Origin: an uncultured Nostocoides sp.
GTDB lineage: Bacteria; Actinomycetota; Actinomycetes; Actinomycetales; Dermatophilaceae
Assembly (NCBI GenBank): GCA_937873315.1
Contig: CALMQX010000015.1
Coordinates: 1-64,000, forward strand
DNA: 64,000 bases
Reading direction: 5' to 3'
Part shown: in pieces, positions 1 through 64,000 of the stretch
How positions within the stretch are numbered: position 1 is the stretch's first letter
Layout of the letters: every line of letters starts with the position of its first letter
Made by a program: the position numbers and the translations under genes
Notes under the pieces: model-generated
Told to the model about the DNA's origin: nothing
The model's input: only the letters and a program-made list of their open reading frames with translations
Database searches by the model: none

Positions 1-2364
1 CGGCAGAAGCTCATCGTCCAGCTCTACGACACCTTCTTCGCCACCGCCTTCAAGAAGACCGTCGACAAGCTCGGCATCGTCTACACACCGGTCGAGATCG
101 TCGACTTCATCCTCCGCTCGGCCGACGACGTGCTGCGCGAGCACTTCGGCCAGGGCCTGACCGACGAAGGCGTCCACATCCTCGACGGCTTCGTCGGCAC
201 CGGCACCTTCATCACCAGGCTGCTCCAGCTCGGGCTCATCGAGCCGAAGGACCTCGCCCGCAAGTACGCGCACGAGTTGCACGCCAACGAGATCCTGCTC
301 CTTGCCTACTACATCGCCGCGGTCAACATCGAGACGACCTACCAGGACCTGCGTGGCGAGCTCGGCGATCCTGGCGACTACGAGCCCTTCCCCGGACTGA
401 TCCTCACCGACACCTTCCAGTCGTGGGAGGAGGGGGACACCCTCGACACCACCGTCTTCGTCCAGAACAACGAGCGCCTCGAGCGACTCAAGGCCTTGGA
501 CATCCAGGTCATCGTGGGGAACCCGCCCTACTCGTCCGGCCAAGATTCCGCCAACGACGATAACGCCAACGAGGCCTACCCCACGCTCGACACCGCGATC
601 CGCGAAACGTATGCCGCGCGGTCGACGGCCACGAATAAGAACTCGCTGTACGACTCCTACATTCGGGCCATCAAGTGGGCCTCACTCCGGATTGCCCATC
701 GCGGTGTCGTCGCCTTCGTGACGAACGGCGGCTGGCTCGACTCCAACACCGCCGACGGCATGCGACTAAGCCTCGCTGAGGAGTGTAGCGACATTTACGT
801 ACTCAACCTGCGCGGGAATGGCCGGGTCGGCGGGGATGCCGGCCGCGCGGAGGGAAGGCCGGTCTTCGAGTTCTCGGGGTGGAACGCTAATGGATCAGAG
901 CGGAAGACTAGCAAGGGTGGTTCCCGAGCAACCATCGCGATAACCGTGCTTGTCCGAGATCCGAATCGGAAAGGTCCGGTTCGCATTCACTATTCTCAGG
1001 TTGAAGACGGACTTTCCGCAGGCCAGAAGTTGGCATCAGTTGAGGGGGCCCGTGCAGTCACACAGCTGAAGCCTCTGACAATGATTACGCCAAATGCCGC
1101 TGGCGACTGGATCCATCAGCGGCGCCAAGAGTTCTCCGAATTCGATTGTGTCAGCGAGATCTTCCAGGTCCCAAGTCAAGGAGTGACCACAAGCCGCGAC
1201 GTGTGGGTATACGCCTTCAGTCGCCCGGCGCTCATCCACCGCATGACGCACTTGATCACCAACTACAACTTGGCAGCTGCTGGCCAATACATTGAGGCAC
1301 CCTCGCAGTTGAGCTGGTCGCGTTCACTGCGGAATCGGGCGGCCGCCGGAGAACTGATCAGCGTTACCCAAGGCTCCGTTCGGCAGGCAACCTATCGACC
1401 GTTTACCAAAGTTCGCATGTATTACGACCCGCGGCTCAACGAGGTGCAGTCAAAAACTCGACGGATCCTGCCGCTCCCCAGCAGCCAGAACGCACTTATC
1501 TACACGGTCGGCCGAAACTCTGACGTTCCCTTTTCAGTGCTGGCGCTGGAAGAAACTCCTGACCTTCACGTCACCGGCGCTGGCTCCAGCGGATCAGTCT
1601 TCGCAAGGTGGCGGTACGAGAAGGTCGAGGCCGAGGAGGGGATGCTCAGTCTCGACACGCCATACGACAACGATGACGAGGTGCCCGACGGCTACCGCCG
1701 GATCGACAACATCACCGACCACGCGCTGACGACCTTCCGCGCGGCATACGGTGACCGCATCACCAAGGACGACATCTTCTTCTACGTCTACGGTCTGCTC
1801 CACTCCCCGGACTACCGCGAGACCTACGCCGCCGACCTCAAGAAGATGCTCCCCCGCATCCCGCTGGTGACGGACCCGTGGGCCTACGTCGAGGCCGGCC
1901 GCCGACTCTCCGAGCTGCACCTCGGCTACGAGTCGGTCGACCCCTATCCCCTTGCGGGACTGGACGATCCGGCGCCGACCGGCGACGCGGCATACGACCA
2001 CTTCCGCGTCGAAAAGATGACCTTCGCCAAGGTCCGCGATCCCGAGACCAAGAAGCTCGTGGCCGACCGCTCGACGGTCGTCTACAACTCACGGATCACT
2101 CTGAGCGGCATCCCGGAGGAGGCGTACCGCTACCAGCTCGGCAGCCGGTCGGCGATCGAATGGATCCTCGACCGGTACCAGGTCAAGGTCGACGGCGGTC
2201 CCAAGGGCTCCGGGATCGTCAACGACCCCAACGACTGGTCCCGCGAGGTCGGCGACCCGCGCTACATCATCGACCTGCTCGCCCGCATCGTCACGGTCAG
2301 CCTCGAGACGCTGAAGATCGTCGACGCACTCCCGCCACTCGATATCCGATCGGAGACAACATGA
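1..2364 (+). CDS. Type ISP restriction-modification enzyme, C-terminal part (5' end outside window)
   Basis: Distal part of a single-chain restriction-modification enzyme that combines nuclease, translocase, adenine methylase and target recognition. The frame is open from base 1, so the nuclease and helicase part lies to the left; 787 residues are visible. DGFVGTG at about residues 62-68 is the AdoMet-binding motif I, and NPPY at residue 174 is the catalytic motif IV of N6-adenine methylases. Motif I precedes IV, as in gamma-class enzymes. The C-terminal ~250 residues resemble the specificity domain of LlaBIII-like type ISP enzymes. The middle (about 850-1620), where target recognition should lie, is visibly richer in A+T than the DNA on both sides, which fits exchange of recognition domains by recombination. 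The stop overlaps the start of the next gene (ATGA at 2361), so the two are probably co-translated. Confidence 0.9.
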   Translation, partial: RQKLIVQLYDTFFATAFKKTVDKLGIVYTPVEIVDFILRSADDVLREHFGQGLTDEGVHILDGFVGTGTFITRLLQLGLIEPKDLARKYAHELHANEILLLAYYIAAVNIETTYQDLRGELGDPGDYEPFPGLILTDTFQSWEEGDTLDTTVFVQNNERLERLKALDIQVIVGNPPYSSGQDSANDDNANEAYPTLDTAIRETYAARSTATNKNSLYDSYIRAIKWASLRIAHRGVVAFVTNGGWLDSNTADGMRLSLAEECSDIYVLNLRGNGRVGGDAGRAEGRPVFEFSGWNANGSERKTSKGGSRATIAITVLVRDPNRKGPVRIHYSQVEDGLSAGQKLASVEGARAVTQLKPLTMITPNAAGDWIHQRRQEFSEFDCVSEIFQVPSQGVTTSRDVWVYAFSRPALIHRMTHLITNYNLAAAGQYIEAPSQLSWSRSLRNRAAAGELISVTQGSVRQATYRPFTKVRMYYDPRLNEVQSKTRRILPLPSSQNALIYTVGRNSDVPFSVLALEETPDLHVTGAGSSGSVFARWRYEKVEAEEGMLSLDTPYDNDDEVPDGYRRIDNITDHALTTFRAAYGDRITKDDIFFYVYGLLHSPDYRETYAADLKKMLPRIPLVTDPWAYVEAGRRLSELHLGYESVDPYPLAGLDDPAPTGDAAYDHFRVEKMTFAKVRDPETKKLVADRSTVVYNSRITLSGIPEEAYRYQLGSRSAIEWILDRYQVKVDGGPKGSGIVNDPNDWSREVGDPRYIIDLLARIVTVSLETLKIVDALPPLDIRSETT

Positions 2365-3401
2365 GCGCCGCATGGGTCGTCAGGGCAGGTCGGTACGGAG
2401 AGCGCGACGACTGGGCCTGGGAGACGGGGCACTCTGGCGGCGGGTGGATGGAAGTCCCGGATCTTTCACCGTTCACGACTCGGGCAGAGATCGAAGAGGT
2501 CATCGCCGAGACGTTCGGAACGGACTCTGCCGGCAAGGTTGCCGGCTACACGGGCCAGATGTGGGCACTCAGACACCGCATTCAGCCCGGTGACCTCCTC
2601 GTCCTCCCCATGAAAACGACTCGAGAGATCGCGCTGGGGCGAGTGACCGGCGGCTACCAGTACCTTTCGGATCAGGAGGATCCCAACTGTCGCCATGTCG
2701 TCGCGGTCGACTGGCAGAACCGCGTCCCCCGAGCGGTAGTCAAGCAGGACCTGCTCTACACGCTGGGGAGTGCCATCTCAATCTTCTCCCCCAGTCGCAA
2801 CAACGCTGTCGCCCGGCTCGAGCACCTGCTGGTTCACGGCGAGGACCCGGGTGCGCTGGGAGCAGGGACGACACCTTCGACTCCGACTCAGCACCCCGAG
2901 GACGTCGTCGACGACCCGGAGTCCAAGCCGAACGTGGCCGAGGTCGCGGCCGACCAGATCACCACTCGGATCGGGGAGGAGTTCTCCGGTCATGGTTTCG
3001 CCCACCTGGTGGCCGAGTTGCTCCGGGCCGAGGGCTTCGAAGTGGATGAGGCTCCGCCCGGGGCCGACGGCGGCATCGACATCACCGCAGGTCGAGGATT
3101 GCTCGGGCTTGAATCTCCGAAGGTGATCGTGCAGGTCAAGACCGGGCAGATCGGCTCCGAAGTCGTTGCTCAGCTCAACGGCCTCGTGAGCACGCATGGA
3201 GCCGACTACGGCCTCTTGGCGACGTGGACTGGCCTGAGCAAGCCGGCGCGGGATGCGGTGAAGCACCAGAGGTTCCGCGTGAAGGTGTGGGACTCCACGG
3301 ACGTCATCGATGCTCTCCAACGCAACTACGAGCGTCTGCCTGAGGACATCCGCGCTCGGGTCCCCCTCCAGCGGGTGTGGATGCTCCGCGACGAGAGCTG
3401 A
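2361..3401 (+). CDS. Mrr-type restriction endonuclease
   Basis: 346-residue protein. The C-terminal ~150 residues carry a PD-(D/E)XK nuclease core of the Mrr_cat type: a helix around HGFAHLVAELLRAEGF, then GADGGIDI and IVQVKTG, which supply the acidic residue and the E/Q-x-K pair. The N-terminal ~170 residues (WAWETGHSGGGW, then LPMKTTREIALGRVTGGY) look like the EVE/PUA-like recognition module often joined to Mrr nucleases; that part is inference. Mrr enzymes usually cut methylated or otherwise modified DNA. The ATG overlaps the stop of the type ISP gene by ATGA, so this may be an accessory nuclease of the same defence cassette. Start chosen because of that overlap; the same frame is open further upstream inside the preceding gene. 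Confidence 0.85.
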   Translation: MSAAWVVRAGRYGERDDWAWETGHSGGGWMEVPDLSPFTTRAEIEEVIAETFGTDSAGKVAGYTGQMWALRHRIQPGDLLVLPMKTTREIALGRVTGGYQYLSDQEDPNCRHVVAVDWQNRVPRAVVKQDLLYTLGSAISIFSPSRNNAVARLEHLLVHGEDPGALGAGTTPSTPTQHPEDVVDDPESKPNVAEVAADQITTRIGEEFSGHGFAHLVAELLRAEGFEVDEAPPGADGGIDITAGRGLLGLESPKVIVQVKTGQIGSEVVAQLNGLVSTHGADYGLLATWTGLSKPARDAVKHQRFRVKVWDSTDVIDALQRNYERLPEDIRARVPLQRVWMLRDES

Positions 3402-3478
3402 TGGCCGTATCGATTCTTGGCCAGCGTTGATCCTCCCGCCGCGATTGCTCGCTTTCGGATGACGAAGGAGGACTTGCC

Positions 3479-3670
3479 ATGACACTCAAGACCCATCGTC
3501 AGTTCGAAACCCTCGCCCGTGCCTCCGAGCGCACCGGACTCAGCACGAGGACCCTGCGCCGTCGCATCGCCGCCGGAGACCTCGTCGCCTACCGGAACGG
3601 TCCGCGCGTCATCCGTCTCGACCCGGATGACGTCGACCGGCTGATGATCCGCATACCCACGGCTGGATGA
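3479..3670 (+). CDS. Small helix-turn-helix protein, excisionase-like
   Basis: 63-residue basic protein with a MerR/excisionase-type winged helix: LARASERTGLSTRTLRRRI followed by the wing AGDLVAYRNG and RLDPDDVDRLM. Such proteins act as recombination directionality factors or as small regulators. The start is supported by a strong Shine-Dalgarno stretch, AAGGAGG at 3465-3471, eight bases upstream. It lies in the same island as the tyrosine integrase at 4680-5825, so an excision role is plausible, but it is separated from the integrase by the NYN gene and is transcribed in the opposite direction. A plain regulator of the NYN gene is the alternative. Confidence 0.65.
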   Translation: MTLKTHRQFETLARASERTGLSTRTLRRRIAAGDLVAYRNGPRVIRLDPDDVDRLMIRIPTAG

Positions 3671-3741
3671 TGCGCTTACGGCACGGTGTGTGATGTTCGC
3701 GTCCGGCCAGCCATGTCACTGCGAGTTGAAATAGTTCACTT

Positions 3742-4473
3742 ATGCGCGTGGGGATCTACATCGATGGCTACAACCTCTATTACGGCGGCCGAGGCATCTG
3801 CGGCCGCGGTGTCGCCGGATGGCGGTGGCTCGACCTGCGCGCAATGCTGGAGTCCGTCATCGCCGCGCAGTCGCCATGGTCGGCAGTGGTCGGCAGTCGT
3901 GTGGTGTTCTGCACAGCGAGGATCCGCGGTCGTGACAACGTCAGCAGCCAACGCGACCAGGACACTTATCTGAGAGCGTTGGTCCAACATGGTGCCGTGG
4001 ACGTGATCGAGTACGGGAACTACGTGGCACGGACAGCCACGGCTCCGCTGGCCACGGCTGATCGCCGCGGCCGACCCGTCCTCACCGAGGCGAACTGGCC
4101 CCTGATGGTTCGAAACGCGCAAGGGTCCGACGTTCCCCATGCGACCTTCATGGCCTCCGTGGCACGGCGCGAAGAGAAGGGCAGCGATGTCAACGTCGCA
4201 AGTCACATGCTGGTCGACGTCCTCGGCGGCTCCGTCGACGCTGCCGTCGTCATCAGCAATGACAGTGACCTCAAGATGCCCGTTGACGTTGTCCGTCAGC
4301 ACGTGCCGCTGGGGCTGATCAACCCGACGAAGGGCTATCCCGCGGGGGCTCTGAACGCTGACTCCACGACTGGAGTCGGCGCCCACTGGTGGTACCAGCT
4401 CACGGCTTCGGATTTCACGAACCACCAGATGCCGACCACGGTAGGCCGACTCAGCAGACCTATCGGCTGGTGA
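3742..4473 (+). CDS. NYN-domain (PIN-like) protein
   Basis: 243-residue protein of the NYN/LabA (DUF88) group, a PIN-like fold with metal-dependent ribonuclease potential. Acidic motifs sit in the expected order: [10 protein letters not shown] near the N terminus (first Asp plus Asn), [14 protein letters not shown] near residue 152, and [12 protein letters not shown] near residue 172. No membrane segment or signal peptide is visible. It follows the small HTH gene by 71 bp and ends just before a hairpin. In a cargo island that already carries restriction genes, a defence or RNA-decay role is reasonable but unproven. Its target cannot be read from the sequence. Confidence 0.75.
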
Positions 4474-4483
4474 TACGAAAAAA

Positions 4484-4504
4484 CCCGGCCCCAGAGGGGC
4501 CGGG
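4484..4504 (-). terminator. Rho-independent terminator behind the integrase
   Basis: Perfect 9-bp stem CCCGGCCCC / GGGGCCGGG with loop AGA. On the minus strand it is followed by six T residues (A tract at 4478-4483 on the plus strand), which is the canonical order for terminating leftward transcription from the integrase. The stem also sits 10 bp past the NYN stop codon, so it may stop transcription from both sides, although no T tract exists on the plus side. Confidence 0.75.
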
Positions 4505-4623
4505 CGGTATGGGGCAACTCTACACCCCCGCGCGCGCCGCCGGCGGCCGCTTGCCCCTACGATCGGTGGCGAAGACCCCGGAACGATCCCTGGCGGAAGC
4601 CACATCGCCGGGGTTTCGTCACT

Positions 4624-4691
4624 CGTGGGCGCTAGGCTCACAGTGGCACGCCACGCATAGCGCCCGAAGGGCTGTGAGCCTAGCGCCCACG
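4624..4691. repeat. Perfect 20-bp inverted repeat spanning the integrase stop codon
   Basis: Arms at 4624-4643 and 4672-4691 are exact reverse complements (left arm begins CGTGGGCGCTAGG), with 28 bp between them. The right arm contains the integrase stop codon (4680-4682, minus strand), so the structure is formed partly by coding sequence. It lies 120 bp before the T-tailed terminator and could be a second termination hairpin, a recombinase binding site or an mRNA 3' stabiliser. Confidence 0.85.
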
Positions 4692-5825
4692 ACCTTCACG
4701 CTGCTTCGCCCACTTCTTGGCAGCCTTGGACATCCGGGCCGCGATCTCGGCGTCCCTCCCCCGTGCAACGTGTTGGTAGCGCAGCGCCATCTGCGGAGTG
4801 GAGTGCCCGATCCTCGCCATGAGTTCGGCAAGAGTCGCGCCCGACTGTGCCGCGAGAACGGCTCCGGTATGCCGCAGGTCGTGCACGCGCAGGTCGGGGC
4901 GGCCAGCGGCCAACCGAGCCTTCAACCAGTGTCGTCGCAGCGTATTCGTGTGCACCTGCACATCGGGATCTTTGACGGACGGGAAGAGCAGCGCTTCGCG
5001 ACCGAGCGCGACATGCTCCTTGAGATGCTGCTCGAGGATCGGCAACAGGTGTGGAGGCACCGCGATGTCCCGGACCCCCGCGATGTTCTTCGGTTTGCCG
5101 ACGGTGACCTCCTTGCCGACGCGGACGACTCCGCGCTTGACGTGGATGGTCTTGGCCTTGAGATCAACGTCCTTGCGACGAAGTTCCGAGACCTCACCGA
5201 ACCGGAGGCCACACCACGCGCCGATGAGCACCAGGGCGCGATACGGCGCAGGGATCTTTTCCAGCAGCACCTCGAGCTCGCCAAGGGTGGCCGGCTCGAT
5301 CGACCGGACGCGCTTGGCCGAACCAGCGCCGCGCACTCGGCAGGGGTTTGAGGCAAGGATCTCGTCGGTGACCGCTGTCGACAGAATCGAGCGCAACAGG
5401 CTGTAGGTGTGCGCCCGCTGGGTCGGTCGGCTCGAATCCAAGCCGCTGTGCCACGTCCTCACCACTTGCGGGGTGATATCCCGAAGGGACACGTCCCCGA
5501 AGGCGGGCAGGATGAACCGATCGAGGAGTCGCCGATACAGCGCCCTGGTCCGCGGCTTGAGCTCCCTCTGCTCGAGCCACGCCTCGGCATAGGGCCCGAA
5601 CATCTCCGTCGACCGCACGACCTTGGCGCGCCGTGACTTGGTCGGCGACCACTCGTCGTTCTGCATGAGTCGGCGTTCTGAAGCGAGCCAGGCCTCGGCG
5701 TCGACCTTGGCGTCGAAGGTCGACGGAGCCCGATGGAAGGCTTGGTCGGGCCCCATGTAGTAGGCCTGCCAGCGGCCGTTGGCTCGCTTGCGGATGGTCC
5801 CGAAGTCCCGCTTCGCCCTCGTCAT
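4680..5825 (-). CDS. Tyrosine recombinase/integrase of the island
   Basis: 381-residue phage-type integrase. The N-terminal arm-binding and SAM-like core-binding domains are followed by the catalytic domain with GAWCGLRFGEVSEL (first catalytic Arg), HDLRHTGA (HxxR), GHSTPQMALRYQH (second His and tyrosine nucleophile). The start ATG at 5825 gives the usual MTRAKRDFGTIRKR beginning; a GTG at 5855 in the same frame is possible. It lies about 160 bp from the displaced tRNA-Pro end, as expected for an integrase next to its attachment site. A T-tailed hairpin at 4484-4504 terminates it. All catalytic residues are present, so the enzyme could be active. Confidence 0.9.
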   Translation of the reverse strand: MTRAKRDFGTIRKRANGRWQAYYMGPDQAFHRAPSTFDAKVDAEAWLASERRLMQNDEWSPTKSRRAKVVRSTEMFGPYAEAWLEQRELKPRTRALYRRLLDRFILPAFGDVSLRDITPQVVRTWHSGLDSSRPTQRAHTYSLLRSILSTAVTDEILASNPCRVRGAGSAKRVRSIEPATLGELEVLLEKIPAPYRALVLIGAWCGLRFGEVSELRRKDVDLKAKTIHVKRGVVRVGKEVTVGKPKNIAGVRDIAVPPHLLPILEQHLKEHVALGREALLFPSVKDPDVQVHTNTLRRHWLKARLAAGRPDLRVHDLRHTGAVLAAQSGATLAELMARIGHSTPQMALRYQHVARGRDAEIAARMSKAAKKWAKQREGRGR

Positions 5826-5837
5826 CGCGTGCCACCA

Positions 5838-5955
5838 GCGGACACGAGTGGACACAACTGGGGCATAACTGGGGACATTTCGTGTCCGCTTGTGCCCTGT
5901 CCTCTCACGCGCTAGATTCTAGATCACCGCAGGTCAGATGCCTACGGTGCAGGTC
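5838..5955. promoter_or_regulatory. Repeat-rich region upstream of the integrase (candidate arm sites)
   Basis: Between the integrase start and the attachment site there are several short repeats. GCGGACACGA (5838-5847) and TCGTGTCCGC (5880-5889) are a perfect 10-bp inverted pair. AACTGGGG occurs twice in direct orientation between them (5856 and 5868). GCAGGTC occurs twice, 20 bp apart (5929 and 5949). Phage-type integrases bind such arm sites next to the core site, and they may also autoregulate there. Function is inferred from position only. Confidence 0.5.
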
Positions 5956-5986
5956 GAAGCACTACAGCCAAGTAGGCGCGTGAACA

Positions 5987-6010
5987 GTTCAAATCCTGTC
6001 ACCCCGACCA
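5987..6010 (+). other. Attachment site: displaced 3' end of a tRNA-Pro gene
   Basis: The sequence GTTCAAATCCTGTCACC and the following CCGACCA match the T-loop, 3' T-stem, acceptor strand and CCA of bacterial tRNA-Pro, whose 5' acceptor strand would be CGGGGTG. No 5' half is present: the upstream bases cannot form the D arm or the anticodon arm, and the 5' T-stem is mismatched. This is what integration into the 3' end of a tRNA leaves at the far end of an element. The intact tRNA-Pro should therefore lie beyond the left edge of the window, at the other end of the island. Confidence 0.8.
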
Positions 6011-6057
6011 TGAGGTTTTGCTCTCATCGAGAGCAACCACGAACTCGAGCGCTGGGG

Positions 6058-7038
6058 TCACACCAGGCCCAGGGCGACCAGAGGTGTAACGGTCGCCGCG
6101 AGTTCGGCATCGCGCGGGTCGATGCCCGCATGCGTCACCGACCACGCCACGCAGTCGGCCAGGGTGGCGGTGCTCCCGGCGATAGACCCCGTTGCCTCAG
6201 TCCGGGCGATTCCTCCAGCCACCCTGACCGCCAGCGAGCCTAATCGATAGGACCCATCGCCCAGCCCCGTGGCGGCCATGGCATCAGAGACCAGGGCGAT
6301 CGCGTGCGGTCCGAGCAGATCGAACACCATCCGGGTCGTCTCCGCCGCCACGTGCACACCATCGGCAATGAGTTCGACAATCGCCTCGCCGCGCCGCGCC
6401 GCGGACAGCGCAGCCGCCACCGGGCCACCGGCACGATGGTGCAAGGGGGGCATCCCATTGAAGAGGTGCGTGACCAAAGCGGGCGCCCCCTGCGCGTCGG
6501 CGATCGTCCTCAATGCTCGGTCCACCACGTGGGCATCGGCATTGGTGTGGCCGATAGCAGGGCGGATTCCGAACTGAAGGCACGCGCGAACCAACGCCAG
6601 GGATCCCGGCAACTCGGGAGCGTAGGTGAGCTGGCGAATCGCCCCTGGTGCGCCATGGGAAGCCGCCGTATCGGCCAGTCGTTCGACCAGAGCGACCTGC
6701 GGCAGCAACAGTAGGGCGGGATCATGCGCGCCACAACGCTCATGGCTAATGAAGGGGCCTTCGAGGTGAATGCCGGCGAGCGTGCCGTCGGCAACGAGCG
6801 GCGCAAGGACCCGCACCTGCGCTTCGAGGTGTGCGGCCGGGGCAGTGACCAGACTGGCCACAAGCCGGGTCACCCCCGCGGCATGATGATGAGCAGCAGC
6901 CCGCCTCGAACCTTCGCTGTCATCACCAAACTGAGCGCCCAGCGCACCGTGGCAGTGAATGTCGACCAGGCCTGTCGGCTGTGCGGTGGTCCCGTCCGCC
7001 AACGCCGCCACCGCCACCTCCAACTCCCTGTCGGTCAC
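6058..7038 (-). CDS. nagA: N-acetylhexosamine-6-phosphate deacetylase (NagA/AgaA family)
   Basis: 326-residue cytosolic amidohydrolase that removes acetate from GlcNAc-6-phosphate or GalNAc-6-phosphate. Family motifs are present in order: VDIHCHGALG (metal-binding HxH), HLEGPF (metal Glu), IGHTNADA, THLFNGMPP, ELIADGVHV and VSDAMAATG (catalytic Asp). It is about 50 residues shorter than typical NagA because most of the N-terminal beta domain is missing; the GTG start at 7038 lies only 20 bp from the permease stop, leaving no room for it. It is the last gene of a leftward operon with the importer genes. Given the aldolase and kinase across the divergent promoter, GalNAc-6-phosphate is the likelier substrate. 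Confidence 0.85.
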   Translation of the reverse strand: MTDRELEVAVAALADGTTAQPTGLVDIHCHGALGAQFGDDSEGSRRAAAHHHAAGVTRLVASLVTAPAAHLEAQVRVLAPLVADGTLAGIHLEGPFISHERCGAHDPALLLLPQVALVERLADTAASHGAPGAIRQLTYAPELPGSLALVRACLQFGIRPAIGHTNADAHVVDRALRTIADAQGAPALVTHLFNGMPPLHHRAGGPVAAALSAARRGEAIVELIADGVHVAAETTRMVFDLLGPHAIALVSDAMAATGLGDGSYRLGSLAVRVAGGIARTEATGSIAGSTATLADCVAWSVTHAGIDPRDAELAATVTPLVALGLV

Positions 7039-7058
7039 CAGCGTCCCTCATTCCCTGC

Positions 7059-7880
7059 CTATTTGACACTGCCTGCGGTGAGACCGCCAACCAGGTGCTT
7101 CTCGATGAAGGCGAAGAGAATGACCACCGGCACCACGGCGATCACTGAAGCAGCGAAGAGTTGATCCCAGTGCTGTTCGTATCCAGTCACATAGGAGCGA
7201 AAGCCCACAGTCAGTGGCTTCTTGTCATCGTCAATCATCAAGGTCAGCGCGACGACGTATTCGTTCCAGGCGGCGATGAAGGTGAAGATGGTCGCCGTGA
7301 CCAGGCCCGGCAGGGTTAGCGGAAGCATGATGCGGCGCAGCGACTGCCACCGTGTTACCCCGTCGAGTGCGGCGGCCTCCTCTACCTCGATGGGAATGGA
7401 GGCAAAGAAGCCGTGCAAGATCCAGATGGCGAACGCCAGGTTGAAGGCCGCATTGGTGAGGATCAGGGCGGCATACGTGTTGATCAGACTCAGCTCGAAG
7501 AACTCACGGTAGAGCCCGACCACAAGGGATGTCGGCGCGAACATCTGCGTGACCAGAACCAGGAGGAGAAATGCCGTGCGACCTGGGAATCGATGCCGAG
7601 CCGTCATATAGGCCGCGGGGATCGCCACGAGGATCACGACAATGGTGGATCCCAGAGACACCGTCAGCGAGGTCTTCAACCATTCGACGAAACGACCATC
7701 GCCAAGGACCTGACCGTAGGTATCCCACTGCCATTCGCGAGGCAAGAAGGATGGCGGTGTCGCTTTCACGTCTGTGGACGTTCGCAATGAGCCAAGAACC
7801 ATCACGACATAGGGCGCGAGGAAGAGCAGACCCAACACTGCCCCCGACAGTGTGAGGCGCCAAGGGTGTCGTGAGGTCAC
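7059..7880 (-). CDS. Sugar ABC transporter permease, MalG type
   Basis: 273-residue inner-membrane permease of a CUT1 importer. It has an N-terminal transmembrane helix (LSGAVLGLLFLAPYVVMVLG), further helices, and the EAA loop around EEAAALDGVTRWQSLRRIML that docks the ATPase. The GTG start at 7880 is preferred over an in-frame ATG at 7898 because a GAGGAG ribosome site sits just upstream and because GTGA overlaps the stop of the MalF-type partner. No ATP-binding subunit lies in the locus, which is usual for actinobacterial CUT1 systems that share one ATPase (MsiK). Confidence 0.88.
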   Translation of the reverse strand: MTSRHPWRLTLSGAVLGLLFLAPYVVMVLGSLRTSTDVKATPPSFLPREWQWDTYGQVLGDGRFVEWLKTSLTVSLGSTIVVILVAIPAAYMTARHRFPGRTAFLLLVLVTQMFAPTSLVVGLYREFFELSLINTYAALILTNAAFNLAFAIWILHGFFASIPIEVEEAAALDGVTRWQSLRRIMLPLTLPGLVTATIFTFIAAWNEYVVALTLMIDDDKKPLTVGFRSYVTGYEQHWDQLFAASVIAVVPVVILFAFIEKHLVGGLTAGSVK

Positions 7881-8833
7881 CGGGTCTCCTCTCGCCAATT
7901 GGCGATTCTGAGGTACACGACGACGACCAGCAGGATCAACACCACGTTGATGACTCCGGCGGCCGCCGACATGCCCACATCCTTCTCCTGGCTCTTGAAC
8001 GCCAACTTGTACATGAAGGTGATGGTGGTGTCATGAGTGAAGCCCGGGTTGCGGTCATTGAGCGTGTAGACAATAGGGAAGCTGTTAAAGACATAGATCG
8101 TGTTGAGCACAGTGGCTACCAGCATCGCTGGGCGCAGTAGGGGCAGGGTTACTCGCCGCCACCGCTGCCAGGGTGACGCTCCGTCCACCACAGCGGCTTC
8201 CATGACGTCATCGGGGATGGCGTTGAGCCCGGCGATGATCACGAAGATCGTGAAGGGCAGTGATACGAAAACTCCCACGACCACCATCGACGCCATGGTG
8301 AAGCGGTCGTCGCCTAGGAAGTCAATGGGGGTGTCGATGAGCCCGACGGTGGTGAGGACGTGGTTGATCAGCCCGTAGTTGTAGTCATACAGCAGCACGA
8401 AGAGTTGGCTGGTAATGACCAACGAGGCCGCCCAGGGCACAATGACCGCCCAACGCACGAATCGGCGCCCCGGGAACTGCTTGACGAGGAACTGCGCCAG
8501 GCCTAACGAGATGACGATCGTCAGCACGACGACGGCCACGACCCAGATCAGCGTGTTGGATAGGACCGTCCCGAGGTCAGGGTGAGTCAGGACGTTGCGG
8601 TAATTCTCCCCACCCGCTTCGCCTAGGCGCAGACCGGTAATGGAGTAGGACGACCGTGATGCGCTGACCAGCATGATTGCGGGGAGAAGGACCACACCCA
8701 CGATGAGCGTCAACGCCGGGAACAGCCAGGCCAGGGCAACCAGGGGATGCACATGACCGACGCGATGGGTGCGCCGACCCTGGCGACGCCCTGATGAGGG
8801 CGTCGCCAGAGCCGGCGAAGAAGAACCGCTCAC
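7877..8833 (-). CDS. Sugar ABC transporter permease, MalF type
   Basis: 318-residue inner-membrane permease, partner of the MalG-type subunit that overlaps its 3' end by four bases. A Ser/Arg-rich cytoplasmic N terminus precedes the first helix (VALAWLFPALTLIVGVVLL). The EAA loop is around DDVMEAAVVDGASPWQRWRR. The gene starts with GTG 8 bp after the stop of the solute-binding protein gene. Operon order is binding protein, MalF, MalG, deacetylase. Confidence 0.88.
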   Translation of the reverse strand: MSGSSSPALATPSSGRRQGRRTHRVGHVHPLVALAWLFPALTLIVGVVLLPAIMLVSASRSSYSITGLRLGEAGGENYRNVLTHPDLGTVLSNTLIWVVAVVVLTIVISLGLAQFLVKQFPGRRFVRWAVIVPWAASLVITSQLFVLLYDYNYGLINHVLTTVGLIDTPIDFLGDDRFTMASMVVVGVFVSLPFTIFVIIAGLNAIPDDVMEAAVVDGASPWQRWRRVTLPLLRPAMLVATVLNTIYVFNSFPIVYTLNDRNPGFTHDTTITFMYKLAFKSQEKDVGMSAAAGVINVVLILLVVVVYLRIANWREETR

Positions 8834-8841
8834 GGCCGGGT

Positions 8842-10089
8842 TCAGCCGCCGTTCGATGCGGTCTGCTGCAGCTTGTCGAGCACAGCCTTGGGGTCACCGG
8901 TCAACGCAGCACCGAGATTCTGCTGAACGGCCAACTTGACCTTGTCCCACGTGGGGTCGTCGGTCGGGGTCAGGTGCGCATTCGGCAGGGTGTCCAGGTA
9001 GACCTTCAACTTGTCATTCTTGGAGAAGTACTCCAGGCCCGTGGTGGTCACAGGGAGGAAGCCCTCCTTCTCAATGAAGGTATTGATCTGGTCCTTGCTG
9101 TAGTACAACTCGTAGAAGGCCTGTACAGCCTTCTGGTTGTTCGACTTCTTAAAAGCCATGAGGTAGTCCGTGACTCCGAAGGTCTGAGGTGTGCCGCCGT
9201 CAGCCTTAGTGGGCATCGGGGCCACCGCATACTTCACCTTGCCGTCCTTGTCCAGGGCACCGGCCAGGGGGCTAAACCCGACAACCATTCCCGCCTTGCC
9301 CGACTTGAACAAGTCGAAGGCATCCGCACGGTTGGTCTTTGCCGGGTTGTTCTGGGTGAGCTTCTTGTCCGCCAGGGACTTCATGAAGTTCAGCGTGTCA
9401 ACATTCTCGGAAGAGTTGATCGTCCACGCGCCATCCTTCTTCCAGTCGCCACCATTGTTGAACAGCCACATGGAGAATTCGCCCTGGGCTTCCTCCGGGC
9501 CGAGCGGCATCGCATACCCGACGTGACCCTTGGCCGTAATCTTCGCTGCGGCATCCTCCAACTCTGCCCAGGTCTTCGGCGCAGCCGCAATGCCCGCCTC
9601 CGCAAAGAGGTCAGTGTTGTAGAAGAATGCGCGCGCGCTGGACAGGTCCGGGAAGCCGTAGAACTTGCCTTGGTAAGTACCAGACTTCTGGAATGCGCCG
9701 AGAATGTCGGACTTCACGGCTGCAGGGAGCACCTCATCGCCGCTGTAGAGCAGGCCATCCTTGGCGTAGGACGCGTAGGCGTTCAAGTTGAGGATGTCCG
9801 GCGCTTGGTTGTTCTGGATCATCGTCGAGGACTGCTGGTCCAGGTTGTCCCACGAGATGACATTCACCTCGAGGGTGTAGCCGTACTTCTCTTTGTAGGT
9901 CTTGGCGAACGCGTCCCAGAAGGCCTTGGTGTTGTCCTTGCTGTACTCGGCCGCCACGAGCTTGATCGTGGTGGCATCGGCGCCACCTGACGCGCTGGTG
10001 TTCGTGTCCTTCGCACCGGTGCCTCCGCTGCAGGCCGTCAGCGCGAGCGCACCAATGACGCTCAACGCCGCGTAGTTGCGTGACTTCAT
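8842..10089 (-). CDS. Extracellular sugar-binding lipoprotein of the ABC importer
   Basis: 415-residue CUT1-type substrate-binding protein. The start ATG at 10089 gives a short lipoprotein signal, MKSRNYAALSVIGALALTAC, with lipobox LTAC, then a Gly/Ser/Thr-rich linker and a family 1 extracellular solute-binding fold (AFWDAFAKTYKEKYG, NAYASYAKDG, VGFSPLAGALD). An upstream in-frame start would spoil the signal peptide. First gene of the leftward importer-deacetylase operon; its promoter must lie in the 222-bp gap that separates it from the regulator gene. The ligand is inferred to be N-acetylgalactosamine or a related amino sugar from the neighbours. Confidence 0.88.
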   Translation of the reverse strand: MKSRNYAALSVIGALALTACSGGTGAKDTNTSASGGADATTIKLVAAEYSKDNTKAFWDAFAKTYKEKYGYTLEVNVISWDNLDQQSSTMIQNNQAPDILNLNAYASYAKDGLLYSGDEVLPAAVKSDILGAFQKSGTYQGKFYGFPDLSSARAFFYNTDLFAEAGIAAAPKTWAELEDAAAKITAKGHVGYAMPLGPEEAQGEFSMWLFNNGGDWKKDGAWTINSSENVDTLNFMKSLADKKLTQNNPAKTNRADAFDLFKSGKAGMVVGFSPLAGALDKDGKVKYAVAPMPTKADGGTPQTFGVTDYLMAFKKSNNQKAVQAFYELYYSKDQINTFIEKEGFLPVTTTGLEYFSKNDKLKVYLDTLPNAHLTPTDDPTWDKVKLAVQQNLGAALTGDPKAVLDKLQQTASNGG

Positions 10090-10184
10090 GTGTGAGTGCT
10101 CCTCGTTTCTTGGCCGGAAGGCCCGCACCACGGCGGCCGGCTATCTCCAACGTACGACGTGATCCGCTGGCACCGCAAGAGCAA

Positions 10185-10215
10185 TCGTGATTACTTCTTT
10201 CAGAGAATAGTCACA
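10185..10215. promoter_or_regulatory. Candidate operator upstream of the importer operon
   Basis: Within the 222-bp gap between the binding-protein gene and the regulator gene lies an imperfect inverted repeat, GTGATTA ... TAGTCAC, with the CTTTC pentamer inside the spacer. DeoR-type amino-sugar regulators of the AgaR kind recognise CTTTC-containing sites in enterobacteria, but one pentamer is weak evidence. A doubled GAGTGCGCGC lies further right (about 10269 and 10288) and may be the end of the regulator transcript. Confidence 0.3.
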
Positions 10216-10311
10216 AATGAGCAACGCTCGGAGCGCGGTCGGACAAGCAAGGAGTTGGGAGCCGTTAACGCGAGTGCGCGCACCCAAGGAGTGCGCGCGA
10301 TCCGGGCAGAT

Positions 10312-11160
10312 TTACACGCAGCGAACGTCCACGCCAAGGGCGCGGAGAGCACGCACTTCCTCGTGACCTTCAGCCGCACTGGTCACCAAGACATCCACCG
10401 CATCGGCAGCGCAGATGGAGGCGAAGGTGCGAGCGCCGAGCTTGTCGGCCGTCGCGACGACGATGCAGGTCTTGGAGCGTTCGATGATCGCCCGGATGAT
10501 GGCCGCCTCATCCTCAGCGCGGCAGGTCGCCCCCTCCTGCGCAGAGATCGCGTTGACTCCGACCACCGCTAGATCGAACCACAACTGGCCAACCATGAGC
10601 ATGGCCAAGGGACCGGATACCTCATAACTCTCGGGCCGAGCCACCCCACCCAGCGAGACAACTTGCACGTGGGGGCGCAACACGGCCTCCGACGCAATGT
10701 TGAGGGCGTTGGTGACCATCGTGACGGAGCCCACCTGCGAAGAGGTAGTTCCTGCCCGCTCGGCAATAGCCCGGGCGGCCGCGGTCGTCGTGGTGCCACC
10801 GTTGAGCGCGACCACCATCCCCGGAGTCACCAGCGAGGCGACCTCGGAAGCGATCCGATCCAGTTGCCCATCCTCCAGGCGTGAGCGGTACCGAAAGGGA
10901 AGTTCATAGGCCACCGAGGTGGCGACAACGCCACCGTGATTTCGGGCCACGAGTTGGCGATGGGCCAACTCGGTGAAGTCCCGGCGCACCGTGGCCGATG
11001 ACACGCCAAGGTGCTCGGCGGTCTCCGCCACACTCAAGCGCCCGTGCGTAGCCAGCAAGTCCAGGATGGCCGAGAGCCTTGCCGCGCGCGAGCGCTCTGC
11101 GCTCGCTTCGACCCCAGTCCCGCTCGATGGCCGCCCCGCGGCGACAGGAGGATCATCCAC
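10312..11160 (-). CDS. DeoR-family transcriptional regulator (AgaR-like)
   Basis: 282-residue repressor. The N-terminal winged helix reads ILDLLATHGRLSVAETAEHL then GVSSATVRRDFTELAHRQLV, the DeoR signature. The C-terminal DeoRC sensor domain (NGGTTTTAAARAI, VVSLGGVARPESYEVSGP, GVNAISAQEGATC) binds phosphorylated sugars. A ~25-residue unstructured leader precedes the HTH, so the GTG at 11160 may not be the true start. It sits between the importer operon and the divergent catabolic operon and probably represses both until an amino-sugar phosphate accumulates. Confidence 0.88.
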   Translation of the reverse strand: MDDPPVAAGRPSSGTGVEASAERSRAARLSAILDLLATHGRLSVAETAEHLGVSSATVRRDFTELAHRQLVARNHGGVVATSVAYELPFRYRSRLEDGQLDRIASEVASLVTPGMVVALNGGTTTTAAARAIAERAGTTSSQVGSVTMVTNALNIASEAVLRPHVQVVSLGGVARPESYEVSGPLAMLMVGQLWFDLAVVGVNAISAQEGATCRAEDEAAIIRAIIERSKTCIVVATADKLGARTFASICAADAVDVLVTSAAEGHEEVRALRALGVDVRCV

Positions 11161-11252
11161 GATGACTGAGAATACCGCGCAACTGACTTGTGCTGGATGC
11201 TCATGTATGAGTGAATAATGCTGTAATCAGTCAGAACCAATCAAGGAGCGTC
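11161..11252. promoter_or_regulatory. Divergent promoter region of the amino-sugar locus
   Basis: This 92-bp gap separates the regulator from the rightward catabolic operon. It contains CTCAT-GT-ATGAG (11200-11211), a 5-bp inverted repeat with a 2-bp spacer. It also contains TGACTGA at 11163-11169 and its exact reverse complement TCAGTCA at 11227-11233. AAGGAG (11243-11248) serves the GTG start at 11253. These repeats are candidate DeoR-type operators; no promoter boxes could be assigned with confidence. Confidence 0.4.
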
Positions 11253-12155
11253 GTGTCTTCCCATCTGGAGCAAGAGATCGCCACTCAGCCGATGGATTGG
11301 AGGCGCGTCGCGGGCCGGGCAGCGGATTTCGCGGGCGTCCTACCTCGCCCGGGAGAGCGAGTGGCGACGATCGGATGTGGCACCTCATGGTTCATGGGGC
11401 AGGCGTATGCCGGTCTGCGCGAAAGCTCCGGTCACGGCCTCACTGACGCTTGGGCAGCCAGCGAGCACCGACTCGCTCGAGGATATGACCGGGTCGTGGT
11501 CATCACGCGATCGGGCACAACGACCGAAGTCATCGCTGTGGTGAACCACCTTGTCGCCACCGGAACTCCGTTCGTCGCCTTGGTGGCTACAGCAGGGACC
11601 CCGGTCGCGCAGGCGGCACAGTCCGTTGGCGCACTGATCCTTCTTGACGATGTCGATGAGGAATCTGTCGTTCAGACCCGCTTCGCCACCTCTGCCCTCG
11701 CTCTCTTGCGGTCCGGACTTGGCGAGGACCTCGCCCCCATCGCCGAGCAAGCCGAAGCAGTACTCGGGGAAACTGATGAGACCTGTCTGGGCGAGGTGGC
11801 TGATGCGGAGCAAGTGACCTTCCTGGGCTCAGGCTGGTCCATTGGCATCGCGAATGAGTGCGCCCTCAAACTCCGTGAGTCCGCCCAGTTCTGGACGGAG
11901 TCTTACCCGGCCATGGACTATCGACATGGCCCCGTGAGCATTGCCGCGCCGGGTCGTACGACCTGGGCGCTCGGCACGGTTCCCGAAGGTCTCGCCGACG
12001 AGGTCCGCGCCACGGGAGCCCACTTCGAAAACCGGGACCTCGACCCGATGGTAGACCTGGTTCGAGTTCATCGGCTCTGTCTCATCAAGGCCGCGAAAGC
12101 CGGCGTGGACCCGGATAGGCCCCGGCACCTCAGCCGGTCGATCGTACTGACCTAG
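11253..12155 (+). CDS. SIS-domain amino-sugar-6-phosphate deaminase/isomerase (AgaS/NagB-II-like)
   Basis: 300-residue protein with two SIS modules like the isomerase half of GlmS. The first contains TIGCGTSWFMGQAYAGL and VVVITRSGTTTEVI (phosphosugar-binding Ser/Thr loop); the second contains FLGSGWSIGIANECALKLRE and the ESYPAMDYRHGP motif typical of GlmS and AgaS. It should convert galactosamine- or glucosamine-6-phosphate to the ketose phosphate plus ammonia. It is shorter than enterobacterial AgaS (about 385 residues). Start GTG at 11253 follows AAGGAG. First gene of the rightward operon; the ROK kinase starts 5 bp after its stop. Confidence 0.82.
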   Translation: MSSHLEQEIATQPMDWRRVAGRAADFAGVLPRPGERVATIGCGTSWFMGQAYAGLRESSGHGLTDAWAASEHRLARGYDRVVVITRSGTTTEVIAVVNHLVATGTPFVALVATAGTPVAQAAQSVGALILLDDVDEESVVQTRFATSALALLRSGLGEDLAPIAEQAEAVLGETDETCLGEVADAEQVTFLGSGWSIGIANECALKLRESAQFWTESYPAMDYRHGPVSIAAPGRTTWALGTVPEGLADEVRATGAHFENRDLDPMVDLVRVHRLCLIKAAKAGVDPDRPRHLSRSIVLT

Positions 12156-12160
12156 GCTCG

Positions 12161-13081
12161 GTGAGCGTGAGCCCCCTGCGCGTCGGCGTTGACATCGGCG
12201 GAACCACCATCAAAGCCATCGCGATGAGCAATGGTGCCATCGTCGATCGCACGTCCGAACCAACCTCCCGCGAAGGACTACAAGCGATCAGGGTGCAGGT
12301 GCCCGCCCTGGTGGAACGACTCGTCGGCGAGACCGGTGACGACCCCCGGATTGGGATCGTCGTCCCCGGGCTTGTGGATGATGCCACCGGGAAGTCGCTG
12401 TGGTCGGCCAATCTCGGCTGGCGGGATCTCGATGTCGTCGGCGAGGTCAGTGGTCGTGTGAGGGGCCAGATTGTCGCCGGACACGATGTGCGAGCGGGGC
12501 TCCTCGGAGAATCCCGCTATGGCGCCGGCCGAGGCTGGGACGACCTGCTTTTCGTTCCGCTTGGCACTGGGCTGGCCAGCGCGCTCATGCTGGGTGGCCG
12601 GGTCGTCTCCGCGGGGCCGTGGACCGGAGAAGTCGGGCATGTCCTCGTTGATGCTGAGGGGCCGCGCTGCGGCTGTGGTCGGCAAGGGTGTTTGGAGGCA
12701 TGCACCGGCGCGCGCGCAATCCAGGAACGTTGGCGGACCATGACAGGTCAAGAGGCGAGCGCTGAAGAGATCGCCCACAATGTTTTGGGGGGGGATCTGC
12801 GTGCGCGCCGGATATGGGACGACGCCATCGAGGAACTGGCTCGGGCCCTCGCCCTCATCATCGCAGCGACGGGGGTCGGTCGAGTGATTGTGGGGGGTGG
12901 CCTCTCCCGAGCTGGCGGGGTTCTTCTAGACCCGCTCAGCGTGGCGATATCAAGGCGGATACCCGAGGGTATGCCGTGCGAGGTCGTTCTCGCGGAACTC
13001 GGCCAGTGGGCCGGCGCGATCGGGGCAGCCGTGCTCGCTGACGAGTCTCGCTCCGATGGCCTGAGGGGTGGCCACGCGTGA
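12161..13081 (+). CDS. ROK-family sugar kinase (candidate amino-sugar kinase)
   Basis: 306-residue ROK kinase with the phosphate-binding DIGGTTIKA at the N terminus, GEVGHVLVD near residue 165 and the zinc motif CGCGRQGCLEA. ROK kinases phosphorylate glucose, GlcNAc, ManNAc or related sugars. Because the importer is an ABC system and delivers unphosphorylated sugar, a kinase is needed before the deacetylase, and this gene fills that step (an AgaK or NagK role). The GTG start is 5 bp behind the SIS gene, and its 3' end overlaps the PfkB gene by GTGA. Confidence 0.85.
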   Translation: MSVSPLRVGVDIGGTTIKAIAMSNGAIVDRTSEPTSREGLQAIRVQVPALVERLVGETGDDPRIGIVVPGLVDDATGKSLWSANLGWRDLDVVGEVSGRVRGQIVAGHDVRAGLLGESRYGAGRGWDDLLFVPLGTGLASALMLGGRVVSAGPWTGEVGHVLVDAEGPRCGCGRQGCLEACTGARAIQERWRTMTGQEASAEEIAHNVLGGDLRARRIWDDAIEELARALALIIAATGVGRVIVGGGLSRAGGVLLDPLSVAISRRIPEGMPCEVVLAELGQWAGAIGAAVLADESRSDGLRGGHA

Positions 13082-14019
13082 TCATCACGGTCACCCCGAA
13101 CCCGGCGTGGGATGTCACCTACACGCTGCCCGACGTTCGCTCCGGCGACGTCCACCAGATCGAGCAGGTCCGCGAGCGGGCCGGTGGCAAAGGCGTCAAT
13201 GTCGCCTCCGTGCTCACCGCGGTAGGGCGGGAGTCGCTGGTCATCGCACCCGTCGGCGGCCCGGTGGGCGAGCAGTTCGCGACCGATCTCCAACGCCGCG
13301 GGATCCCGACCGACCTCGTCTTGAGCCCGAAAGCGACCCGGCGATCGACAGCCGTCGTGGACCAGATCCGCACCACCGTCCTCAACGAGGCAGGCCCCAG
13401 ACAGCCCGCCCAGGTGTGGACCGAGCTCGTCACGGCTGTCCGTCGACACCTGCCCGACACGGATGCACTCGTGGTGTCAGGCAGCCTGCCTCCACGGGCG
13501 CCCGATGACCTGCTCCGGACCTTGGTCGAACTGGGGCACGCCCTGCACCGGCCGGTCATCCTCGATGCACGGGGACCAGCCCTTCAACGCGCTTTGAGCA
13601 GCGCCCCCGACCTGGTTAAGCCCAATGCTGCGGAAGCCACCGAAACCACCGGCGAGCGGGACCCCGTTGCGGCGGCCAGGGCCTTAGTGAGTGCCGGAGC
13701 CCGCGCGGCCGTAGTGTCTCGCGGCGCTCAGGGCGTGGTGCTCATCACCGAGGATGGTCTTGCCCTCACGGCCTACCTGAATCGATCGTTGTCGGGCAAT
13801 CCCACCGGGGCGGGTGATGCGCTCACCGCAGCCCTCGCCGCCGCCATTGCTGACGGGAGCCGCAGTGGGCGAAACCTCAGCCGCGAAGACTGGCGGGAAG
13901 CACTGCGCCATGGGGTGAGTTGGTCCGCGGCGGCGGTCTTGGCCCCCATGGCTGGCATGGTCGACTCGCAGACCATCGCTGATGTCGTGGTAGATGTCGT
14001 CATCAAGGAGCTCATGTGA
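13078..14019 (+). CDS. PfkB-type hexose-phosphate kinase (tagatose-6-P or fructose-1-P kinase)
   Basis: 313-residue kinase of the FruK/LacC branch. It begins MIITVTPNPAWDVTY, has the RAGGKGVNVA substrate-side motif near residue 35 and the anion-hole/catalytic signature NPTGAGDALTAAL near residue 240. Members phosphorylate tagatose-6-phosphate, fructose-6-phosphate or fructose-1-phosphate. Between a SIS deaminase and a class II aldolase, tagatose-6-phosphate is the most coherent substrate. It overlaps both neighbours by GTGA, so the whole operon is translationally coupled. Confidence 0.85.
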   Translation: MIITVTPNPAWDVTYTLPDVRSGDVHQIEQVRERAGGKGVNVASVLTAVGRESLVIAPVGGPVGEQFATDLQRRGIPTDLVLSPKATRRSTAVVDQIRTTVLNEAGPRQPAQVWTELVTAVRRHLPDTDALVVSGSLPPRAPDDLLRTLVELGHALHRPVILDARGPALQRALSSAPDLVKPNAAEATETTGERDPVAAARALVSAGARAAVVSRGAQGVVLITEDGLALTAYLNRSLSGNPTGAGDALTAALAAAIADGSRSGRNLSREDWREALRHGVSWSAAAVLAPMAGMVDSQTIADVVVDVVIKELM

Positions 14020-14852
14020 CCCTCGTATCCCTGACCGTCGCCCTCGCCGAAACGAAGCGACGCGGTGGCGCACTGGCAGCATTCAATGTCATCCAGATCG
14101 AGCACGCTGAGGCCTATGCCGCGGCCGCCGCTCAGACCGACCTCCCCGTCGTGATGCAGATCAGCGAGAACTGCGTCCGCTACCACGGCGCCCTGAAGCC
14201 CATCGGTCTCGCGGCCCTGGCGATCGCCGAAGCCGCTCCCCAACCCGTGGTCGTCCATCTCGACCACGCCGAGGACACCGCACTCGTTGACCAAGCGGTG
14301 GAACTCGGCTTCACCTCGGTGATGTTCGACGGGTCCCGGCTGCCTGACGCCCGTAATCGACTGGAAACCGCCGCGGTCGTTGCGCGATGTCACGCGGCGG
14401 GTGTCACTGTCGAGGCAGAACTTGGCGAGGTCGGCGGCAAGGACGGCGTCCATGCACCGGGCGTTCGCACCGATCCGCACGATGCCGCCCGATTCGTTGC
14501 CGACACCGGGGTGGACGCCCTTGCGGTCGCCGTGGGTAGTTCGCACGCCATGGTGGACCGGGTTGCCGTACTCGACAATGAACTGATCGCCCAGCTCGCC
14601 GCCCAGGTGCCGGTTCCCTTAGTGCTGCACGGGTCATCTGGTGTGCCGGACGACGGTCTGGTGGCGGCGGTCCGGGCTGGCATGGCCAAGGTGAATATCG
14701 CCACCCACCTCAACCACGTCTTTACCGAGGCGATGGTCCAGCGACTCACTGAGCGTCCCTCGGTCGACACCCGCCGCTATCTCGGCGCCGGACGCGATGC
14801 GGTAGCAACAGAGTCCGCTCGGTTGATGCGTATGCTCGCGCTCCACGACTAA
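14016..14852 (+). CDS. Class II aldolase, tagatose/fructose-1,6-bisphosphate type
   Basis: 278-residue zinc aldolase. Motifs: AFNVIQIEHAEAYAAAA near the N terminus, VVVHLDHAED (catalytic Asp and zinc His), FTSVMFDGS, VEAELGEVGGKDG (zinc/cation loop), SSHAMV, VLHGSSGVPDD (zinc His and phosphate loop) and KVNIATHLN. The length and the AELGEVGG segment are those of KbaY/GatY/AgaY-type enzymes. It cleaves the bisphosphate to dihydroxyacetone phosphate and glyceraldehyde-3-phosphate and closes the pathway. GTG start overlapping the kinase stop. Last gene of the rightward operon; the next gene is convergent. Confidence 0.85.
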   Translation: MTLVSLTVALAETKRRGGALAAFNVIQIEHAEAYAAAAAQTDLPVVMQISENCVRYHGALKPIGLAALAIAEAAPQPVVVHLDHAEDTALVDQAVELGFTSVMFDGSRLPDARNRLETAAVVARCHAAGVTVEAELGEVGGKDGVHAPGVRTDPHDAARFVADTGVDALAVAVGSSHAMVDRVAVLDNELIAQLAAQVPVPLVLHGSSGVPDDGLVAAVRAGMAKVNIATHLNHVFTEAMVQRLTERPSVDTRRYLGAGRDAVATESARLMRMLALHD

Positions 14853-14874
14853 GCGCCGCTCAGCCCGCAGAGCC

Positions 14875-16023
14875 TCAGGTCGACGGCTGGCCCAGCACGC
14901 CGCGCGCGAGCAAATCTGCGATCTGTTCCGCAGTGAAGCCACGGCCCAGCAGGTAGGCCGTGGTGTTGGCGCCCGCGAGCCGTTCCGGGCCCGGATCCAG
15001 CCCTGGAGTCTCCGAGAAGCGCGGCGCGACCCGGGGGAGCGATCCGGTCGACGTCGCGGCATAACTCCCGCGAGCCACACTGTGGGGATGTGCGGCTGCC
15101 TCCCCTGGCGTGAGAACCGGTGCCACACAAGCGTCTACGCCCTCGAATGCCGCGAGCCACTCCGCGCGCGTCCGGCTGCGGAATGCCGCGGTGAAAGCCT
15201 CCCGCTGCCCGGGCCACGTGCTCGGGTCCAGGTGCCTGTCCGGGCAGTCAACGCCCAAGACTCGACAGAGCTCGGCGTGGAACTGCGGCTCGAGTGCGCC
15301 CACGGCGATGAACGCCCCGTCCGCGCAGGCATAGGTGTCATAGAAGGGCGCCCCACCATCGAGCAAGTTGACCCCGCGCTCGGCCTGCCAGAGCCCGAGG
15401 CCGAGCAGCCCATGAATGATCGTCAGGTTCAGGGCAGCCCCGTCGACCATGGCCGCGTCCACCACCTGGCCCGCCCCGGTGCTGCCGCGAGCGATCAGCG
15501 CGGCCAGTACCCCGATGACGAGATAGGTCGAGCCGCCCCCGAAGTCGGCGAGCAGATTGGCCGGCGGCGTGGGTCGGCCCGTGCCTCCGGTGAGGTGCAG
15601 CGCCCCGGAGAGTGCGGCATACGTGATGTCATGGCCGGCCTGCTGCGCCATCGGCCCGTCCTGCCCCCAGCCAGTCATCCGCGCGTAGATCACCCGTGGT
15701 GCCCGCTCGCGCACCACCTCTGGCCCGAGCCCGAGTCGCTCCATGCGGCCCGGGCGCATGCCCTCGAGCAGGACGTCAGCGCCCTCCAGGAGGCGCAGGA
15801 TCACCTCGACCCCGTCCGGGGTGGTCAGGTCCACCGCGACCGAGGGGCGCGAGCGTCCCAGCCCCGCAGGCAGCGAGCCGAAGCCCGCAGTGCCCGGCAG
15901 CCGGTCGATACGCACGACCTCGGCACCCAACTCCGCCAGGATCAGCGCCGCATGCGGGACCGGGCCCAGCCCAGCGATCTCGACAATCCGCAGCCCAGCC
16001 AGCGGGCCCCGCGCGTCGCTCAC
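14875..16023 (-). CDS. CaiB/BaiF-type CoA transferase, alpha-methylacyl-CoA racemase-like
   Basis: 382-residue family III CoA-transferase fold. It opens with GPLAGLRIVEIAGLGPVPHA and carries GRSRPSVAVDLTTPDG, ADVLLEGMRPGRMERLG, GHDITYAALSG, LLADFGGGSTYLV and GGAPFYDTYACADG. This set is closer to alpha-methylacyl-CoA racemases (His and Asp acid/base pair in GHD and ADFGG) than to formyl- or carnitine-CoA transferases. The likely role is epimerising 2-methylacyl-CoA before beta-oxidation of branched fatty acids. It starts 6 bp after the pfp stop, so the two are probably cotranscribed, although no pathway link is evident. Confidence 0.83.
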   Translation of the reverse strand: MSDARGPLAGLRIVEIAGLGPVPHAALILAELGAEVVRIDRLPGTAGFGSLPAGLGRSRPSVAVDLTTPDGVEVILRLLEGADVLLEGMRPGRMERLGLGPEVVRERAPRVIYARMTGWGQDGPMAQQAGHDITYAALSGALHLTGGTGRPTPPANLLADFGGGSTYLVIGVLAALIARGSTGAGQVVDAAMVDGAALNLTIIHGLLGLGLWQAERGVNLLDGGAPFYDTYACADGAFIAVGALEPQFHAELCRVLGVDCPDRHLDPSTWPGQREAFTAAFRSRTRAEWLAAFEGVDACVAPVLTPGEAAAHPHSVARGSYAATSTGSLPRVAPRFSETPGLDPGPERLAGANTTAYLLGRGFTAEQIADLLARGVLGQPST

Positions 16024-16029
16024 AGCTGA

Positions 16030-17229
16030 TCAGGCCTGCCCGAGGCTCCCCAGCAACTCCTGGAACCAGCCAACCGAGACGTCGAACTTCTTGTGGCCCT
16101 TGATCCGCGGGAACTCGATAGTGCGCAGCTCATCGCCGCGCTCCTCGTCCTGACCGACCACTCCGGATTCGCCGCGCAGCGCGGAGTCGACCGCATGATC
16201 GGTGCACTGCTTGATCAGCGCAAGATCCTCGGCATTGGCCGGTGCTGAGCGGGAGAAGTAGCCGGACTTCTGCACCATGGTCTTTTCGGCGCCGACCTTC
16301 TCGGCGAACTGCTTGGCGAACCAGGCGCCGGGGTTGATCTTGTCGAGTTGCACATGGTTGAAGGCGTCCCGAGGCACGTCCTCGCCCCGCGCCTCCATCT
16401 GAGCCACGATGTCCTCGACGCCGGCGCCCTCGCTGAGGAAGATGTTGACGCAGCCGATCTCATCCATCAGGGCCCGCAGGCGGGCGGCCTCGGCGTCGAG
16501 GTCCACGTGCATCTCCGGGACATAGACGGCGTGCACATCCCAGCAGCGTGGGTCGTTGCCGAAGCCCACCATGAACTCCTGCTCACCCACCCAGGAGTGA
16601 TATCGGCGGGCGGTCTCGGCGGTCAGCCAGCCACAGTTGCGGCCCATGACCTCGTGAACGATGAGCATCCGGGGGTTGGAGGAGTGCTCGGCGATGATGT
16701 TCTGCGCGTACCGACTGCCCTGCTCGGCGGCCGTCCACGCGCCCAGGCTCTGCCGGATCGGCACGACGTCATTGTCGATGGTCTTGGGCAGGCCAACGAC
16801 GGTCAGGTCGTAGTCGTTCTCATGCAGGTATGCCGCGAGGTCGGCGGCCGTGGTATTGGTGTCGTCGCCACCGATGGTGTGCAGGACGTCGACGCCATCC
16901 TTGGTCAACTGCTCGGCCGCGACGTGCAGCGGGTCCTGGCCTTCCTGGACCAGGCCGCGCTTGACGCAGTCGGCGACATTGGTCAGTTTGACCCGGGAGT
17001 TGCCGATCGGCGAACCACCCCGCAGGTGCAGCAGGTGCGCCTGCGCGCGCTGCTCCGGCGCAAGCTCGACATACTGGCCGGTCAGCAGCCCGGCGTAGCC
17101 GCCGAGGTAACCGATGATCCGCACATCCGGGGCGACCTCGGTGTACTTCTCGATCAGTCCGCCAACGGCGGAGGACAGGCACGGCGCAAGGCCTCCTGCG
17201 GTGAGGAGGGCGACAGTCTTCACGGTCAT
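16030..17229 (-). CDS. pfp: Pyrophosphate-dependent 6-phosphofructokinase
   Basis: 399-residue phosphofructokinase that uses pyrophosphate reversibly instead of ATP. GGDDTNTTAADLA near residue 120 carries the Asp that excludes ATP in PPi-dependent enzymes, and PKTIDNDV near residue 150 carries the PPi-type lysine. MGRNCGWL (fructose-6-phosphate site) and LSEGAG follow. In this actinobacterium it would link glycolysis to pyrophosphate recycling and could also act in gluconeogenesis. Its start is preceded by a short intergenic region facing the CotH-like gene. Confidence 0.92.
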   Translation of the reverse strand: MTVKTVALLTAGGLAPCLSSAVGGLIEKYTEVAPDVRIIGYLGGYAGLLTGQYVELAPEQRAQAHLLHLRGGSPIGNSRVKLTNVADCVKRGLVQEGQDPLHVAAEQLTKDGVDVLHTIGGDDTNTTAADLAAYLHENDYDLTVVGLPKTIDNDVVPIRQSLGAWTAAEQGSRYAQNIIAEHSSNPRMLIVHEVMGRNCGWLTAETARRYHSWVGEQEFMVGFGNDPRCWDVHAVYVPEMHVDLDAEAARLRALMDEIGCVNIFLSEGAGVEDIVAQMEARGEDVPRDAFNHVQLDKINPGAWFAKQFAEKVGAEKTMVQKSGYFSRSAPANAEDLALIKQCTDHAVDSALRGESGVVGQDEERGDELRTIEFPRIKGHKKFDVSVGWFQELLGSLGQA

Positions 17230-17326
17230 ACACCCAGCCTAGTGAGGCCACTGGCGGCGGCACACTCATGGTCAGCGCACAGCCACCGGACAGTGCGCTG
17301 CGTGGCTGGGCTGGCTCACTGGGCTC

Positions 17327-18592
17327 ATGAACCCGAATCCCGCACTCTCCCGCCGACGCCTCCTGGGCCTGAGCGCTGCGCTCGGTCTCGGCGGCGTGCT
17401 CAGTGTGGCCGGCTGCACCTGGAATGACGCGGAGTCCACAGACAGCTCTCTTGGCGGAGACTTCTTCGACGGGAGCTCGCTGCACTCGGTGTCGCTGACA
17501 CTCAGTGACGACGCCTGGGACGAGGTCCGGTCGGCCTGGCAACAAAGCAGCGAGAAGGTGTGGGCCGAGGTCACGCTCACCATCGACGGCACGGCATACA
17601 AACGAGTCGGGGCTCGACTCAAGGGCAACTCGACGCTGCGTCAGACCGCGAATACCGCTGCACCGCAAGAGTATCCGTGGCTTCTGCGGCTCGATAAGTT
17701 CGTCGACGGCCAGTCACATCAAGGCGTGACCGAGTTCGCCATCCGGGTGAATCGGACCACCGGCGCCCTGAACGAGGCCCTCGCCCTGGATCTCATGGGA
17801 CGGGCCGGACTGGTGACCCAGCGGGCGACCTATGCCGCGGTCACGGTGGGCGACTCCGCTGCCGTGCTACGCCTGGTGTGCGAACACCCGAGCGGAGCTT
17901 GGATTGAGGCGGCCATGTCGGGCACGGGGCGGTTGTACAAAGCGGAGGCCACTGGGGACTACTCGTATCGCGGCGATGACCCGGCGGCCTACGACGAGGT
18001 GTTCGACCAAGAGGCCGGCGAGGAGGACCTCACCCCGCTGACCGACTTCCTCAAATGGATCAATCAGTCCTCCGATGCAGACTTCGCGGATGGGCTGCCG
18101 ACGCGGCTCGACGTCGAGTCCTTCGCCACCTACCTCGCATTCGAGGACCTGGTGGACAACTACGACGACATCGAGGGTCCCGGGAACAACTCGTATCTGT
18201 GGTCCGACACCGCGAGCTCACGAATGACGGTGCTCGGGTGGGATCACAATCTCACCTTTGGAGTGACCAATCGACCCGGAGGTGGGGGTGCGGGAGCCGG
18301 CGGTGGCCCTGGTGGCCCTGCGCAGGGTGGCGGCCAAGGCGGTGGCCAGGGAGGCGGCCCTTCGCCCAACCGAAATGGCAACATCCTGGCAACCCGGTTC
18401 AAGGCCAATGCCACGTATGCCGCCGCGGTCGCCAAGGCCACCTCGGCGCTGAAGGCTTCTCTGATCACCTCAGGGGTGGCGACCACGCGCCTGGACGCCT
18501 ACGCCAACCTGCTCACCCAGCACGCCTCGACGCTGGTGGACACCGAGACCCTGGCGTCCGAGAAGGCCGCAGTCGCGAAATACCTCGCCTAA
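17327..18592 (+). CDS. CotH-family protein, secreted lipoprotein
   Basis: 421-residue extracytoplasmic protein with a Tat-like signal (SRRRLLGLSAALGLGGVL) ending in a lipobox SVAGC. The body is a CotH/kinase-like domain: RVGARLKGNSTLR, FAIRVNRTTGALNEALALDL, GRLYKAEATGDYSYRG, EDLVDNYDDIEGPGNNSYLW and VLGWDHNLTFG; the last, with its WDHN, is the metal-binding signature. A Gly-rich low-complexity stretch (about residues 320-350) interrupts the domain before the C-terminal helices. Spore-coat CotH is a protein kinase, but non-spore homologues are only partly characterised. Gene ends 5 bp from the convergent lysC stop. Confidence 0.8.
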   Translation: MNPNPALSRRRLLGLSAALGLGGVLSVAGCTWNDAESTDSSLGGDFFDGSSLHSVSLTLSDDAWDEVRSAWQQSSEKVWAEVTLTIDGTAYKRVGARLKGNSTLRQTANTAAPQEYPWLLRLDKFVDGQSHQGVTEFAIRVNRTTGALNEALALDLMGRAGLVTQRATYAAVTVGDSAAVLRLVCEHPSGAWIEAAMSGTGRLYKAEATGDYSYRGDDPAAYDEVFDQEAGEEDLTPLTDFLKWINQSSDADFADGLPTRLDVESFATYLAFEDLVDNYDDIEGPGNNSYLWSDTASSRMTVLGWDHNLTFGVTNRPGGGGAGAGGGPGGPAQGGGQGGGQGGGPSPNRNGNILATRFKANATYAAAVAKATSALKASLITSGVATTRLDAYANLLTQHASTLVDTETLASEKAAVAKYLA

Positions 18593-18597
18593 CGCGA

Positions 18598-19863
18598 TTA
18601 GCGGCCGGTGCCGGCGTACACGACCGCCTCGGCGTCCGAATCCAGTCCGAATGCCGTGTGGACCGCCTTGACCGCGTCCGCAAGCCGCTCCTCGCGGGTG
18701 ACCACCGAGATCCTGATTTCCGAGGTGGAGATCATCTCGACGTTGATGCCCGCGTCGGCGAGCGCTTTGAAGAAGGTCGCCGAGACTCCGGTGTTGGTTC
18801 GCATCCCCGCGCCGACCAGCGAGAGCTTGCCGATCTGGTCGTCGAACTGCACCGAGTGGAAGCCCACCTCGCCACGGATGCCCTCCAGTGCGGTCAGCGC
18901 GGTCTTTCCATCGCCCTTGGGCAGGGTGAAGGAAATGTCGGTCAGTCCGGTCTCCACTGCGGAGACATTCTGGACGATCATGTCGATATTGAGCCCGGCC
19001 CTAGCGACCGCCTCGAAGATCGCCGCAGCCATCCCCGTGCGGTCCGGAACGCCGACGACAGTGACCTTGGCTTCGCTGCTGTCGTGGGCCACGCCAGCGA
19101 TGATCGGTGCTTCCACGGTCTCTCCTTCGATGGGGTCGGCGACGATGGTGCCGGTCTTGTCGGTGAACGTCGATCGCACATGGATCGGCATGCCATAACG
19201 GCGGGCGTACTCCACGCAGCGCAGGTGCAGGATCTTGGATCCTGCGGCGGCCAGCTCGAGCATCTCCTCGCCGCTGATCCGGTCCAGCTTGCTGGCCTTG
19301 GGGCAGATCCGAGGGTCCGCGGTGAAGACGCCGTCGACATCGGAGTAGATCTCGCACACATCGGCCTGGAGCGCGACGGCTAGGGCGACGGCGGTGGTGT
19401 CGGAGCCGCCGCGACCGAGGGTGGTGATCTCTTTGGTGTCCTGGCTGACACCCTGAAATCCAGCGACGATGACGATGTGGCCTTCGCCGAGCGCGCTGGT
19501 GATCCGGCCCGGAGTCACGTCGATGATCTTGGCCTTGCCGTGCTCGGCGTCGGTGATGACTCCGGCCTGGCTGCCCGTAAACGACCTGGCGGAAAGGCCG
19601 AGGTCGTGGATGGCCATCGCGACCAGGGCCATCGAGATGCGCTCGCCAGCGGTGAGGAGCATGTCGAGTTCGCGCGGCGGTGGCACGGGGCTGACCTCTT
19701 GCGCGAGATCGATCAACTCGTCGGTGGTGTCCCCGCGGGCGGAGACGACCACGCAGACGTCATTGCCGGCCTTCCTGGTGGCGACGATCCGGCGGGCGAC
19801 TCGCTTGATGCTCTCGGCGTCGGCGAGGGAGGACCCGCCGTACTTCTGAACGACGATGGGCAC
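18598..19863 (-). CDS. lysC: Aspartate kinase
   Basis: 421-residue enzyme of the first step of lysine, threonine and methionine synthesis. The N-terminal kinase domain has [49 protein letters not shown] and [15 protein letters not shown]; the C-terminal ~170 residues carry two ACT modules ([14 protein letters not shown] and [15 protein letters not shown]) for feedback inhibition. In many actinobacteria asd follows lysC; here the next gene is convergent, so asd must be elsewhere. An internal start giving a free regulatory beta subunit is known in relatives but was not resolved here. Confidence 0.95.
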
Positions 19864-20001
19864 GGTGACGAACTCACTTCTGGCTAGCGGGGGCTTCGCC
19901 TGGCCACTCTAGTCCGCCGATTCTCCGAGCCGATCTGCCCGCCCGAATCCCGGGCAGCACGCCCTAGGGGTGCAGCGCCGGCTTCAGGGTACGGCGCAGA
20001 C

Positions 20002-20586
20002 TCAGGGGTGCAATGCGTCGAACTCGGCTTCGGCGACGACGTCCTCATCGGCATCGAGCCGGACATGCGCTAGCACGCCATGCAGCACCCGCATCGCCAT
20101 CGCGGCCCGCTCCCCCCACGAGGAGAGATAGGAGAACTGCCACCACCACAGGGCCTCGAGCACCCGCCCGGCCTCGTAATGCGACAGCCCGTGGGCGAGC
20201 GCGGAGGTGATGTCGACCAGGTCGTTGGCCAACGAGCCGCGGGTCAGCTCGGCCGACGTCAGCGGGTCGACGACATCGGCATACTCATCGAGGCCCTCAA
20301 AGACATTGGCGAGGTTCTCACGCAGCGGATCCAGCTCCGCGTCGGGTCCAGGGTCGGGCTCGAACTGCTCACTGGGGACCACGTCCTCGACCGCGCCGAG
20401 GCGCGCGCCGGTGAGCATGATCTGGGCTGTGGCGAGCAGGAGCACCGAGAGCGCCGCATCCGGAGCACCCCCGGCGGCCACCTCGGTGACCGCGTCGATG
20501 AAGGTGCGCGCCTCCGTGGCGGTGTGCTCGGCCAAGGGCCGCCACTCCTCGGCGAGCGCACCAGCGATTTCGGGTTGGTTAGGCAT
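20002..20586 (-). CDS. DUF5063 domain protein
   Basis: 194-residue, acidic, mainly helical cytosolic protein of the DUF5063 family, which in actinobacteria commonly sits between recR and lysC. Visible features are [19 protein letters not shown] near the N terminus and [40 protein letters not shown] toward the C terminus. ATG at 20586 overlaps the recR stop by 8 bp, giving translational coupling; an upstream in-frame start exists inside recR but is less likely. No function is known to me. Confidence 0.82.
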
Positions 20587-21178
20587 TGAGCAACCTCCTG
20601 CCCTCGAAAGCCCGTCCCAGGGTGACCTCGTCGGCATACTCCAGGTCTCCACCCACGGGCAGCCCGCTGGCCAGTCGGGACACCCGAACGCCGACGTCTT
20701 TGAGCAGGCGGGAGAGGTAGCTCGCGGTCGCCTCGCCCTCGAGATTGGGGTCGGTAGCGATGATGACTTCCTCGACCGCGCTGTCCGAGAGCCGCGCTAC
20801 CAACTCACGCACGTGCAGATCATCCGGACCCACACCGTCGATCGGGCTGATCGCCCCGCCGAGCACGTGATAGCGCCCCCGGAACTCCCGCGTGCGCTCA
20901 ATGGCGACAACATCCTTGGGCTCTTCGACCACGCAGATCGCGCTCGGGTCGCGGCGGGGGTCTTGGCAGATCCGGCAGCGCTCGGCCTCGGCGACGTTGA
21001 AGCACAGCTCGCAGAAGCGCACCCGCTCCTTGACGGCGGTCAGGGTCGCGACCAGCCGCTCCACGTCGCTCGGATCGGACTGCAGGAGGTGGAAGGCGAT
21101 CCGCTGGGCACCCTTAGGGCCGACGCCCGGTAAGCGACCGAGCTCGTCAATGAGGTCCTGAACTGCGCCTTCGTACAC
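20579..21178 (-). CDS. recR: Recombination mediator RecR
   Basis: 199-residue RecR of the RecFOR pathway, which loads RecA on gapped DNA. Motifs: [20 protein letters not shown] (helix-hairpin-helix), the C4 zinc finger [20 protein letters not shown], and a Toprim domain with [23 protein letters not shown] and [14 protein letters not shown]. The GTG at 21178 (next residues YEGAVQDL) matches usual RecR starts; a GTG at 21202 is the alternative. The ybaB gene that normally stands between dnaX and recR is absent here, replaced by plsC and a copper-chaperone-like gene. Confidence 0.95.
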
Positions 21179-21302
21179 ACCCGCGAGCCTAAGCCCTGAC
21201 ACCGACCAAGGACTATGCCGCCGCGCGGGCCTGCGCCCTTGGTGGGTGCGATCGGTGTCGCCAGGGCGACAGCAGGGGCACCCGCGAGGGCCGCGCGCCG
21301 GG

Positions 21303-21530
21303 TCAGCGCACCAGGTGGTAGTCGCCGGCCTCGTCGAGCGCCCCGGAGATCTCCTCGGTGCCGAGCTCGCGATCGGCGACGACGGAGATCACCGACTCGC
21401 CATCGCGCACGACCTCCACCGACGCGTGAGTGACTCCAGGAAGCGCGCTGATCTCGTCGGTGACGGCAGCGCCGCAGTGCCCACACGTGAGGCCGGTCGC
21501 AAGGAAGGTCTGGGTGGGGCTCGAATCCAT
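21303..21530 (-). CDS. Heavy-metal-associated domain protein (copper chaperone-like)
   Basis: 75-residue HMA protein with the metal motif [11 protein letters not shown] (CxxC) and the following helix [19 protein letters not shown]. Such proteins bind Cu(I) or other soft metals and pass them to P-type ATPases. No ATPase or copper-responsive regulator is adjacent. It is convergent with nothing and lies between plsC and recR in the same orientation, with ~100 bp gaps on both sides, so it may have its own promoter. Confidence 0.85.
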
Positions 21531-21580
21531 GGTCTGCTCCTGAACGGTTGTGGGCGGTATGCCTCGTGCACGGGAGTGCT

Positions 21581-21632
21581 GAGTGGAAGCTAGGGCTGAG
21601 TGGAAGGAAGGGCCTGGTGGAAGGAAGTGCTT
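21581..21632. repeat. Three imperfect tandem repeats, 17-18 bp
   Basis: Three consecutive units begin GAGTGGAAG or GGTGGAAG and end GGGCT, GGGCCT or GTGCTT (21581-21597, 21598-21615, 21616-21632). The third unit runs over the plsC stop codon. No known element is recognised; slippage-type duplication is the simplest explanation. Confidence 0.6.
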
Positions 21633-22323
21633 AGATGCCGACCGCGGCCCCAGCCGAATCCGGCGGCAACTCGTTGAAGGCGTCGGCCCGCTCTTGGCCG
21701 CTCAGCGCCGCGATCGCGGTCATCACCTCGTCGGTCAACTGGCGACGGGCCTGACCGGCGGGCATGGCGGCATACGGCTCCGGCGAGATCGGGCGACCGA
21801 AGGCGACGGTGACCGCGGCCAGCCGGGGGAAGTGCGACCCAATTGGTTGCACCTCATCGGTCCCAATCAGCCCCACCGGGACGATGGGCACGTGTGCGGT
21901 GAGAGCCAGCCAGGCCACCCCCGTCCGCCCGCGGTACAACCGGCCATCACGCGAGCGAGTGCCCTCGGGGTAAATCCCGAAGGCCCGACCCTGCGCGAGC
22001 ACCTCGAGCGCGGCCTCGAGCGACTCTTGCGCCGCCCGCGACGAATGCCGGTCGACCGGGATGGCATCAGCACCCTCAAAAAAGCCCCGCCGAATCGCAC
22101 CCCCAACGCCCTCGCCGCTGAAGTAGTCAGACTTGGCCAGAAAACTGACCTTGCGTGGCGAGGCGATCGGGATGGCGAAGGAGTCGATGAACGAGAGGTG
22201 ATTGCTGGCGAGGATCACGCCGCCGCTCCGAGGGACGTTCTGCCGGCCGACGATGGTCGGTCGCCAGAAGGACTTCGCGAGCGGCACGACCGCCGCCCGG
22301 CCCACGCGGTAGGTGATGCTCAC
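21631..22323 (-). CDS. plsC: 1-acyl-sn-glycerol-3-phosphate acyltransferase
   Basis: 230-residue membrane-associated PlsC-family acyltransferase for phosphatidic acid synthesis. The catalytic NHxxxxD motif is NHLSFIDS near residue 41; GADAIPVDRHS, YPEGTRSRDG (substrate-binding) and VPIVPVGLIG follow in the usual spacing. It begins with GTG overlapping the dnaX stop by GTGA. The dnaX-plsC fusion of transcription is unusual, because ybaB is expected in this position. Confidence 0.9.
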   Translation of the reverse strand: MSITYRVGRAAVVPLAKSFWRPTIVGRQNVPRSGGVILASNHLSFIDSFAIPIASPRKVSFLAKSDYFSGEGVGGAIRRGFFEGADAIPVDRHSSRAAQESLEAALEVLAQGRAFGIYPEGTRSRDGRLYRGRTGVAWLALTAHVPIVPVGLIGTDEVQPIGSHFPRLAAVTVAFGRPISPEPYAAMPAGQARRQLTDEVMTAIAALSGQERADAFNELPPDSAGAAVGI

Positions 22324-24497
22324 GCATCCTCCTCGTGGATCACCCGGCCGCCGAGCACCCGCTCGATGACCGGGAGCCCGACGTCGGCGAGCGCGTCCAC
22401 GGACTCGTCATCCTCGCTGACGGCGCTGTCGTCGATGACATGCCGCTGCTCGGGCCGCTCGACCTCATCGGCGACCGCGGCCCGGGCCGCTGCCAGCGGG
22501 CTCGGCGCGACCATCGCGGGCTCGCTGGTCGCCCACGAGGGAGCCGTCGAGGGGCTCGGCGGGGCGCTCCCCCAGGAGCCCGGCTGATCGACAAAGGCGC
22601 GGTATGCCGCACCGCCGCGGTCCGCGGTCGAGTCCCAGTCCGCGGCTGGCGGGGCGTTGCTGGGTGTCGGCGCCGGCTCGGGCGTCAGCGGCCTCGTTGG
22701 GGCAGGAGCTGTCGGCTCCGGCCTGGCCGATCTGGGCTCGGGCGCTGGCGTCGGTGCTGGTGTCGCCGCGGGCGCTGGTGTCGCCGCAGGCGCTGGTGTA
22801 GCCACGGGCGCTGGCCGCTCGGCCCGCGCAACCGGAGCATCACCCGTCACCGCGTCCACTGGGACATCGAGCCCGAGGACATCGATCAGCGCCATACGGA
22901 CATACTCGCCGTGCTGCCCACGGCGGAAGGTCTCGAGCAACGGCTCGGTCGAGATGCCCAGCAGCACCCGCGAGCCGTCGAAATCGATGATCTGCCCGTG
23001 CTCGGACAGGAAGGTCCAGGTCACCCGGCGACGCTCGAAAACCTTGCCGAGGATCTCCGGCCAATGCCGCCGCAGGGCCGCGGTATCCAGGGCGCCTGGG
23101 GTCGAAGCAACCTGAGGAACCTCAGCGACCGCAGCAGTGGGCGCGGTCGGCGAGACAGGTGCGGTCTGAGCGACCTGTGCCGGCGGCGGGGTGGCGGCCA
23201 CCGCAGCGGGCGGCGCGGCTTCCGCAGGGACAGTCGCCGCAGGGCCGGCCGGGACGGTCGGCGCGACCGGTGCTGGCGGAACCGACGAAACTGGCTGCGC
23301 GGCCGGTGCGGGCGGGGTCGACACCGCAGCAGGGCTCCCGCCTGCCAGGCGACGTTCGATGCGGTCTAGGCGGGCGGCATACCCGCTCTCTCCGCTCGCC
23401 GCGGGCAGCAGGATTCTGGCCGCGATCAATTCGAGCTGCATCCGCGGTGCGGTGGCCCCGGTCATCTCGGTGAGACCCGCGTTGGTGATGTCGGCCGCCC
23501 GAGTCAGCGCGGCGGATCCGAAGGCGACCGCTTGGCTCCGCATCCGCTCGAGTTGATCCGGCGGTACGTGCCGGAGCACCGCGCCAGCCCCATCGGGCAC
23601 AGCCGCAATCACGATCAGGTCGCGCAGACGCTCCAGCAGATCCTCGACGAAGCGCCGAGGGTCCAGCCCAGTCTCGATGACCTTGTCGATCGAGCGGAAT
23701 ACGCCGGATCCGTCGCCGGCAGCCAGGGCGTCAATCGTGCCGTCCAGGAGCTCGCCGTCGGTGAATCCCAGCAGTGCCGAGGCGGACTCATAGGTCAGTC
23801 CCTCGTCCCCGGAACCGGCAATCAGCTGGTCGAGCACGGAGAGCGAGTCCCGCACCGAGCCACCGCCGGCACGGACCACGAACGAAAGCACCCCCGGCGC
23901 GACCGTGACGCCTTCGCGCTCGCAGAGCTCCTCCATATACGCCTGCAGGCGCGCAGGCGGCACGAGCCGGAAGGGGTAGTGGTGCGTGCGCGAGCGGATC
24001 GTGCCGATGACCTTGTCGGGCTCGGTGGTCGCGAAGACGAACTTCACGTGCTCCGGCGGCTCCTCGACGATCTTGAGCAGGGCGTTGAAGCCCTGCGGGG
24101 TGACCATGTGAGCCTCATCGATGATGTAGATCTTGTAGCGGCTCTGCGCAGGCCCGTAGGAGGCGCGTTCGCGCAGGTCGCGGGCATCGTCGACACCACC
24201 GTGCGATGCCGCGTCGATCTCAATCACGTCAACCGTCCCGGAACCGCCCCGGGCCAGGGCCACACAGGATTCACAGGTCCCGCACGGGGTTGGCGTCGGC
24301 CCCTGCTCACAGTTCAGGCAGCGGGCCAGGATCCGCGCGCTCGTCGTCTTGCCGCAGCCACGAGGACCGCTGAAAAGATAAGCATGGTTGACCCGCCCGG
24401 TGCGCAGTGCCTGCATCAGTGGCTCGGTCACGTGCTCCTGACCGATCACGTCGCCGAAGTTCTCGGGACGGTAGCGGCGGTACAGCGCGGTGCTCAC
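22320..24497 (-). CDS. dnaX: DNA polymerase III subunits gamma and tau
   Basis: 725-residue clamp-loader ATPase. N-terminal AAA+ domain: YRRYRPENFGDVIGQEHV, Walker A GPRGCGKTTSARILA, a zinc module (CLNCEQGPTPTPCGTCESC), Walker B IYIIDEAHMV and sensor 1 FVFATTEPDK. Residues ~380-690 are Pro/Ala/Val-rich low complexity, with repeats of PAPAAT near residue 590, followed by a Glu-rich tail. GTG at 24497 is chosen because STALYRRYRPE is the conserved start; a long in-frame extension upstream is spurious. No slippery frameshift signal for a separate gamma form was evident. Confidence 0.95.
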   Translation of the reverse strand: MSTALYRRYRPENFGDVIGQEHVTEPLMQALRTGRVNHAYLFSGPRGCGKTTSARILARCLNCEQGPTPTPCGTCESCVALARGGSGTVDVIEIDAASHGGVDDARDLRERASYGPAQSRYKIYIIDEAHMVTPQGFNALLKIVEEPPEHVKFVFATTEPDKVIGTIRSRTHHYPFRLVPPARLQAYMEELCEREGVTVAPGVLSFVVRAGGGSVRDSLSVLDQLIAGSGDEGLTYESASALLGFTDGELLDGTIDALAAGDGSGVFRSIDKVIETGLDPRRFVEDLLERLRDLIVIAAVPDGAGAVLRHVPPDQLERMRSQAVAFGSAALTRAADITNAGLTEMTGATAPRMQLELIAARILLPAASGESGYAARLDRIERRLAGGSPAAVSTPPAPAAQPVSSVPPAPVAPTVPAGPAATVPAEAAPPAAVAATPPPAQVAQTAPVSPTAPTAAVAEVPQVASTPGALDTAALRRHWPEILGKVFERRRVTWTFLSEHGQIIDFDGSRVLLGISTEPLLETFRRGQHGEYVRMALIDVLGLDVPVDAVTGDAPVARAERPAPVATPAPAATPAPAATPAPTPAPEPRSARPEPTAPAPTRPLTPEPAPTPSNAPPAADWDSTADRGGAAYRAFVDQPGSWGSAPPSPSTAPSWATSEPAMVAPSPLAAARAAVADEVERPEQRHVIDDSAVSEDDESVDALADVGLPVIERVLGGRVIHEEDA

Positions 24498-24563
24498 GAG
24501 GCAAACCCTAGTCGCGCCTGCCGACATCGGGTATGCCGTCCGGCGCCTGGCTAGGGTGGCCAG

Positions 24564-25115
24564 GTGGCCACGACGACTCCGCCCCCGCCGCAGCGTCCGC
24601 GCTTCCGTCGCGACGTGGTGCGCCTGCTGGTTCAGAACCCTGAGGGTGCACTCTTGCTCATCGGTGACAGCGATACCTCGCTCGACCCGGCACCGCGCTG
24701 GTGGAGCACCCCTGGCGGCGGGATCGAGGAGGGTGAGGGCCACCTCGAGACCGCGGTGCGCGAACTCTGGGAGGAGACCGGATTCACCTGTGCGCCGACC
24801 GATATACGGGGCCCGGTCGCGGTCCGCGAGGCGGTTCACGGGTTCGGTTTGTTCGTGCTGGACCAAACCGAGACCTTCTATGCCGTGAGCGTGGCGGGTG
24901 GCGAGATCATCCCGGGCGCGCTCACCGAGTCCGAAGTGGACGCCACCTGGGACAACCGCTGGTTCAGCCGGCCAGATCTGGCAGCAGCCATCGCTCGCGG
25001 CGAGGACCTCTGGCCCCGAACGCTGGAGGTGATCTGGGATGCCCTGCTCGACCCGACGACCTGGCCCTTGCAGCTCGAGCCGGCGGAGGAGTCCACGATC
25101 CCGGCCGCCGACTAG
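24564..25115 (+). CDS. NUDIX hydrolase
   Basis: 183-residue NUDIX hydrolase. The Nudix box starts at GGGIEEGEGHLETAVRELWE and ends in ETGF (about residues 52-75), with all catalytic glutamates. The segment RWWSTPGGG just before it is common in actinobacterial members. The substrate, some nucleoside-diphosphate derivative, is not predictable. Divergent from dnaX with 66 bp between starts; GTG start. The dithiol oxidoreductase gene follows 17 bp downstream and may be cotranscribed. Confidence 0.88.
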   Translation: MATTTPPPPQRPRFRRDVVRLLVQNPEGALLLIGDSDTSLDPAPRWWSTPGGGIEEGEGHLETAVRELWEETGFTCAPTDIRGPVAVREAVHGFGLFVLDQTETFYAVSVAGGEIIPGALTESEVDATWDNRWFSRPDLAAAIARGEDLWPRTLEVIWDALLDPTTWPLQLEPAEESTIPAAD

Positions 25116-25132
25116 CCGCGTATTCTCACTGC

Positions 25133-25927
25133 ATGCGTATTGATGTTTGGGCCGACCTGGTCTGCCCGTTCTGCCATGTCGGCCGTCGTCGACTGGACCT
25201 CGCGCTGGAGCAGTTCGAGCATGGCGACCAGTTCGATGTCATCTGGCACTCCTTCCAGTTGGACCGCAATGCGCCCGCAGTGAGCGATCGCCCGGTCATC
25301 GATCAGGTGGCCGACAAGTACGGCGTGTCCCGCGAGCAGATGGTCGCCACCCATGAGCACATGGCCACGGAGGCCGCTGAGGTGGGCTTGGACTTCCAGT
25401 GGGAGCAGTTGCAGGGCGGCAATAGTTATGACGCGCACCGGCTGATCCACTTCGCCCGCGCACAGGGGCGCGAGTCTGCGGTGACCGATCGCATCATGCG
25501 CGGCTGGTACTCCGAGGGCGCCGCGCTCGGCGACCGGGACACGCTGACCACCCTCGCCGTGGAGGCCGGCCTGGACGAGCACGCGGTCCGCGAGCTCCTC
25601 GCCGGCGACGAGTACGGCATCGACGTGCGCACCGACGAGGCGATGGCCGCCCAGTTGGGCATCACCGCGGTCCCCACCTTCGTCTTTGACCAGAAATATG
25701 CCGTTCAGGGCGCCCAGCCGGTCGAGATCATCGCCAACGCGCTGCGGCATACCTGGGAAGACCAGGGCAACCCGGCCACGCCTGCCCCCAGTGGCGGTTG
25801 CGGCGGCGGCTGCTGCGGCGGCGGCGGTAGCTGCGGGTCGGCCGAGGGCGCTGACGGCACCGAGGCGCAGGGCTGTGGCGACGGCGCCTGCGGCGACCTC
25901 TGCGGCACGCAGGCCCACGCCCACTGA
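25133..25927 (+). CDS. DsbA-family oxidoreductase (FrnE-like) with Cys/Gly-rich tail
   Basis: 264-residue cytosolic thioredoxin-fold protein of the FrnE group: no signal peptide, active-site CPFC in VWADLVCPFCHVGRRR, an inserted helical domain, SYDAHRLIHFA, and the cis-Pro loop ITAVPTFVFDQKYAVQGAQP. After the normal end of the family (about residue 215) there is an unusual tail of ~48 residues with at least nine Cys, many Gly and a His-containing end (SGGCGGGCCGGGGSCG). The tail looks like a metal-binding or redox-buffer extension. Deinococcal FrnE has an extra C-terminal Cys pair, but this tail is much richer. Confidence 0.88.
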   Translation: MRIDVWADLVCPFCHVGRRRLDLALEQFEHGDQFDVIWHSFQLDRNAPAVSDRPVIDQVADKYGVSREQMVATHEHMATEAAEVGLDFQWEQLQGGNSYDAHRLIHFARAQGRESAVTDRIMRGWYSEGAALGDRDTLTTLAVEAGLDEHAVRELLAGDEYGIDVRTDEAMAAQLGITAVPTFVFDQKYAVQGAQPVEIIANALRHTWEDQGNPATPAPSGGCGGGCCGGGGSCGSAEGADGTEAQGCGDGACGDLCGTQAHAH

Positions 25928-25960
25928 CCCTCCCGCGCCCGTCCTCCCCGTGCATGAGGA

Positions 25961-26044
25961 CACCCCGCGTACCTGGAAGAGCTCACCTGCCCTTGCTGCA
26001 TTCCTGCCCTGGGGGAGTTCAGTGAGGTACCACCACGCGGGGTG
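25961..26044 (-). ncRNA. ffs: Signal recognition particle RNA, small bacterial type
   Basis: Minus-strand RNA with closing stem CACCCCGCGT / ACGCGGGGTG (10 bp). The domain IV hairpin reads CAGG-GCA-GGAA-TGC-AGCA, the conserved Ffh-binding asymmetric loop and GGAA tetraloop, followed by AAGGGCAGG. The apical region CTCCCCCAGGGCAGGAATGC closely resembles known actinobacterial 4.5S RNAs. It is located near dnaX and a tRNA-Ser gene, as in mycobacteria. Exact mature ends are not visible; the stem boundaries are given. Confidence 0.88.
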
Positions 26045-26086
26045 CCGTCGGTCAGTCTAACCCGGCGCCGGCCGTATGCCGTTCGC

Positions 26087-27670
26087 TCACCCGATGATGG
26101 TGAGCACCTGAGTCACCAGGATTTTGGTGACCATGGCGACCGGGTACACCAAGGCGTAGCCCAGGGCCACTCGCTCATCGAACCGGGTCGCCGAGTTCGC
26201 GAAGGCCAAGATGGCCGGCTGCGTCTGAGATCCAGCCGTAAACCCGGCCAGTCGCGGCCCCGAGATGCCGAGCACCCGTCGGGAAAGCAGTACGAGCGCG
26301 ATGGCGTGGATCGCCGAGACCACCGCTCCGGCAAGGATGATCTTGAGCCCCAAGGGAGTCTTGAGCGCATCGATGAAGGCGGACCCTGCCCGCCCACCGG
26401 CATACGCGAGGAAGAGCAGGAGGCCCAACTGGGTCAGCACTTCGGCGGCCTGGTGCGGAAGCGTCCACACCACCCGACCGGAGCGTTGGAGGCGGCCGAG
26501 GACCAGCCCGGCCAGCAGCGGCCCAGCGGCCGAACCCAGGGTGATCACACCGATCCCGGGGACCAGGATGGGCAGCGTCCCCAGTAACAGTCCCAGGGCC
26601 AGGCCGACCGCCAACCCCAGGGGGTTGATATCGGCGGTGCCATGCTCGGAGTCGCCGAGATAGCGCGCGACATCGGCCATCCGCTCCTTGGGGGCCGCGA
26701 CGCGGATCCGATCACCGGCTTGGAGCACAAAGGAGTCGGTGGCAAGGAAGTCGTGATCCGCCCTACGGACCCGCGTCGGGCGGGCATCGAACTTCCCCCA
26801 GAGGTTGAGGTCGGCAATCGGACGCCCGTAGAAGCGCTTCTCGGAGAGCACGATTCGCCGGAAGTCCACCTCATGGCGCTCCTCATCGAGACGCAGGCCA
26901 GAGCGCCGGCCCAGTTGCTTCATGACATGCTCCACGGCCTGCGCCGGGCCGACCGCGAGCACCCGATCCCCCGGACGAAGGACCGTGTCGCCGCGCGACA
27001 TGTCAATGTCACCATCCGCGGCTTGGTGTCGCGAGAAGAGCACCCGCCCATGCGGGGTCCAGGTCAACTCGCTGACGCTGAGCACGTTGTCGTGGGTCAC
27101 CTTGATGGTCGCGTTGACGATCTCCTCGCCCCCGGTGGCCTGGTTGGCCTCCTCCGGCAGTGGGCGCCGCAGCGCGTATGCCGCTGCGCCCAGCAGGATG
27201 ATCACCCCGAGCGCATAGGACAGCGAGTACGCCACGGTCGGTTCGGGGGCACCATCGAGGCGCTCGATCGCGGCGGCCAGCGCTGGGGTGTTGGTGTTGG
27301 CGCCGGCATACAGACCGGCCGCGGTGCCGGCGTCCAGGCCCAGCAGTCGCGCGATCGCGAAGACCACGACCCCGAGGCCCGCGAGGATCCCGAAGACCAT
27401 GATCACCGGTTTCGCACCGGTGCGCAGCGAGGAGAAGAAGGACGGCCCAGCGGTCAAGCCGACGGTATAGGCGAAGAGCGCGAGCCCGAGGGTGCCGACC
27501 ACCTCGGGCAGGGCCAAGTCCGGGTGCCACGCCGAGAATCCGAGAGCGCAGAAGAGGACCGCAGCCGGGCCAATCGAGATGCCTCGGACGGTGATGCGGC
27601 CCAGCGCGGTGCCGATCCCCAGGATGACGAAGAGCAGGAGTACGGGGTGCGAAACGAGGTACTGCGTCAC
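26087..27670 (-). CDS. YidE/AspT-type membrane antiporter with two TrkA-C domains
   Basis: 527-residue polytopic membrane protein of the aspartate:alanine exchanger family. The first ~165 residues form membrane helices with GLTAGPSFFSSL and GLYAGANTNTPALAAA; residues ~200-350 hold two cytosolic RCK_C/TrkA-C modules (RGDTVLRPGDRVLAVGPAQ and FVLQAGDRIRVAAPKERM); the rest is a second membrane half ending GSQTQPAILAFANSATRFDE. The substrate is unknown: characterised AspT exchanges Asp and Ala, but most relatives are uncharacterised. Stands alone in its orientation, upstream of the SRP RNA. Confidence 0.87.
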   Translation of the reverse strand: MTQYLVSHPVLLLFVILGIGTALGRITVRGISIGPAAVLFCALGFSAWHPDLALPEVVGTLGLALFAYTVGLTAGPSFFSSLRTGAKPVIMVFGILAGLGVVVFAIARLLGLDAGTAAGLYAGANTNTPALAAAIERLDGAPEPTVAYSLSYALGVIILLGAAAYALRRPLPEEANQATGGEEIVNATIKVTHDNVLSVSELTWTPHGRVLFSRHQAADGDIDMSRGDTVLRPGDRVLAVGPAQAVEHVMKQLGRRSGLRLDEERHEVDFRRIVLSEKRFYGRPIADLNLWGKFDARPTRVRRADHDFLATDSFVLQAGDRIRVAAPKERMADVARYLGDSEHGTADINPLGLAVGLALGLLLGTLPILVPGIGVITLGSAAGPLLAGLVLGRLQRSGRVVWTLPHQAAEVLTQLGLLLFLAYAGGRAGSAFIDALKTPLGLKIILAGAVVSAIHAIALVLLSRRVLGISGPRLAGFTAGSQTQPAILAFANSATRFDERVALGYALVYPVAMVTKILVTQVLTIIG

Positions 27671-27768
27671 AGGTCATCCTTCGCGCGGACGAGCCGCGCC
27701 TGGCATTGGGGGTTCGAGGACAAGTCTAGTGCTCACCGGCAGTCACGATCCCGCCCCGGAGAGCACGA

Positions 27769-27795
27769 GACCCCGAGCCAGTGCGGCTCGGGGTC
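27769..27795 (-). terminator. Hairpin downstream of tRNA-Ser(GGA)
   Basis: Perfect 11-bp stem GACCCCGAGCC / GGCTCGGGGTC with a 5-base loop, 28 bp beyond the tRNA 3' end on the minus strand. No clear T tract follows, so it may be a weak or Rho-assisted terminator or a processing boundary. Confidence 0.6.
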
Positions 27796-27822
27796 ATCGG
27801 TCTCGTCGTGTGGTGACGACGG

Positions 27823-27912
27823 TGGCGGAGGATGCGGGATTTGAACCCGCGAGGGGTTTCATCCCCAACACGATTTCCAATCGTGCGCACTAGGCCACTA
27901 TGCGAATCCTCC
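27823..27912 (-). tRNA. tRNA-Ser (anticodon GGA)
   Basis: Read on the minus strand: acceptor GGAGGAT pairs with ATCCTCC, discriminator G and encoded CCA; anticodon stem CACGA/TCGTG encloses TTGGAAA, giving anticodon GGA (decodes UCC and UCU). A long variable arm (GTTGGGGATGAAACCCCTC) and the T-arm GCGGG TTCAAAT CCCGC confirm a serine class II tRNA. Confidence 0.95.
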
Positions 27913-28038
27913 GCGCAGGAGGCTACCCGAGCGCACGGGTCCGCACACAATCCGCCATATGCCGTTCGGCGCGGCATACGCCACGTTCACCCCAGATCGC
28001 GGGCCGCCCGCTTCCCCGCCCCGGACCCCAGCGGGACG

Positions 28039-29958
28039 ATGGCAGACATGAGCACTGGGGCCTACGCGGCGGCATACGAGCAGTCCATCTCCGACCCGAA
28101 CGCCTTCTGGGGGGCGGCCGCACAGGCCATCGAGTGGATCACTCCCCCACAGCTGGTGCTCGACGATCGCAACCCGCCGTTCTACCGGTGGTTCAGCGGC
28201 GGCACCCTCAATACCTGCTTCAACGCGCTCGACCGGCATGTGCGCGATGGCCGGGGAGAGCAGGTCGCGCTCTACTACGACTCCCCCGTGACCGACACCA
28301 AAGCCTCCTTCACGTATGCCGCATTGCTGGATCAGGTGGCCCGCTTCGCCGGGGCGCTGGCCTCCCTGGGCGTCGAAAAGGGCGACCGGGTGCTGATCTA
28401 TATGCCGATGGTTCCCGAGGCCATGGTCGCGATGCTCGCCTGCGCCCGCCTCGGCGCGATTCACTCGGTGGTCTTTGGCGGCTTCGCGCCAGCTGAGTTG
28501 TCTGCCCGCATCGAGGACGCCGAACCGAAGGTGATCGTCTCGGCGTCCTGCGGCATCGAGCCGAGCCGGACCATTGCCTACAAGCCGATGCTCGACGGCG
28601 GCCTGGACCGCAGCACCCACAAGCCGGAGTCGGTCATCGTGCTGCAGCGGCCGCAACTCGAAGCGGAGGTCGGCGCGCGCGATACCGACTGGGAGGAGAT
28701 GACCTGGGATGAGCTGATGGCCGACGCCGAACCGGCCGATTGCGTCGAGGTTGCCGCCACCGATCCGCTCTACATCCTCTACACCTCCGGCACTACCGGT
28801 CGCCCTAAGGGCATCGTGCGGGACAACGGCGGCCACGCGGTCGCGCTGCGCTGGTCCATGGAGAACATCTATGACGTCCACCCGGGTGAGACCTGGTTCA
28901 CGGCATCCGACGTCGGCTGGGTCGTCGGTCACTCCTACATCGTCTACGCGCCCCTGCTCACCGGCGCGACCACCGTCATGTATGAAGGCAAGCCGGTCGG
29001 CACCCCGGATGCGAGCGCCCTCTGGCGGATCATCAGCGAGTACGGGGCGGTCGCGATGTTCACCGCGCCCACGGCATACCGGGCGATCAAGCGCGAGGAC
29101 CCGAACGGCGAGAAGAAGGCGGGCTACGACCTCTCCCGCCTGCGCAATGTCTTCCTCGCCGGCGAGCGCCTTGATCCGGACACCTACTTCTGGGCCGACG
29201 ACCTGCTGCACTGCGCGATCGTGGACAACTGGTGGCAGACCGAGACCGGCTGGCCGATCGCCGCGAACATGCGCGGCCTGGAGCCCATGCCGATCAAGGC
29301 CGGGTCGCCGTCCGTGCGCGTGCCGGGCTATGACGTGCAGGTGCTCGACGAGGTCGGGCAGCAGTGCGAGCGCGGCAATGAGGGCGCGATCGCGATCAAG
29401 TTGCCGATGCCGCCCGGCACGCTGCCGACGCTCTGGCAGGACGACCAGCGGTATGTCGATGGCTACCTCTCGGTCTATGCGGGCTACTACCTGACCGGCG
29501 ACGGCGGGCTGATCGATGAGGACGGCTATGTCTACGTCATGGGCCGCACCGATGATGTGCTCAATGTCGCCGGGCACCGCCTGTCCACTGGCTCCATCGA
29601 GGCCGCGCTGGCGGGTCACCCTGCGGTGGCCGAGTGCGCGGTCATCGGGGTCGCCGATGACTTCAAGGGTCAGATTCCGCGTGGTCTGGTCGTCCTCAAG
29701 GGCGGCTTTGACGCGGCCACCCAGGGCGAGCAGATCTGCAAGGAACTGGTCCAGCGGGTGCGCGCTGAGGTCGGTGCAGTCGCGAGCCTGAAGCAGGTCG
29801 ACATCGTCGCGGCCCTGCCCAAGACCCGCTCGGGCAAGATCCTGCGCAAGACCATGCGCGAAATGGCCGACGGCAAGGTGCCTTCAATCCCCGGCACGAT
29901 CGAGGATGTCTCCGTGCTCGATGCGCTCAAGGAGACGCTGGCCAATACGGTGCACTGA
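28039..29958 (+). CDS. prpE: Propionyl-CoA synthetase (acyl-CoA synthetase, ANL family)
   Basis: 639-residue AMP-forming acyl-CoA synthetase. N-terminal ACS domain FWGAAAQAIEWITPP; phosphate loop YTSGTTGRPKGIVRDNGGHA, where the DNGGHA extension is typical of PrpE rather than acetyl-CoA synthetase; WWQTETGWP (ACS-specific); YYLTGDGGLIDEDGYVYVMG hinge and the C-terminal lysine loop PKTRSGKILRK. It activates propionate (and less efficiently acetate) to the CoA thioester. The first ATG (28039) is used; ATG at 28048 would remove three residues. Monocistronic: it is followed by repeat DNA. Confidence 0.88.
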   Translation: MADMSTGAYAAAYEQSISDPNAFWGAAAQAIEWITPPQLVLDDRNPPFYRWFSGGTLNTCFNALDRHVRDGRGEQVALYYDSPVTDTKASFTYAALLDQVARFAGALASLGVEKGDRVLIYMPMVPEAMVAMLACARLGAIHSVVFGGFAPAELSARIEDAEPKVIVSASCGIEPSRTIAYKPMLDGGLDRSTHKPESVIVLQRPQLEAEVGARDTDWEEMTWDELMADAEPADCVEVAATDPLYILYTSGTTGRPKGIVRDNGGHAVALRWSMENIYDVHPGETWFTASDVGWVVGHSYIVYAPLLTGATTVMYEGKPVGTPDASALWRIISEYGAVAMFTAPTAYRAIKREDPNGEKKAGYDLSRLRNVFLAGERLDPDTYFWADDLLHCAIVDNWWQTETGWPIAANMRGLEPMPIKAGSPSVRVPGYDVQVLDEVGQQCERGNEGAIAIKLPMPPGTLPTLWQDDQRYVDGYLSVYAGYYLTGDGGLIDEDGYVYVMGRTDDVLNVAGHRLSTGSIEAALAGHPAVAECAVIGVADDFKGQIPRGLVVLKGGFDAATQGEQICKELVQRVRAEVGAVASLKQVDIVAALPKTRSGKILRKTMREMADGKVPSIPGTIEDVSVLDALKETLANTVH

Positions 29959-29978
29959 GGGGGCCAGCCGCCTCCCCC

Positions 29979-30039
29979 GCGCCTCAACTTTCCCGCGCCT
30001 CCTCCGCGCCTCAACTTTCCCGCGCCTCAACTTTCCCGC
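29979..30039 (+). repeat. Three near-tandem copies of GCGCCTCAACTTTCCCGC
   Basis: Exact 18-bp copies at 29979-29996, 30006-30023 and 30022-30039 (the last two share two bases). The same motif in slightly changed form stands next to the other two palindromic elements (36338 on the plus strand; 37635-37655 as its reverse complement), so it belongs to the repeat family. Confidence 0.9.
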
Positions 30040-30043
30040 CTGA

Positions 30044-30101
30044 TGCCGGAACCTTGAGGTTGGGGCCTCTTACAAGGGACCCCAACCTCAAGGTTCCGGC
30101 A
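30044..30101 (+). repeat. Palindromic repeat element, copy 1
   Basis: Perfect 22-bp arms (30044-30065 and 30080-30101; left arm begins TGCCGGAACCTTGAGG) around a 14-base centre that can pair further (CTT-AC-AAG core). Copies 2 and 3 share the sequence, except that CCTTGAGG/CCTCAAGG is CCTTGTGG/CCACAAGG there, a paired change that keeps the stem. It lies between the convergent ends of prpE and the HerA-like gene, so it could also end both transcripts. To its right, GTTTGGCGGGCGGGAGTTC and GTTTCGCGGGCGGGACGTTC form another degenerate tandem pair. Confidence 0.92.
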
Positions 30102-30209
30102 CGAAGCTCGAGTTTGGCGGGCGGGAGTTCACCGGTTCGCGTTTCGCGGGCGGGACGTTCGCCGTCGGCGCCGCCACGAAGTCCGAGGTTCGCGCGTGCC
30201 GGCCCGCAG

Positions 30210-31898
30210 TCAGCGGCGCGAGGTCCCGAAGATGGATCGGGTGATCTCCCGGCCAATCACCGTGCCAGCCGAGCGCAGCATGGACTTGAAGGCCGAGCTC
30301 TTCACGACCGAGGTCACAATGCCCGGTTCAGCGGCTTCGCGGGCCGCCTCCTTGGCCGCCGACTTCTCCGCAGCAAGCCGGTCCTTCTCGGCCTGCTTCT
30401 CGGCCGCGAGCCGATCCTTTTCGGCCTGCTTGGCGGCGGCCTCGCGGATCTTGGCGTTCTCGGCCTCCTGAGCGGCAGCCGCCGCCGCAGCGTCCAACTC
30501 CGCTGCCTTCTTGCCGAGCATCTCGGACGCCGATTCACGCTCGATCGCGGTCGCGTACTTCGCTGTCAACGGCGATGCCGCGATCGTTTGGTCGAGCAGC
30601 GCATCGGGCGAGGGGTCCATGAGCGACTGCGGCGCCCGCATCCGAGTCCACGCGACCGGAGTGGGGGCACCCCGCTCCGAGAGCACCGTCACGACAGCCT
30701 CGCCGATGCCCAGTGAGGTCAGCAGCGTCTGGAGGTCGTATGCCGTCTTGGGGTAGGTCTTGACCGCTGCCCGCAAGGCCTTCTCGTCGTCTGGGGTGAA
30801 GGCGCGCAGCGCGTGCTGCACCCGGTTGCCGAGTTGGGCGAGCACATCGCCGGGCACGTCCTTGGGCGACTGGGTCACGAAGAAGACGCCCACGCCCTTG
30901 GAACGGATGAGCCGCACGGTTTGCTGGATCGCGTCCAGGAAGTCTTTGCTGGCGTCATTGAACAGCAGATGCGCCTCGTCAAAGAAGAAGACCAACTTCG
31001 GCTTGTCGAGGTCACCCTCCTCTGGCAGGTCGTGAAAGAGATCCGCGAGAAGCCACATGAGGAAGGTCGAGAACAACTTGGGGCGGTCCTGCACGGCCGG
31101 CAGCTCGAGCATCGACAACACGCCACGACCATCAGCGGCCGTACGGATCAGGTCCTTGGTGTCGAACTCGGGCAGCCCGAAGAACGCGTCCGCACCCTGA
31201 GCGGAGAAGTTCACGAGCTCACGCAGGATGACACCGGCCGTCACCGGGGACAGGCCACCGATCTCCTTGAGGTCCGCCTTGCCCGCGTCACTGGTCAACC
31301 ACTGAATGACCGCTCGCAGATCCTCGATGGTGTCGAGCCAGAGCCCCTTGGTGTCGGCATAGTGAAACACCAGACCGAGGCTGGACTCCTGAGTTTCGTT
31401 GAGCCCCAGGCACTTACTGAGCAAGACCGGGCCGAACATCGACACCGATGCCCGGATCGGGATGCCCTTGCCGATGCCACCGAGGCTGAAGAACTCTGTG
31501 GGGTATGCCGTGGGCGCCCAGGTCATCCCGATGTCATTCGCGCGGGCCGTGATCTTGTCATTGGGCTCACCAGGGCTGGCCATCCCGGACAGGTCGCCCT
31601 TGATGTCCGCGAGGAAGACCGGGACACCCTGCTCGATCAACTGCTCGGCCATGAGCTGCAAGGTCTTGGTCTTGCCGGTACCGGTGGCACCCGCGACGAG
31701 GCCATGCCGGTTAAGCACCGCGAGCGGGATCTTTACGGGCGCGTCCTTGTATGCCACCCCGTCGACGACGGCGGCGCCGAACTCAAGCGCAGCGCCGGAG
31801 AAGGCATAACCCGCCCGGATCTCATCGATCTGCGCGGGGGCGGCCGGCGGCGTCACGGAGGGGTTCGCAGAGGGACTCGTGGTGGGGTTCTCGGTCAC
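30210..31898 (-). CDS. HerA-like ATPase, DUF853 family
   Basis: 562-residue cytosolic FtsK/HerA-type motor protein (YjgR/DUF853). After a Pro/Ser-rich leader come IPLAVLNRHGLVAGATGTGKT (Walker A), VFLADIKGDLSGMA, KLVFFFDEAHLLF (Walker B) and the sensor VFFVTQSPKDVPGDVLAQLG. From about residue 440 the protein becomes a charged coiled coil with two tandem AEKQAEKDRLA repeats. Relatives are thought to act on DNA or in cell-envelope assembly, but the role is not established. GTG at 31898 (next TENPTTSPS) is taken as start; an upstream extension is less likely. Confidence 0.85.
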   Translation of the reverse strand: MTENPTTSPSANPSVTPPAAPAQIDEIRAGYAFSGAALEFGAAVVDGVAYKDAPVKIPLAVLNRHGLVAGATGTGKTKTLQLMAEQLIEQGVPVFLADIKGDLSGMASPGEPNDKITARANDIGMTWAPTAYPTEFFSLGGIGKGIPIRASVSMFGPVLLSKCLGLNETQESSLGLVFHYADTKGLWLDTIEDLRAVIQWLTSDAGKADLKEIGGLSPVTAGVILRELVNFSAQGADAFFGLPEFDTKDLIRTAADGRGVLSMLELPAVQDRPKLFSTFLMWLLADLFHDLPEEGDLDKPKLVFFFDEAHLLFNDASKDFLDAIQQTVRLIRSKGVGVFFVTQSPKDVPGDVLAQLGNRVQHALRAFTPDDEKALRAAVKTYPKTAYDLQTLLTSLGIGEAVVTVLSERGAPTPVAWTRMRAPQSLMDPSPDALLDQTIAASPLTAKYATAIERESASEMLGKKAAELDAAAAAAAQEAENAKIREAAAKQAEKDRLAAEKQAEKDRLAAEKSAAKEAAREAAEPGIVTSVVKSSAFKSMLRSAGTVIGREITRSIFGTSRR

Positions 31899-31984
31899 GA
31901 GAGCCAATCTAGCCGGGAGCGGCTCTGCAGAGACACGTTCAGCACCTCTTCGCTGAGGGCGAGCGGGCGGCATACGCTCTCGTT

Positions 31985-32287
31985 GTGATCTTCAAGGCCG
32001 TCGGTGAGTCACGCCCGTACCCTGACCATGGGTACGGCATGCGCCAGTGGTCGAATGTGCCTCCCCGCCTGGTCCGCCTCGATGACCTGATCACCACCAA
32101 ACGTGAACTCGACCTAGGCATGCTCCTGTCGGAAGACTCGACCTTCTATGGTGACCTCTTCGCTCACGTCGTTGAGTGGCGCGGCGAGCTGTACCTTGAG
32201 GACGGTCTGCATCGCGCATTGCGCGCAGCACTGCACCAGCGACCGACCCTGCACGCGCGCGTGCTCGTGATCACCGAGGAGCCCTGA
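31985..32287 (+). CDS. Conserved actinobacterial protein, ParB/Srx-like DGLHR motif
   Basis: 100-residue cytosolic protein, very conserved in actinobacteria (MIFKAVGESRPYPDHGYGM, LDDLITTKRELDLGMLLSED, STFYGDLFAHVVEWRGELYL, EDGLHRALRAAL). Databases often label relatives as VapB-type antitoxins, but no VapC partner is here. The LYLEDGLHRALRAA segment resembles the GxHR loop of ParB/sulfiredoxin folds; that resemblance is my inference. Overlaps the LytR_C gene by one base (TGATG), an arrangement that suggests coupling. Confidence 0.8.
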   Translation: MIFKAVGESRPYPDHGYGMRQWSNVPPRLVRLDDLITTKRELDLGMLLSEDSTFYGDLFAHVVEWRGELYLEDGLHRALRAALHQRPTLHARVLVITEEP

Positions 32288-32823
32288 TGCCCGGCGAGCC
32301 CGCGAGTCTCGGACCTGCCGCCAGCGAGCGCCAGTCCCAACGCCGTCGGGCGTTGATCACCCTTGGCCTCATTGCCCTCGCGCTCTTCTGGGCCGTGTGG
32401 TTCGCCTGGTCCTACATCCGTGCCGATAACGATCGGGTAGCCAGCCGGACCCCAGCGCCGACCTGTCGCGCTGTCGACCCCAAGGAAATCACCCCTGCCA
32501 AGACCACCGTCAATGTCTACAACGGGGGCGGCAAGGACGGGCTGGCCGCCTCGACGAGCAAGCAGCTCGCGGCGCGTGGCTTCGTGATCGCCAATGTCGC
32601 CAATGAGCCCAACAAGAAGACCGTCGCGGGCATTGGCGAGGTCCGCTATGGCCCGCAGGGTGAAGCGCAGGCCAAGTTGGTCCTCGGAGTCGCACGCGGT
32701 GCCAAAGGTGTCAAGGATGCCCGCAAGGGTGCCACGGTCGACCTGGTCATCGGGACGAAATGGGTGCCCCTCAAGCCTGCTCCCGCAGCGACCGGACTGC
32801 CCGCCTGCCCAGCATCCTCGTGA
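32287..32823 (+). CDS. LytR C-terminal domain protein, membrane anchored
   Basis: 178-residue protein with a short cytosolic N terminus rich in Arg (ERQSQRRRA), one transmembrane helix (LITLGLIALALFWAVWFAW) and an extracytoplasmic LytR_C domain (TTVNVYNGGGKDGLAASTSK, FVIANVANEP, VRYGPQGEAQAKLVL, ATVDLVIGTKW). LytR_C domains accompany LCP enzymes that attach glycopolymers to peptidoglycan, but no LCP domain is present here. Its end overlaps the CHAD gene by GTGA. Confidence 0.88.
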   Translation: MPGEPASLGPAASERQSQRRRALITLGLIALALFWAVWFAWSYIRADNDRVASRTPAPTCRAVDPKEITPAKTTVNVYNGGGKDGLAASTSKQLAARGFVIANVANEPNKKTVAGIGEVRYGPQGEAQAKLVLGVARGAKGVKDARKGATVDLVIGTKWVPLKPAPAATGLPACPASS

Positions 32824-33728
32824 CCGAGAACTCGCTCGCGGCTGTCTTTGACCTCACCTTGCCCGCGCGCAGGGCGCAGAGCGTCGACATTCCCGAGGAC
32901 GTCACCTCGACGGCCGCATTCACGCTGATTGCCGGCGAGTGCATCGAGCAATGGCGGGCAAACGAGGCGCTCGTCGTGCAGCACCGCCGCATGGTCAACC
33001 TCCACCAGATGCGCGTTGGCATCCGTCGCTTGCGTTCGGCATTCTCGCTCTTTCGCCCGTGGTGGACCCACGTGCCGGACGCCGACGCCGCTGGGCATGA
33101 GTTGCGCTCGTTAGCGTTGGTGTTTGGGACGGCGCGAGATCTGGATGTCTTGGTGACTGGAGAGCTGGGACAGGCCCTGCGGCCAGGCCAACTATCGACC
33201 TTGCTGGCCGCGCGAGAGGCGGCCTATGACGCTGCGGTGGTTCGTTTGCGCTCAGCAGACTGGGCGGCCATGAAGTCCCGGCTGGACCAGATCCTGGCCG
33301 GCCCGCTGTGGTCCGGTCTCGGCGAGCCGGACGTGGAGACGGCCGCGGCGGTTGCCTTGGAGCGGCGCTATCAGCGGGTAAACAGGCGGGGAGCTCGGTT
33401 GCGCGAACTCTCCCCGCACAAGCGCCACGAAGTACGCATTGAGGCCAAGAAGCTGCGGTATGGCTGCGAGTTCTTTGAGTCCGTGTATGCCGCGCGCTGG
33501 CCGGTGGTCGAGACTCTCGAGGGGCCGGTCAGCGCACCGAAGGCCTTTTCGGTGGCCGTCGAAGACATTCAAAGCGTGTTGGGGCGACTCAACGACCATG
33601 CGGCGGCGGCGGCATACCTCACAACGGTGGGTGTGAGTTTGGCCGAGCTCGATGTGCCGGCGCTGCTCGATGAGGCGGACCTGGCATACGAGCGGTTCGC
33701 TGCGATGACGCCCTTCTGGCGCGAGTAG
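32820..33728 (+). CDS. CHAD domain protein (polyphosphate-binding fold)
   Basis: 302-residue protein that is almost wholly a CHAD domain: VNLHQMRVGIRRLRSAFSLF, LVFGTARDLDVL, HKRHEVRIEAKKLRYGCEFF and VLGRLNDHAAAAAYL, with the conserved His, Arg and Lys that bind polyphosphate. Unlike many relatives it has no N-terminal CYTH triphosphatase domain. CHAD proteins have been shown to attach to polyphosphate granules. GTG at 32820 overlaps the LytR_C stop. Last gene of a three-gene coupled set. Confidence 0.85.
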   Translation: MTENSLAAVFDLTLPARRAQSVDIPEDVTSTAAFTLIAGECIEQWRANEALVVQHRRMVNLHQMRVGIRRLRSAFSLFRPWWTHVPDADAAGHELRSLALVFGTARDLDVLVTGELGQALRPGQLSTLLAAREAAYDAAVVRLRSADWAAMKSRLDQILAGPLWSGLGEPDVETAAAVALERRYQRVNRRGARLRELSPHKRHEVRIEAKKLRYGCEFFESVYAARWPVVETLEGPVSAPKAFSVAVEDIQSVLGRLNDHAAAAAYLTTVGVSLAELDVPALLDEADLAYERFAAMTPFWRE

Positions 33729-33784
33729 CGCGTCCAGGTCGGCCGGGACGTCGACCTCAAGATGTCCACTTCCAGACAGCACTG

Positions 33785-33816
33785 AGCCGCGACATCGACT
33801 GATCGATGCCGCGGCT
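33785..33816 (-). terminator. Hairpin downstream of tRNA-Ser(CGA)
   Basis: Arms AGCCGCGACATCGA and TCGATGCCGCGGCT pair over 13 of 14 positions with a CTGA loop. It lies 8 bp beyond the tRNA 3' end in the minus direction, a position like that of the hairpin behind the other tRNA-Ser gene. No T tract. Confidence 0.55.
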
Positions 33817-33824
33817 GCGAACTA

Positions 33825-33914
33825 TGGCGGTGGCGGTGGGATTTGAACCCACGGTGGACTTACGCCCACACACGCTTTCGAGGCGTGCTCCTTTGGCCGC
33901 TCGGACACGCCACC
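33825..33914 (-). tRNA. tRNA-Ser (anticodon CGA)
   Basis: Read on the minus strand: acceptor GGTGGCG pairs with CGCCACC, discriminator G, encoded CCA. Anticodon stem CACGC/GCGTG encloses CTCGAAA, giving anticodon CGA (decodes UCG). Long variable arm (TGTGGGCGTAAGTCCACC) and T-arm GTGGG TTCAAAT CCCAC. Confidence 0.95.
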
Positions 33915-33960
33915 GCCGACGAGGGTACCCGAGGTCGATCAGGCCCGCGAAATCTGCGGC

Positions 33961-34446
33961 CTAGTCACGATGCTGCGCGAAGAACTCCCTGAGCAGGTCC
34001 GCGCACTCCTGCGCGAGCACGCCGCCCACCACTTCGACTCGGTGGGTGGCACGTCGATCGCGCACCACATCCCACACCGAACCGCAGGCTCCGAGCTTGT
34101 CGTCCCACGCGCCGAGGACGACCCGATCGATCCGCGCGAGCATCAGCGCTCCCGCGCACATGGGGCAGGGCTCCAGAGTGACCACCAACGTGTGCCCGGT
34201 CAGGCGCCAACCGTCCGTATGCCGCCCCGCCGCCTGGCGCAGGGCCACCACTTCGGCGTGACCAAGCGGGTCCCCGTCACGCTCCCGAACATTCCAGCCC
34301 TCCCCCACGACCTGACCGTCCGGGTCGAGCACGAAGGCGCCCACAGGCACATCTGCGGACTCGCGCGAGCGGCCAGCGAGGTCCAGCGCGTGCCGCATCC
34401 ACCCGGCATACCCGCTCGAGGGCTCTGGACGCACAGGTGAGGTCAC
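33961..34446 (-). CDS. tadA: tRNA-specific adenosine deaminase
   Basis: 161-residue zinc deaminase that makes inosine-34 in tRNA-Arg(ACG). GHAEVVAL carries the zinc His and catalytic Glu, and TLEPCPMCAGAL the two zinc Cys. The C-terminal GGVLAQECADLLREFFAQHR is typical of TadA. GTG at 34446 is used; ATG at 34398 (MRHALDLAG) is the alternative and would leave a more comfortable gap to the divergent upp gene, which otherwise starts only 17 bp away. Confidence 0.9.
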   Translation of the reverse strand: MTSPVRPEPSSGYAGWMRHALDLAGRSRESADVPVGAFVLDPDGQVVGEGWNVRERDGDPLGHAEVVALRQAAGRHTDGWRLTGHTLVVTLEPCPMCAGALMLARIDRVVLGAWDDKLGACGSVWDVVRDRRATHRVEVVGGVLAQECADLLREFFAQHRD

Positions 34447-34462
34447 GCGGTAAGTTTCGCCT

Positions 34463-35101
34463 ATGCGCGTCCTTGTTGCCGACCACCCGCTCATCGCTCA
34501 CAAGCTGACCTACCTGCGCGACAAGCGCACGGACAGCCCGACCTTCCGGCGGCTGGCCGAGGAGTTGATGACCCTGCTCGCGTATGAGGCGACCCGCGAG
34601 GTCCGCGTCGAGCCGTTCGAGATCGAGACGCCGGTGGCGCCGACCACCGGGATCAAGCTCGGGTCCCCCAAGCCGCTGATCGTGCCGATTCTGCGTGCCG
34701 GGCTTGGGATGCTCGAGGGCATGGTGCGCCTGCTGCCCAGCGCCGAGGTGGGCTTCCTGGGGATGCAGCGCAACGAGGAGACCCTCGAGGCGACCACCTA
34801 CGCCAACCGCTTGCCCGATGACCTCACCGGCCGCCAGGTCTATGTCCTGGACCCGATGCTCGCCACCGGTGGCTCGATGGCGGACGCGATCCGCTTCCTC
34901 GTCGAACGCGGCGCCTCGGACATCACCGCGGTCTGCCTGCTCGCCGCACCCGAGGGCATCGAAAACCTCAAGGCCGCGCTGGCCGATGTCAGCCCGCCGA
35001 TCACCTTGGTCACCGGCGCCGTTGACGAGCGGCTCAATGAGCACGGATACATCGTTCCGGGCTTGGGCGACGCCGGGGACCGCCTGTACGGCGTGGTCTG
35101 A
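34463..35101 (+). CDS. upp: Uracil phosphoribosyltransferase
   Basis: 212-residue salvage enzyme that makes UMP from uracil and [24 protein letters not shown] at the N terminus, [26 protein letters not shown] (PRPP-binding loop) and [16 protein letters not shown] (uracil-binding end) are all intact. Length is normal for the family. Adjacent divergent tadA is a common neighbour in actinobacteria. Confidence 0.96.
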
Positions 35102-35246
35102 CCCACTCGTGTCCCAGCCCGCGATGGCGGAATGGCGACACGCCGAGGTCGCCGCCTCTCAGGTCACACCAGTCACATCCGGCACACTGTGCACAGCATG
35201 GGTATGCACTGGGCATGCCCGCCGACGCGCTGCAGGAGAGTTAGAC

Positions 35247-35414
35247 ATGCCCCCGATCAAGAAGATCGTGCTGTGGCTCCTGGTTGCCTTCCTGCTCTAC
35301 GCGGTCCTCACCTCCCCTGACTCCGCAGCCCGAATCTTCTCCTCGATCTGGGAGATCATCACCAACGGGCTGAGCAATATCGCGCGCTTCTTCGACCGCC
35401 TCATCGGCGGCTAA
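35247..35414 (+). CDS. Small single-pass membrane protein
   Basis: 55-residue protein: a short Lys-containing N terminus, one hydrophobic helix (KIVLWLLVAFLLYAVLT) and an amphipathic second half (SIWEIITNGLSNIARFFDRL). Ribosome site CAGGAGAG is 7-14 bases before the ATG. The PH-domain gene starts 2 bp after its stop, so the two are co-expressed. Function unknown to me. Confidence 0.75.
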   Translation: MPPIKKIVLWLLVAFLLYAVLTSPDSAARIFSSIWEIITNGLSNIARFFDRLIGG

Positions 35415-35416
35415 CG

Positions 35417-36331
35417 ATGAAGGCCGTCGTCCGCCGACGCGGCCCCAGGCTGCACCGAGAGTTGGCGAAGTACATCGTTCCCGGTGAGCGAGTGCTCCTC
35501 TCCGTGCGGCGGCACTGGTTCTCGCTCGCCCACGAGATTGCCTATGTGGCCATCGCCCTCTTCTTCGCGATCACCATCGACATCGCGGCACCCGCAAACG
35601 GGCGGCTGCTCTCCGATCTCGCTTGGTTCGCCTTCTGGGGCTCCTCGGCATGGCTGCTGTGGAACTACCTCAACTGGCGCAATGACTACTTCGTGGCGAC
35701 CGACAAGCGCTTCTTGCTCTTCTACGGATTCATCCGCCGCAAGGTCGCGATGATGCCGCTGGTCAAGGTCACCGACTTGACCTTCGATCGGCCGCTGATC
35801 GGGCGGATGCTCGGCTACGGCCACTTCGTCCTTGAATCCGCCGGCCAGGAGCAGGCGCTCGCACACATCGGCATGATCCCGGATGCCGATCACAACTACC
35901 GCCTGATCTGCAGCGAGCTCTTCGGTCGCTCGGGCGATGTCGACGTCGATGACATCGACTGGCGCGACGGTGGCGGCCCGCCCAGCGCCGGGCCCAACAG
36001 TGGCGGCCCCAACAGTGGCGGTGGATCTGGGCCAAGGCGCCCCGGGTCCCCCGACTCACCCGAGGCACCCGAATCGCCCTGGGAACCTGCGCAACCCCTT
36101 CGCGCGGCGCCTCGGTACGACGCCCGGCATGGGCATGGTGAGCTGGACGACGGGACGGGCATGCGGCATACCTCTGTGGACGAAGGCGCGACCATGCGGC
36201 AAACCGCGGCGGGCGAGGACAGCCTCGACGAGGCGAGCGATCCCTCCTGGTACCGCAGCGACCAGCGGCTCAGGCGACCGCTCACGCCGGACACCGGCGA
36301 GGTGCTCTACGTGCCGCGCGAATGGTCCTAA
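35417..36331 (+). CDS. Bacterial PH-domain membrane protein
   Basis: 304-residue protein. Two membrane helices (SLAHEIAYVAIALFFAITI and LLSDLAWFAFWGSSAWLLWN) precede a bacterial PH (YdbS-like) domain, WRNDYFVATDKRFLLFYGFI then RRKVAMMPLVKVTDLTFDR. The last ~140 residues are disordered, rich in Gly, Pro, Ser and Asp, with tandem GPNSGG units. Start follows the small membrane protein by 2 bp. Localised at the cytoplasmic membrane; function not established for the family. A palindromic element lies right behind its stop. Confidence 0.83.
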   Translation: MKAVVRRRGPRLHRELAKYIVPGERVLLSVRRHWFSLAHEIAYVAIALFFAITIDIAAPANGRLLSDLAWFAFWGSSAWLLWNYLNWRNDYFVATDKRFLLFYGFIRRKVAMMPLVKVTDLTFDRPLIGRMLGYGHFVLESAGQEQALAHIGMIPDADHNYRLICSELFGRSGDVDVDDIDWRDGGGPPSAGPNSGGPNSGGGSGPRRPGSPDSPEAPESPWEPAQPLRAAPRYDARHGHGELDDGTGMRHTSVDEGATMRQTAAGEDSLDEASDPSWYRSDQRLRRPLTPDTGEVLYVPREWS

Positions 36332-36337
36332 CTCACC

Positions 36338-36409
36338 TCAACTTTCCCGCCGGATGCCGGAACCTTGTGGTTGGGGCCCCTTGTAAGGGACCCCAACCAC
36401 AAGGTTCCG
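36338..36409 (+). repeat. Palindromic repeat element, copy 2, with flank motif
   Basis: Flank CTCAACTTTCCCGCC and GATGCC precede arms at 36358-36376 and 36391-36409 (CGGAACCTTGTGGTTGGGG and its exact reverse complement, 19 bp). The 14-base centre pairs on after one C-A mismatch (CCCTT-GT-AAGGG), giving a hairpin of about 24 pairs. Same orientation as copy 1. It begins 7 bp after the PH-gene stop, so it may also serve as a terminator there, but no T tract follows. Confidence 0.92.
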
Positions 36410-36445
36410 ACCCCCAGTTCAGGGGGCCTGGCTCATTACCGGCGG

Positions 36446-36473
36446 GTATCCACAAGGGGCCTCGTTATCCACA
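36446..36473 (+). promoter_or_regulatory. Two DnaA-box-like sequences upstream of the AbiEi/DUF559 gene
   Basis: GTATCCACA (36446-36454) and TTATCCACA (36465-36473) stand in direct repeat 10 bp apart. The second is a perfect E. coli-type DnaA box. Only two boxes and no AT-rich unwinding region are seen, so this is not a replication origin. The pair could be regulatory for the gene that begins at 36525, or chance. Confidence 0.4.
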
Positions 36474-36524
36474 GCCCAGCCCCCGCCCGCGCGCCGACAG
36501 CACGGGGCACCGCAACCTAGGGAA

Positions 36525-37439
36525 ATGGACTCACTCGACCCGAGCCTGCTCAGCCTCGCCGCCACACAGCATTCCATGATCACGACCTCGCAAGCGGCCA
36601 GCTTCGGGCTCGGACCGGCGGCCCTGGTTCACCTCGTCCGAAGCGGCGCCTTGGAGCACCCAGCGCGGGGGCTGTATGCCGTGGCCTCCATGCGCGCGGC
36701 AACCGCCGAGGTGCGCCACCGGCAGCTGTCCGCCGGTGCGCTGATGCTGTATCCCGATGGTGCGCTCTCGGGAGTGAGCGCGGTGCTTGCTCACGGCCTC
36801 CCGGTATGGGGCGTGGATCTGCGCACTCCATATGTTCGGCGGCCGGTTGATCGCCATCGGGGCGCGGTGGGTATTCACATCCTCGGCGGGCTGGACGAAG
36901 TCGAGACCGCCGATGCGCAACGATGCGAGCCCCTGGACTTGGCGCTCGTGGAGTTGGCCATGACCTGGGGCGTCGTTCCTGGGGTCGTGAGCGCGGATGC
37001 CGCCCTCCAGCGCGGCCTGGTGACGCGGGATGCGTTGGCCGAGAGGTTGCGCCGGGTCGCACAATGGCCCCGCTCGAGCCGGGCGCGCGCCATGGTCGCT
37101 CTGTCCGATGGCCGCTCGGAGTCGGTCGGCGAGTCGCGCTGTCGGATCATGTTGCAGGCCAACGGCATACCGCTGGTTCCGCAGGTCACGATGATGGATC
37201 GGCGCACGGGAAAGGTCATTCGCGCTGACTTCGTCGTCGAAGGGACCAAGGTGATCATCGAGTTCGATGGGCGGATGAAGTATGCCGATGGCGATGCAAC
37301 GACATTGTGGGACGAGAAGCGCCGCGAGGACTGGTTGCGCGCTCAGGGCTATGTCGTGGTTCGCCTGACGTGGGCCGATCTGGAGCACCCCGAGCGCGCG
37401 GTGGCAAAGGTCCGGCGCGCGATGGCGAGCGCGGCGTAA
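36525..37439 (+). CDS. AbiEi-like antitoxin domain fused to DUF559 nuclease-like domain
   Basis: 304-residue protein. The N terminus (LSLAATQHSMITTSQAASFG, LGPAALVHLVRSGALEHPAR, then GLYAV) is an AbiEi/AbiGi-type winged helix. The C-terminal ~100 residues carry IRADFVVEGTKVIIEFDGRM and EKRREDWLRAQGYVVVRLTW, the DUF559 (Vsr-like PD-(D/E)XK) core. Such fusions are abundant in actinobacteria and are labelled type IV antitoxins, but no nucleotidyltransferase toxin is adjacent, so a toxin-antitoxin pair is not shown. The gene sits between two inverted copies of the palindromic element. Confidence 0.8.
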   Translation: MDSLDPSLLSLAATQHSMITTSQAASFGLGPAALVHLVRSGALEHPARGLYAVASMRAATAEVRHRQLSAGALMLYPDGALSGVSAVLAHGLPVWGVDLRTPYVRRPVDRHRGAVGIHILGGLDEVETADAQRCEPLDLALVELAMTWGVVPGVVSADAALQRGLVTRDALAERLRRVAQWPRSSRARAMVALSDGRSESVGESRCRIMLQANGIPLVPQVTMMDRRTGKVIRADFVVEGTKVIIEFDGRMKYADGDATTLWDEKRREDWLRAQGYVVVRLTWADLEHPERAVAKVRRAMASAA

Positions 37440-37441
37440 GC

Positions 37442-37570
37442 GTGCGCGATTGCGCCGGATGCGCCCTGTGCGCCGTATGCGCCGTATGCGCCGTGTGCGC
37501 CGTGTGCGCCGTGTGCGCCCGATTGCGCCCTGTGCGCCGTATGCGCTGTATGCGCCGATCGCGCCGTACT
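37442..37570 (+). repeat. Tandem array of nonamer TGCGCCGTR
   Basis: About 14 units of nine bases directly behind the AbiEi/DUF559 stop. The central units (37469-37517) are nearly perfect alternations of TGCGCCGTA and TGCGCCGTG; the outer ones are degenerate (TGCGCCGGA, TGCGCTGTA, TGCGCCGAT). It ends 7 bp before the third palindrome. The nine-base period keeps reading frames open on both strands, but no start or ribosome site suggests it is translated. Confidence 0.9.
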
Positions 37571-37576
37571 TGGGGT

Positions 37577-37660
37577 CGGAACCTTGTGGTTGGGGCCCCT
37601 TACAAGGGGCCCCAACCACAAGGTTCCGGCATCAGGCGGGAAACGTGAGGCGCGTGGGAG
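37577..37660 (-). repeat. Palindromic repeat element, copy 3, with flank motif
   Basis: A 52-bp perfect palindrome (arms 37577-37601 and 37604-37628, 25 bp each, with AC at the centre). Arms start CGGAACCTTGTGGTTGGGG as in copy 2, and the central pairs are intact here (CCCCTT/AAGGGG). The flank motif lies on the right as GCATCAGGCGGGAAACGTG, the reverse complement of the copies 1 and 2 flank, so this copy is inverted. A second degenerate flank unit follows (CGCCGGAAACGTGCGGCGCG at about 37669). Confidence 0.93.
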
Positions 37661-37695
37661 AGGAGGCGCGCCGGAAACGTGCGGCGCGTGAGACA

Positions 37696-39129
37696 TCAGA
37701 GGGCCGCGATGATGTCCTCGACCCGTGCCTTGGCGTCGCCGAAGAGCATCGAGGTGTTCTCCTTGAAGAACAGCGGATTCTGCACACCGGCATAGCCCGT
37801 GGCCATCGAGCGCTTGAACACGATGACGTCCTTGGCCTTCCACACGTGCAGCACCGGCATACCGGCGATCGGCGAACCGGGCTCATCGATGGCCGCGGGA
37901 TTGACCGTGTCATTCGCCCCGATCACGAGCACGACGTCGGTGTCGTCGAAGTCGTCATTGATCTCGTCCATCTCCAGCACGATGTCGTAAGGGACCTTCG
38001 CCTCGGCCAGCAGCACGTTCATATGCCCAGGCAGTCGCCCGGCCACCGGGTGGATCCCGAAGCGGACATCGATGTCCTTGGCTCGCAGCTGCCGGGTGAG
38101 CTCAGCGACCGCATGCTGGGCCTGCGCTGTGGCCATGCCATAGCCCGGCGTGATGATGACCGAGCGAGCGCTGGTCAGCAACGAGGCAACCCCAGCAGCC
38201 GCGATTTCGCGGTGCTCGCCATAGTCCTCACCGGAGCCGGCAGATGAGCCCGCCTCCACACCAAAGCCTCCCGAGATCACCGAGAAGAACGAACGGTTCA
38301 TCGCGCGGCACATGATGTAGGACAGGTAGGCACCAGAAGAGCCCACGAGCGCGCCCGTGATGATGAGCAGGTCGTTGTTGAGCAGGAATCCGGCAGCTGC
38401 CGCAGCCCACCCGGAGTAGCTATTGAGCATCGACACCACGACCGGCATATCGCCGCCGCCGATCGAGGAAACCAGGTGCCAGCCCAGGAAGAGCGCCAGC
38501 AGCGTCATGATGCCCAGGATCGACTGCCGCCCCAGCGTGGCGTCGGCATCCATCACCACATAAACCACGGTCAACGCGATCGACACCAGAATGATGCTCA
38601 GGTTGACCTGGGTGTGCCTAGGGAGCATCCGGGGCGCACTGCCGATCCGGGCCGAGAGCTTGAGATACGCCACGATCGACCCGGTGAAGGTCACCGCCCC
38701 GATGAAGACCCCGACAAACACCTCGACGTCGTGGATGGTCGGGTATGCCGCGCCTTCGTACGAGCTATTCCAGCCGACAAGCACAGCGGCCAAGCCGACA
38801 AAGGAGTGCAGGATCGCAATGAGCTCGGGCATCTGAGTCATCTCGACCCGCCGGGCCACGGTGATGCCGACGCCAGCCGCAATCACCACGGCCGGAAGAA
38901 TCCACCCCAGACCAGCGAGCCCCGAACCGTGGCTGACCAGCTCACCGTCCACGGTGGTGCCGCCAGTCGCCGCCAGGACCGTCGCCACCAGCGCGATGGC
39001 CATCCCGGTCATGCCATACCGATTGCCCATCCGGGCGGTCTCGTGCTTGGAGAGTCCCGACAGCGCGAGGATGAAGAGCAGGCCCGCAACGATGTAGGCG
39101 CCCTGGAGGATGGTGTAACTGATCGTCAT
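37696..39129 (-). CDS. pntB: Proton-translocating NAD(P) transhydrogenase, beta subunit
   Basis: 477-residue subunit of the membrane transhydrogenase that makes NADPH from NADH using the proton gradient. About eight to nine helices form the N-terminal membrane part ([34 protein letters not shown]). The C-terminal NADP-binding domain III has [66 protein letters not shown] and [13 protein letters not shown] overlaps the pntA stop by four bases. Family-normal length. Confidence 0.95.
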
Positions 39130-40664
39130 CGCGCGACATCCTCCCGCTTGAACATCTCAAGCATTCGGGCAGTCACGGTGAAGCCTCCGAAGATATTGAT
39201 ACTCGCGACCAATACAGCGATGACCGCGAGCACCGACACCCATACGTGCCCATGGCCGACTTGCAGGAGCGCCCCGACGACGATGATGCCGCTGATCGCA
39301 TTAGTCACTGACATCAGCGGGGTGTGCAACGCGTGATGCACATTGCCAATGACGTAGAAGCCAATCACCACGGACAGCATGAAGACCATGAAGTGCCCGA
39401 GGAAGGCCGGCGGCGAGACCGCCGAGATGAGCAGGAATGCCGCCGCGGCGCCCAGGATCAGCCCCAGCCGCTTGGCCTGCGACATCGGGGGCTTGGCGGC
39501 AGCGGCTTGAACCGGCTGAGCCACAGCGGCCGCAGGAGCCGCCGAGACGCTGACCGGCGGTGGCGGCCAGAGCACCTCGCCCTCGCGTACGACGGTCATG
39601 CCCCGCTGGACCACGTCCTCGAGGTCCAGGACCAGTTCGCCGTCCTTCTCGGGGGTCAACAGCTTGAGCAAGTTGACCAGATTCGTGCCGAAGAGTTGCG
39701 AGGCCTGGGTGGGCAGTCTGCCGGGGAGGTCGGTGTAACCCAGGATGGTCACCCCGTTGTCCGTGACGACGCGCTGGTCGGCGATCGAGCCGGCAACATT
39801 GCCGCCATTGCTGGCCGCCATGTCGACGATCACCGAGCCAGGCTTCATCGAGGCCACCATCTCCTCGGTGATGAGCCGAGGAGCGGGCTTCCCGGGGATC
39901 AACGCCGTCGTGATGATGATGTCGACGTCCTTGGCTTGCGCGGCATACAGCTCGGCGGCCTTGCGATTGAAGTCCTCGCCCATCTCTTTGGCGTAGCCGT
40001 CGGTGGACACCTCGGTCTCGACATCGACCCGCAGGAAGTCTCCGCCCATCGACTCCACCTGATCGGCGACCTCGGGGCGGGCGTCGAAGGCGCGCACGAT
40101 CGCGCCCAGCGAGCTCGCGGTGCCGATCGCGGCCAGCCCGGCAACGCCGGCACCGACGATCAGGACTTTGGCGGGCGGCACCTTGCCCGCAGCGGTGACC
40201 TGGCCGGTGAAGAACGAGCCGAACTCGTGCGCGGCCTCAAGGACGGCACGGTAGCCGCCGATATTGGCCATCGAGGAGAGCACATCCAGGCTCTGAGCGC
40301 GCGAGATGCGGGGAACGGCATCCATCGCCAGGGCGGTGACACCACGCTCGGCGAGGGCCTCAACGAGTTCCGGATTGATGGCCGGGGCCAGGGTGGACAC
40401 CACGGTTTGCCCGGCGTGTAGCCGGTCCAACTCGGTCGCGGCCGGAGCGTTGACTTTGAGGATGATGTCGCACTTCCAGACACCCTGCGTAATGACATCG
40501 GCCCCAGCGTCGCGATACGCGTCATCGGTAAAACTGGCTGCGGCTCCGGCCCCGGACTCGATGAACACGGCATAGCCGAGCCCAGTGAGTTGCTCAACGG
40601 TCTTGGGGGTGGCGGCAACTCGACGCTCGCCGGGCTTGGACTCCTTGGGCACACCGATGCGCAC
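39126..40664 (-). CDS. pntA: Proton-translocating NAD(P) transhydrogenase, alpha subunit
   Basis: 512-residue alpha subunit as one chain (PntA1 plus PntA2). The NAD-binding domain I contains [40 protein letters not shown] and [20 protein letters not shown]; an Ala/Pro-rich linker (about residues 380-415) leads to a membrane segment of four helices. GTG at 40664 is preferred because AGGAGG lies six bases upstream; the in-frame ATG at 40682 would include that ribosome site in the coding region. First gene of the pntAB operon. Confidence 0.95.
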
Positions 40665-40777
40665 GGAGGCCTCCTCTCGCACTTGCGGTTACCCCGAACC
40701 TATCGGGTATGCCGCGCCGCGGGCACCATTGGGGTCGAGTGAGTCGAGGGCAAGGTGCTCGCGGAGCGGCTTCCGGC

Positions 40778-42172
40778 TCAGCTGGGCTTGGGGGCACCCG
40801 GTCGGGCGTACCTCATCCACGTGATGACAAGGCACATGAGCGCCCAGGCGATGCCGATGATGAAGAATGTCTTCGCCCCGAGCCCGACCAGACCCACGCC
40901 GAAGAGGAAGGGCCCGAAGGCCGCAATGGCCGCGGTCCACCCGATGACACCTCCAGCCTGACGGCGTTCGAAGATCATCGGCATCTGCTTGAAGGTGGAG
41001 GCGTTGCCAATCCCGGCGAAGAGGAAGATCGCCAACATGCCGTACAGGAAGCGGGTGAACCCCGCATCCAAGGTCGCCGCTGAGGTGGTGTCGGGCGTGA
41101 GGCCACCAATGGTGTACGCAATCGATCCGACGAGACCGAGCCCGGAGATCAGGGTCCAGATCGCGCCACCCATCTTGTCCGTGAGGGGCGAGAAAGCGAA
41201 CCGAGCAATGGCACCGATGAGCGGCCCGAGGAAGACGAACTTCACCGGGTCGGGCACGGCATAGCCCTCGATCAGCAACTGCGCCGAGGCACCTGCGCCC
41301 TTGACGATGTCGGCATTGCCGGCGCCATAGAGGTTGTTCATGAGCAGGCCGAACTGGGCGGACAGACCGGAGAAGGTTCCGAAGGTCATGATGTAGAGCA
41401 GGGTCATCCACCAGGTGTCCTGGTTGGCGAAGATGTCGAACTGCTGCCGGAGGTTGGCCTTGACGGGGACCGACTTGAGCATCGTCCAGGCGAGCAGGGC
41501 GCCGATGACCATGAGGGGGATCCACACGAAGGCGGCGTTCTGGAACCACACCGACTTATCTGGCTTACCGGGCGTCTTGAGCATCTGCGAGCCGCCGAAG
41601 ATCGCCAACCCGCTCAGCGCGATGAGGTAGGGCGTCGCCAACTGGACGATGGAAACACCCAGGTTGCCGATACCTGCCTGCAGCCCGAGGGCGGTGCCCT
41701 GCTTGCTGCGCGGGAAGAAGTACGAGGTCGAGGGCATGAAGCCGGAGAACGCTCCGCCACCGATGCCAGCGAGGAAGGCCAAGACCATGAGTTCCCAGTA
41801 CGGCGAGGACGGCGACTGCACGCGCACTCCCCAGCCCAAAGTGGAGGCGATGAGAAGCAAGGTCGTGAGCGAGACCATCTTGCGAGTGCCCATGATGGGC
41901 GGCAGCACCATCCAGATCAGGCGCATGATGCCGGCGGACAGGCCGGGCATGGCGGCCATCCAGTAGAGCTCGCTCTTGGTGAACGTGTAGCCGAGCGCAT
42001 TCAGCTTGGGGATGATCGCGCTGGGCAGGAACCAGGCAATGAAGGCCAGGGTGAGGCAGAAGGTGGTGATCCAGAGGGTCTTCCAGGCCAGCGAGCGGTC
42101 CCAATTCGGGCCCTCGGGGTCCCAGACCTCCAGCCACTCGCCGGAGCGAGCGGTTGTCGGGGTGGTGGACAT
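40778..42172 (-). CDS. narK: Nitrate/nitrite MFS transporter, NarK type (second copy)
   Basis: 464-residue, 12-helix major facilitator. It has an extended N terminus (WDPEGPNWDRSLAWKTLWIT), FSGFMPSTSYFFPRSKQGTA (nitrate-signature region after helix 5), GIGNLGVSIVQLATP and GPLIGAIARFAFSPLTDKMG (loop motif). The type resembles NarK2 nitrate/nitrite antiporters, while its partner upstream resembles NarK1 nitrate/proton symporters; paired NarK1-NarK2 are common in denitrifiers. It follows its partner by 42 bp in the same orientation. Confidence 0.88.
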   Translation of the reverse strand: MSTTPTTARSGEWLEVWDPEGPNWDRSLAWKTLWITTFCLTLAFIAWFLPSAIIPKLNALGYTFTKSELYWMAAMPGLSAGIMRLIWMVLPPIMGTRKMVSLTTLLLIASTLGWGVRVQSPSSPYWELMVLAFLAGIGGGAFSGFMPSTSYFFPRSKQGTALGLQAGIGNLGVSIVQLATPYLIALSGLAIFGGSQMLKTPGKPDKSVWFQNAAFVWIPLMVIGALLAWTMLKSVPVKANLRQQFDIFANQDTWWMTLLYIMTFGTFSGLSAQFGLLMNNLYGAGNADIVKGAGASAQLLIEGYAVPDPVKFVFLGPLIGAIARFAFSPLTDKMGGAIWTLISGLGLVGSIAYTIGGLTPDTTSAATLDAGFTRFLYGMLAIFLFAGIGNASTFKQMPMIFERRQAGGVIGWTAAIAAFGPFLFGVGLVGLGAKTFFIIGIAWALMCLVITWMRYARPGAPKPS

Positions 42173-42214
42173 GTGTGTCTCCTTGGTGGCGGTGGCGTAT
42201 GCCGGGTGGCCGGG

Positions 42215-43573
42215 TTAGTGGGTGGCGGGGACGGGTGCGGGCGCTTCCAGCCGGTCGTGCAACTCGGGGCTGCTGTGGTGGAGCATCTGGACGACCGTCC
42301 AGTGCATCCACAGCGCACAGACGGCGACGAGCAGGAAGAGGACAAAGAAGGTGCTGGTGGGGAAGCCGCTCCACTGCTTGGTGTAGGCGAAGAGCGGCGG
42401 GAGGAAGAAGCCGCCAAGACCGCCGAGCATGCCGACCAGGCCACCCACCGAGCCGACGTTGTCTGGGAAGTACTCGGGAATGTGCTTGTAGACGGCAGCC
42501 TTGCCGACCCCCATGCCGCAGCCGAGGATGAAGACCAGCAGTGCGAAGGGAACCAGGCCAATGGAGTAACCGAGGTGCTCTGAGGTGTGGCCGTCCGCGT
42601 GCGCGATCACGATGTGCCCATTGGGCATCATGAGGATCCCGGTGGTGACGAGCATGACCGCGAAGGTCCAATACATCACCCGCCGGGCGCCAAAGCGATC
42701 GCTGAGCATGCCTCCGAAGGGGCGCAGTAGAGATGCGGGGAAAATGAAGGTCGTCGCGAGCAGGGCCGCGGTCTTGAGCTCGATCCCGAAGTTGTCGACG
42801 TAGTACTTCGGCAGCCAGGCCGACAGTGCGACATAGGCACCGAAGACGGCGACGTAATACAAGCTGAACCGCCATACGCGCAGGTGCGTGAGGGGGGCGA
42901 GCATCTCGCTCAGCGGCTTACCTGCCCCCGCCACCTTGTCGACCCGGGGGACGATGAGGAAGGTGAGGATGGCCACGAGGATGAGCGCGATGGTGTAGAT
43001 CGCGGGGAACACCCGCCAGCCATCGGGGAAGAACCCCGCGCTGGCGGCGCCACCGCCGACGACCAGGGACGGGAAGAGCACCACGAGCAGCTTGGTAACT
43101 GAGGCGCCGACATTGCCGGCGCCGAACACTCCGAGTGCGTATCCCTGTCGCTCACGAGGTGTCCACGCGGAGTTCCAGGCGATACCGACGGAGAAAAGGT
43201 TGCCCGCAAAGCCGACGAGGAAGGCCAGGATCAGCAGGTTCCCGTAGGTGCCAACCTGGGTCAGGAAGAAGCATGGAATCGCCGTCAGGAGCAGCATGGC
43301 GATGGTGACCTTGCGCCCGCCGATCCGGTCGGTGAGCATGCCAGCGGGCAGCCGCCACATCGAACCGTTGAGCACGGCGACGGCGGAGATCCAGGAGAGC
43401 TCGACGTCACTGAGCCCTAGCTCCTTTTGGATCGGGACCCCCAACACGCCGAACATGAGCCAGACGGCGAACATGAGCGTGAAGGCGATCGTCGACATCC
43501 ACAGCACTCGGGTGGCACCGCTGCCGAGGTGTGGGTCGTGGGTCTGCGATGGAGCCGCCGTCGAGGCGCTCAT
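42215..43573 (-). CDS. narK: Nitrate MFS transporter, NarK type (first copy)
   Basis: 452-residue, 12-helix major facilitator. LSWISAVAVLNGSMWRLPAG, MLTDRIGGRKVTIAML (loop 2-3 motif), FSVGIAWNSAWTPRERQGYA and GVFGAGNVGASVTKLL (nitrate signature) are present. ATG at 43573 follows GGAGGACAGC, a good ribosome site; an in-frame ATG at 43585 would overlap that site. It is transcribed divergently from the regulator-narGHJI operon, with a repeated motif near both starts. Likely imports nitrate for respiration. Confidence 0.9.
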   Translation of the reverse strand: MSASTAAPSQTHDPHLGSGATRVLWMSTIAFTLMFAVWLMFGVLGVPIQKELGLSDVELSWISAVAVLNGSMWRLPAGMLTDRIGGRKVTIAMLLLTAIPCFFLTQVGTYGNLLILAFLVGFAGNLFSVGIAWNSAWTPRERQGYALGVFGAGNVGASVTKLLVVLFPSLVVGGGAASAGFFPDGWRVFPAIYTIALILVAILTFLIVPRVDKVAGAGKPLSEMLAPLTHLRVWRFSLYYVAVFGAYVALSAWLPKYYVDNFGIELKTAALLATTFIFPASLLRPFGGMLSDRFGARRVMYWTFAVMLVTTGILMMPNGHIVIAHADGHTSEHLGYSIGLVPFALLVFILGCGMGVGKAAVYKHIPEYFPDNVGSVGGLVGMLGGLGGFFLPPLFAYTKQWSGFPTSTFFVLFLLVAVCALWMHWTVVQMLHHSSPELHDRLEAPAPVPATH

Positions 43574-43760
43574 GCTGTCCTCCATTTAGATGATTAGAAT
43601 CCTTTTAATAGCAGGGCGAGAGTACACCCGTTCCGCCCTGCCAAGGCAAATCGCCCAGCGCTACCCCTCCGCTTGCCGCTCGCAATCAGCCTGAGACGTG
43701 ACAGACGGGGGCTCACTCCTCTATAAAGGAGTTCATCATCTAATTTGATGCGAGGACCTG
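43574..43760. promoter_or_regulatory. Divergent promoter region of the nitrate respiration cluster
   Basis: The nonamer ATCATCTAA occurs at 43735-43743 upstream of the regulator gene and, inverted, at 43586-43594 upstream of narK, each within 26 bp of its start codon. ACTCCT ... AGGAGT (43715-43732 area) forms a small inverted repeat, and CATCA ... TGATG brackets the right-hand motif. Symmetric placement of one motif by both divergent genes suggests a shared operator, perhaps for the regulator encoded at 43761, or an FNR/NnrR-type site of unfamiliar sequence. Confidence 0.45.
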
Positions 43761-44528
43761 ATGACGACGATCCACCCCGACGGAGCGAATTTGCTCGCCT
43801 CCCCTGTGCGACGGCTCATCGTCGACACCCTGGTGAGCCGCGGCGAACTCACGGCCAGCCAGCTCGGCGAGGTCATCGACTTGCATGTCACCACGGTCCG
43901 CTTTCACCTCGATCAGCTCGTCGCAGCCGAGATCCTGGACGCGCGGTTCGTCAAGAGCCCAGGGGCGGGGCGGCCCCGCAAGGTGTATTCCGTCGCTCCC
44001 GGAGTCCCCGGCCCCTCGGACGACCTTGAGTCCCTGAAGTTGCTGTCAGGACTCCTCGCCTCCAGCTTCGGCGGCCACGAAGACGGCAGTCCGCTCACTC
44101 CCGCTGAAGCCGGCCAACGATGGGCCATGAATCACGTCCCGCGCGATGACTCGCAGCCAGCCACCAGCGCCGGGGCCTGGCTGGCGAAGGTCGGCCGAAT
44201 GATCGACGCCCTGCACGACTGGGGGTACACCCCAGAGCTCACCACGTCACATGGCGGCCGCACCGCCAGGGTCGAACTCGCTCGCTGCCCCTTTATTGAC
44301 TTGGCCCGGACCAACCCCGCGGTGGTGTGCGGCATCCATCGCGGGCTCATCGCCGGAGCCATGCAGCAGTTCGGCGAGTCCGATACCCAGGTGAGCCTCG
44401 AACCCTTCGTGCAGCCGCAACTCTGCCTTGCGCACGTCACGACCCACACGCCGTTCACCACTGGCCCCTCAGCCCGGCCGGTCACCACCTCGACCGATCC
44501 CGCTCCCACGACCAAGGACGCCTCATGA
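43761..44528 (+). CDS. HTH regulator with Cys-containing C-terminal domain (SufR/ArsR-like)
   Basis: 255-residue regulator. The winged helix is in residues ~10-80 (ASPVRRLIVDTLVSRGELTA, SQLGEVIDLHVTTVRFHLDQ, then GRPRKVYSV). The C-terminal half has RCPFIDLARTNPAVVCGIHR and QPQLCLAHV, three cysteines spaced C-x13-C-x31-C as in SufR-like regulators that hold an iron-sulfur cluster. The last ~25 residues are a Thr/Pro-rich tail. The gene overlaps narG by ATGA, so it is the first gene of the nar operon. A redox or NO-sensing role in nitrate respiration is the natural inference. Confidence 0.8.
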   Translation: MTTIHPDGANLLASPVRRLIVDTLVSRGELTASQLGEVIDLHVTTVRFHLDQLVAAEILDARFVKSPGAGRPRKVYSVAPGVPGPSDDLESLKLLSGLLASSFGGHEDGSPLTPAEAGQRWAMNHVPRDDSQPATSAGAWLAKVGRMIDALHDWGYTPELTTSHGGRTARVELARCPFIDLARTNPAVVCGIHRGLIAGAMQQFGESDTQVSLEPFVQPQLCLAHVTTHTPFTTGPSARPVTTSTDPAPTTKDAS

Positions 44529-47500
44529 CCGAGACCGGCCTCGACGGCCCCCTCACCCAAGCCCTCGTCGGCACCCGCCGCTTCTTTACCTCGGCCGAGG
44601 TCTCCGCCGATCTGCGGACCATGCACGCCAAGGGCGGCCGTAAGGGAGACGCGTTCTATCGCGACCGCTGGTCGCACGACAAGGTGGTCCGATCCACCCA
44701 TGGCGTGAACTGCACCGGCTCGTGTTCCTGGAAGGTGTACGTCAAAGACGGCATCATCACCTGGGAGGCCCAGCAGACCGACTACCCCAGCGCTGGACCC
44801 GATCGCCCGGAGTATGAGCCGCGTGGGTGCCCCCGAGGGGCGGCCTTTAGTTGGTACACCTACTCCCCCACCCGCGTGCGCTACCCCTACGTCCGCGGCG
44901 TCCTCCTGGAGATGTTCCGCGAGGCACGACACCGGTTAGACGATCCAGTGCTCGCCTGGGCGGAGATCGTCGGCGACCCGGCCAAGGCCACGGCATACAA
45001 GAGCGCCCGGGGCAAGGGTGGCCTGGTTCGCTCGACCTGGCCCGAGGTCACCGAAATGGTGGCCGCCGCGTACGTCCACACCGTCAAGACCTTCGGCCCA
45101 GACCGGATCGCCGGCTTCTCCCCCATCCCGGCCATGTCCCCAGTCTCGTATGCCTCAGGCGCGCGCTTTAACGAGTTGATCGGGGCGCCGATGCTCAGTT
45201 TCTACGACTGGTATGCCGATCTGCCCAATGCCTCACCGCAGATGTTCGGCGACCAGACCGATGTGCCGGAGTCCGGCGACTGGTGGGATGCGGGCTATCT
45301 GATCATGTGGGGTTCCAATGTCCCGCTGACTCGCACACCCGACGCCCACTGGATGACGGAAGCGCGCTACCGCGGCCAGAAAGTCATCGCGGTGGCACCC
45401 GACTATGCCGAGAACGTCAAGTTCGCCGATGAATGGGTCACCACAGCCCCCGGCACTGACGGCGCCCTCGCCATGGGCATCGGTCACGTCGTCCTCAAGG
45501 AGTTCTTTGTCGACCAGCAGGTGGACTTCTTTGTCGATTACAACCGCCGGTTCACCGATCTGCCCTACCTCGTGACCCTGGAGCCCGGTGAGGACGGCGC
45601 CTACCGGCCCGGGAAGTTCCTCGTCGCAGGCGACTTCGACAACGCCGAACAATCCTCCGAAAACGCCATGTGGAAGCCGGCGGTGCTTGATGAGCGCACC
45701 GGCGAGGTCGTTATTCCTCCCGGCTCCATCGGACACCGGTACGGCGACGAGGGACTGGGCAAGTGGAACCTCGAACTCGGCGATATCACGCCCGCTCTGA
45801 CCCTGCACCATGACAAGTTCCAGGCCGTTGAGGTCGCGCTGCCACGCTTCGACAGCGCAGATGGCTCGCTCTCTCATGAGCGTCGGGGAGTGCCTGTGAA
45901 GAAGGTCGACGGGCACCTGGTCACCACGGTGCTTGACCTCATGCTCGCGCACTATGGCGTCGAACGACCCGGACTGCCGGGCACCTGGCCGAAGGGCTAT
46001 GACGACCCATCCGTGCCGGCCACGCCCGCGTGGGCCTCGCAGATTTGCGGAGCTCCGATTGAGCAGATCATCCGCCTGGGCCGCGAGTGGGCGCAGAATG
46101 CCGTCGACACCGGCGGGCGCGGCATGATCCTTATGGGCGCTGGGACCAACCACTGGTACCACTCCGACCAGATCTACCGCGCGATGTTGGTCCTCACGAC
46201 GATCACCGGCTGCCAGGGTCGCAATGGCGGCGGCTGGGCGCACTACGTCGGCCAGGAAAAGATCCGCCCGATCATGGGTTTCCAACACTTGGCCTTCGCG
46301 CTGGACTGGGTTCGCCCGCCGCGGCATATGAACCAGACGGCGTACTGGTACGTCAACACCAGCCAGTACCGGTATGACACCTTCTCGGCCGACGAACTCA
46401 ACGGCAGCACAGGCGTTTTCGCGGGCAAGGGCACGATGGACCTGCTCGCGCAGTCGGTGCGGCTGGGCTGGACCCCGTCGTATCCGCAGTTCACCCGGAG
46501 TTCGCTCGAGTTGGCCGACGAGGCCGGCGAGCGGGGCGTGCCGGCGGCCCAGCATGTCGTGGATCAGTTGCGGTCCGGTGACCTGCGGTTTGCCATCGAG
46601 GACCCCGAGGCACCCGAGAACTTCCCCCGGATTCTGGCCCTGTGGCGGGCCAACCTCTTGGGGTCCAGCGCCAAGGGCAATGAGTACTTCCTCAAGCACC
46701 TCCTGGGAACTGACCACGCCGTGCGAGCGAGCGAGGCCGCGCCCGAGCAGCGCCCCACGGATGTCACCTGGCGCGACGAGGCGGGCTCGGGCAAGCTCGA
46801 CCTCCTCATGACGCTGGACTTCCGCATGACGTCGTCGACCCTGTTCTCGGACGTCGTGCTGCCGGCCGCTACGTGGTACGAGAAGCACGACATCAATACG
46901 ACCGATATGCACCCCTTCGTGCACTCCTTTAACCCCGCGATCGCGCCGCCGTGGCAGTCCAAGAGCGACTGGGACACCTGGAAGGAAATCGCCAAGGCCT
47001 TCTCCGCCCTCGCCGGGAAGCACCTCGGCACCCGCAAGGACGTCGTGGCCAAGCCGCTCTGGCATGACACCCCGGAGGCGATGGCTACGGTCCACGGCCG
47101 CGTTCTGGACTGGCGCAAGGGCGAGTGCGAGCCGGTTCCGGGCAAGACCATGCCCGTGCTGGTCGAGGTGGAGCGCGATTACACGGCGATCTTCGACAAG
47201 ATGACAGCGATTGGCCCGCTCCTGGAGAAGGTCGGCATGCTCACCAAGGGCGTGGCCTACAACGTGCAGCGCGAGATGGACATCCTGCGCAGCCGCAATG
47301 GTGAGGCGCGGTCAGGCGCGGGGGCGGGTCAGCCCCGGATGGAGACCGACATTCAGGTCGCCGAAGCGATCATGCACCTCTCGGCCACCTGCAATGGGCA
47401 CTTGGCGACGCATGGTTTCAAGGCCCTCGAGAAGCGCACTGGGACGCTCCTGCACGATCTGTCTGCCGAGCACGAGGGCAAGCAGATTACCTTTGCCGAC

Positions 47501-48211
47501 ACCCAGGCCGCGCCGGTTCCGGTGATCACGTCGCCGGAGTGGTCCGGCTCGGAGAGCGGTGGCCGACGGTACAGCCCGTTCACGATCAATATCGAGCGGG
47601 CCAAGCCCTTCCACACCTTGACCGGTCGTCAGCAGTTCTATCTCGACCACGACTGGATGATGGGCATGGGCGAATCTCTGCCGACCTACCGCCCACCGCT
47701 CGACATGGCGCGCCTCTTTGACGAAACGCCGGTCGGCGAGCAGAACGCGCTCGGTGTGGCCGTCCGCTACCTCACGCCGCACAACAAGTGGTCCATCCAC
47801 AGTGAGTACCAGGACAACCTGTTCATGCTCAGCCTCTCCCGCGGCGGACAGACCATCTGGATGTCCGACCTGGACGCCGCCAAGATCGGTGTGCGGGACA
47901 ACGAGTGGGTCGAAGCCGTGAACCGCAATGGGGTGGTCGCAGCGCGCGCGATCGTCAGCCACCGGATGCCGGAGGGCACGGTCTATATGCACCACGCCCA
48001 GGACCGACTCATCGACGTGCCGCTCACCGAAACCAATGGTCGGCGGGGTGGTATCCACAACTCCCTCACGCGAATTCTGCTCAAGCCCAGCCACATCATC
48101 GGCGGCTATGCCCAGCACGCGTACTTCTTCAACTACATCGGCCCAACCGGCAACAACCGCGACGAAGTCACGATGATCCGGCGCCGCACCAACCAGAAGG
48201 TGGAGTACTGA
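44525..48211 (+). CDS. narG: Respiratory nitrate reductase, alpha subunit
   Basis: 1228-residue molybdenum subunit that reduces nitrate to nitrite on the cytoplasmic side of the membrane. HGVNCTGSCSWKVYVKDG holds the His/Cys ligands of the FS0 cluster; SFYDWYADLPNASPQMFGDQ contains the Asp ligand of molybdenum and the nitrate site. Further family blocks: GAGTNHWYHSDQIYRAML, GCQGRNGGGWAHYVGQEK and the C-terminal VYMHHAQDRLI. No Tat signal remains except the vestigial N terminus usual for NarG. Start ATG overlaps the regulator stop. Confidence 0.97.
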   Translation: MTETGLDGPLTQALVGTRRFFTSAEVSADLRTMHAKGGRKGDAFYRDRWSHDKVVRSTHGVNCTGSCSWKVYVKDGIITWEAQQTDYPSAGPDRPEYEPRGCPRGAAFSWYTYSPTRVRYPYVRGVLLEMFREARHRLDDPVLAWAEIVGDPAKATAYKSARGKGGLVRSTWPEVTEMVAAAYVHTVKTFGPDRIAGFSPIPAMSPVSYASGARFNELIGAPMLSFYDWYADLPNASPQMFGDQTDVPESGDWWDAGYLIMWGSNVPLTRTPDAHWMTEARYRGQKVIAVAPDYAENVKFADEWVTTAPGTDGALAMGIGHVVLKEFFVDQQVDFFVDYNRRFTDLPYLVTLEPGEDGAYRPGKFLVAGDFDNAEQSSENAMWKPAVLDERTGEVVIPPGSIGHRYGDEGLGKWNLELGDITPALTLHHDKFQAVEVALPRFDSADGSLSHERRGVPVKKVDGHLVTTVLDLMLAHYGVERPGLPGTWPKGYDDPSVPATPAWASQICGAPIEQIIRLGREWAQNAVDTGGRGMILMGAGTNHWYHSDQIYRAMLVLTTITGCQGRNGGGWAHYVGQEKIRPIMGFQHLAFALDWVRPPRHMNQTAYWYVNTSQYRYDTFSADELNGSTGVFAGKGTMDLLAQSVRLGWTPSYPQFTRSSLELADEAGERGVPAAQHVVDQLRSGDLRFAIEDPEAPENFPRILALWRANLLGSSAKGNEYFLKHLLGTDHAVRASEAAPEQRPTDVTWRDEAGSGKLDLLMTLDFRMTSSTLFSDVVLPAATWYEKHDINTTDMHPFVHSFNPAIAPPWQSKSDWDTWKEIAKAFSALAGKHLGTRKDVVAKPLWHDTPEAMATVHGRVLDWRKGECEPVPGKTMPVLVEVERDYTAIFDKMTAIGPLLEKVGMLTKGVAYNVQREMDILRSRNGEARSGAGAGQPRMETDIQVAEAIMHLSATCNGHLATHGFKALEKRTGTLLHDLSAEHEGKQITFADTQAAPVPVITSPEWSGSESGGRRYSPFTINIERAKPFHTLTGRQQFYLDHDWMMGMGESLPTYRPPLDMARLFDETPVGEQNALGVAVRYLTPHNKWSIHSEYQDNLFMLSLSRGGQTIWMSDLDAAKIGVRDNEWVEAVNRNGVVAARAIVSHRMPEGTVYMHHAQDRLIDVPLTETNGRRGGIHNSLTRILLKPSHIIGGYAQHAYFFNYIGPTGNNRDEVTMIRRRTNQKVEY

Positions 48212-48212
48212 G

Positions 48213-49766
48213 ATGCGAGTCATGGCGCAACTTGCGATGGTCATGAACCTCGACAAGTGCATCGGCTGTCACACCTGCTCGGTGACCTGTAAGCAGGCCT
48301 GGACCAACCGCACGGGCATGGAGTACGTCTGGTTCAACAATGTTGAAACTCGGCCAGGCCTGGGCTACCCCCGAAGGTATGAGGACCAGGAGACCTGGCA
48401 GGGCGGCTGGGTCCGCAAGGCCAATGGTCACCTTGCCCTGCGCGCGGGCGGTCGGCTGAAGAAACTGCTCCATATCTTCAGCAACCCCAAGATGCCGGGC
48501 ATCGAGGACTACTACGAGCCCTGGACGTACGACTACGAGACCCTGCTCAACGCACCGCAACAGGCGAACTTCCCTGTCGCACGGCCATACTCGCTGATCA
48601 GCGGCAAGCCGATGAATGTCAGCTGGTCAGCAAACTGGGACGACGATCTCGGCGGTTCGGTCGAACACGGCCACCAGGACGTGATGCTCAAAGGCATCGA
48701 GGACAAGGTCAAGTTCGAGTTCGAGAAGACCTTCATGTTCTACCTGCCGCGCATCTGCGAACACTGCCTTAACCCGGCATGCGCCGCTTCCTGCCCGAGC
48801 GGCGCGATCTACAAGCGCAGCGAAGACGGCATCGTTCTGGTCGACCAGGACAAGTGCCGCGGCTGGCGCATGTGCATCAGCGGCTGCCCGTACAAGAAGG
48901 TCTACTTCAACCACAAGACCGGCAAGGCCGAGAAGTGCACCTTCTGCTACCCCCGAGTCGAAGTGGGCATCCCCACGGTGTGCTCCGAGACCTGCGTCGG
49001 TCGGCTCCGGTACATCGGGATCATGCTGTATGACGCGGATGCAGTCCTCGCGGCGGCCTCGGTTGAGGACGAGCACGACCTGTACGCCGCACAGCTGGCC
49101 TGCTTCCTCGATCCGCAGGACCCCGAGGTCGAGCGGCAGGCCGAACTCGCTGGCATCCCCGCTGACTGGGTTGACGCGGCGAAACGCTCGCCGGTGCGTC
49201 GACTCATCCTCGACTACAAGGTCGCTCTGCCGCTGCACCCGGAGTACCGCACCATGCCGATGGTCTGGTACATCCCACCGCTCTCACCGGTTGTCGATGT
49301 CGTCAAAGACACCGGATACGACGCCGAGGACAAGGACAACCTCTTCGCGGCGATCGACACCTTGCGGATCCCCATGGAGTACCTCGCGAATCTGTTCACC
49401 GCTGGTGACATCGGCCCCGTCAATGACGTGCTCAAGAAGCTCGCGGCTATGCGCTCGTACATGCGCGACCTCAACCTCGGTCGGGACACCCGGCCCGAGA
49501 TTCCGGCGGCCGTCGGCATGACTGAGGAAGACATCTACGAGATGTTCCGCCTCCTCGCCATCGCCAAGTACGCCGACCGCTATGTCATCCCGACAGCCCA
49601 CGCAGAGCAGGCGCACTCCCTCGAGGAGATCGCTACCGACTGCGCGGTATCGGCGTACGGCGGCGGTAACAATGAGCCCTTTGGCACCGGTTCTGGTCAG
49701 CAAGTCCGCATCGCCGTCGAGGACCTCAGGGTTCGCTCGGACCGGATGAAGGATGACGTGTCATGA
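48213..49766 (+). CDS. narH: Respiratory nitrate reductase, beta subunit
   Basis: 517-residue iron-sulfur subunit carrying electrons from NarI to NarG. Cluster ligands: CIGCHTCSVTCKQAW, CEHCLNPACAASCPSGAIYK, CRGWRMCISGCPYKK (the Trp in place of a Cys marks the 3Fe-4S centre) and CTFCYPRVEVGIPTVCSETC. It starts one base after the narG stop, and its own stop overlaps narJ by ATGA. Length and order are normal. Confidence 0.97.
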   Translation: MRVMAQLAMVMNLDKCIGCHTCSVTCKQAWTNRTGMEYVWFNNVETRPGLGYPRRYEDQETWQGGWVRKANGHLALRAGGRLKKLLHIFSNPKMPGIEDYYEPWTYDYETLLNAPQQANFPVARPYSLISGKPMNVSWSANWDDDLGGSVEHGHQDVMLKGIEDKVKFEFEKTFMFYLPRICEHCLNPACAASCPSGAIYKRSEDGIVLVDQDKCRGWRMCISGCPYKKVYFNHKTGKAEKCTFCYPRVEVGIPTVCSETCVGRLRYIGIMLYDADAVLAAASVEDEHDLYAAQLACFLDPQDPEVERQAELAGIPADWVDAAKRSPVRRLILDYKVALPLHPEYRTMPMVWYIPPLSPVVDVVKDTGYDAEDKDNLFAAIDTLRIPMEYLANLFTAGDIGPVNDVLKKLAAMRSYMRDLNLGRDTRPEIPAAVGMTEEDIYEMFRLLAIAKYADRYVIPTAHAEQAHSLEEIATDCAVSAYGGGNNEPFGTGSGQQVRIAVEDLRVRSDRMKDDVS

Positions 49767-50488
49767 CCGTGCTTCTCGACCGGGTGTGGAGGCGTCACCG
49801 CCGCAGCGTCCTCGCCTGGTCACAGCCTCAGATCGCGGCGACCTGGCAGGTCTGCTCGCTGCTGCTCGACTATCCGTCCGACGATGTCGTTTGCCGTGTG
49901 CCCACCCTGCGCGCCGTGGCGGCCTCGCTGCCGGCCCCACTCGGCAGCGGACTCACGGCATACCTGGACAGCATCGATGGTGTGAGCATCGTTGCGCTGC
50001 AGCAGGAATACGTCGAGACCTTTGATGTGACCCGCAAGTGCGCGCTGCACCTCACCTACGCCACGTGCGGCGACACGCGACGTCGTGGCGTATCACTGGT
50101 GCAGTTCAAGCAGACCTATCGCGCGTCCGGGGTTGCCCTCGACAACGAAGACGCCGAGTTGCCCGACTTCTTGCCCATCGTGCTGGAGTTCGGCGCGCTG
50201 ACGGACTTTGACGCCGGGTGGCGCCTGCTGACCGACCATCGCGTGTCCATCGAACTCTTGCACCGCGCCCTCCTCCGGAAGCAGTCGCGTTGGCTGCCGG
50301 TCCTCGAGGTCCTGCGCACCACCCTGCCGGTGCTGGACGGCACCGATGAAGAAGCACTGGCGGCCCTGATCGCCGCCGGTCCCCCCACCGAGGAAGTCGG
50401 CATTGATGGGGCCATGGACCCGTACACCGCCCTGGCTTCCGCACCCCAGTCATTGGGGCTCTCGATCCCCGTAGGAGCACCGCAGTGA
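49763..50488 (+). CDS. narJ: Nitrate reductase assembly chaperone
   Basis: 241-residue helical chaperone of the NarJ/TorD family, needed for cofactor insertion into NarG and not part of the final enzyme. Family features: WQVCSLLLDYPSDDV, QQEYVETFDVTRKCALHLTY and ELPDFLPIVLEF. It has overlapping starts and stops with narH and narI. Confidence 0.93.
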   Translation: MTVLLDRVWRRHRRSVLAWSQPQIAATWQVCSLLLDYPSDDVVCRVPTLRAVAASLPAPLGSGLTAYLDSIDGVSIVALQQEYVETFDVTRKCALHLTYATCGDTRRRGVSLVQFKQTYRASGVALDNEDAELPDFLPIVLEFGALTDFDAGWRLLTDHRVSIELLHRALLRKQSRWLPVLEVLRTTLPVLDGTDEEALAALIAAGPPTEEVGIDGAMDPYTALASAPQSLGLSIPVGAPQ

Positions 50489-51246
50489 ATACCTTCCTGT
50501 TCGTCATCCTCCCCTACATCTGTCTGGCGATCTTCGTCGTCGGCCACTGGTGGCGCTACAAGTACGACAAGTTCGGTTGGACGACCCGCTCGTCGCAGCT
50601 CTATGAAGACACGCTCCTGAAGTGGGGCTCGCCGCTGTTCCACTTCGGCATGCTCGGTGTGGTCGGGGGCCACGTGATCGGCTTGCTCCTGCCCCGAGGC
50701 TGGACCGACGCGATGGGGATCAGCGAGCACACCTACCATCTCTTCGCCCTGGTCGGCGGCCTCATCGCTGGCGCCATGACGGTGACCGGCTTGGTCATGC
50801 TGGTCTACCGTCGGCGGACGGTTCGTCCGGTGTTTTCGGCGACCACGGTGATGGACAAAGTCATGTACCTCTTACTGGGCACGGTCATCCTGCTGGGCAT
50901 CTGGAACACCCTTGCATCCGGTGTTTTCGGTCTCGGCGGAAAGGAATTCTCCTACCGCACCACGGTTTCGCCATGGTTCCGCGGCATCTTCTACGGGCAG
51001 CCTGAGGCCGCACTGATGGCTGATGCGCCGCTCGGCTTCCAATTGCACGCGATCGCAGCCTTCTTGCTCTTTGCGCTCTGGCCGTTCACTCGTCTCGTCC
51101 ACGTCTTTTCGGCCCCATTGGGGTACCTCACCCGCCCCTACATCGTCTATCGCTCGCGCGCCGAGCATGTGGCTCGGGGCCTCGGCAATAGGTCGCCACA
51201 ACCTGGTTGGGAGCGCCCAAGCCTGGATACCAGCGGCACATCATGA
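50485..51246 (+). CDS. narI: Respiratory nitrate reductase, gamma subunit
   Basis: 253-residue membrane cytochrome b that takes electrons from menaquinol. Five helices are visible. Heme ligand histidines lie in SPLFHFGMLGVVGGHVIGLL and in GFQLHAIAAFLLFALWPFTR with RLVHVF. The C terminus after LTRPYIVYRSR is short and polar. GTG start overlaps narJ; the stop overlaps a small cupin gene by ATGA. Confidence 0.95.
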   Translation: MNTFLFVILPYICLAIFVVGHWWRYKYDKFGWTTRSSQLYEDTLLKWGSPLFHFGMLGVVGGHVIGLLLPRGWTDAMGISEHTYHLFALVGGLIAGAMTVTGLVMLVYRRRTVRPVFSATTVMDKVMYLLLGTVILLGIWNTLASGVFGLGGKEFSYRTTVSPWFRGIFYGQPEAALMADAPLGFQLHAIAAFLLFALWPFTRLVHVFSAPLGYLTRPYIVYRSRAEHVARGLGNRSPQPGWERPSLDTSGTS

Positions 51247-51650
51247 AGCGCGAGCCCATCGCCATCACTCCCATCGAGAGCACGCACGCCGACCCGGCCA
51301 AAGTCGGGCCGCCAGAGCCTGTTGGTGCCCTCGATCTCCTGGAACTGGGATCAGTCCTGCTCGCGCAGGCACGGTCCGCTTCCTCAGGGAAGGCCACGCG
51401 TGCGCTCGTGCGTGGCGAGCATCAAAGGGTCGCGCTCATTGCCCTGCGTGCGGGTCACGGACTTGGCGAGCACGCTTCACCGCCAGCGGCGACCTTGCAG
51501 ACGCTCATCGGCCAGGTCCGGTTGTATGCCGGTGAGTCGGCGTGGGTGGTCGACCCGGGTCACTTGATCGCCATCCCGCCCGAGCGGCATGGCGTCGACG
51601 CGCTTGTCGACTCCGTCATCGTCTTGACGGTGACGCCAGCCACTCAATAG
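51243..51650 (+). CDS. Small cupin-like protein of the nar operon
   Basis: 135-residue protein whose second half looks like a single cupin barrel: RVALIALRAGHGLGEHASPP, TLQTLIGQVRLYAGES and PGHLIAIPPERHGVDALVDS, with His residues that could bind a metal. Start ATG overlaps the narI stop (ATGA), so it is translated from the nar mRNA as a sixth coupled gene, counting the regulator. It is not part of the known NarGHJI enzyme. A metal- or redox-linked accessory or nitrite/NO-related role is possible but not shown. Confidence 0.7.
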   Translation: MKREPIAITPIESTHADPAKVGPPEPVGALDLLELGSVLLAQARSASSGKATRALVRGEHQRVALIALRAGHGLGEHASPPAATLQTLIGQVRLYAGESAWVVDPGHLIAIPPERHGVDALVDSVIVLTVTPATQ

Positions 51651-51659
51651 GCGAGGTTA

Positions 51660-51685
51660 CCGCTCAGTCCTGCGTGACTGAGCGG
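51660..51685. terminator. Bidirectional terminator hairpin between convergent operons
   Basis: CCGCTCAGTC and GACTGAGCGG form a perfect 10-bp stem with a 6-base loop. It begins 10 bp after the cupin stop and overlaps the last codons and stop of the convergent sunset-domain gene. No T tract, so termination may need Rho. Confidence 0.6.
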
Positions 51686-53217
51686 GAGAAGCCGCATTGT
51701 TCGGCGACCTCATCGTTGTAGAACCAGACATCAGGCTCCACCGTGTCGTACCCCGACATTCCGGGCGAGCGGTAGGTCATGGTGTCCCGGTAGGCCTGAA
51801 CCGCGTGTCCGAGTGGCATGGCGCGGTCGGGTAGCGGCGCGGCCGAACCCATGCCGAAGCCGCCATCGTGAACCTCCCAGAACTCACTCGTCCGGCGGCC
51901 GACGCCGGCAGGCTCCACCTCGGCCGACTCAACCTCGGCCGACTCAACCTCAGAATCCTCAGTCACCGGCTCGGCATCTTCGGGCTCCATTGCGTCCGCG
52001 GCGGGCTCAGTCCACCCGGACTCCTCCACCTGCTCGACCTCAGCAACCTCAGCCACCGGCTCGACCTCAGCAACCTCAGCCACCGGCTCGACCTCAGCCA
52101 CCGGCTCGTCTTCTTCCGGCCCAACCACGTCCGCGGCAGGCTCAGTCCACACGGACTCCTCAACCTGATCCACTTCGGCCACCGGCTCGACGTCAGGGAC
52201 CTCCGCCTCGGCAAATTCGGCCTCGGCAGCGGCCACGGCGGGGTGAACTTCGGACTCAAAGTCGTGGGCTTCCGACGCAGCAGCGTCAGACTCGGCCTCC
52301 ACCGGGGCAGGCTCGGATTCGGCGGCGGCCCAGGCCGCGCCTCCTGTGGCCGCCGCACCGCCAGCGGCAGCAAGCCACGGCATGGTGTCCTCGGGGAGAG
52401 CCGGCTCCGCCTGAGCGACCTCGGTACTTGCTTCCACCTCGGCCGGCGCTGCTGCCTCGGCCGGCGCTGCTGCCTCGGCCGGCGCTGCTACCTCGGCCGG
52501 CGCTGCTACCTCGGCCACGGCCTCGATGGACTCCTCCGCAACGCCACTCTCGACAGCCGCGTCCGCGACGGGCTCATCGACCGGCTCATCCCAGCCGTTC
52601 TCGACCGTCGGCTCGGCATCGGGTGCGTCGACAGCAAACTCGGGCTCAGACTCGACAGCCTCCACCCCGACAGCCTCAGGCTCGAGCGACTCCACCCCGA
52701 CAGCCTCGGACTCGACGGCCTCGGACTCGACGGCCTCGGCCGAGACCTCACCTACCTCGACGTCGGCAGTCGGCTCCTCGCGAACCCACGGCATACGCGC
52801 GGGCGTGGACGCTTCGGCCTCACCAGAGCCTGCGGCAACCTCCGAAGCAACGGTCTCAACGTCAGGAAGGGCCGGGGCCTGGGGCTCAGCAATCTCCACC
52901 ACGGGCTTAGGCAAGTAGACGTCCGGGGCCACCGGCGCGGGCATCTCGATACTCGCCGGGGGCGCCAGTTCGGCCGGCTGCTCGAGCGTTGGCGCACTCA
53001 CGGACTCGGAAGGCACAGTCAGGGAGTCGGAAGGCGCACTCAAGCCGTCAGTTGATCCCGGGGTGGCGGGAACGATGGGGGCAAGCGCCGCGGCATCGTC
53101 GTGCTCCTGGGCCACTCCGGACTCCTCGCGTCGGCCCCCACGGACCAGCAGGAGGACCAGCAGCGCCGCCAAGGCAAGCAGTACCAGGAGAAGGATGAGG
53201 TACTTCGCGGAAGACAT
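51664..53217 (-). CDS. Membrane-anchored acidic repeat protein with C-terminal sunset domain
   Basis: 517-residue protein. ATG at 53217 gives a short N terminus and one transmembrane helix (AKYLILLLVLLALAALLVLL, then LVRGGRR). Residues ~40-430 are low complexity, very rich in Glu, Ala, Val and Pro, with tandem AAPAE units (about 255-275) and repeated EPVAEV and VEESxWTEPAAD blocks. The C terminus (SPGMSGYDTVEPDVWFYNDE, then VAEQCGFSRS) fits the sunset domain found at ends of actinobacterial surface proteins. Probably exposed or spanning the periplasm-like space; role unknown. Confidence 0.75.
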   Translation of the reverse strand: MSSAKYLILLLVLLALAALLVLLLVRGGRREESGVAQEHDDAAALAPIVPATPGSTDGLSAPSDSLTVPSESVSAPTLEQPAELAPPASIEMPAPVAPDVYLPKPVVEIAEPQAPALPDVETVASEVAAGSGEAEASTPARMPWVREEPTADVEVGEVSAEAVESEAVESEAVGVESLEPEAVGVEAVESEPEFAVDAPDAEPTVENGWDEPVDEPVADAAVESGVAEESIEAVAEVAAPAEVAAPAEAAAPAEAAAPAEVEASTEVAQAEPALPEDTMPWLAAAGGAAATGGAAWAAAESEPAPVEAESDAAASEAHDFESEVHPAVAAAEAEFAEAEVPDVEPVAEVDQVEESVWTEPAADVVGPEEDEPVAEVEPVAEVAEVEPVAEVAEVEQVEESGWTEPAADAMEPEDAEPVTEDSEVESAEVESAEVEPAGVGRRTSEFWEVHDGGFGMGSAAPLPDRAMPLGHAVQAYRDTMTYRSPGMSGYDTVEPDVWFYNDEVAEQCGFSRSVTQD

Positions 53218-53393
53218 GAGCGCGTGGCCTTTCGATCCGGAACCAGCAAAAGGACGCACCATCGCGTCCCCTCGGCACAACCTACTCCGTCGGAACCTGG
53301 CCAGCATCACCAGCGGGCCGGCGGTGAGGCGTATGTCACCCGGCGACTCAAGGCCTCACGCGTCGGCGTGGACCGTGCGCAGCGGGGAAGAAT

Positions 53394-54011
53394 GTGCCCG
53401 TGCGCCGCCAGTTTTCAGGTCACATCCTCGGGGTCGGCTCGACCAGCGGCACCCGGGTCGTCGTCGGACGATGGCTATCGAGCCCGTTCGGCAGCTTCGC
53501 GGACGTCATGATCGAGCACGCGGACGGTCATCGCCGCCTGCTGGCACCCACGAGCCAGGTGGCTGACTTCGTCGCGCAGACGTACACCTTCGATGAGGTC
53601 GAGGAAACCCCTGTGGAGGTGCAGGTCGTCGGCGACCAATGGCGCGTGCGAGCGGCCCCCCTGCGTCTGACGGCCACGATCGGCCAGCGGACCGCCCTGG
53701 GCTGGCTGCTGCGCGGCATTCCTCGTCCGATCGCCAGCTCCACGGCCTGGGCGAGCATGGTGGACCCGGTGGCCCGAGTGGCCCTGCGTGGAGTCCGCAC
53801 TCGAGGGACCGCCCGAGTAGGTCGACGCGAGTGGTATGCCGCGACCGATGTCCGCGCCGTCACCCGCCTGATCGGTCGATTGGACGGGCACGACCTGGGC
53901 CGCCTGGCCGATGTCGACCCGCCTTGCCGGTTCGGCTTCTCCTCGACGCCACGGCGGCCTTCGGTGACCGACGTCGTGACCACGGTCGAGATCAACACTG
54001 CCCTGGACTAA
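53394..54011 (+). CDS. Conserved hypothetical protein
   Basis: 205-residue soluble protein with no signal or membrane helix: VRRQFSGHILGVGSTSGTRV, VVVGRWLSSPFGSFADVMIE, DEVEETPVEVQVVGDQWRVR and a basic C-terminal half. I do not recognise the family, though proteins of this look are widespread in actinobacteria. GTG at 53394 is used; GTG at 53400 is equally possible. A small membrane-protein gene follows in the same direction. Confidence 0.65.
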   Translation: MPVRRQFSGHILGVGSTSGTRVVVGRWLSSPFGSFADVMIEHADGHRRLLAPTSQVADFVAQTYTFDEVEETPVEVQVVGDQWRVRAAPLRLTATIGQRTALGWLLRGIPRPIASSTAWASMVDPVARVALRGVRTRGTARVGRREWYAATDVRAVTRLIGRLDGHDLGRLADVDPPCRFGFSSTPRRPSVTDVVTTVEINTALD

Positions 54012-54045
54012 GGCCGGTCGCGGGCCGGCTGGGAGCCCTCCAACG

Positions 54046-54255
54046 GTGAGTGGCAGAATGACCGGCGTGAACGAAGACCAGCTGGCCGCCCTCGTGCTGG
54101 CCGGGGCGCTCTTGGTCTTTACGGCTATGGGGGGGCTGTTCTACATCGCCCATGACAACGGCGTCGCTGCGCTCTTCTTCATCGCTGCGGTCGTCGCCGC
54201 GGCGATGCTGTTCTGGCTGGCCTACCGCATCCGACGCCACCGTCCCCGGGCCTAG
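54046..54255 (+). CDS. Small two-helix membrane protein
   Basis: 69 residues from the GTG at 54046, or about 62 from a later GTG at 54067 (NEDQLAALVLAG). Two hydrophobic helices (LAALVLAGALLVFTAMGGLF and VAALFFIAAVVAAAMLFWLA) end in a basic tail, YRIRRHRPRA. No family recognised. Confidence 0.65.
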   Translation: MSGRMTGVNEDQLAALVLAGALLVFTAMGGLFYIAHDNGVAALFFIAAVVAAAMLFWLAYRIRRHRPRA

Positions 54256-54264
54256 TCGTTCCGC

Positions 54265-55006
54265 TCAGGGCTGCGGGGCAATCCGCAAGACCCTGTCCCC
54301 GGTCCCATTGCTGGTCGTGACGTAGAGCGCCCCGTCCGGACCGAGCCTCGCGGCCCGAAGTCGGCCCAGGCCGTTGAGTTCCTCAGCCACCTCGGTGCGC
54401 ACGACAGCCCCGGCGGCGTCGAGGGTCAGCAGGAGGAGTTTGGACCCCTTGAGGGCTGTGACCGCCAAGGTGCCATCCAGCGAGCCCCAGGCCTTGCCGG
54501 ACATGAAGGCCAGCGCGCAGATCGCTTCCGTGGGGTCCCCGCTGCTCCAAACCGCAGGGATGGCGTCGGGGAATCGGGTCCGATCCGTCATCGGCACTGA
54601 CTCGTCGTATCCGCCGACCGTTCCGCCGCGGGACGGATCCCAGCCGTAGTTGCCGCCTGGGGTCAGCAGGTTGATCTCATCGTCCACCGCGGGCCCGTGA
54701 GGTCCTGCGGGATCCGTCCATCGGCCGTGTCTCCGGTGCCGACGAGCACCGTGCCGTCGGCGGCCAGAGTCGGTCAGCACCCGGAATGCCGCCCGCTCAC
54801 GTTGCGAGGCAGGCCGGTAAGCAGATCCTTGACCTTGTCGGCCGAGGCGCCATTCTCGCTGAGCCGCCAGGTGACCAGCCGAATGTCCACCGGGGTCCCA
54901 CCCTCGGACAAGTTCAGGCAGGTCGTAAAGAGCGCGCAGTCGGCGCGAGGCTACAGCCGGCCGGGAGGGCACCCAAGGCGAGGTACGTCAGGCTGCGGCG
55001 CGACAT
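54265..55006 (-). pseudogene. Decayed PQQ-type sugar dehydrogenase (glucose/sorbosone dehydrogenase family)
   Basis: Read leftward from ATG 55006: a lipoprotein-type signal MSRRSLTYLALGALPAGCS, then a jump into the middle of the enzyme (RLVTWRLSENGASADKVKDL, LTGLPRN), a stop, the frame picks up LAADGTVLVGTGDTADGRIP, and after another frame change the C-terminal third is intact (GPHGPAVDDEINLLTPGGNY, ARLGPDGALYVTTSNGTGD). So the gene has at least two frame breaks, an internal stop and a large internal deletion of the catalytic N-terminal half. Intact relatives are secreted beta-propeller aldose dehydrogenases. Confidence 0.85.
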
Positions 55007-55079
55007 ACCCCATCATCGCTCACCGATCCGAGCAGTCAAAGGCCAGCGAGAGGGAACGCACTGGCGTAGCCTCATGCAC

Positions 55080-55568
55080 ATGAGAGCACTGAAGGCCGCC
55101 GTCGTCGCCACCGTAATCATGATCGGATCGGGTGTCATTGGCGCTCAAAGCGCAAGCGCCCAGGTTCCTGTCGCGATGTCAGTCACCGGCTACGACGGAT
55201 GGTGCGGCTCAGCCGGGGCCATCCTGGGGCGACTGGCGATGGGCGGGTCCGCCTACGGGTATCTCCCCACCACCACAGGTGGATCGTCTAACTGCACGAT
55301 GTGGCGAGGCGCCGCCGGCAACGGTGTGAAAGCCCTGCAGATGGGGATGAACCTGTGCTACTGGGGCAACAACGGCACCGGGGTTCTCAAGACCAGGCTC
55401 GTCGTGGACGGTAGCTTTGGCAAAGCGACCGAGGACGCACTCAAGGCCGTGCAGCGCGCCCACGGCATCACGGCCGACGGAATCTATGGGGTGCAGAGCC
55501 GCACAAACCTCTGGTTTTCGGGCTTGTACTCCAAAGTGGGTTCGTGCGTCGGCGTTCCAGGTACCTGA
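55080..55568 (+). CDS. Secreted peptidoglycan-binding domain protein
   Basis: 162-residue protein with a signal peptide (MRALKAAVVATVIMIGSGV, cleavage about IGAQSASA-Q). The mature part has four or more Cys, probably disulfide-bonded, and a PG_binding_1-like module at the end: VKALQMGMNLCYWGNNGTGV, VDGSFGKATEDALKAVQRAH and GITADGIYGVQSRTNLW. No catalytic domain. An ATG at 55074 in the same frame would add two residues. Confidence 0.78.
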   Translation: MRALKAAVVATVIMIGSGVIGAQSASAQVPVAMSVTGYDGWCGSAGAILGRLAMGGSAYGYLPTTTGGSSNCTMWRGAAGNGVKALQMGMNLCYWGNNGTGVLKTRLVVDGSFGKATEDALKAVQRAHGITADGIYGVQSRTNLWFSGLYSKVGSCVGVPGT

Positions 55569-55584
55569 CGAGTCAGCAGGGCGG

Positions 55585-56259
55585 TCAGCGTCCGCCCGTC
55601 ACTTGGTTGACCACATCAGGCTTGCGCAGCACCCATACGGCATAGTCCGGATTGACGGCCTCGAGCGCGTAACCGCCGAGTTGCTGCTCGACGATGAGCC
55701 CACAGGCCTGCGCGTCGGCGGCGAACTCGGCGGGGGGATAGTGCCGCCCGTGCGCCGGTCCACCACCCGCGGGATGGAAGCCGACCAACAACCGCCCGCC
55801 CGGGCGTAGGACTGCGGCCACCGTGGTGAGCGCCCGTCGCTCGGTGTCCGGGGCGAGCAGGATCATCACATTGCCGACCAGGACGACCAGGTCGTATGCC
55901 GTGGGCCGCCCGTGTGCCCGCAGCAGCTCCGGCGAGATCGCCAGGATGTCCGCCTCGATGACTGGCAGGTCGGGGTAGAGCTCGCGGGACATAGCCACGA
56001 GCTCGGGGTCCTTTTCGACGGCCGTGACGTCATGCCCCACCTCGCGAAGCCGAGCGCCAACCCGGCCCATGCCCGAGCCGGCGTCCAGCACGACCGAGCC
56101 GCGGGGGGCGAGCGCATCGGCGAGTCGCGCTTCGCCGTGGACGTCCTGTCCCTGCTCCACCAACTGCCTGAACTTGCGGCCATACCCACGCTCGTTCGGG
56201 TTGGACTGCTCCCAGCGATTGAGCGGGATCGGGTCGGCGGTGTTGTCGATATCGGCCAC
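55585..56259 (-). CDS. Class I SAM-dependent methyltransferase
   Basis: 224-residue Rossmann-fold methyltransferase: VVLDAGSGMGRVGARLREVG (motif I), VTAVEKDPELVAMSRELYPD (acidic end of strand 2), LVVLVGNVMILLAPDTER (motif IV region) and VLRPGGRLLVGF. The substrate is not predictable. GTG start at 56259, divergent from alaA with a 100-bp gap. Confidence 0.85.
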   Translation of the reverse strand: MADIDNTADPIPLNRWEQSNPNERGYGRKFRQLVEQGQDVHGEARLADALAPRGSVVLDAGSGMGRVGARLREVGHDVTAVEKDPELVAMSRELYPDLPVIEADILAISPELLRAHGRPTAYDLVVLVGNVMILLAPDTERRALTTVAAVLRPGGRLLVGFHPAGGGPAHGRHYPPAEFAADAQACGLIVEQQLGGYALEAVNPDYAVWVLRKPDVVNQVTGGR

Positions 56260-56359
56260 CCCGCCAACCTATCCCGCGAAGCCGCGGCCACCAGACGTGT
56301 GATGCAGCGGACGCGAGCACACGGCATACGAGCTGCACGAACCTGAGAGACTGGCGCGC

Positions 56360-57577
56360 ATGCGCCGCATCATCCAGAGCAAGAAACTGCAGCACGTCCG
56401 CTATGACGTGCGGGGTCCGATCCTCGTGGAAGCGCAGCGGTTGGAAGCCGAGGGCCACAAGATCCTCAAACTCAACATCGGCAATACCGCGCCCTTCGGG
56501 TTCGAGGCCCCCGAGGCCATCGTTGCCGACATGGTGCACAACCTGCCCGACAGCCAGGGGTACGCCGACTCCAAGGGGATCTACAGCGCGCGGACCGCAG
56601 TGGCGCAGTACTACCAGTCACGCGGGCTGCGGGACACCACGGTTGAGGACATCTGGATCGGCAATGGTGTCTCCGAGCTGATCACCATGGTCTTGCAGGC
56701 CTTTATTGACGATGGCAACGAGATCCTCGTCCCGGCGCCGGACTACCCCCTGTGGACTGGGGCGGTGTCGCTGGCCGGGGGCACCCCGGTGCATTACCGC
56801 TGCGATGAGTCCAATGGCTGGAATCCGGACCTCGCGGACATCGAGGCCAAGATCACCGAGAACACGCACGCCCTGGTCATCATCAATCCCAACAACCCGA
56901 CCGGCGCGGTCTACAGCGAAGAGACCGTCAAGGCGCTCGTGGACATCGCTCGGCGCCACGACCTGGTCCTGATGTCCGACGAGATCTACGAGAAGATCAT
57001 CTTTGGCGACGCGGTTCACCACCACACCGCGACCTACGCCGGTGACGACGTCCTGTGCTTGACCTTCAGCGGCTTGTCCAAGGCGTACCGGGTCTGTGGC
57101 TACCGCGCCGGCTGGGTCATGGTCAGTGGGCCGACACACCTCGCTGAGGACTTCCTGGAGGGCCTGACGCTGCTCGCCAATATGCGCATGTGCGCCAATG
57201 TGCCTGCGCAACATGCGATTCAGACAGCTCTGGGTGGCTATCAATCGATCACCGAGTTGGTCGGAGAAGGCGGGCGCTTCTATGAGCAGAGCATGCTGGC
57301 CGCCCGGATGCTCAACGAGATTCCCGGGGTGTCGTGCGTCGAGCCCAAGGGGGCCCTGTACTGCTTCCCGCGGCTCGATCCCGAGGTTTATCCCATCAAG
57401 GATGACGAGGCCTTCGTCATCGACCTGCTGCGCTCCAAGAAGATCCTGGTCACCCACGGCACCGGCTTCAACTGGTTCGAGCCGGACCATTTCCGCCTGG
57501 TGACCCTGCCTGATACCGCCATGCTCACCGAGGCGATCGAGCGGATTGCGGACTACCTGGCCTCGATCCGAGTCTGA
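56360..57577 (+). CDS. alaA: Glutamate-pyruvate (alanine) aminotransferase, AlaA/YfbQ type
   Basis: 405-residue PLP enzyme making alanine from pyruvate and glutamate. RYDVRGPILVEAQRLEAEGH at the N terminus, LNIGNTAPFGFEAP, NPNNPTGAVYS, the cofactor lysine in TFSGLSKAYRVCGYRAGW, and GTGFNWFEPDHFRLVTLPD are all typical of AlaA. Cytosolic; normal length. The crcB pair follows 2 bp behind the stop. Confidence 0.93.
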   Translation: MRRIIQSKKLQHVRYDVRGPILVEAQRLEAEGHKILKLNIGNTAPFGFEAPEAIVADMVHNLPDSQGYADSKGIYSARTAVAQYYQSRGLRDTTVEDIWIGNGVSELITMVLQAFIDDGNEILVPAPDYPLWTGAVSLAGGTPVHYRCDESNGWNPDLADIEAKITENTHALVIINPNNPTGAVYSEETVKALVDIARRHDLVLMSDEIYEKIIFGDAVHHHTATYAGDDVLCLTFSGLSKAYRVCGYRAGWVMVSGPTHLAEDFLEGLTLLANMRMCANVPAQHAIQTALGGYQSITELVGEGGRFYEQSMLAARMLNEIPGVSCVEPKGALYCFPRLDPEVYPIKDDEAFVIDLLRSKKILVTHGTGFNWFEPDHFRLVTLPDTAMLTEAIERIADYLASIRV

Positions 57578-57579
57578 CC

Positions 57580-57984
57580 GTGGCAGCTCCTCCGGTGAGT
57601 GCCCGGCTGCTGGTTGCGGTCGCGGCCGGTGGGATGGCGGGCTCCCTCGGACGGTATGCCGTGAGCCTGGCCCTCCCCCACGGCCCAGCGGCATTCCCCT
57701 GGTCCACGTTCGTGGTCAATCTCTCCGGTGCGTTCGGGATCGGTCTGCTCGTGGGCTACCTGGTCGACCGCCCCGGAGCCCATCCCTTTGTCCGTCCCGT
57801 CGTGGGGGTGGGCGTCCTGGGTGGGTGGACGACCTTCTCCGCGTTGGCAATTGACGTGATCCGGCTGGCCGAGGGATCGGCGATCACTGCGCTGCTGGGG
57901 TATCTCGCCGCAACCTTTCTGCTCGGAACCCTGGCCGTTGCGGCCGGAACCCGTGCAGCCCAACGAATGTGGCCCGGGCCATGA
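57580..57984 (+). CDS. crcB: Fluoride exporter CrcB/Fluc, first subunit
   Basis: 134-residue, four-helix Fluc channel subunit. GGMAGSLGRYAVSLAL (conserved Arg), STFVVNLSGAFGIGLL (conserved Asn) and GVGVLGGWTTFSALAIDVIR (TTFS-type Phe-box) are present. GTG start, 2 bp after alaA. Actinobacteria often encode two Fluc subunits that form a heterodimer; its stop overlaps the second copy by ATGA. No fluoride riboswitch was seen upstream. Confidence 0.92.
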   Translation: MAAPPVSARLLVAVAAGGMAGSLGRYAVSLALPHGPAAFPWSTFVVNLSGAFGIGLLVGYLVDRPGAHPFVRPVVGVGVLGGWTTFSALAIDVIRLAEGSAITALLGYLAATFLLGTLAVAAGTRAAQRMWPGP

Positions 57985-58331
57985 GGATTGCGCTCTGCGT
58001 GGCCCTGGGTGCCGCCCTGGGGGCGCCCGCGCGATTGTGGGTGAGTCACGCGGTCGGCCGGCGCGAGCGACCCGCGTGGGTCGCCACCCTGATCGTCAAC
58101 GTCGTCGGCTCATTCATCCTGGGACTCGCCCTGGGGTCGGGAATTACCCAGACGTGGGCGGCCATGGTGGGCGTGGGTTTCTGCGGGGCCTTCACGACCT
58201 TCTCCACGCTCGCCCTCGAGTTGTGGAGTGGCTTCTCCGAGAAGCGAGCGGCCTGGACCTTGGCCTATGCCGGCGGGAGCCTGGCACTGGGCTGCACAGC
58301 GGCATACCTCGGGCTCGCCTTGATGAGGTGA
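57981..58331 (+). CDS. crcB: Fluoride exporter CrcB/Fluc, second subunit
   Basis: 116-residue, four-helix partner of the upstream copy: ALGAALGAPARLWVSHAVGR, LIVNVVGSFILGLALGSGIT (Asn) and GVGFCGAFTTFSTLALELWS (FTTFST Phe-box). ATG overlaps the first crcB stop. The two copies differ in sequence, as expected for a heterodimeric channel that exports fluoride. Confidence 0.92.
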   Translation: MRIALCVALGAALGAPARLWVSHAVGRRERPAWVATLIVNVVGSFILGLALGSGITQTWAAMVGVGFCGAFTTFSTLALELWSGFSEKRAAWTLAYAGGSLALGCTAAYLGLALMR

Positions 58332-58350
58332 CCTTCGGTGGCGGGACGGC

Positions 58351-58698
58351 TCAGGCCGTGGCCCGCCGGCGGATGAGCCAGATCGCGCCCAGCACGAAGA
58401 GGGCAGCGGCCACGGCAGACGACGCCGCCAGCACACCGACGAAACCCGCCCAGAGAACGCTGGCCGCGCTCTCCGCAAGCGGGCTGCCCATCTCCGGGTC
58501 GGGTGCGGTGAACACTGAACCGAATCCCGCCACAAAGGCCCAAGCCCCGAGCACCATGAGAGCGAGCGCCAACACCAGGGAGCGCGTCGCGGATCCCTTG
58601 GTCAAAGGTTGCTCTTCGGGCGCAGAGTCGGCGGGCGCGCCGACGAACAAGTCGTCGAGACCCATCGTGCTCTCGCCGGTGTCGGGCAGCCTGCTCAT
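58351..58698 (-). CDS. Hypothetical membrane protein, two helices
   Basis: 115-residue protein: an acidic cytosolic N terminus (TMGLDDLFVGAPADSAPEEQ) and two hydrophobic helices (SLVLALALMVLGAWAFVAGF; VLWAGFVGVLAASSAVAAAL), basic end RRRATA. The ATG at 58698 is used; a GTG nine bases upstream would add three residues. No family recognised. Confidence 0.65.
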   Translation of the reverse strand: MSRLPDTGESTMGLDDLFVGAPADSAPEEQPLTKGSATRSLVLALALMVLGAWAFVAGFGSVFTAPDPEMGSPLAESAASVLWAGFVGVLAASSAVAAALFVLGAIWLIRRRATA

Positions 58699-58786
58699 GC
58701 GCGACACCTTATGTCCGTACCGGTGCTCGGCATAGCTGTTGTGTTCGGTGACACGCCGTCGACCTGGAGAAAAGGCGCGTCAGCGC

Positions 58787-59992
58787 CTAGGCCAGTTCGC
58801 TCGAGGACAGCCCCAGCAGGCGACGAGCCACGACCAGGAGTTGGATCTGCTGAGTACCCTCGAAGATGTCCAGGATCTTGGCGTCCCGGGCCCACTTCTC
58901 GAGTAGCTCGCGCTCGCCGTATCCGGTGGCGCCGCACAATTCCACACACTGCAAGGCGATCGAGACGCAGGTGCGCCCGGCCTTGGCCTTGGCCATGGAT
59001 GCCTCCATGGAGTTCGGGGTCGCATTGTCGGCCAACCAGGCCGCGCGCAGGGTCAGCAGGTAGGCCGCTTGATAGTCGGCCTCCATCTGCATCAGGCGTG
59101 CCGCGGCCGCTGACTGGATCTGAGCCGGACGGTCCCAGTCGACGGTAATGCCCTCGGCCGCGACCAGTTCGGTGGTGGTGTCCAGGCACGCTCGGGCCAG
59201 TCCGCAGGCCATCGCAGCCACCAGCGGCCGGGTGTTGTCGAAGGTCTGCATGGCGCCGCCGAAGCCAGCGGTCGAGGAGATCTCGGGATCTCCCAATAGG
59301 TCCTGCGCAGGGACCCGACAGTTATCGAGGTGGAAGGCCGCAGTGTCGGAGGATCGGATGCCCAGTTTGTGCTCGAGGCGGACGAGTTTCAGGCCAGGGT
59401 TGCTGCGCTCGACGACGAAGGACTTAATCGCCTGCTTGCCCTGTGCGCGATCGAGCGTGGCCCAGACGACGATGAGCTCCGCTCGCTCGCCGGCGGTGAC
59501 AAAGATCTTCTCGCCATTGAGGATGTAGTGCTCGCCGTCCCGGACCGCGGTCGTCCGGATGGCCCCCGAGTCCGATCCGGTGTCCGGCTCGGTAATCGCC
59601 ATCGCGGCCCACCGATTGCCAAAGCGGGCCCGCTGCTGCGGGGTGGCGACCGCCGCGATGGCGGCATTCCCCAGCCCTTGTCGGGGAATGGACAGCGTCA
59701 GCCCGACATCGCCACGACAGGTCTCCAAGATGGAGAGCACGGAGCTGAGGTTGGCGCCATTGCGAACCTGCTCCCCCGGTGCGCCGCGGGTCGAAGAGGC
59801 CGCGCCGGCACCTTGACTGGCGCCACTGCTGGACATGCCATCGATCACCGCGGAGATGAGGTCCAGTTCGCGGGGGTATTCGTGTTCGGCGAGGTCATAG
59901 CGGCGGGAGATCGGCCGGAAGACTTCTTCGGCGAGGGCGCGCGCCTGCTCAATGAGCGGGGCGAACTTGGTGGGGATGTCGAGATCGATCAT
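58787..59992 (-). CDS. Acyl-CoA dehydrogenase
   Basis: 401-residue flavoenzyme for the first step of beta-oxidation. AAMAITEPDTGSDSGAIRTT (FAD/substrate site), GEKIFVTAGERAELIVVWAT, and ILDIFEGTQQIQLLVVARRL with the Glu base of short-chain enzymes. Residues ~50-75 are an unusual Ser/Gly/Ala-rich insert (SSSGASQGAGAASSTRGAPG). It starts 9 bp after the stop of the upstream dehydrogenase, so the two may form a heteromeric pair, as in some actinobacterial steroid and fatty acid systems. Confidence 0.88.
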   Translation of the reverse strand: MIDLDIPTKFAPLIEQARALAEEVFRPISRRYDLAEHEYPRELDLISAVIDGMSSSGASQGAGAASSTRGAPGEQVRNGANLSSVLSILETCRGDVGLTLSIPRQGLGNAAIAAVATPQQRARFGNRWAAMAITEPDTGSDSGAIRTTAVRDGEHYILNGEKIFVTAGERAELIVVWATLDRAQGKQAIKSFVVERSNPGLKLVRLEHKLGIRSSDTAAFHLDNCRVPAQDLLGDPEISSTAGFGGAMQTFDNTRPLVAAMACGLARACLDTTTELVAAEGITVDWDRPAQIQSAAAARLMQMEADYQAAYLLTLRAAWLADNATPNSMEASMAKAKAGRTCVSIALQCVELCGATGYGERELLEKWARDAKILDIFEGTQQIQLLVVARRLLGLSSSELA

Positions 59993-60001
59993 GGTCGGCG
60001 C

Positions 60002-61321
60002 CTAGACCAGCAGGGTGCCCTCGAGGACACCCGCCCCTCGCAACTCGCGGTACCAGCGTTCGTTGTCCCACTCCTTGACGAAGCCATGCCCACCGAGCAA
60101 TTGCACGGCATTCGAGCCGATCTCGGCGCCATGGCTGGCGACCAGGGCGCGGGCCTGAGCGATGCTGTCGGCGGCATCGAGGCCCTTGTCCAGCCGAGCG
60201 GCGGCCTTCCACACCACCAAGCGCATCGCGTCCAACTCGATACCGATATTGGCGATCGCAAAGGCGACTGCCTGGCGATGGGCGATGGGCTGACCGAAGG
60301 ACTGCCGTTCCTTGGTGTACGGGATGAGTTGGTCCAGAACCGCCTGGGCGGTACCGACCGCGGCGGCCGACCAGGCCAGGCGGCCACGGCGTACGGCATC
60401 GGCATGATCCGCCGAGGTGCCCAGCAATGCGCTGACCGGGACCCGGACCTCGCTGAGGACCAAGCGACCCGTGGCGGCGGCGCGGATCCCCATCGCAGGA
60501 TCGTCTTCGCGGCTCAGCCCCGCGGCGGATGGCTCGACGATGATCAACCGAGGGGAGCCATCGATCAGTGCGGACACGATGAAGAGCTCCGCGCTCGCCG
60601 CGTTGGCGACCAGGGCCTTGGTCCCCGTGAGGACGACCTCGCCGCCGTCGATGCGTCCGGTGGTGCGCGGACTCATCGCGTCAAAGAGGGGTTGCGGCTC
60701 CTGCAGGGCAAGGGCCGCCACGACGGGGTCATCGGCGGTGAAGTAGGGCATGTAGGTCTGCTGCTGGTCGGCGCTCCCATATGCCGCAATGGCAGCAGCG
60801 ACCGAGGCCGTGGACATCAGCGCGACGGCAATCCCGAGGTCGCCGCGCGCCAACTCCTCCAGCACCAGACACCCTGCGACCGCGGATCGCTCCTCGGCGA
60901 TACCGCCAAGCTCCGCAGGGATACCGACCAGGTTGAGCCCCATCTGGGCCGCAGCTGCACTCGCCGGCTCCGGGACCCGACGCTCCGCATCGGCTTGCGC
61001 TCCGGCGGGGCGAATCACCTCGTCGGCCAGGGTCCGCGCGGCGTCACGCAGCATCGCCTGGTCCAGGGTCGGGGTCAGATCGAAGAGCTCTTGGGCAGGG
61101 GTTGGCGTGGCGCGCACCGGCGCCCCCGAGCCCTTGCGGGCGGCAAACACCCGACCGGCGGCGGCCTGGGCCCGATAGCCCTCGTGAGCCGCCCGCCCCA
61201 GGGCACGTTGGGCTCGCTCGCGTGCGGCCGGGTGGGCCAGGACAGGGGAGGCGCCAACCTTGGCGAGCACGCGCAGGCCGAGGCGGCGGCCGCGGGCCGC
61301 GATGGAGGGTGGCTCTGCCAT
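60002..61321 (-). CDS. Acyl-CoA dehydrogenase family protein (second of the pair)
   Basis: 439-residue protein. After a ~75-residue Ala/Arg-rich N-terminal extension comes the acyl-CoA dehydrogenase fold: LFDLTPTLDQAMLRDAARTL, MGLNLVGIPAELGGIAEERS, ALQEPQPLFDAMSPRTTG and YTKERQSFGQPIAHRQAVAF. The FAD loop reads EPQPLFDA rather than the usual EPxAGSD, and no clear Glu base motif remains, so it may be a partner subunit with altered or lost activity. First gene of the pair; a palindrome-rich region lies upstream. Confidence 0.82.
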   Translation of the reverse strand: MAEPPSIAARGRRLGLRVLAKVGASPVLAHPAARERAQRALGRAAHEGYRAQAAAGRVFAARKGSGAPVRATPTPAQELFDLTPTLDQAMLRDAARTLADEVIRPAGAQADAERRVPEPASAAAAQMGLNLVGIPAELGGIAEERSAVAGCLVLEELARGDLGIAVALMSTASVAAAIAAYGSADQQQTYMPYFTADDPVVAALALQEPQPLFDAMSPRTTGRIDGGEVVLTGTKALVANAASAELFIVSALIDGSPRLIIVEPSAAGLSREDDPAMGIRAAATGRLVLSEVRVPVSALLGTSADHADAVRRGRLAWSAAAVGTAQAVLDQLIPYTKERQSFGQPIAHRQAVAFAIANIGIELDAMRLVVWKAAARLDKGLDAADSIAQARALVASHGAEIGSNAVQLLGGHGFVKEWDNERWYRELRGAGVLEGTLLV

Positions 61322-61337
61322 TGAGCACTTTCTGCGA

Positions 61338-61430
61338 GTATCCGGTACGACCGGTTTCGGATACCTAGCCTACTGACCTCCGCCATCCGCGTCCCCGATT
61401 TACCTCCTTTTCCTCTGCTAGCAGAGGAAA
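61338..61430. promoter_or_regulatory. Palindromic operator-like sites upstream of the acyl-CoA dehydrogenases
   Basis: GTATCCG (61338-61344) and CGGATAC (61358-61364) form a 7-bp inverted repeat 17 bp upstream of the gene start. A 22-bp perfect palindrome without spacer lies at 61409-61430 (half-site TTTCCTCTGCT). AACCGGTT follows at 61429-61436. TetR-type regulators of fatty acid genes bind such palindromes; no regulator gene is adjacent. The palindrome lacks a T-tailed end, so an operator is likelier than a terminator. Confidence 0.55.
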
Positions 61431-61523
61431 CCGGTTGAGCCACACGATCCTGCGTATGCCGCGGTGCGTTTTGGTGTGCTGAGTCGGGCTCAGACCCCCC
61501 GCGCCCGCCGGTCCGGACCAGGG

Positions 61524-62153
61524 CTACACCCGGTCGACCTCGATCTCCTGGCTGTACGTCCACCCCGGCCGCAGCGGCAGACTATCGCCACTCCAGAATC
61601 GCCCCGGGTCGTACCAGTTGGCCGGCGCCTGCGTGGACAGCACGCCCATCCGCTCTAAGGTCGTGGCGACGATCTCGGCGCAGTATGCCGTCTGCGGGCG
61701 CTCGCCTTTTCGGGTCGCCTCGGAGCCCGAGAGATGCCCGTCGCGGCCCCGCAGCCAGCGCACGCCGAGCCGCAGGTAGCTCGGGAAGCCGACACCATCG
61801 AGGTCACCAATGCTCAGCAGTGCGGCGTCCTCCATCGGCCGGGTGACTTCCGGACTGAGTTGCCGAATGAAGGCCTTCTGGTCATAACGGACCTGCCAAC
61901 GCTGCACCGCCTCGCGCAGATCGTGCAGTTGAGCACCGCGATGATGCCCGCCGGTCCAGTAGTCCCGCATCGAACGACCGATCTCCGAATGCCACAGCAG
62001 CGGGGGAAGATCGTCGATCACCAGCGTCATGCCGACGTGATTGACCGGACTATTGGTGGCGGCATGCATGACCTTGTTGACCACCGTGTGCCCGCGGAAG
62101 ATCCACAGGTCACCGGTGCGGGCCAAGGCCAGACCCTCGTCGAGACTCAACAT
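61524..62153 (-). CDS. Permuted papain-fold (NlpC/P60-like, YiiX-type) protein
   Basis: 209-residue soluble protein. GDLWIFRGHTVVNKVMHAAT with SPVNHVGMTLV holds the catalytic His, and TAYCAEIVATTLERMG the Cys; His before Cys is the circularly permuted order of YiiX/LRAT-like members. The middle (GDLDGVGFPSYLRLGVRWLR) is typical too. Relatives act on lipids or peptidoglycan-type amides, but the substrate is unknown. No signal peptide. ATG at 62153 chosen because an upstream extension in the same frame looks non-coding. Confidence 0.75.
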   Translation of the reverse strand: MLSLDEGLALARTGDLWIFRGHTVVNKVMHAATNSPVNHVGMTLVIDDLPPLLWHSEIGRSMRDYWTGGHHRGAQLHDLREAVQRWQVRYDQKAFIRQLSPEVTRPMEDAALLSIGDLDGVGFPSYLRLGVRWLRGRDGHLSGSEATRKGERPQTAYCAEIVATTLERMGVLSTQAPANWYDPGRFWSGDSLPLRPGWTYSQEIEVDRV

Positions 62154-62189
62154 GGTCGGACAGTCTGCCGTGCCCGTAGTCTTCGCGGT

Positions 62190-62393
62190 ATGCCCTCGCG
62201 CAATCGACTGTGGAAACTGCTTGGCGTCGCCGCTGTCACAGGGGTGGCCACGAGCGGATTGTTGATCGAGCGCCAGGTGCGGGTGCCGGCGGCATACACG
62301 CCCAGCGAGGTCACGGCGCGGCTGCGCGAGCGCTATCAGCAGGCGCGGGAGGCATCCCAGGATGCCCAGCGTGGGATCGAGGGCAGCGAGTAG
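62190..62393 (+). CDS. Small hypothetical protein, one membrane helix
   Basis: 67 residues: a basic start (PSRNRLWK), one hydrophobic helix (LLGVAAVTGVATSGLLI) and a charged helical tail (SEVTARLRERYQQAREASQD). Divergent from the papain-fold gene, 36 bp between starts. No family recognised. Confidence 0.55.
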   Translation: MPSRNRLWKLLGVAAVTGVATSGLLIERQVRVPAAYTPSEVTARLRERYQQAREASQDAQRGIEGSE

Positions 62394-62689
62394 TCGCTGG
62401 CCAAGCACGCCGAAGTCCGACAATTGCGGCCGTGGCCCCTTGCACGTGCTGCGCTGCGGGGGTCGGGTGGCAGCGTGGCTACCGCGGGAGCCCTTGGCCA
62501 AAACGCCAGGTCGTCGTTGCCGAATACTCCGCGTGTAGCCGAAGTATCGGCGTGGGCAGCCACGACTGATTGGGTGAATCTGGGGGCAACTGAGCCTCGA
62601 TGGCGACTCCCCCATGACGCTGGGCGGATTCACCCGAACGCAGCGGGGGCATGTGGTCCACGCTGTTGAGCGTGTAGATGTGGACGCGT
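62394..62689. other. Gene-free stretch with two hairpins
   Basis: No supported gene. GCCGA-a-TACT and AGTATCGGC (about 62518-62551) form a bulged hairpin. GGGTGAATC (62572-62580) and GATTCACCC (62627-62635) enclose a nested TGGGGG/CCCCCA pair (62581-62586 and 62609-62614). They lie directly before a LacI-family remnant and may be leftovers of its operator or of an excised element. Confidence 0.5.
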
Positions 62690-62908
62690 GTGCCTGATGA
62701 CCTCAGCATCGTCGGCTTCGACGACATCCCCGAGGCGGCATACCTCACGCCGCCCTTGACGACCATCCGGCAGGACTTCGACGCGGTCGGCCGGGCCGCG
62801 CTGACCACGCTTCTACAGGCGATCAACGACCCGGCGCCGGCCATCTCCGACCCTTTGCTCGCCCCCAGCTGGCGCTCCGCTCCACCACCTCCGCCCCCAA
62901 CGGGTTGA
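62690..62908 (+). pseudogene. LacI-family regulator remnant (C-terminal end only)
   Basis: About 70 codons match the end of a LacI-type sensor domain: RVPDDLSIVGFDDIPEAAYL then TPPLTTIRQDFDAVGRAALT, followed by a Pro-rich degenerate end. The DNA-binding domain and two thirds of the sugar-binding domain are missing; no ribosome site precedes the nearby ATG at 62678. It is a truncated relic. Confidence 0.8.
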
Positions 62909-63073
62909 GCCTGCGGTCCTCGGTCGGCTGGCGAGGGAGCGGGTACCGCCGGCCGAGACAGCACCCTGCTCACGTCGCGACGGCTAACACATCGATGAAC
63001 CGAACGGGGGATGGTAGGGTCGCTCCAGGAGGCCTGGTCGCCTCGCGTTGCATGAGACTGGCAGGGGTCTGGC

Positions 63074-64000
63074 ATGAAACCAGTACGTCGTCCGATAGTC
63101 CTGAGTATTGCTCTGCTCTTGGTGTGCTGGGGGGTAGCACCGGCCGCGGCACTCATTCCGGTCATCCCCATCGATGGCATCTGGGGGGTGAACGGACGGG
63201 TGAACGCCACCCTGTATACCTCGAACAGCATCTTCATCGCGGGTACCTTCACCTCGGCAACCAGCCCGGACGGCAGCCAAAGCCTTCCCCGCCAGAACCT
63301 GGTGGTGCTCGATGCCGCCACGGGGGCACCCCGAGACTGGGCCCCGAATCCCAACAAGGCGGTCTTCGATCTGGCCCTGAGCGAAGACGGGTCCCGAGTG
63401 TTTCTGTCCGGCGACTTCACCAAGGTGTCCGGCCAGCAACGGCTGAAGGTTGCCGCGATGTCCGCCACCAGCGGCGCCTTGGACGCCACCTGGAAGCCGA
63501 AGGCGAGTGCGCGAGTTGAGGCGCTTGAAGCCGTCAATGGCAAGGTCTACCTCGGCGGCCAGTTCCTGACCGTCAACGACGTGAGCCGCACCAGGCTGGC
63601 GGCGGTTGACCAGGCCAGCGGCGCCCTCGACCCCCTCTGGACGCCCGCAGCAGACGGGGTCATCCACGACATGGTGTTCGCCCCCAACAACCGGATCTTG
63701 GTTGGCGGCGACTTCACCTCGATCAATGGAGTGACCAACCAACGCAAGCTCAGCGCGCTCAATCCCAACACGGGGGCGCCCATCTCCAGCTTCGTTCCCC
63801 GCCCGGCCTATGAGACCTTCGACATCACGGTCGATGACGCCACCGTCTACACGGCAGCCGGCGGATCTGGCGGGCACGCAGCGGCATACGACCTCGGCTC
63901 GGGCGAGAACCACTGGGTCAGTTTTGGCGACGGTGACGCCGAGGCCGCGCATCTGATGAACAACGTGCTCTACATCGGCGGACACTTCGATAACTGGGTG
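63074..64000 (+). CDS. Secreted beta-propeller repeat protein (3' end outside window)
   Basis: The frame is open from ATG 63074 to the window end (309 codons). Signal peptide PIVLSIALLLVCWGVAPAAA. The mature part is built of repeats of ~45-55 residues with the pattern IFIAGTFTSA, VFLSGDFTKVSG, VYLGGQFLTVND, ILVGGDFTSING, VLYIGGHFDNW, each followed by (L)xALDxxTGAxxxxWxP; this is the delta-60-like WD-type propeller of actinobacterial exoproteins. Often a cell-wall or adhesion domain follows, which cannot be seen here. A GGAGG at about 63033 is too far upstream for this start. Confidence 0.8.
   Translation, partial: MKPVRRPIVLSIALLLVCWGVAPAAALIPVIPIDGIWGVNGRVNATLYTSNSIFIAGTFTSATSPDGSQSLPRQNLVVLDAATGAPRDWAPNPNKAVFDLALSEDGSRVFLSGDFTKVSGQQRLKVAAMSATSGALDATWKPKASARVEALEAVNGKVYLGGQFLTVNDVSRTRLAAVDQASGALDPLWTPAADGVIHDMVFAPNNRILVGGDFTSINGVTNQRKLSALNPNTGAPISSFVPRPAYETFDITVDDATVYTAAGGSGGHAAAYDLGSGENHWVSFGDGDAEAAHLMNNVLYIGGHFDNWV

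Follow-up and report, generated by a model that had tools for sequence, protein, structure and literature searches.

A palindrome-bracketed AbiEi–Vsr-like fusion gene with dispersed palindromes in Actinomycetota suggests a REPtron-like system

The HUH transposase RAYT is the sole known partner enzyme of bacterial REP-type palindromes. RAYT genes are long-resident and their repeats turn over (PMC8049555), and some REP classes (CGTC) have no partner enzyme (PMC3733652). AbiEi antitoxins bind their own promoters at paired 23-bp inverted repeats (PMC7319586). The homing endonuclease I-Bth0305I has a target of ~60 bp (PMC3943268), and a DUF559 protein of Caulobacter is an active Vsr-like nuclease in cells, linked to the SOS response (PMC12907096). 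The window, meaning the whole 64,000-nucleotide stretch of an uncultured Nostocoides sp. analyzed here, contains a gene of an enzyme class unrelated to RAYT, currently annotated just as AbiEi antitoxin or DUF559, that bears a RAYT-like genomic signature.

The gene lies between two 52-bp palindromes, copy 2 at 36358-36409 (left bracket, plus strand) and copy 3 at 37577-37628 (right bracket, minus strand). Their arms are 96% and 100% complementary and the two copies are 94% identical. The extended flanks at 36331-36436 and 37550-37655 (106 nt) are 86% complementary to each other, so the bracket copies are inverted, as the first-pass annotation had judged from the flank motif. Both are of the monomer form, with outer motifs pointing outward and tails pointing inward. 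The outer motif, of the form CTCAACTTTCCCGCC-GATGC, reads CCTCAACTTTCCCGCCGGATGC on the left (36336-36357, plus strand), and the right one (37629-37652, minus strand; reverse complement CGCCTCACGTTTCCCGCCTGATGC) matches the left one inverted. It is also found outside solo copies and in homologous units. Since the outer motifs point outward at both ends, the unit is most naturally drawn as 36336-37652 (~1.3 kb). On the left it starts 4 bp past the stop codon of an upstream bPH_2 gene, and its right-hand neighbor is a convergent PNTB gene. A dispersed solo copy with its outer motif, copy 1, is located 3' of an upstream gene at 30026-30098 (palindrome 30047-30098, plus strand). With an 18-nt arm and up to 3 mismatches, the window contains 6 arm matches against 0.04 expected by chance; Rfam has no match at the palindromes. 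Inside the unit, all on the plus strand, are two DnaA-box-like sequences, box 1 (GTATCCACA, 36446-36454) and box 2 (TTATCCACA, 36465-36473), one gene (36525-37439) and a nonamer tandem array of ~12.8 copies (37451-37566) in the interval between the gene and the right bracket. The first-pass annotation had proposed a composite unit of about 1.3 kb enclosing one complete nuclease-like gene, both boxes and the array. The gene matches AbiEi_4 and DUF559, the boxes have conserved counterparts upstream of homologues, and the bracketed gene recurs in relatives, with the limits redrawn as above. The array is an accompaniment; it is not a conserved part of the units in other genomes and was rejected as an essential part.

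The gene product of 304 amino acids matches AbiEi_4 (E 3.7e-11) and DUF559 (E 1.2e-5) in Pfam, and PADLOC AbiEi models match its N-terminal half. In the AlphaFold2 model (pLDDT 92.5, pTM 0.88), residues 3-195 resemble 6y8q, an AbiEi antitoxin (Z 10.4, rmsd 7.0 over 179). For residues 196-304 the matches are the catalytic domain of I-Bth0305I (3r3p, Z 12.3), an endonuclease-like protein of neisserial origin (Z 11.8) and Vsr (1cw0, Z 10.0), and the Vsr-like nuclease fold anticipated for the DUF559 part is seen in the predicted structure. Weaker Foldseek matches, to mitoribosomal and viral endonucleases, were set aside. Across 27 homologues, nineteen residues are invariant, and the nuclease domain holds 17 of these; the set includes E199, E203, D235, E246, D248, K252, E264 and K265. 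The protein models as an AbiEi antitoxin (residues 1-195) fused to an I-Bth0305I/Vsr-like nuclease (196-304). With the I-Bth0305I/Vsr group (EDxHD, PD-(D/E)XK) it shares the fold of residues 196-304, in a group where the I-Bth0305I target is very long (PMC3943268), but here the domain is fused to an AbiEi module and linked to dispersed palindromes. In our reading of the sequence, K252 would follow the conserved ExD motif where EDxHD has His. With the AbiE type IV toxin-antitoxin system it shares the N-terminal AbiEi fold, and AbiEi proteins bind inverted repeats; the palindrome arms here are 25 bp, near the AbiEi repeat length. The locus differs from AbiE in the extra nuclease domain, the bracketing palindromes and the dispersed copies. 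No AbiEii nucleotidyltransferase toxin gene is adjacent, the neighbors being bPH_2 and PNTB, so the unit is not an AbiE toxin-antitoxin pair.

Of 149 genomes sampled from the bacterial family, 141 carry members of the AbiEi-DUF559 gene family, usually several, and 49 of 53 genera are represented. A contig scan with an alignment as query found 434 relatives, and one with the window protein as sole query found none. Judged from named homologues, the relatives of the window's genome are Dermatophilaceae/Intrasporangiaceae such as Phycicoccus, Knoellia, Janibacter and Nostocoides. Each homologue was scored by locally aligning its upstream flank to the reverse-complemented downstream one; the cut-off of 43 is the 95th percentile of mismatched flank pairs, and for named and phylum loci a score of at least 45 was used. 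Bracketing is above 43 in 26 of the 30 best homologues and in 17 of 21 more distant ones, including the second gene in the window's genome (C33:123737). It is at least 45 at 59 of 73 named loci, from Kribbella, Actinopolymorpha, a Streptomyces record and Dermatophilaceae, and no bracketing is detectable at the remaining 4 nearest, 4 more distant and 14 named homologues. The bracketed gene thus recurs across Actinomycetota; in a phylum-wide sample, 17 of 28 testable loci score at least 45, a count in which true elements are mixed with possible terminators, with dispersal confirmed in 8 of 8 tested. As a control, 175 unrelated genes from the same 20-kb stretches and the window have a median score of 26, the highest being 39. 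Ordinary terminators flanking every gene were rejected as the source of the brackets, because none of these 175 exceeds 39. The survey of homologues for the same flanking palindromes that the first-pass annotation had called for thus finds bracketed homologues in the majority of the family's genera and also far away in the phylum, with a negative control, and palindromes unlinked to the gene, the outcome that would have spoken against the proposal, are not what is seen.

The upstream boxes are conserved as well. Across 30 regions upstream of homologues, TCCACA is found 57 times in the forward and 4 times in the reverse direction, where 0.064 is expected per region and strand (~30-fold over background). 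The boxes are typically 55-130 bp ahead of the gene start, and pairs are mostly 29-31 bp apart in homologues and 19 bp apart in the window. The extended consensus is approximately (T/C)(T/C)GTCCACAG, which resembles the actinobacterial DnaA box; DnaA or the protein itself may bind there.

In the 2.98-Mb genome whose contig C15 carries the window, BLAST and pattern searches locate ~30 distinct palindrome sites. Contigs C2 and C34 seem to overlap, so copy counts need merging and their shared sites were counted once. An assembly break falls inside a palindrome at the end of C14 and the start of C34. Copies occur as monomers, ending in ACCCCAAG or similar, and as closed doublets, in which the outer motif is repeated inverted on the far side; these form palindromes of up to 100 bp with a predicted energy of -106 kcal/mol. 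The arms covary, with 83% of positions pairing compared to 78% (maximum 81%) when the 3' halves are dealt randomly. Only 2 of the ~30 sites adjoin the gene and the remainder are dispersed solo copies, a qualification to the composite-unit proposal. Solo copies are mostly intergenic and often just past stop codons. Elements in G145 lie in convergent gaps in 10 of 17 cases, compared to 37 of 164 background gaps; this placement bias is suggestive only, because the figure is just 9 of 25 in the window's genome and gene calls are crude. Statistics on arrays and gene orientation depend on those calls too and carry no weight here. Short tandem arrays occur less than 200 bp from 15 of 26 palindromes in the window's genome, compared to 7% of random windows. 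Such arrays stand beside palindromes at 29976-30039 and 37451-37566 in the window and at loci L022, L028, L029, L054, L055 and L059; the array next to copy 1 (29976-30039) repeats the outer motif of the element itself. Two further arrangements are seen in G145. At L204 (C1:2237400-2240300), two inverted elements ~1.1 kb apart surround a quinone-oxidoreductase-like frame with no nuclease gene, possibly a passenger unit. At L202 (C1:2211200-2212900), three elements are arranged head-to-tail with a common terminal motif ACCCGATAATCCTG.

Each genome has its own palindrome. The joined bracket palindromes of 13 genes, from 12 relatives and the second gene of the window's genome, were searched in 13 genomes. 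The own bracketing palindrome is dispersed in all 13, with 11-53 matches each; sites are fewer than matches because palindromes can match both strands. Among the matches listed, a single one is cross-genome, and it is within a genus. Eight further genomes, of which 7 lie beyond the family or genus covered earlier and reach other classes of Actinomycetota, have 16-80 own-palindrome matches each. The outer motifs fall into classes, TTTCCCGCC, TATCGGGT, the GGTTACC type and others. On a maximum-likelihood tree of 76 proteins, for which the class labels of L092 and L132 were corrected by eye ahead of tree building, the motif class changes 11 times; shuffled labels average 41.3 changes, and a count this low arises in 0 of 200 shuffles. 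Relatedness alone clusters labels, and the stronger point is therefore the contrast between paralogues within a genome: in G000 (the window's genome), G001, G017, G113 and G118, paralogues bear the motif class of their protein clade and not that of the genome. The window's genome has two further AbiEi/DUF559-type genes, L064 (C34:101205) and L115 (C33:123737), and L115 has its own bracketing palindrome of the TTTCGGGGT class with its own dispersed copies. The outer-motif class co-evolves with the protein clade.

Presence and absence of the unit can be compared at the convergent pair msrB-hemQ (SelR and chlorite dismutase domains). The unit (~1.25 kb) fills the gap (~1.3 kb) in G183, G186 and G188, and homologue coordinates place it there in G191, G185, G073, G075 and others. 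In G183 the outer motifs are within a few bases of both the msrB and hemQ stop codons. The unit is missing, with msrB and hemQ a few tens of bases apart, in G182 and G001 (of the genus of G183), G064, G108, G022, G113, G145 and others. The first-pass annotation had asked whether the unit is absent from strains with an otherwise identical locus, and this is the case at msrB-hemQ in many relatives; its refuting outcome, the gene standing without palindromes at the same locus in most relatives, is not seen. The AbiEi-DUF559 gene adjoins hemQ on the 3' side in many genera, mostly in one orientation, and in G081 it is in the opposite one. The site is therefore either ancestral or a hotspot. That so many genera have the unit at hemQ suggests a long-resident gene that seldom moves, with losses and with turnover of its palindromes, as for RAYTs (PMC8049555). 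Congeners of G145 lack its solo elements at the corresponding convergent gene pairs, with alignable rows and spanning matches in agreement; in the row comparison the species labels are shifted by one, and the row labelled G137 is an unrelated locus. Congeners are too divergent between genes for exact insertion junctions to be placed, and in 12 clean copies of one family target-site duplication is not above the shuffled level.

The closest likeness is to the REPtron (REP/REPIN with RAYT). In both, a chromosomal gene present in few copies lies between inverted palindromic repeats, and the same repeats are dispersed in the genome as tens of short non-autonomous monomers and inverted doublets, with fast repeat turnover around a long-resident gene (PMC3733652, PMC8049555). 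The unit is not itself a REPtron. The enzyme differs; here it is an unrelated AbiEi-Vsr/EDxHD-type fusion and not a Y1/HUH tyrosine transposase. The elements are also larger (~80-100 bp), are found across Actinomycetota, and have no GTAG tag in their outer motifs (TTTCCCGCC, TATCGGGT and GGTTACC types). Y1_Tnp (PF01797) is found in 0 of 13 genomes, in a search that detected its positive controls. With no Y1 transposase there, these 13 genomes have no RAYT, and a RAYT elsewhere in the genome was ruled out as the mobilizer. An insertion sequence with its MITEs would likewise have an inverted-ended unit and short non-autonomous copies, but here there is no known transposase fold, the ends are themselves hairpins, gene copies are few and there is no phage match. 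Carriage by phage or plasmid was rejected on zero phage matches and one weak match in a plasmid collection, and with its few copies the gene behaves as a chromosomal resident and not as an infectious insertion sequence.

The unit probably serves as master copy in a system resembling a REPtron, with the AbiEi-Vsr fusion nuclease spreading its own palindromes. The AbiEi half, a winged helix, would recognize the cognate palindrome either in duplex form or as a hairpin, extruded or on the lagging strand. Nicking or cutting, at the outer motif or close to it, would fall to the Vsr/EDxHD-like half, after which replication or repair would copy the element into a new intergenic site. The tandem DnaA-box-like sites upstream may couple gene expression to replication and so time element copying. 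We infer cleavage of the palindrome by the nuclease, and mobilization, from the genomic pattern. The first-pass annotation had conceived of a composite unit with a nuclease acting on the palindrome or mobilized with it; the survey and the msrB-hemQ absences support this reading, in which the action itself would be as outlined here. For the broader proposal, of phylum-wide palindromic mobile repeats spread by an AbiEi-Vsr endonuclease unrelated to known transposases, with clade-matched palindromes and replication-tied expression through tandem DnaA boxes, we consider the case evenly balanced.

Palindromes near gene ends are common in bacteria, and PADLOC AbiEi models match the N-terminal half of the protein, as would be expected if a stray gene for an AbiEi-like antitoxin stood by chance between terminator palindromes of a common kind. 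This ordinary explanation is very improbable, given that bracketing is found in 0 of 175 unrelated genes, that the palindrome class tracks the protein, and that bPH_2 and PNTB, not an AbiEii toxin gene, adjoin. A free-standing homing-type endonuclease gene could instead cut unit-free alleles, the palindromes being borders and the solo copies remnants of lost units. The nuclease domain is indeed closest to the homing endonuclease I-Bth0305I, and the unit is present or absent at msrB-hemQ as such a gene would be. Solo copies, however, far outnumber the genes and are at unrelated sites, the monomers and closed doublets look like elements in their own right, and congeners that lack element and gene alike suggest solo insertion at sites that never carried the gene. 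We regard homing as unlikely.

A little less unlikely, but still improbable, is a solitary regulator that binds the inverted repeats of its own locus and dispersed operators, either as a global or chromosome-organizing regulator or as a terminator-binding factor, with the nuclease as a side activity and the copies spread otherwise. AbiEi antitoxins autoregulate by binding inverted repeats in promoters (PMC7319586), the palindromes are intergenic near stop codons and would fold as strong RNA hairpins, and in the window's genome there is covariation between their arms; several features of the preferred reading would also be expected of a regulator with dispersed operators. Yet a palindrome stands at either end of the gene, each with its motif facing outward, and the pair is not confined to the promoter, where the proximal region is held by the conserved tandem boxes. 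The nuclease residues are invariant, and regulation alone leaves unexplained the near-identical copies at unrelated sites and the insertion or absence of the whole unit. Spreading of its own palindromes by the fusion nuclease is the reading we prefer.

In the papers searched, mostly in non-subscription journals and with just 14 that mention DUF559, there is no link of DUF559 or AbiEi genes to dispersed palindromic repeats, and this looks like an undescribed palindrome-spreading system with an enzyme other than that of REP/RAYT. If the protein acts on the palindromes, this would give a function to a very common gene family (49 of the 53 genera sampled). It would also be a second independent solution to palindrome copying within genomes, and its many protein-palindrome pairs, diversified by nature, could be used to read out the rules of recognition.
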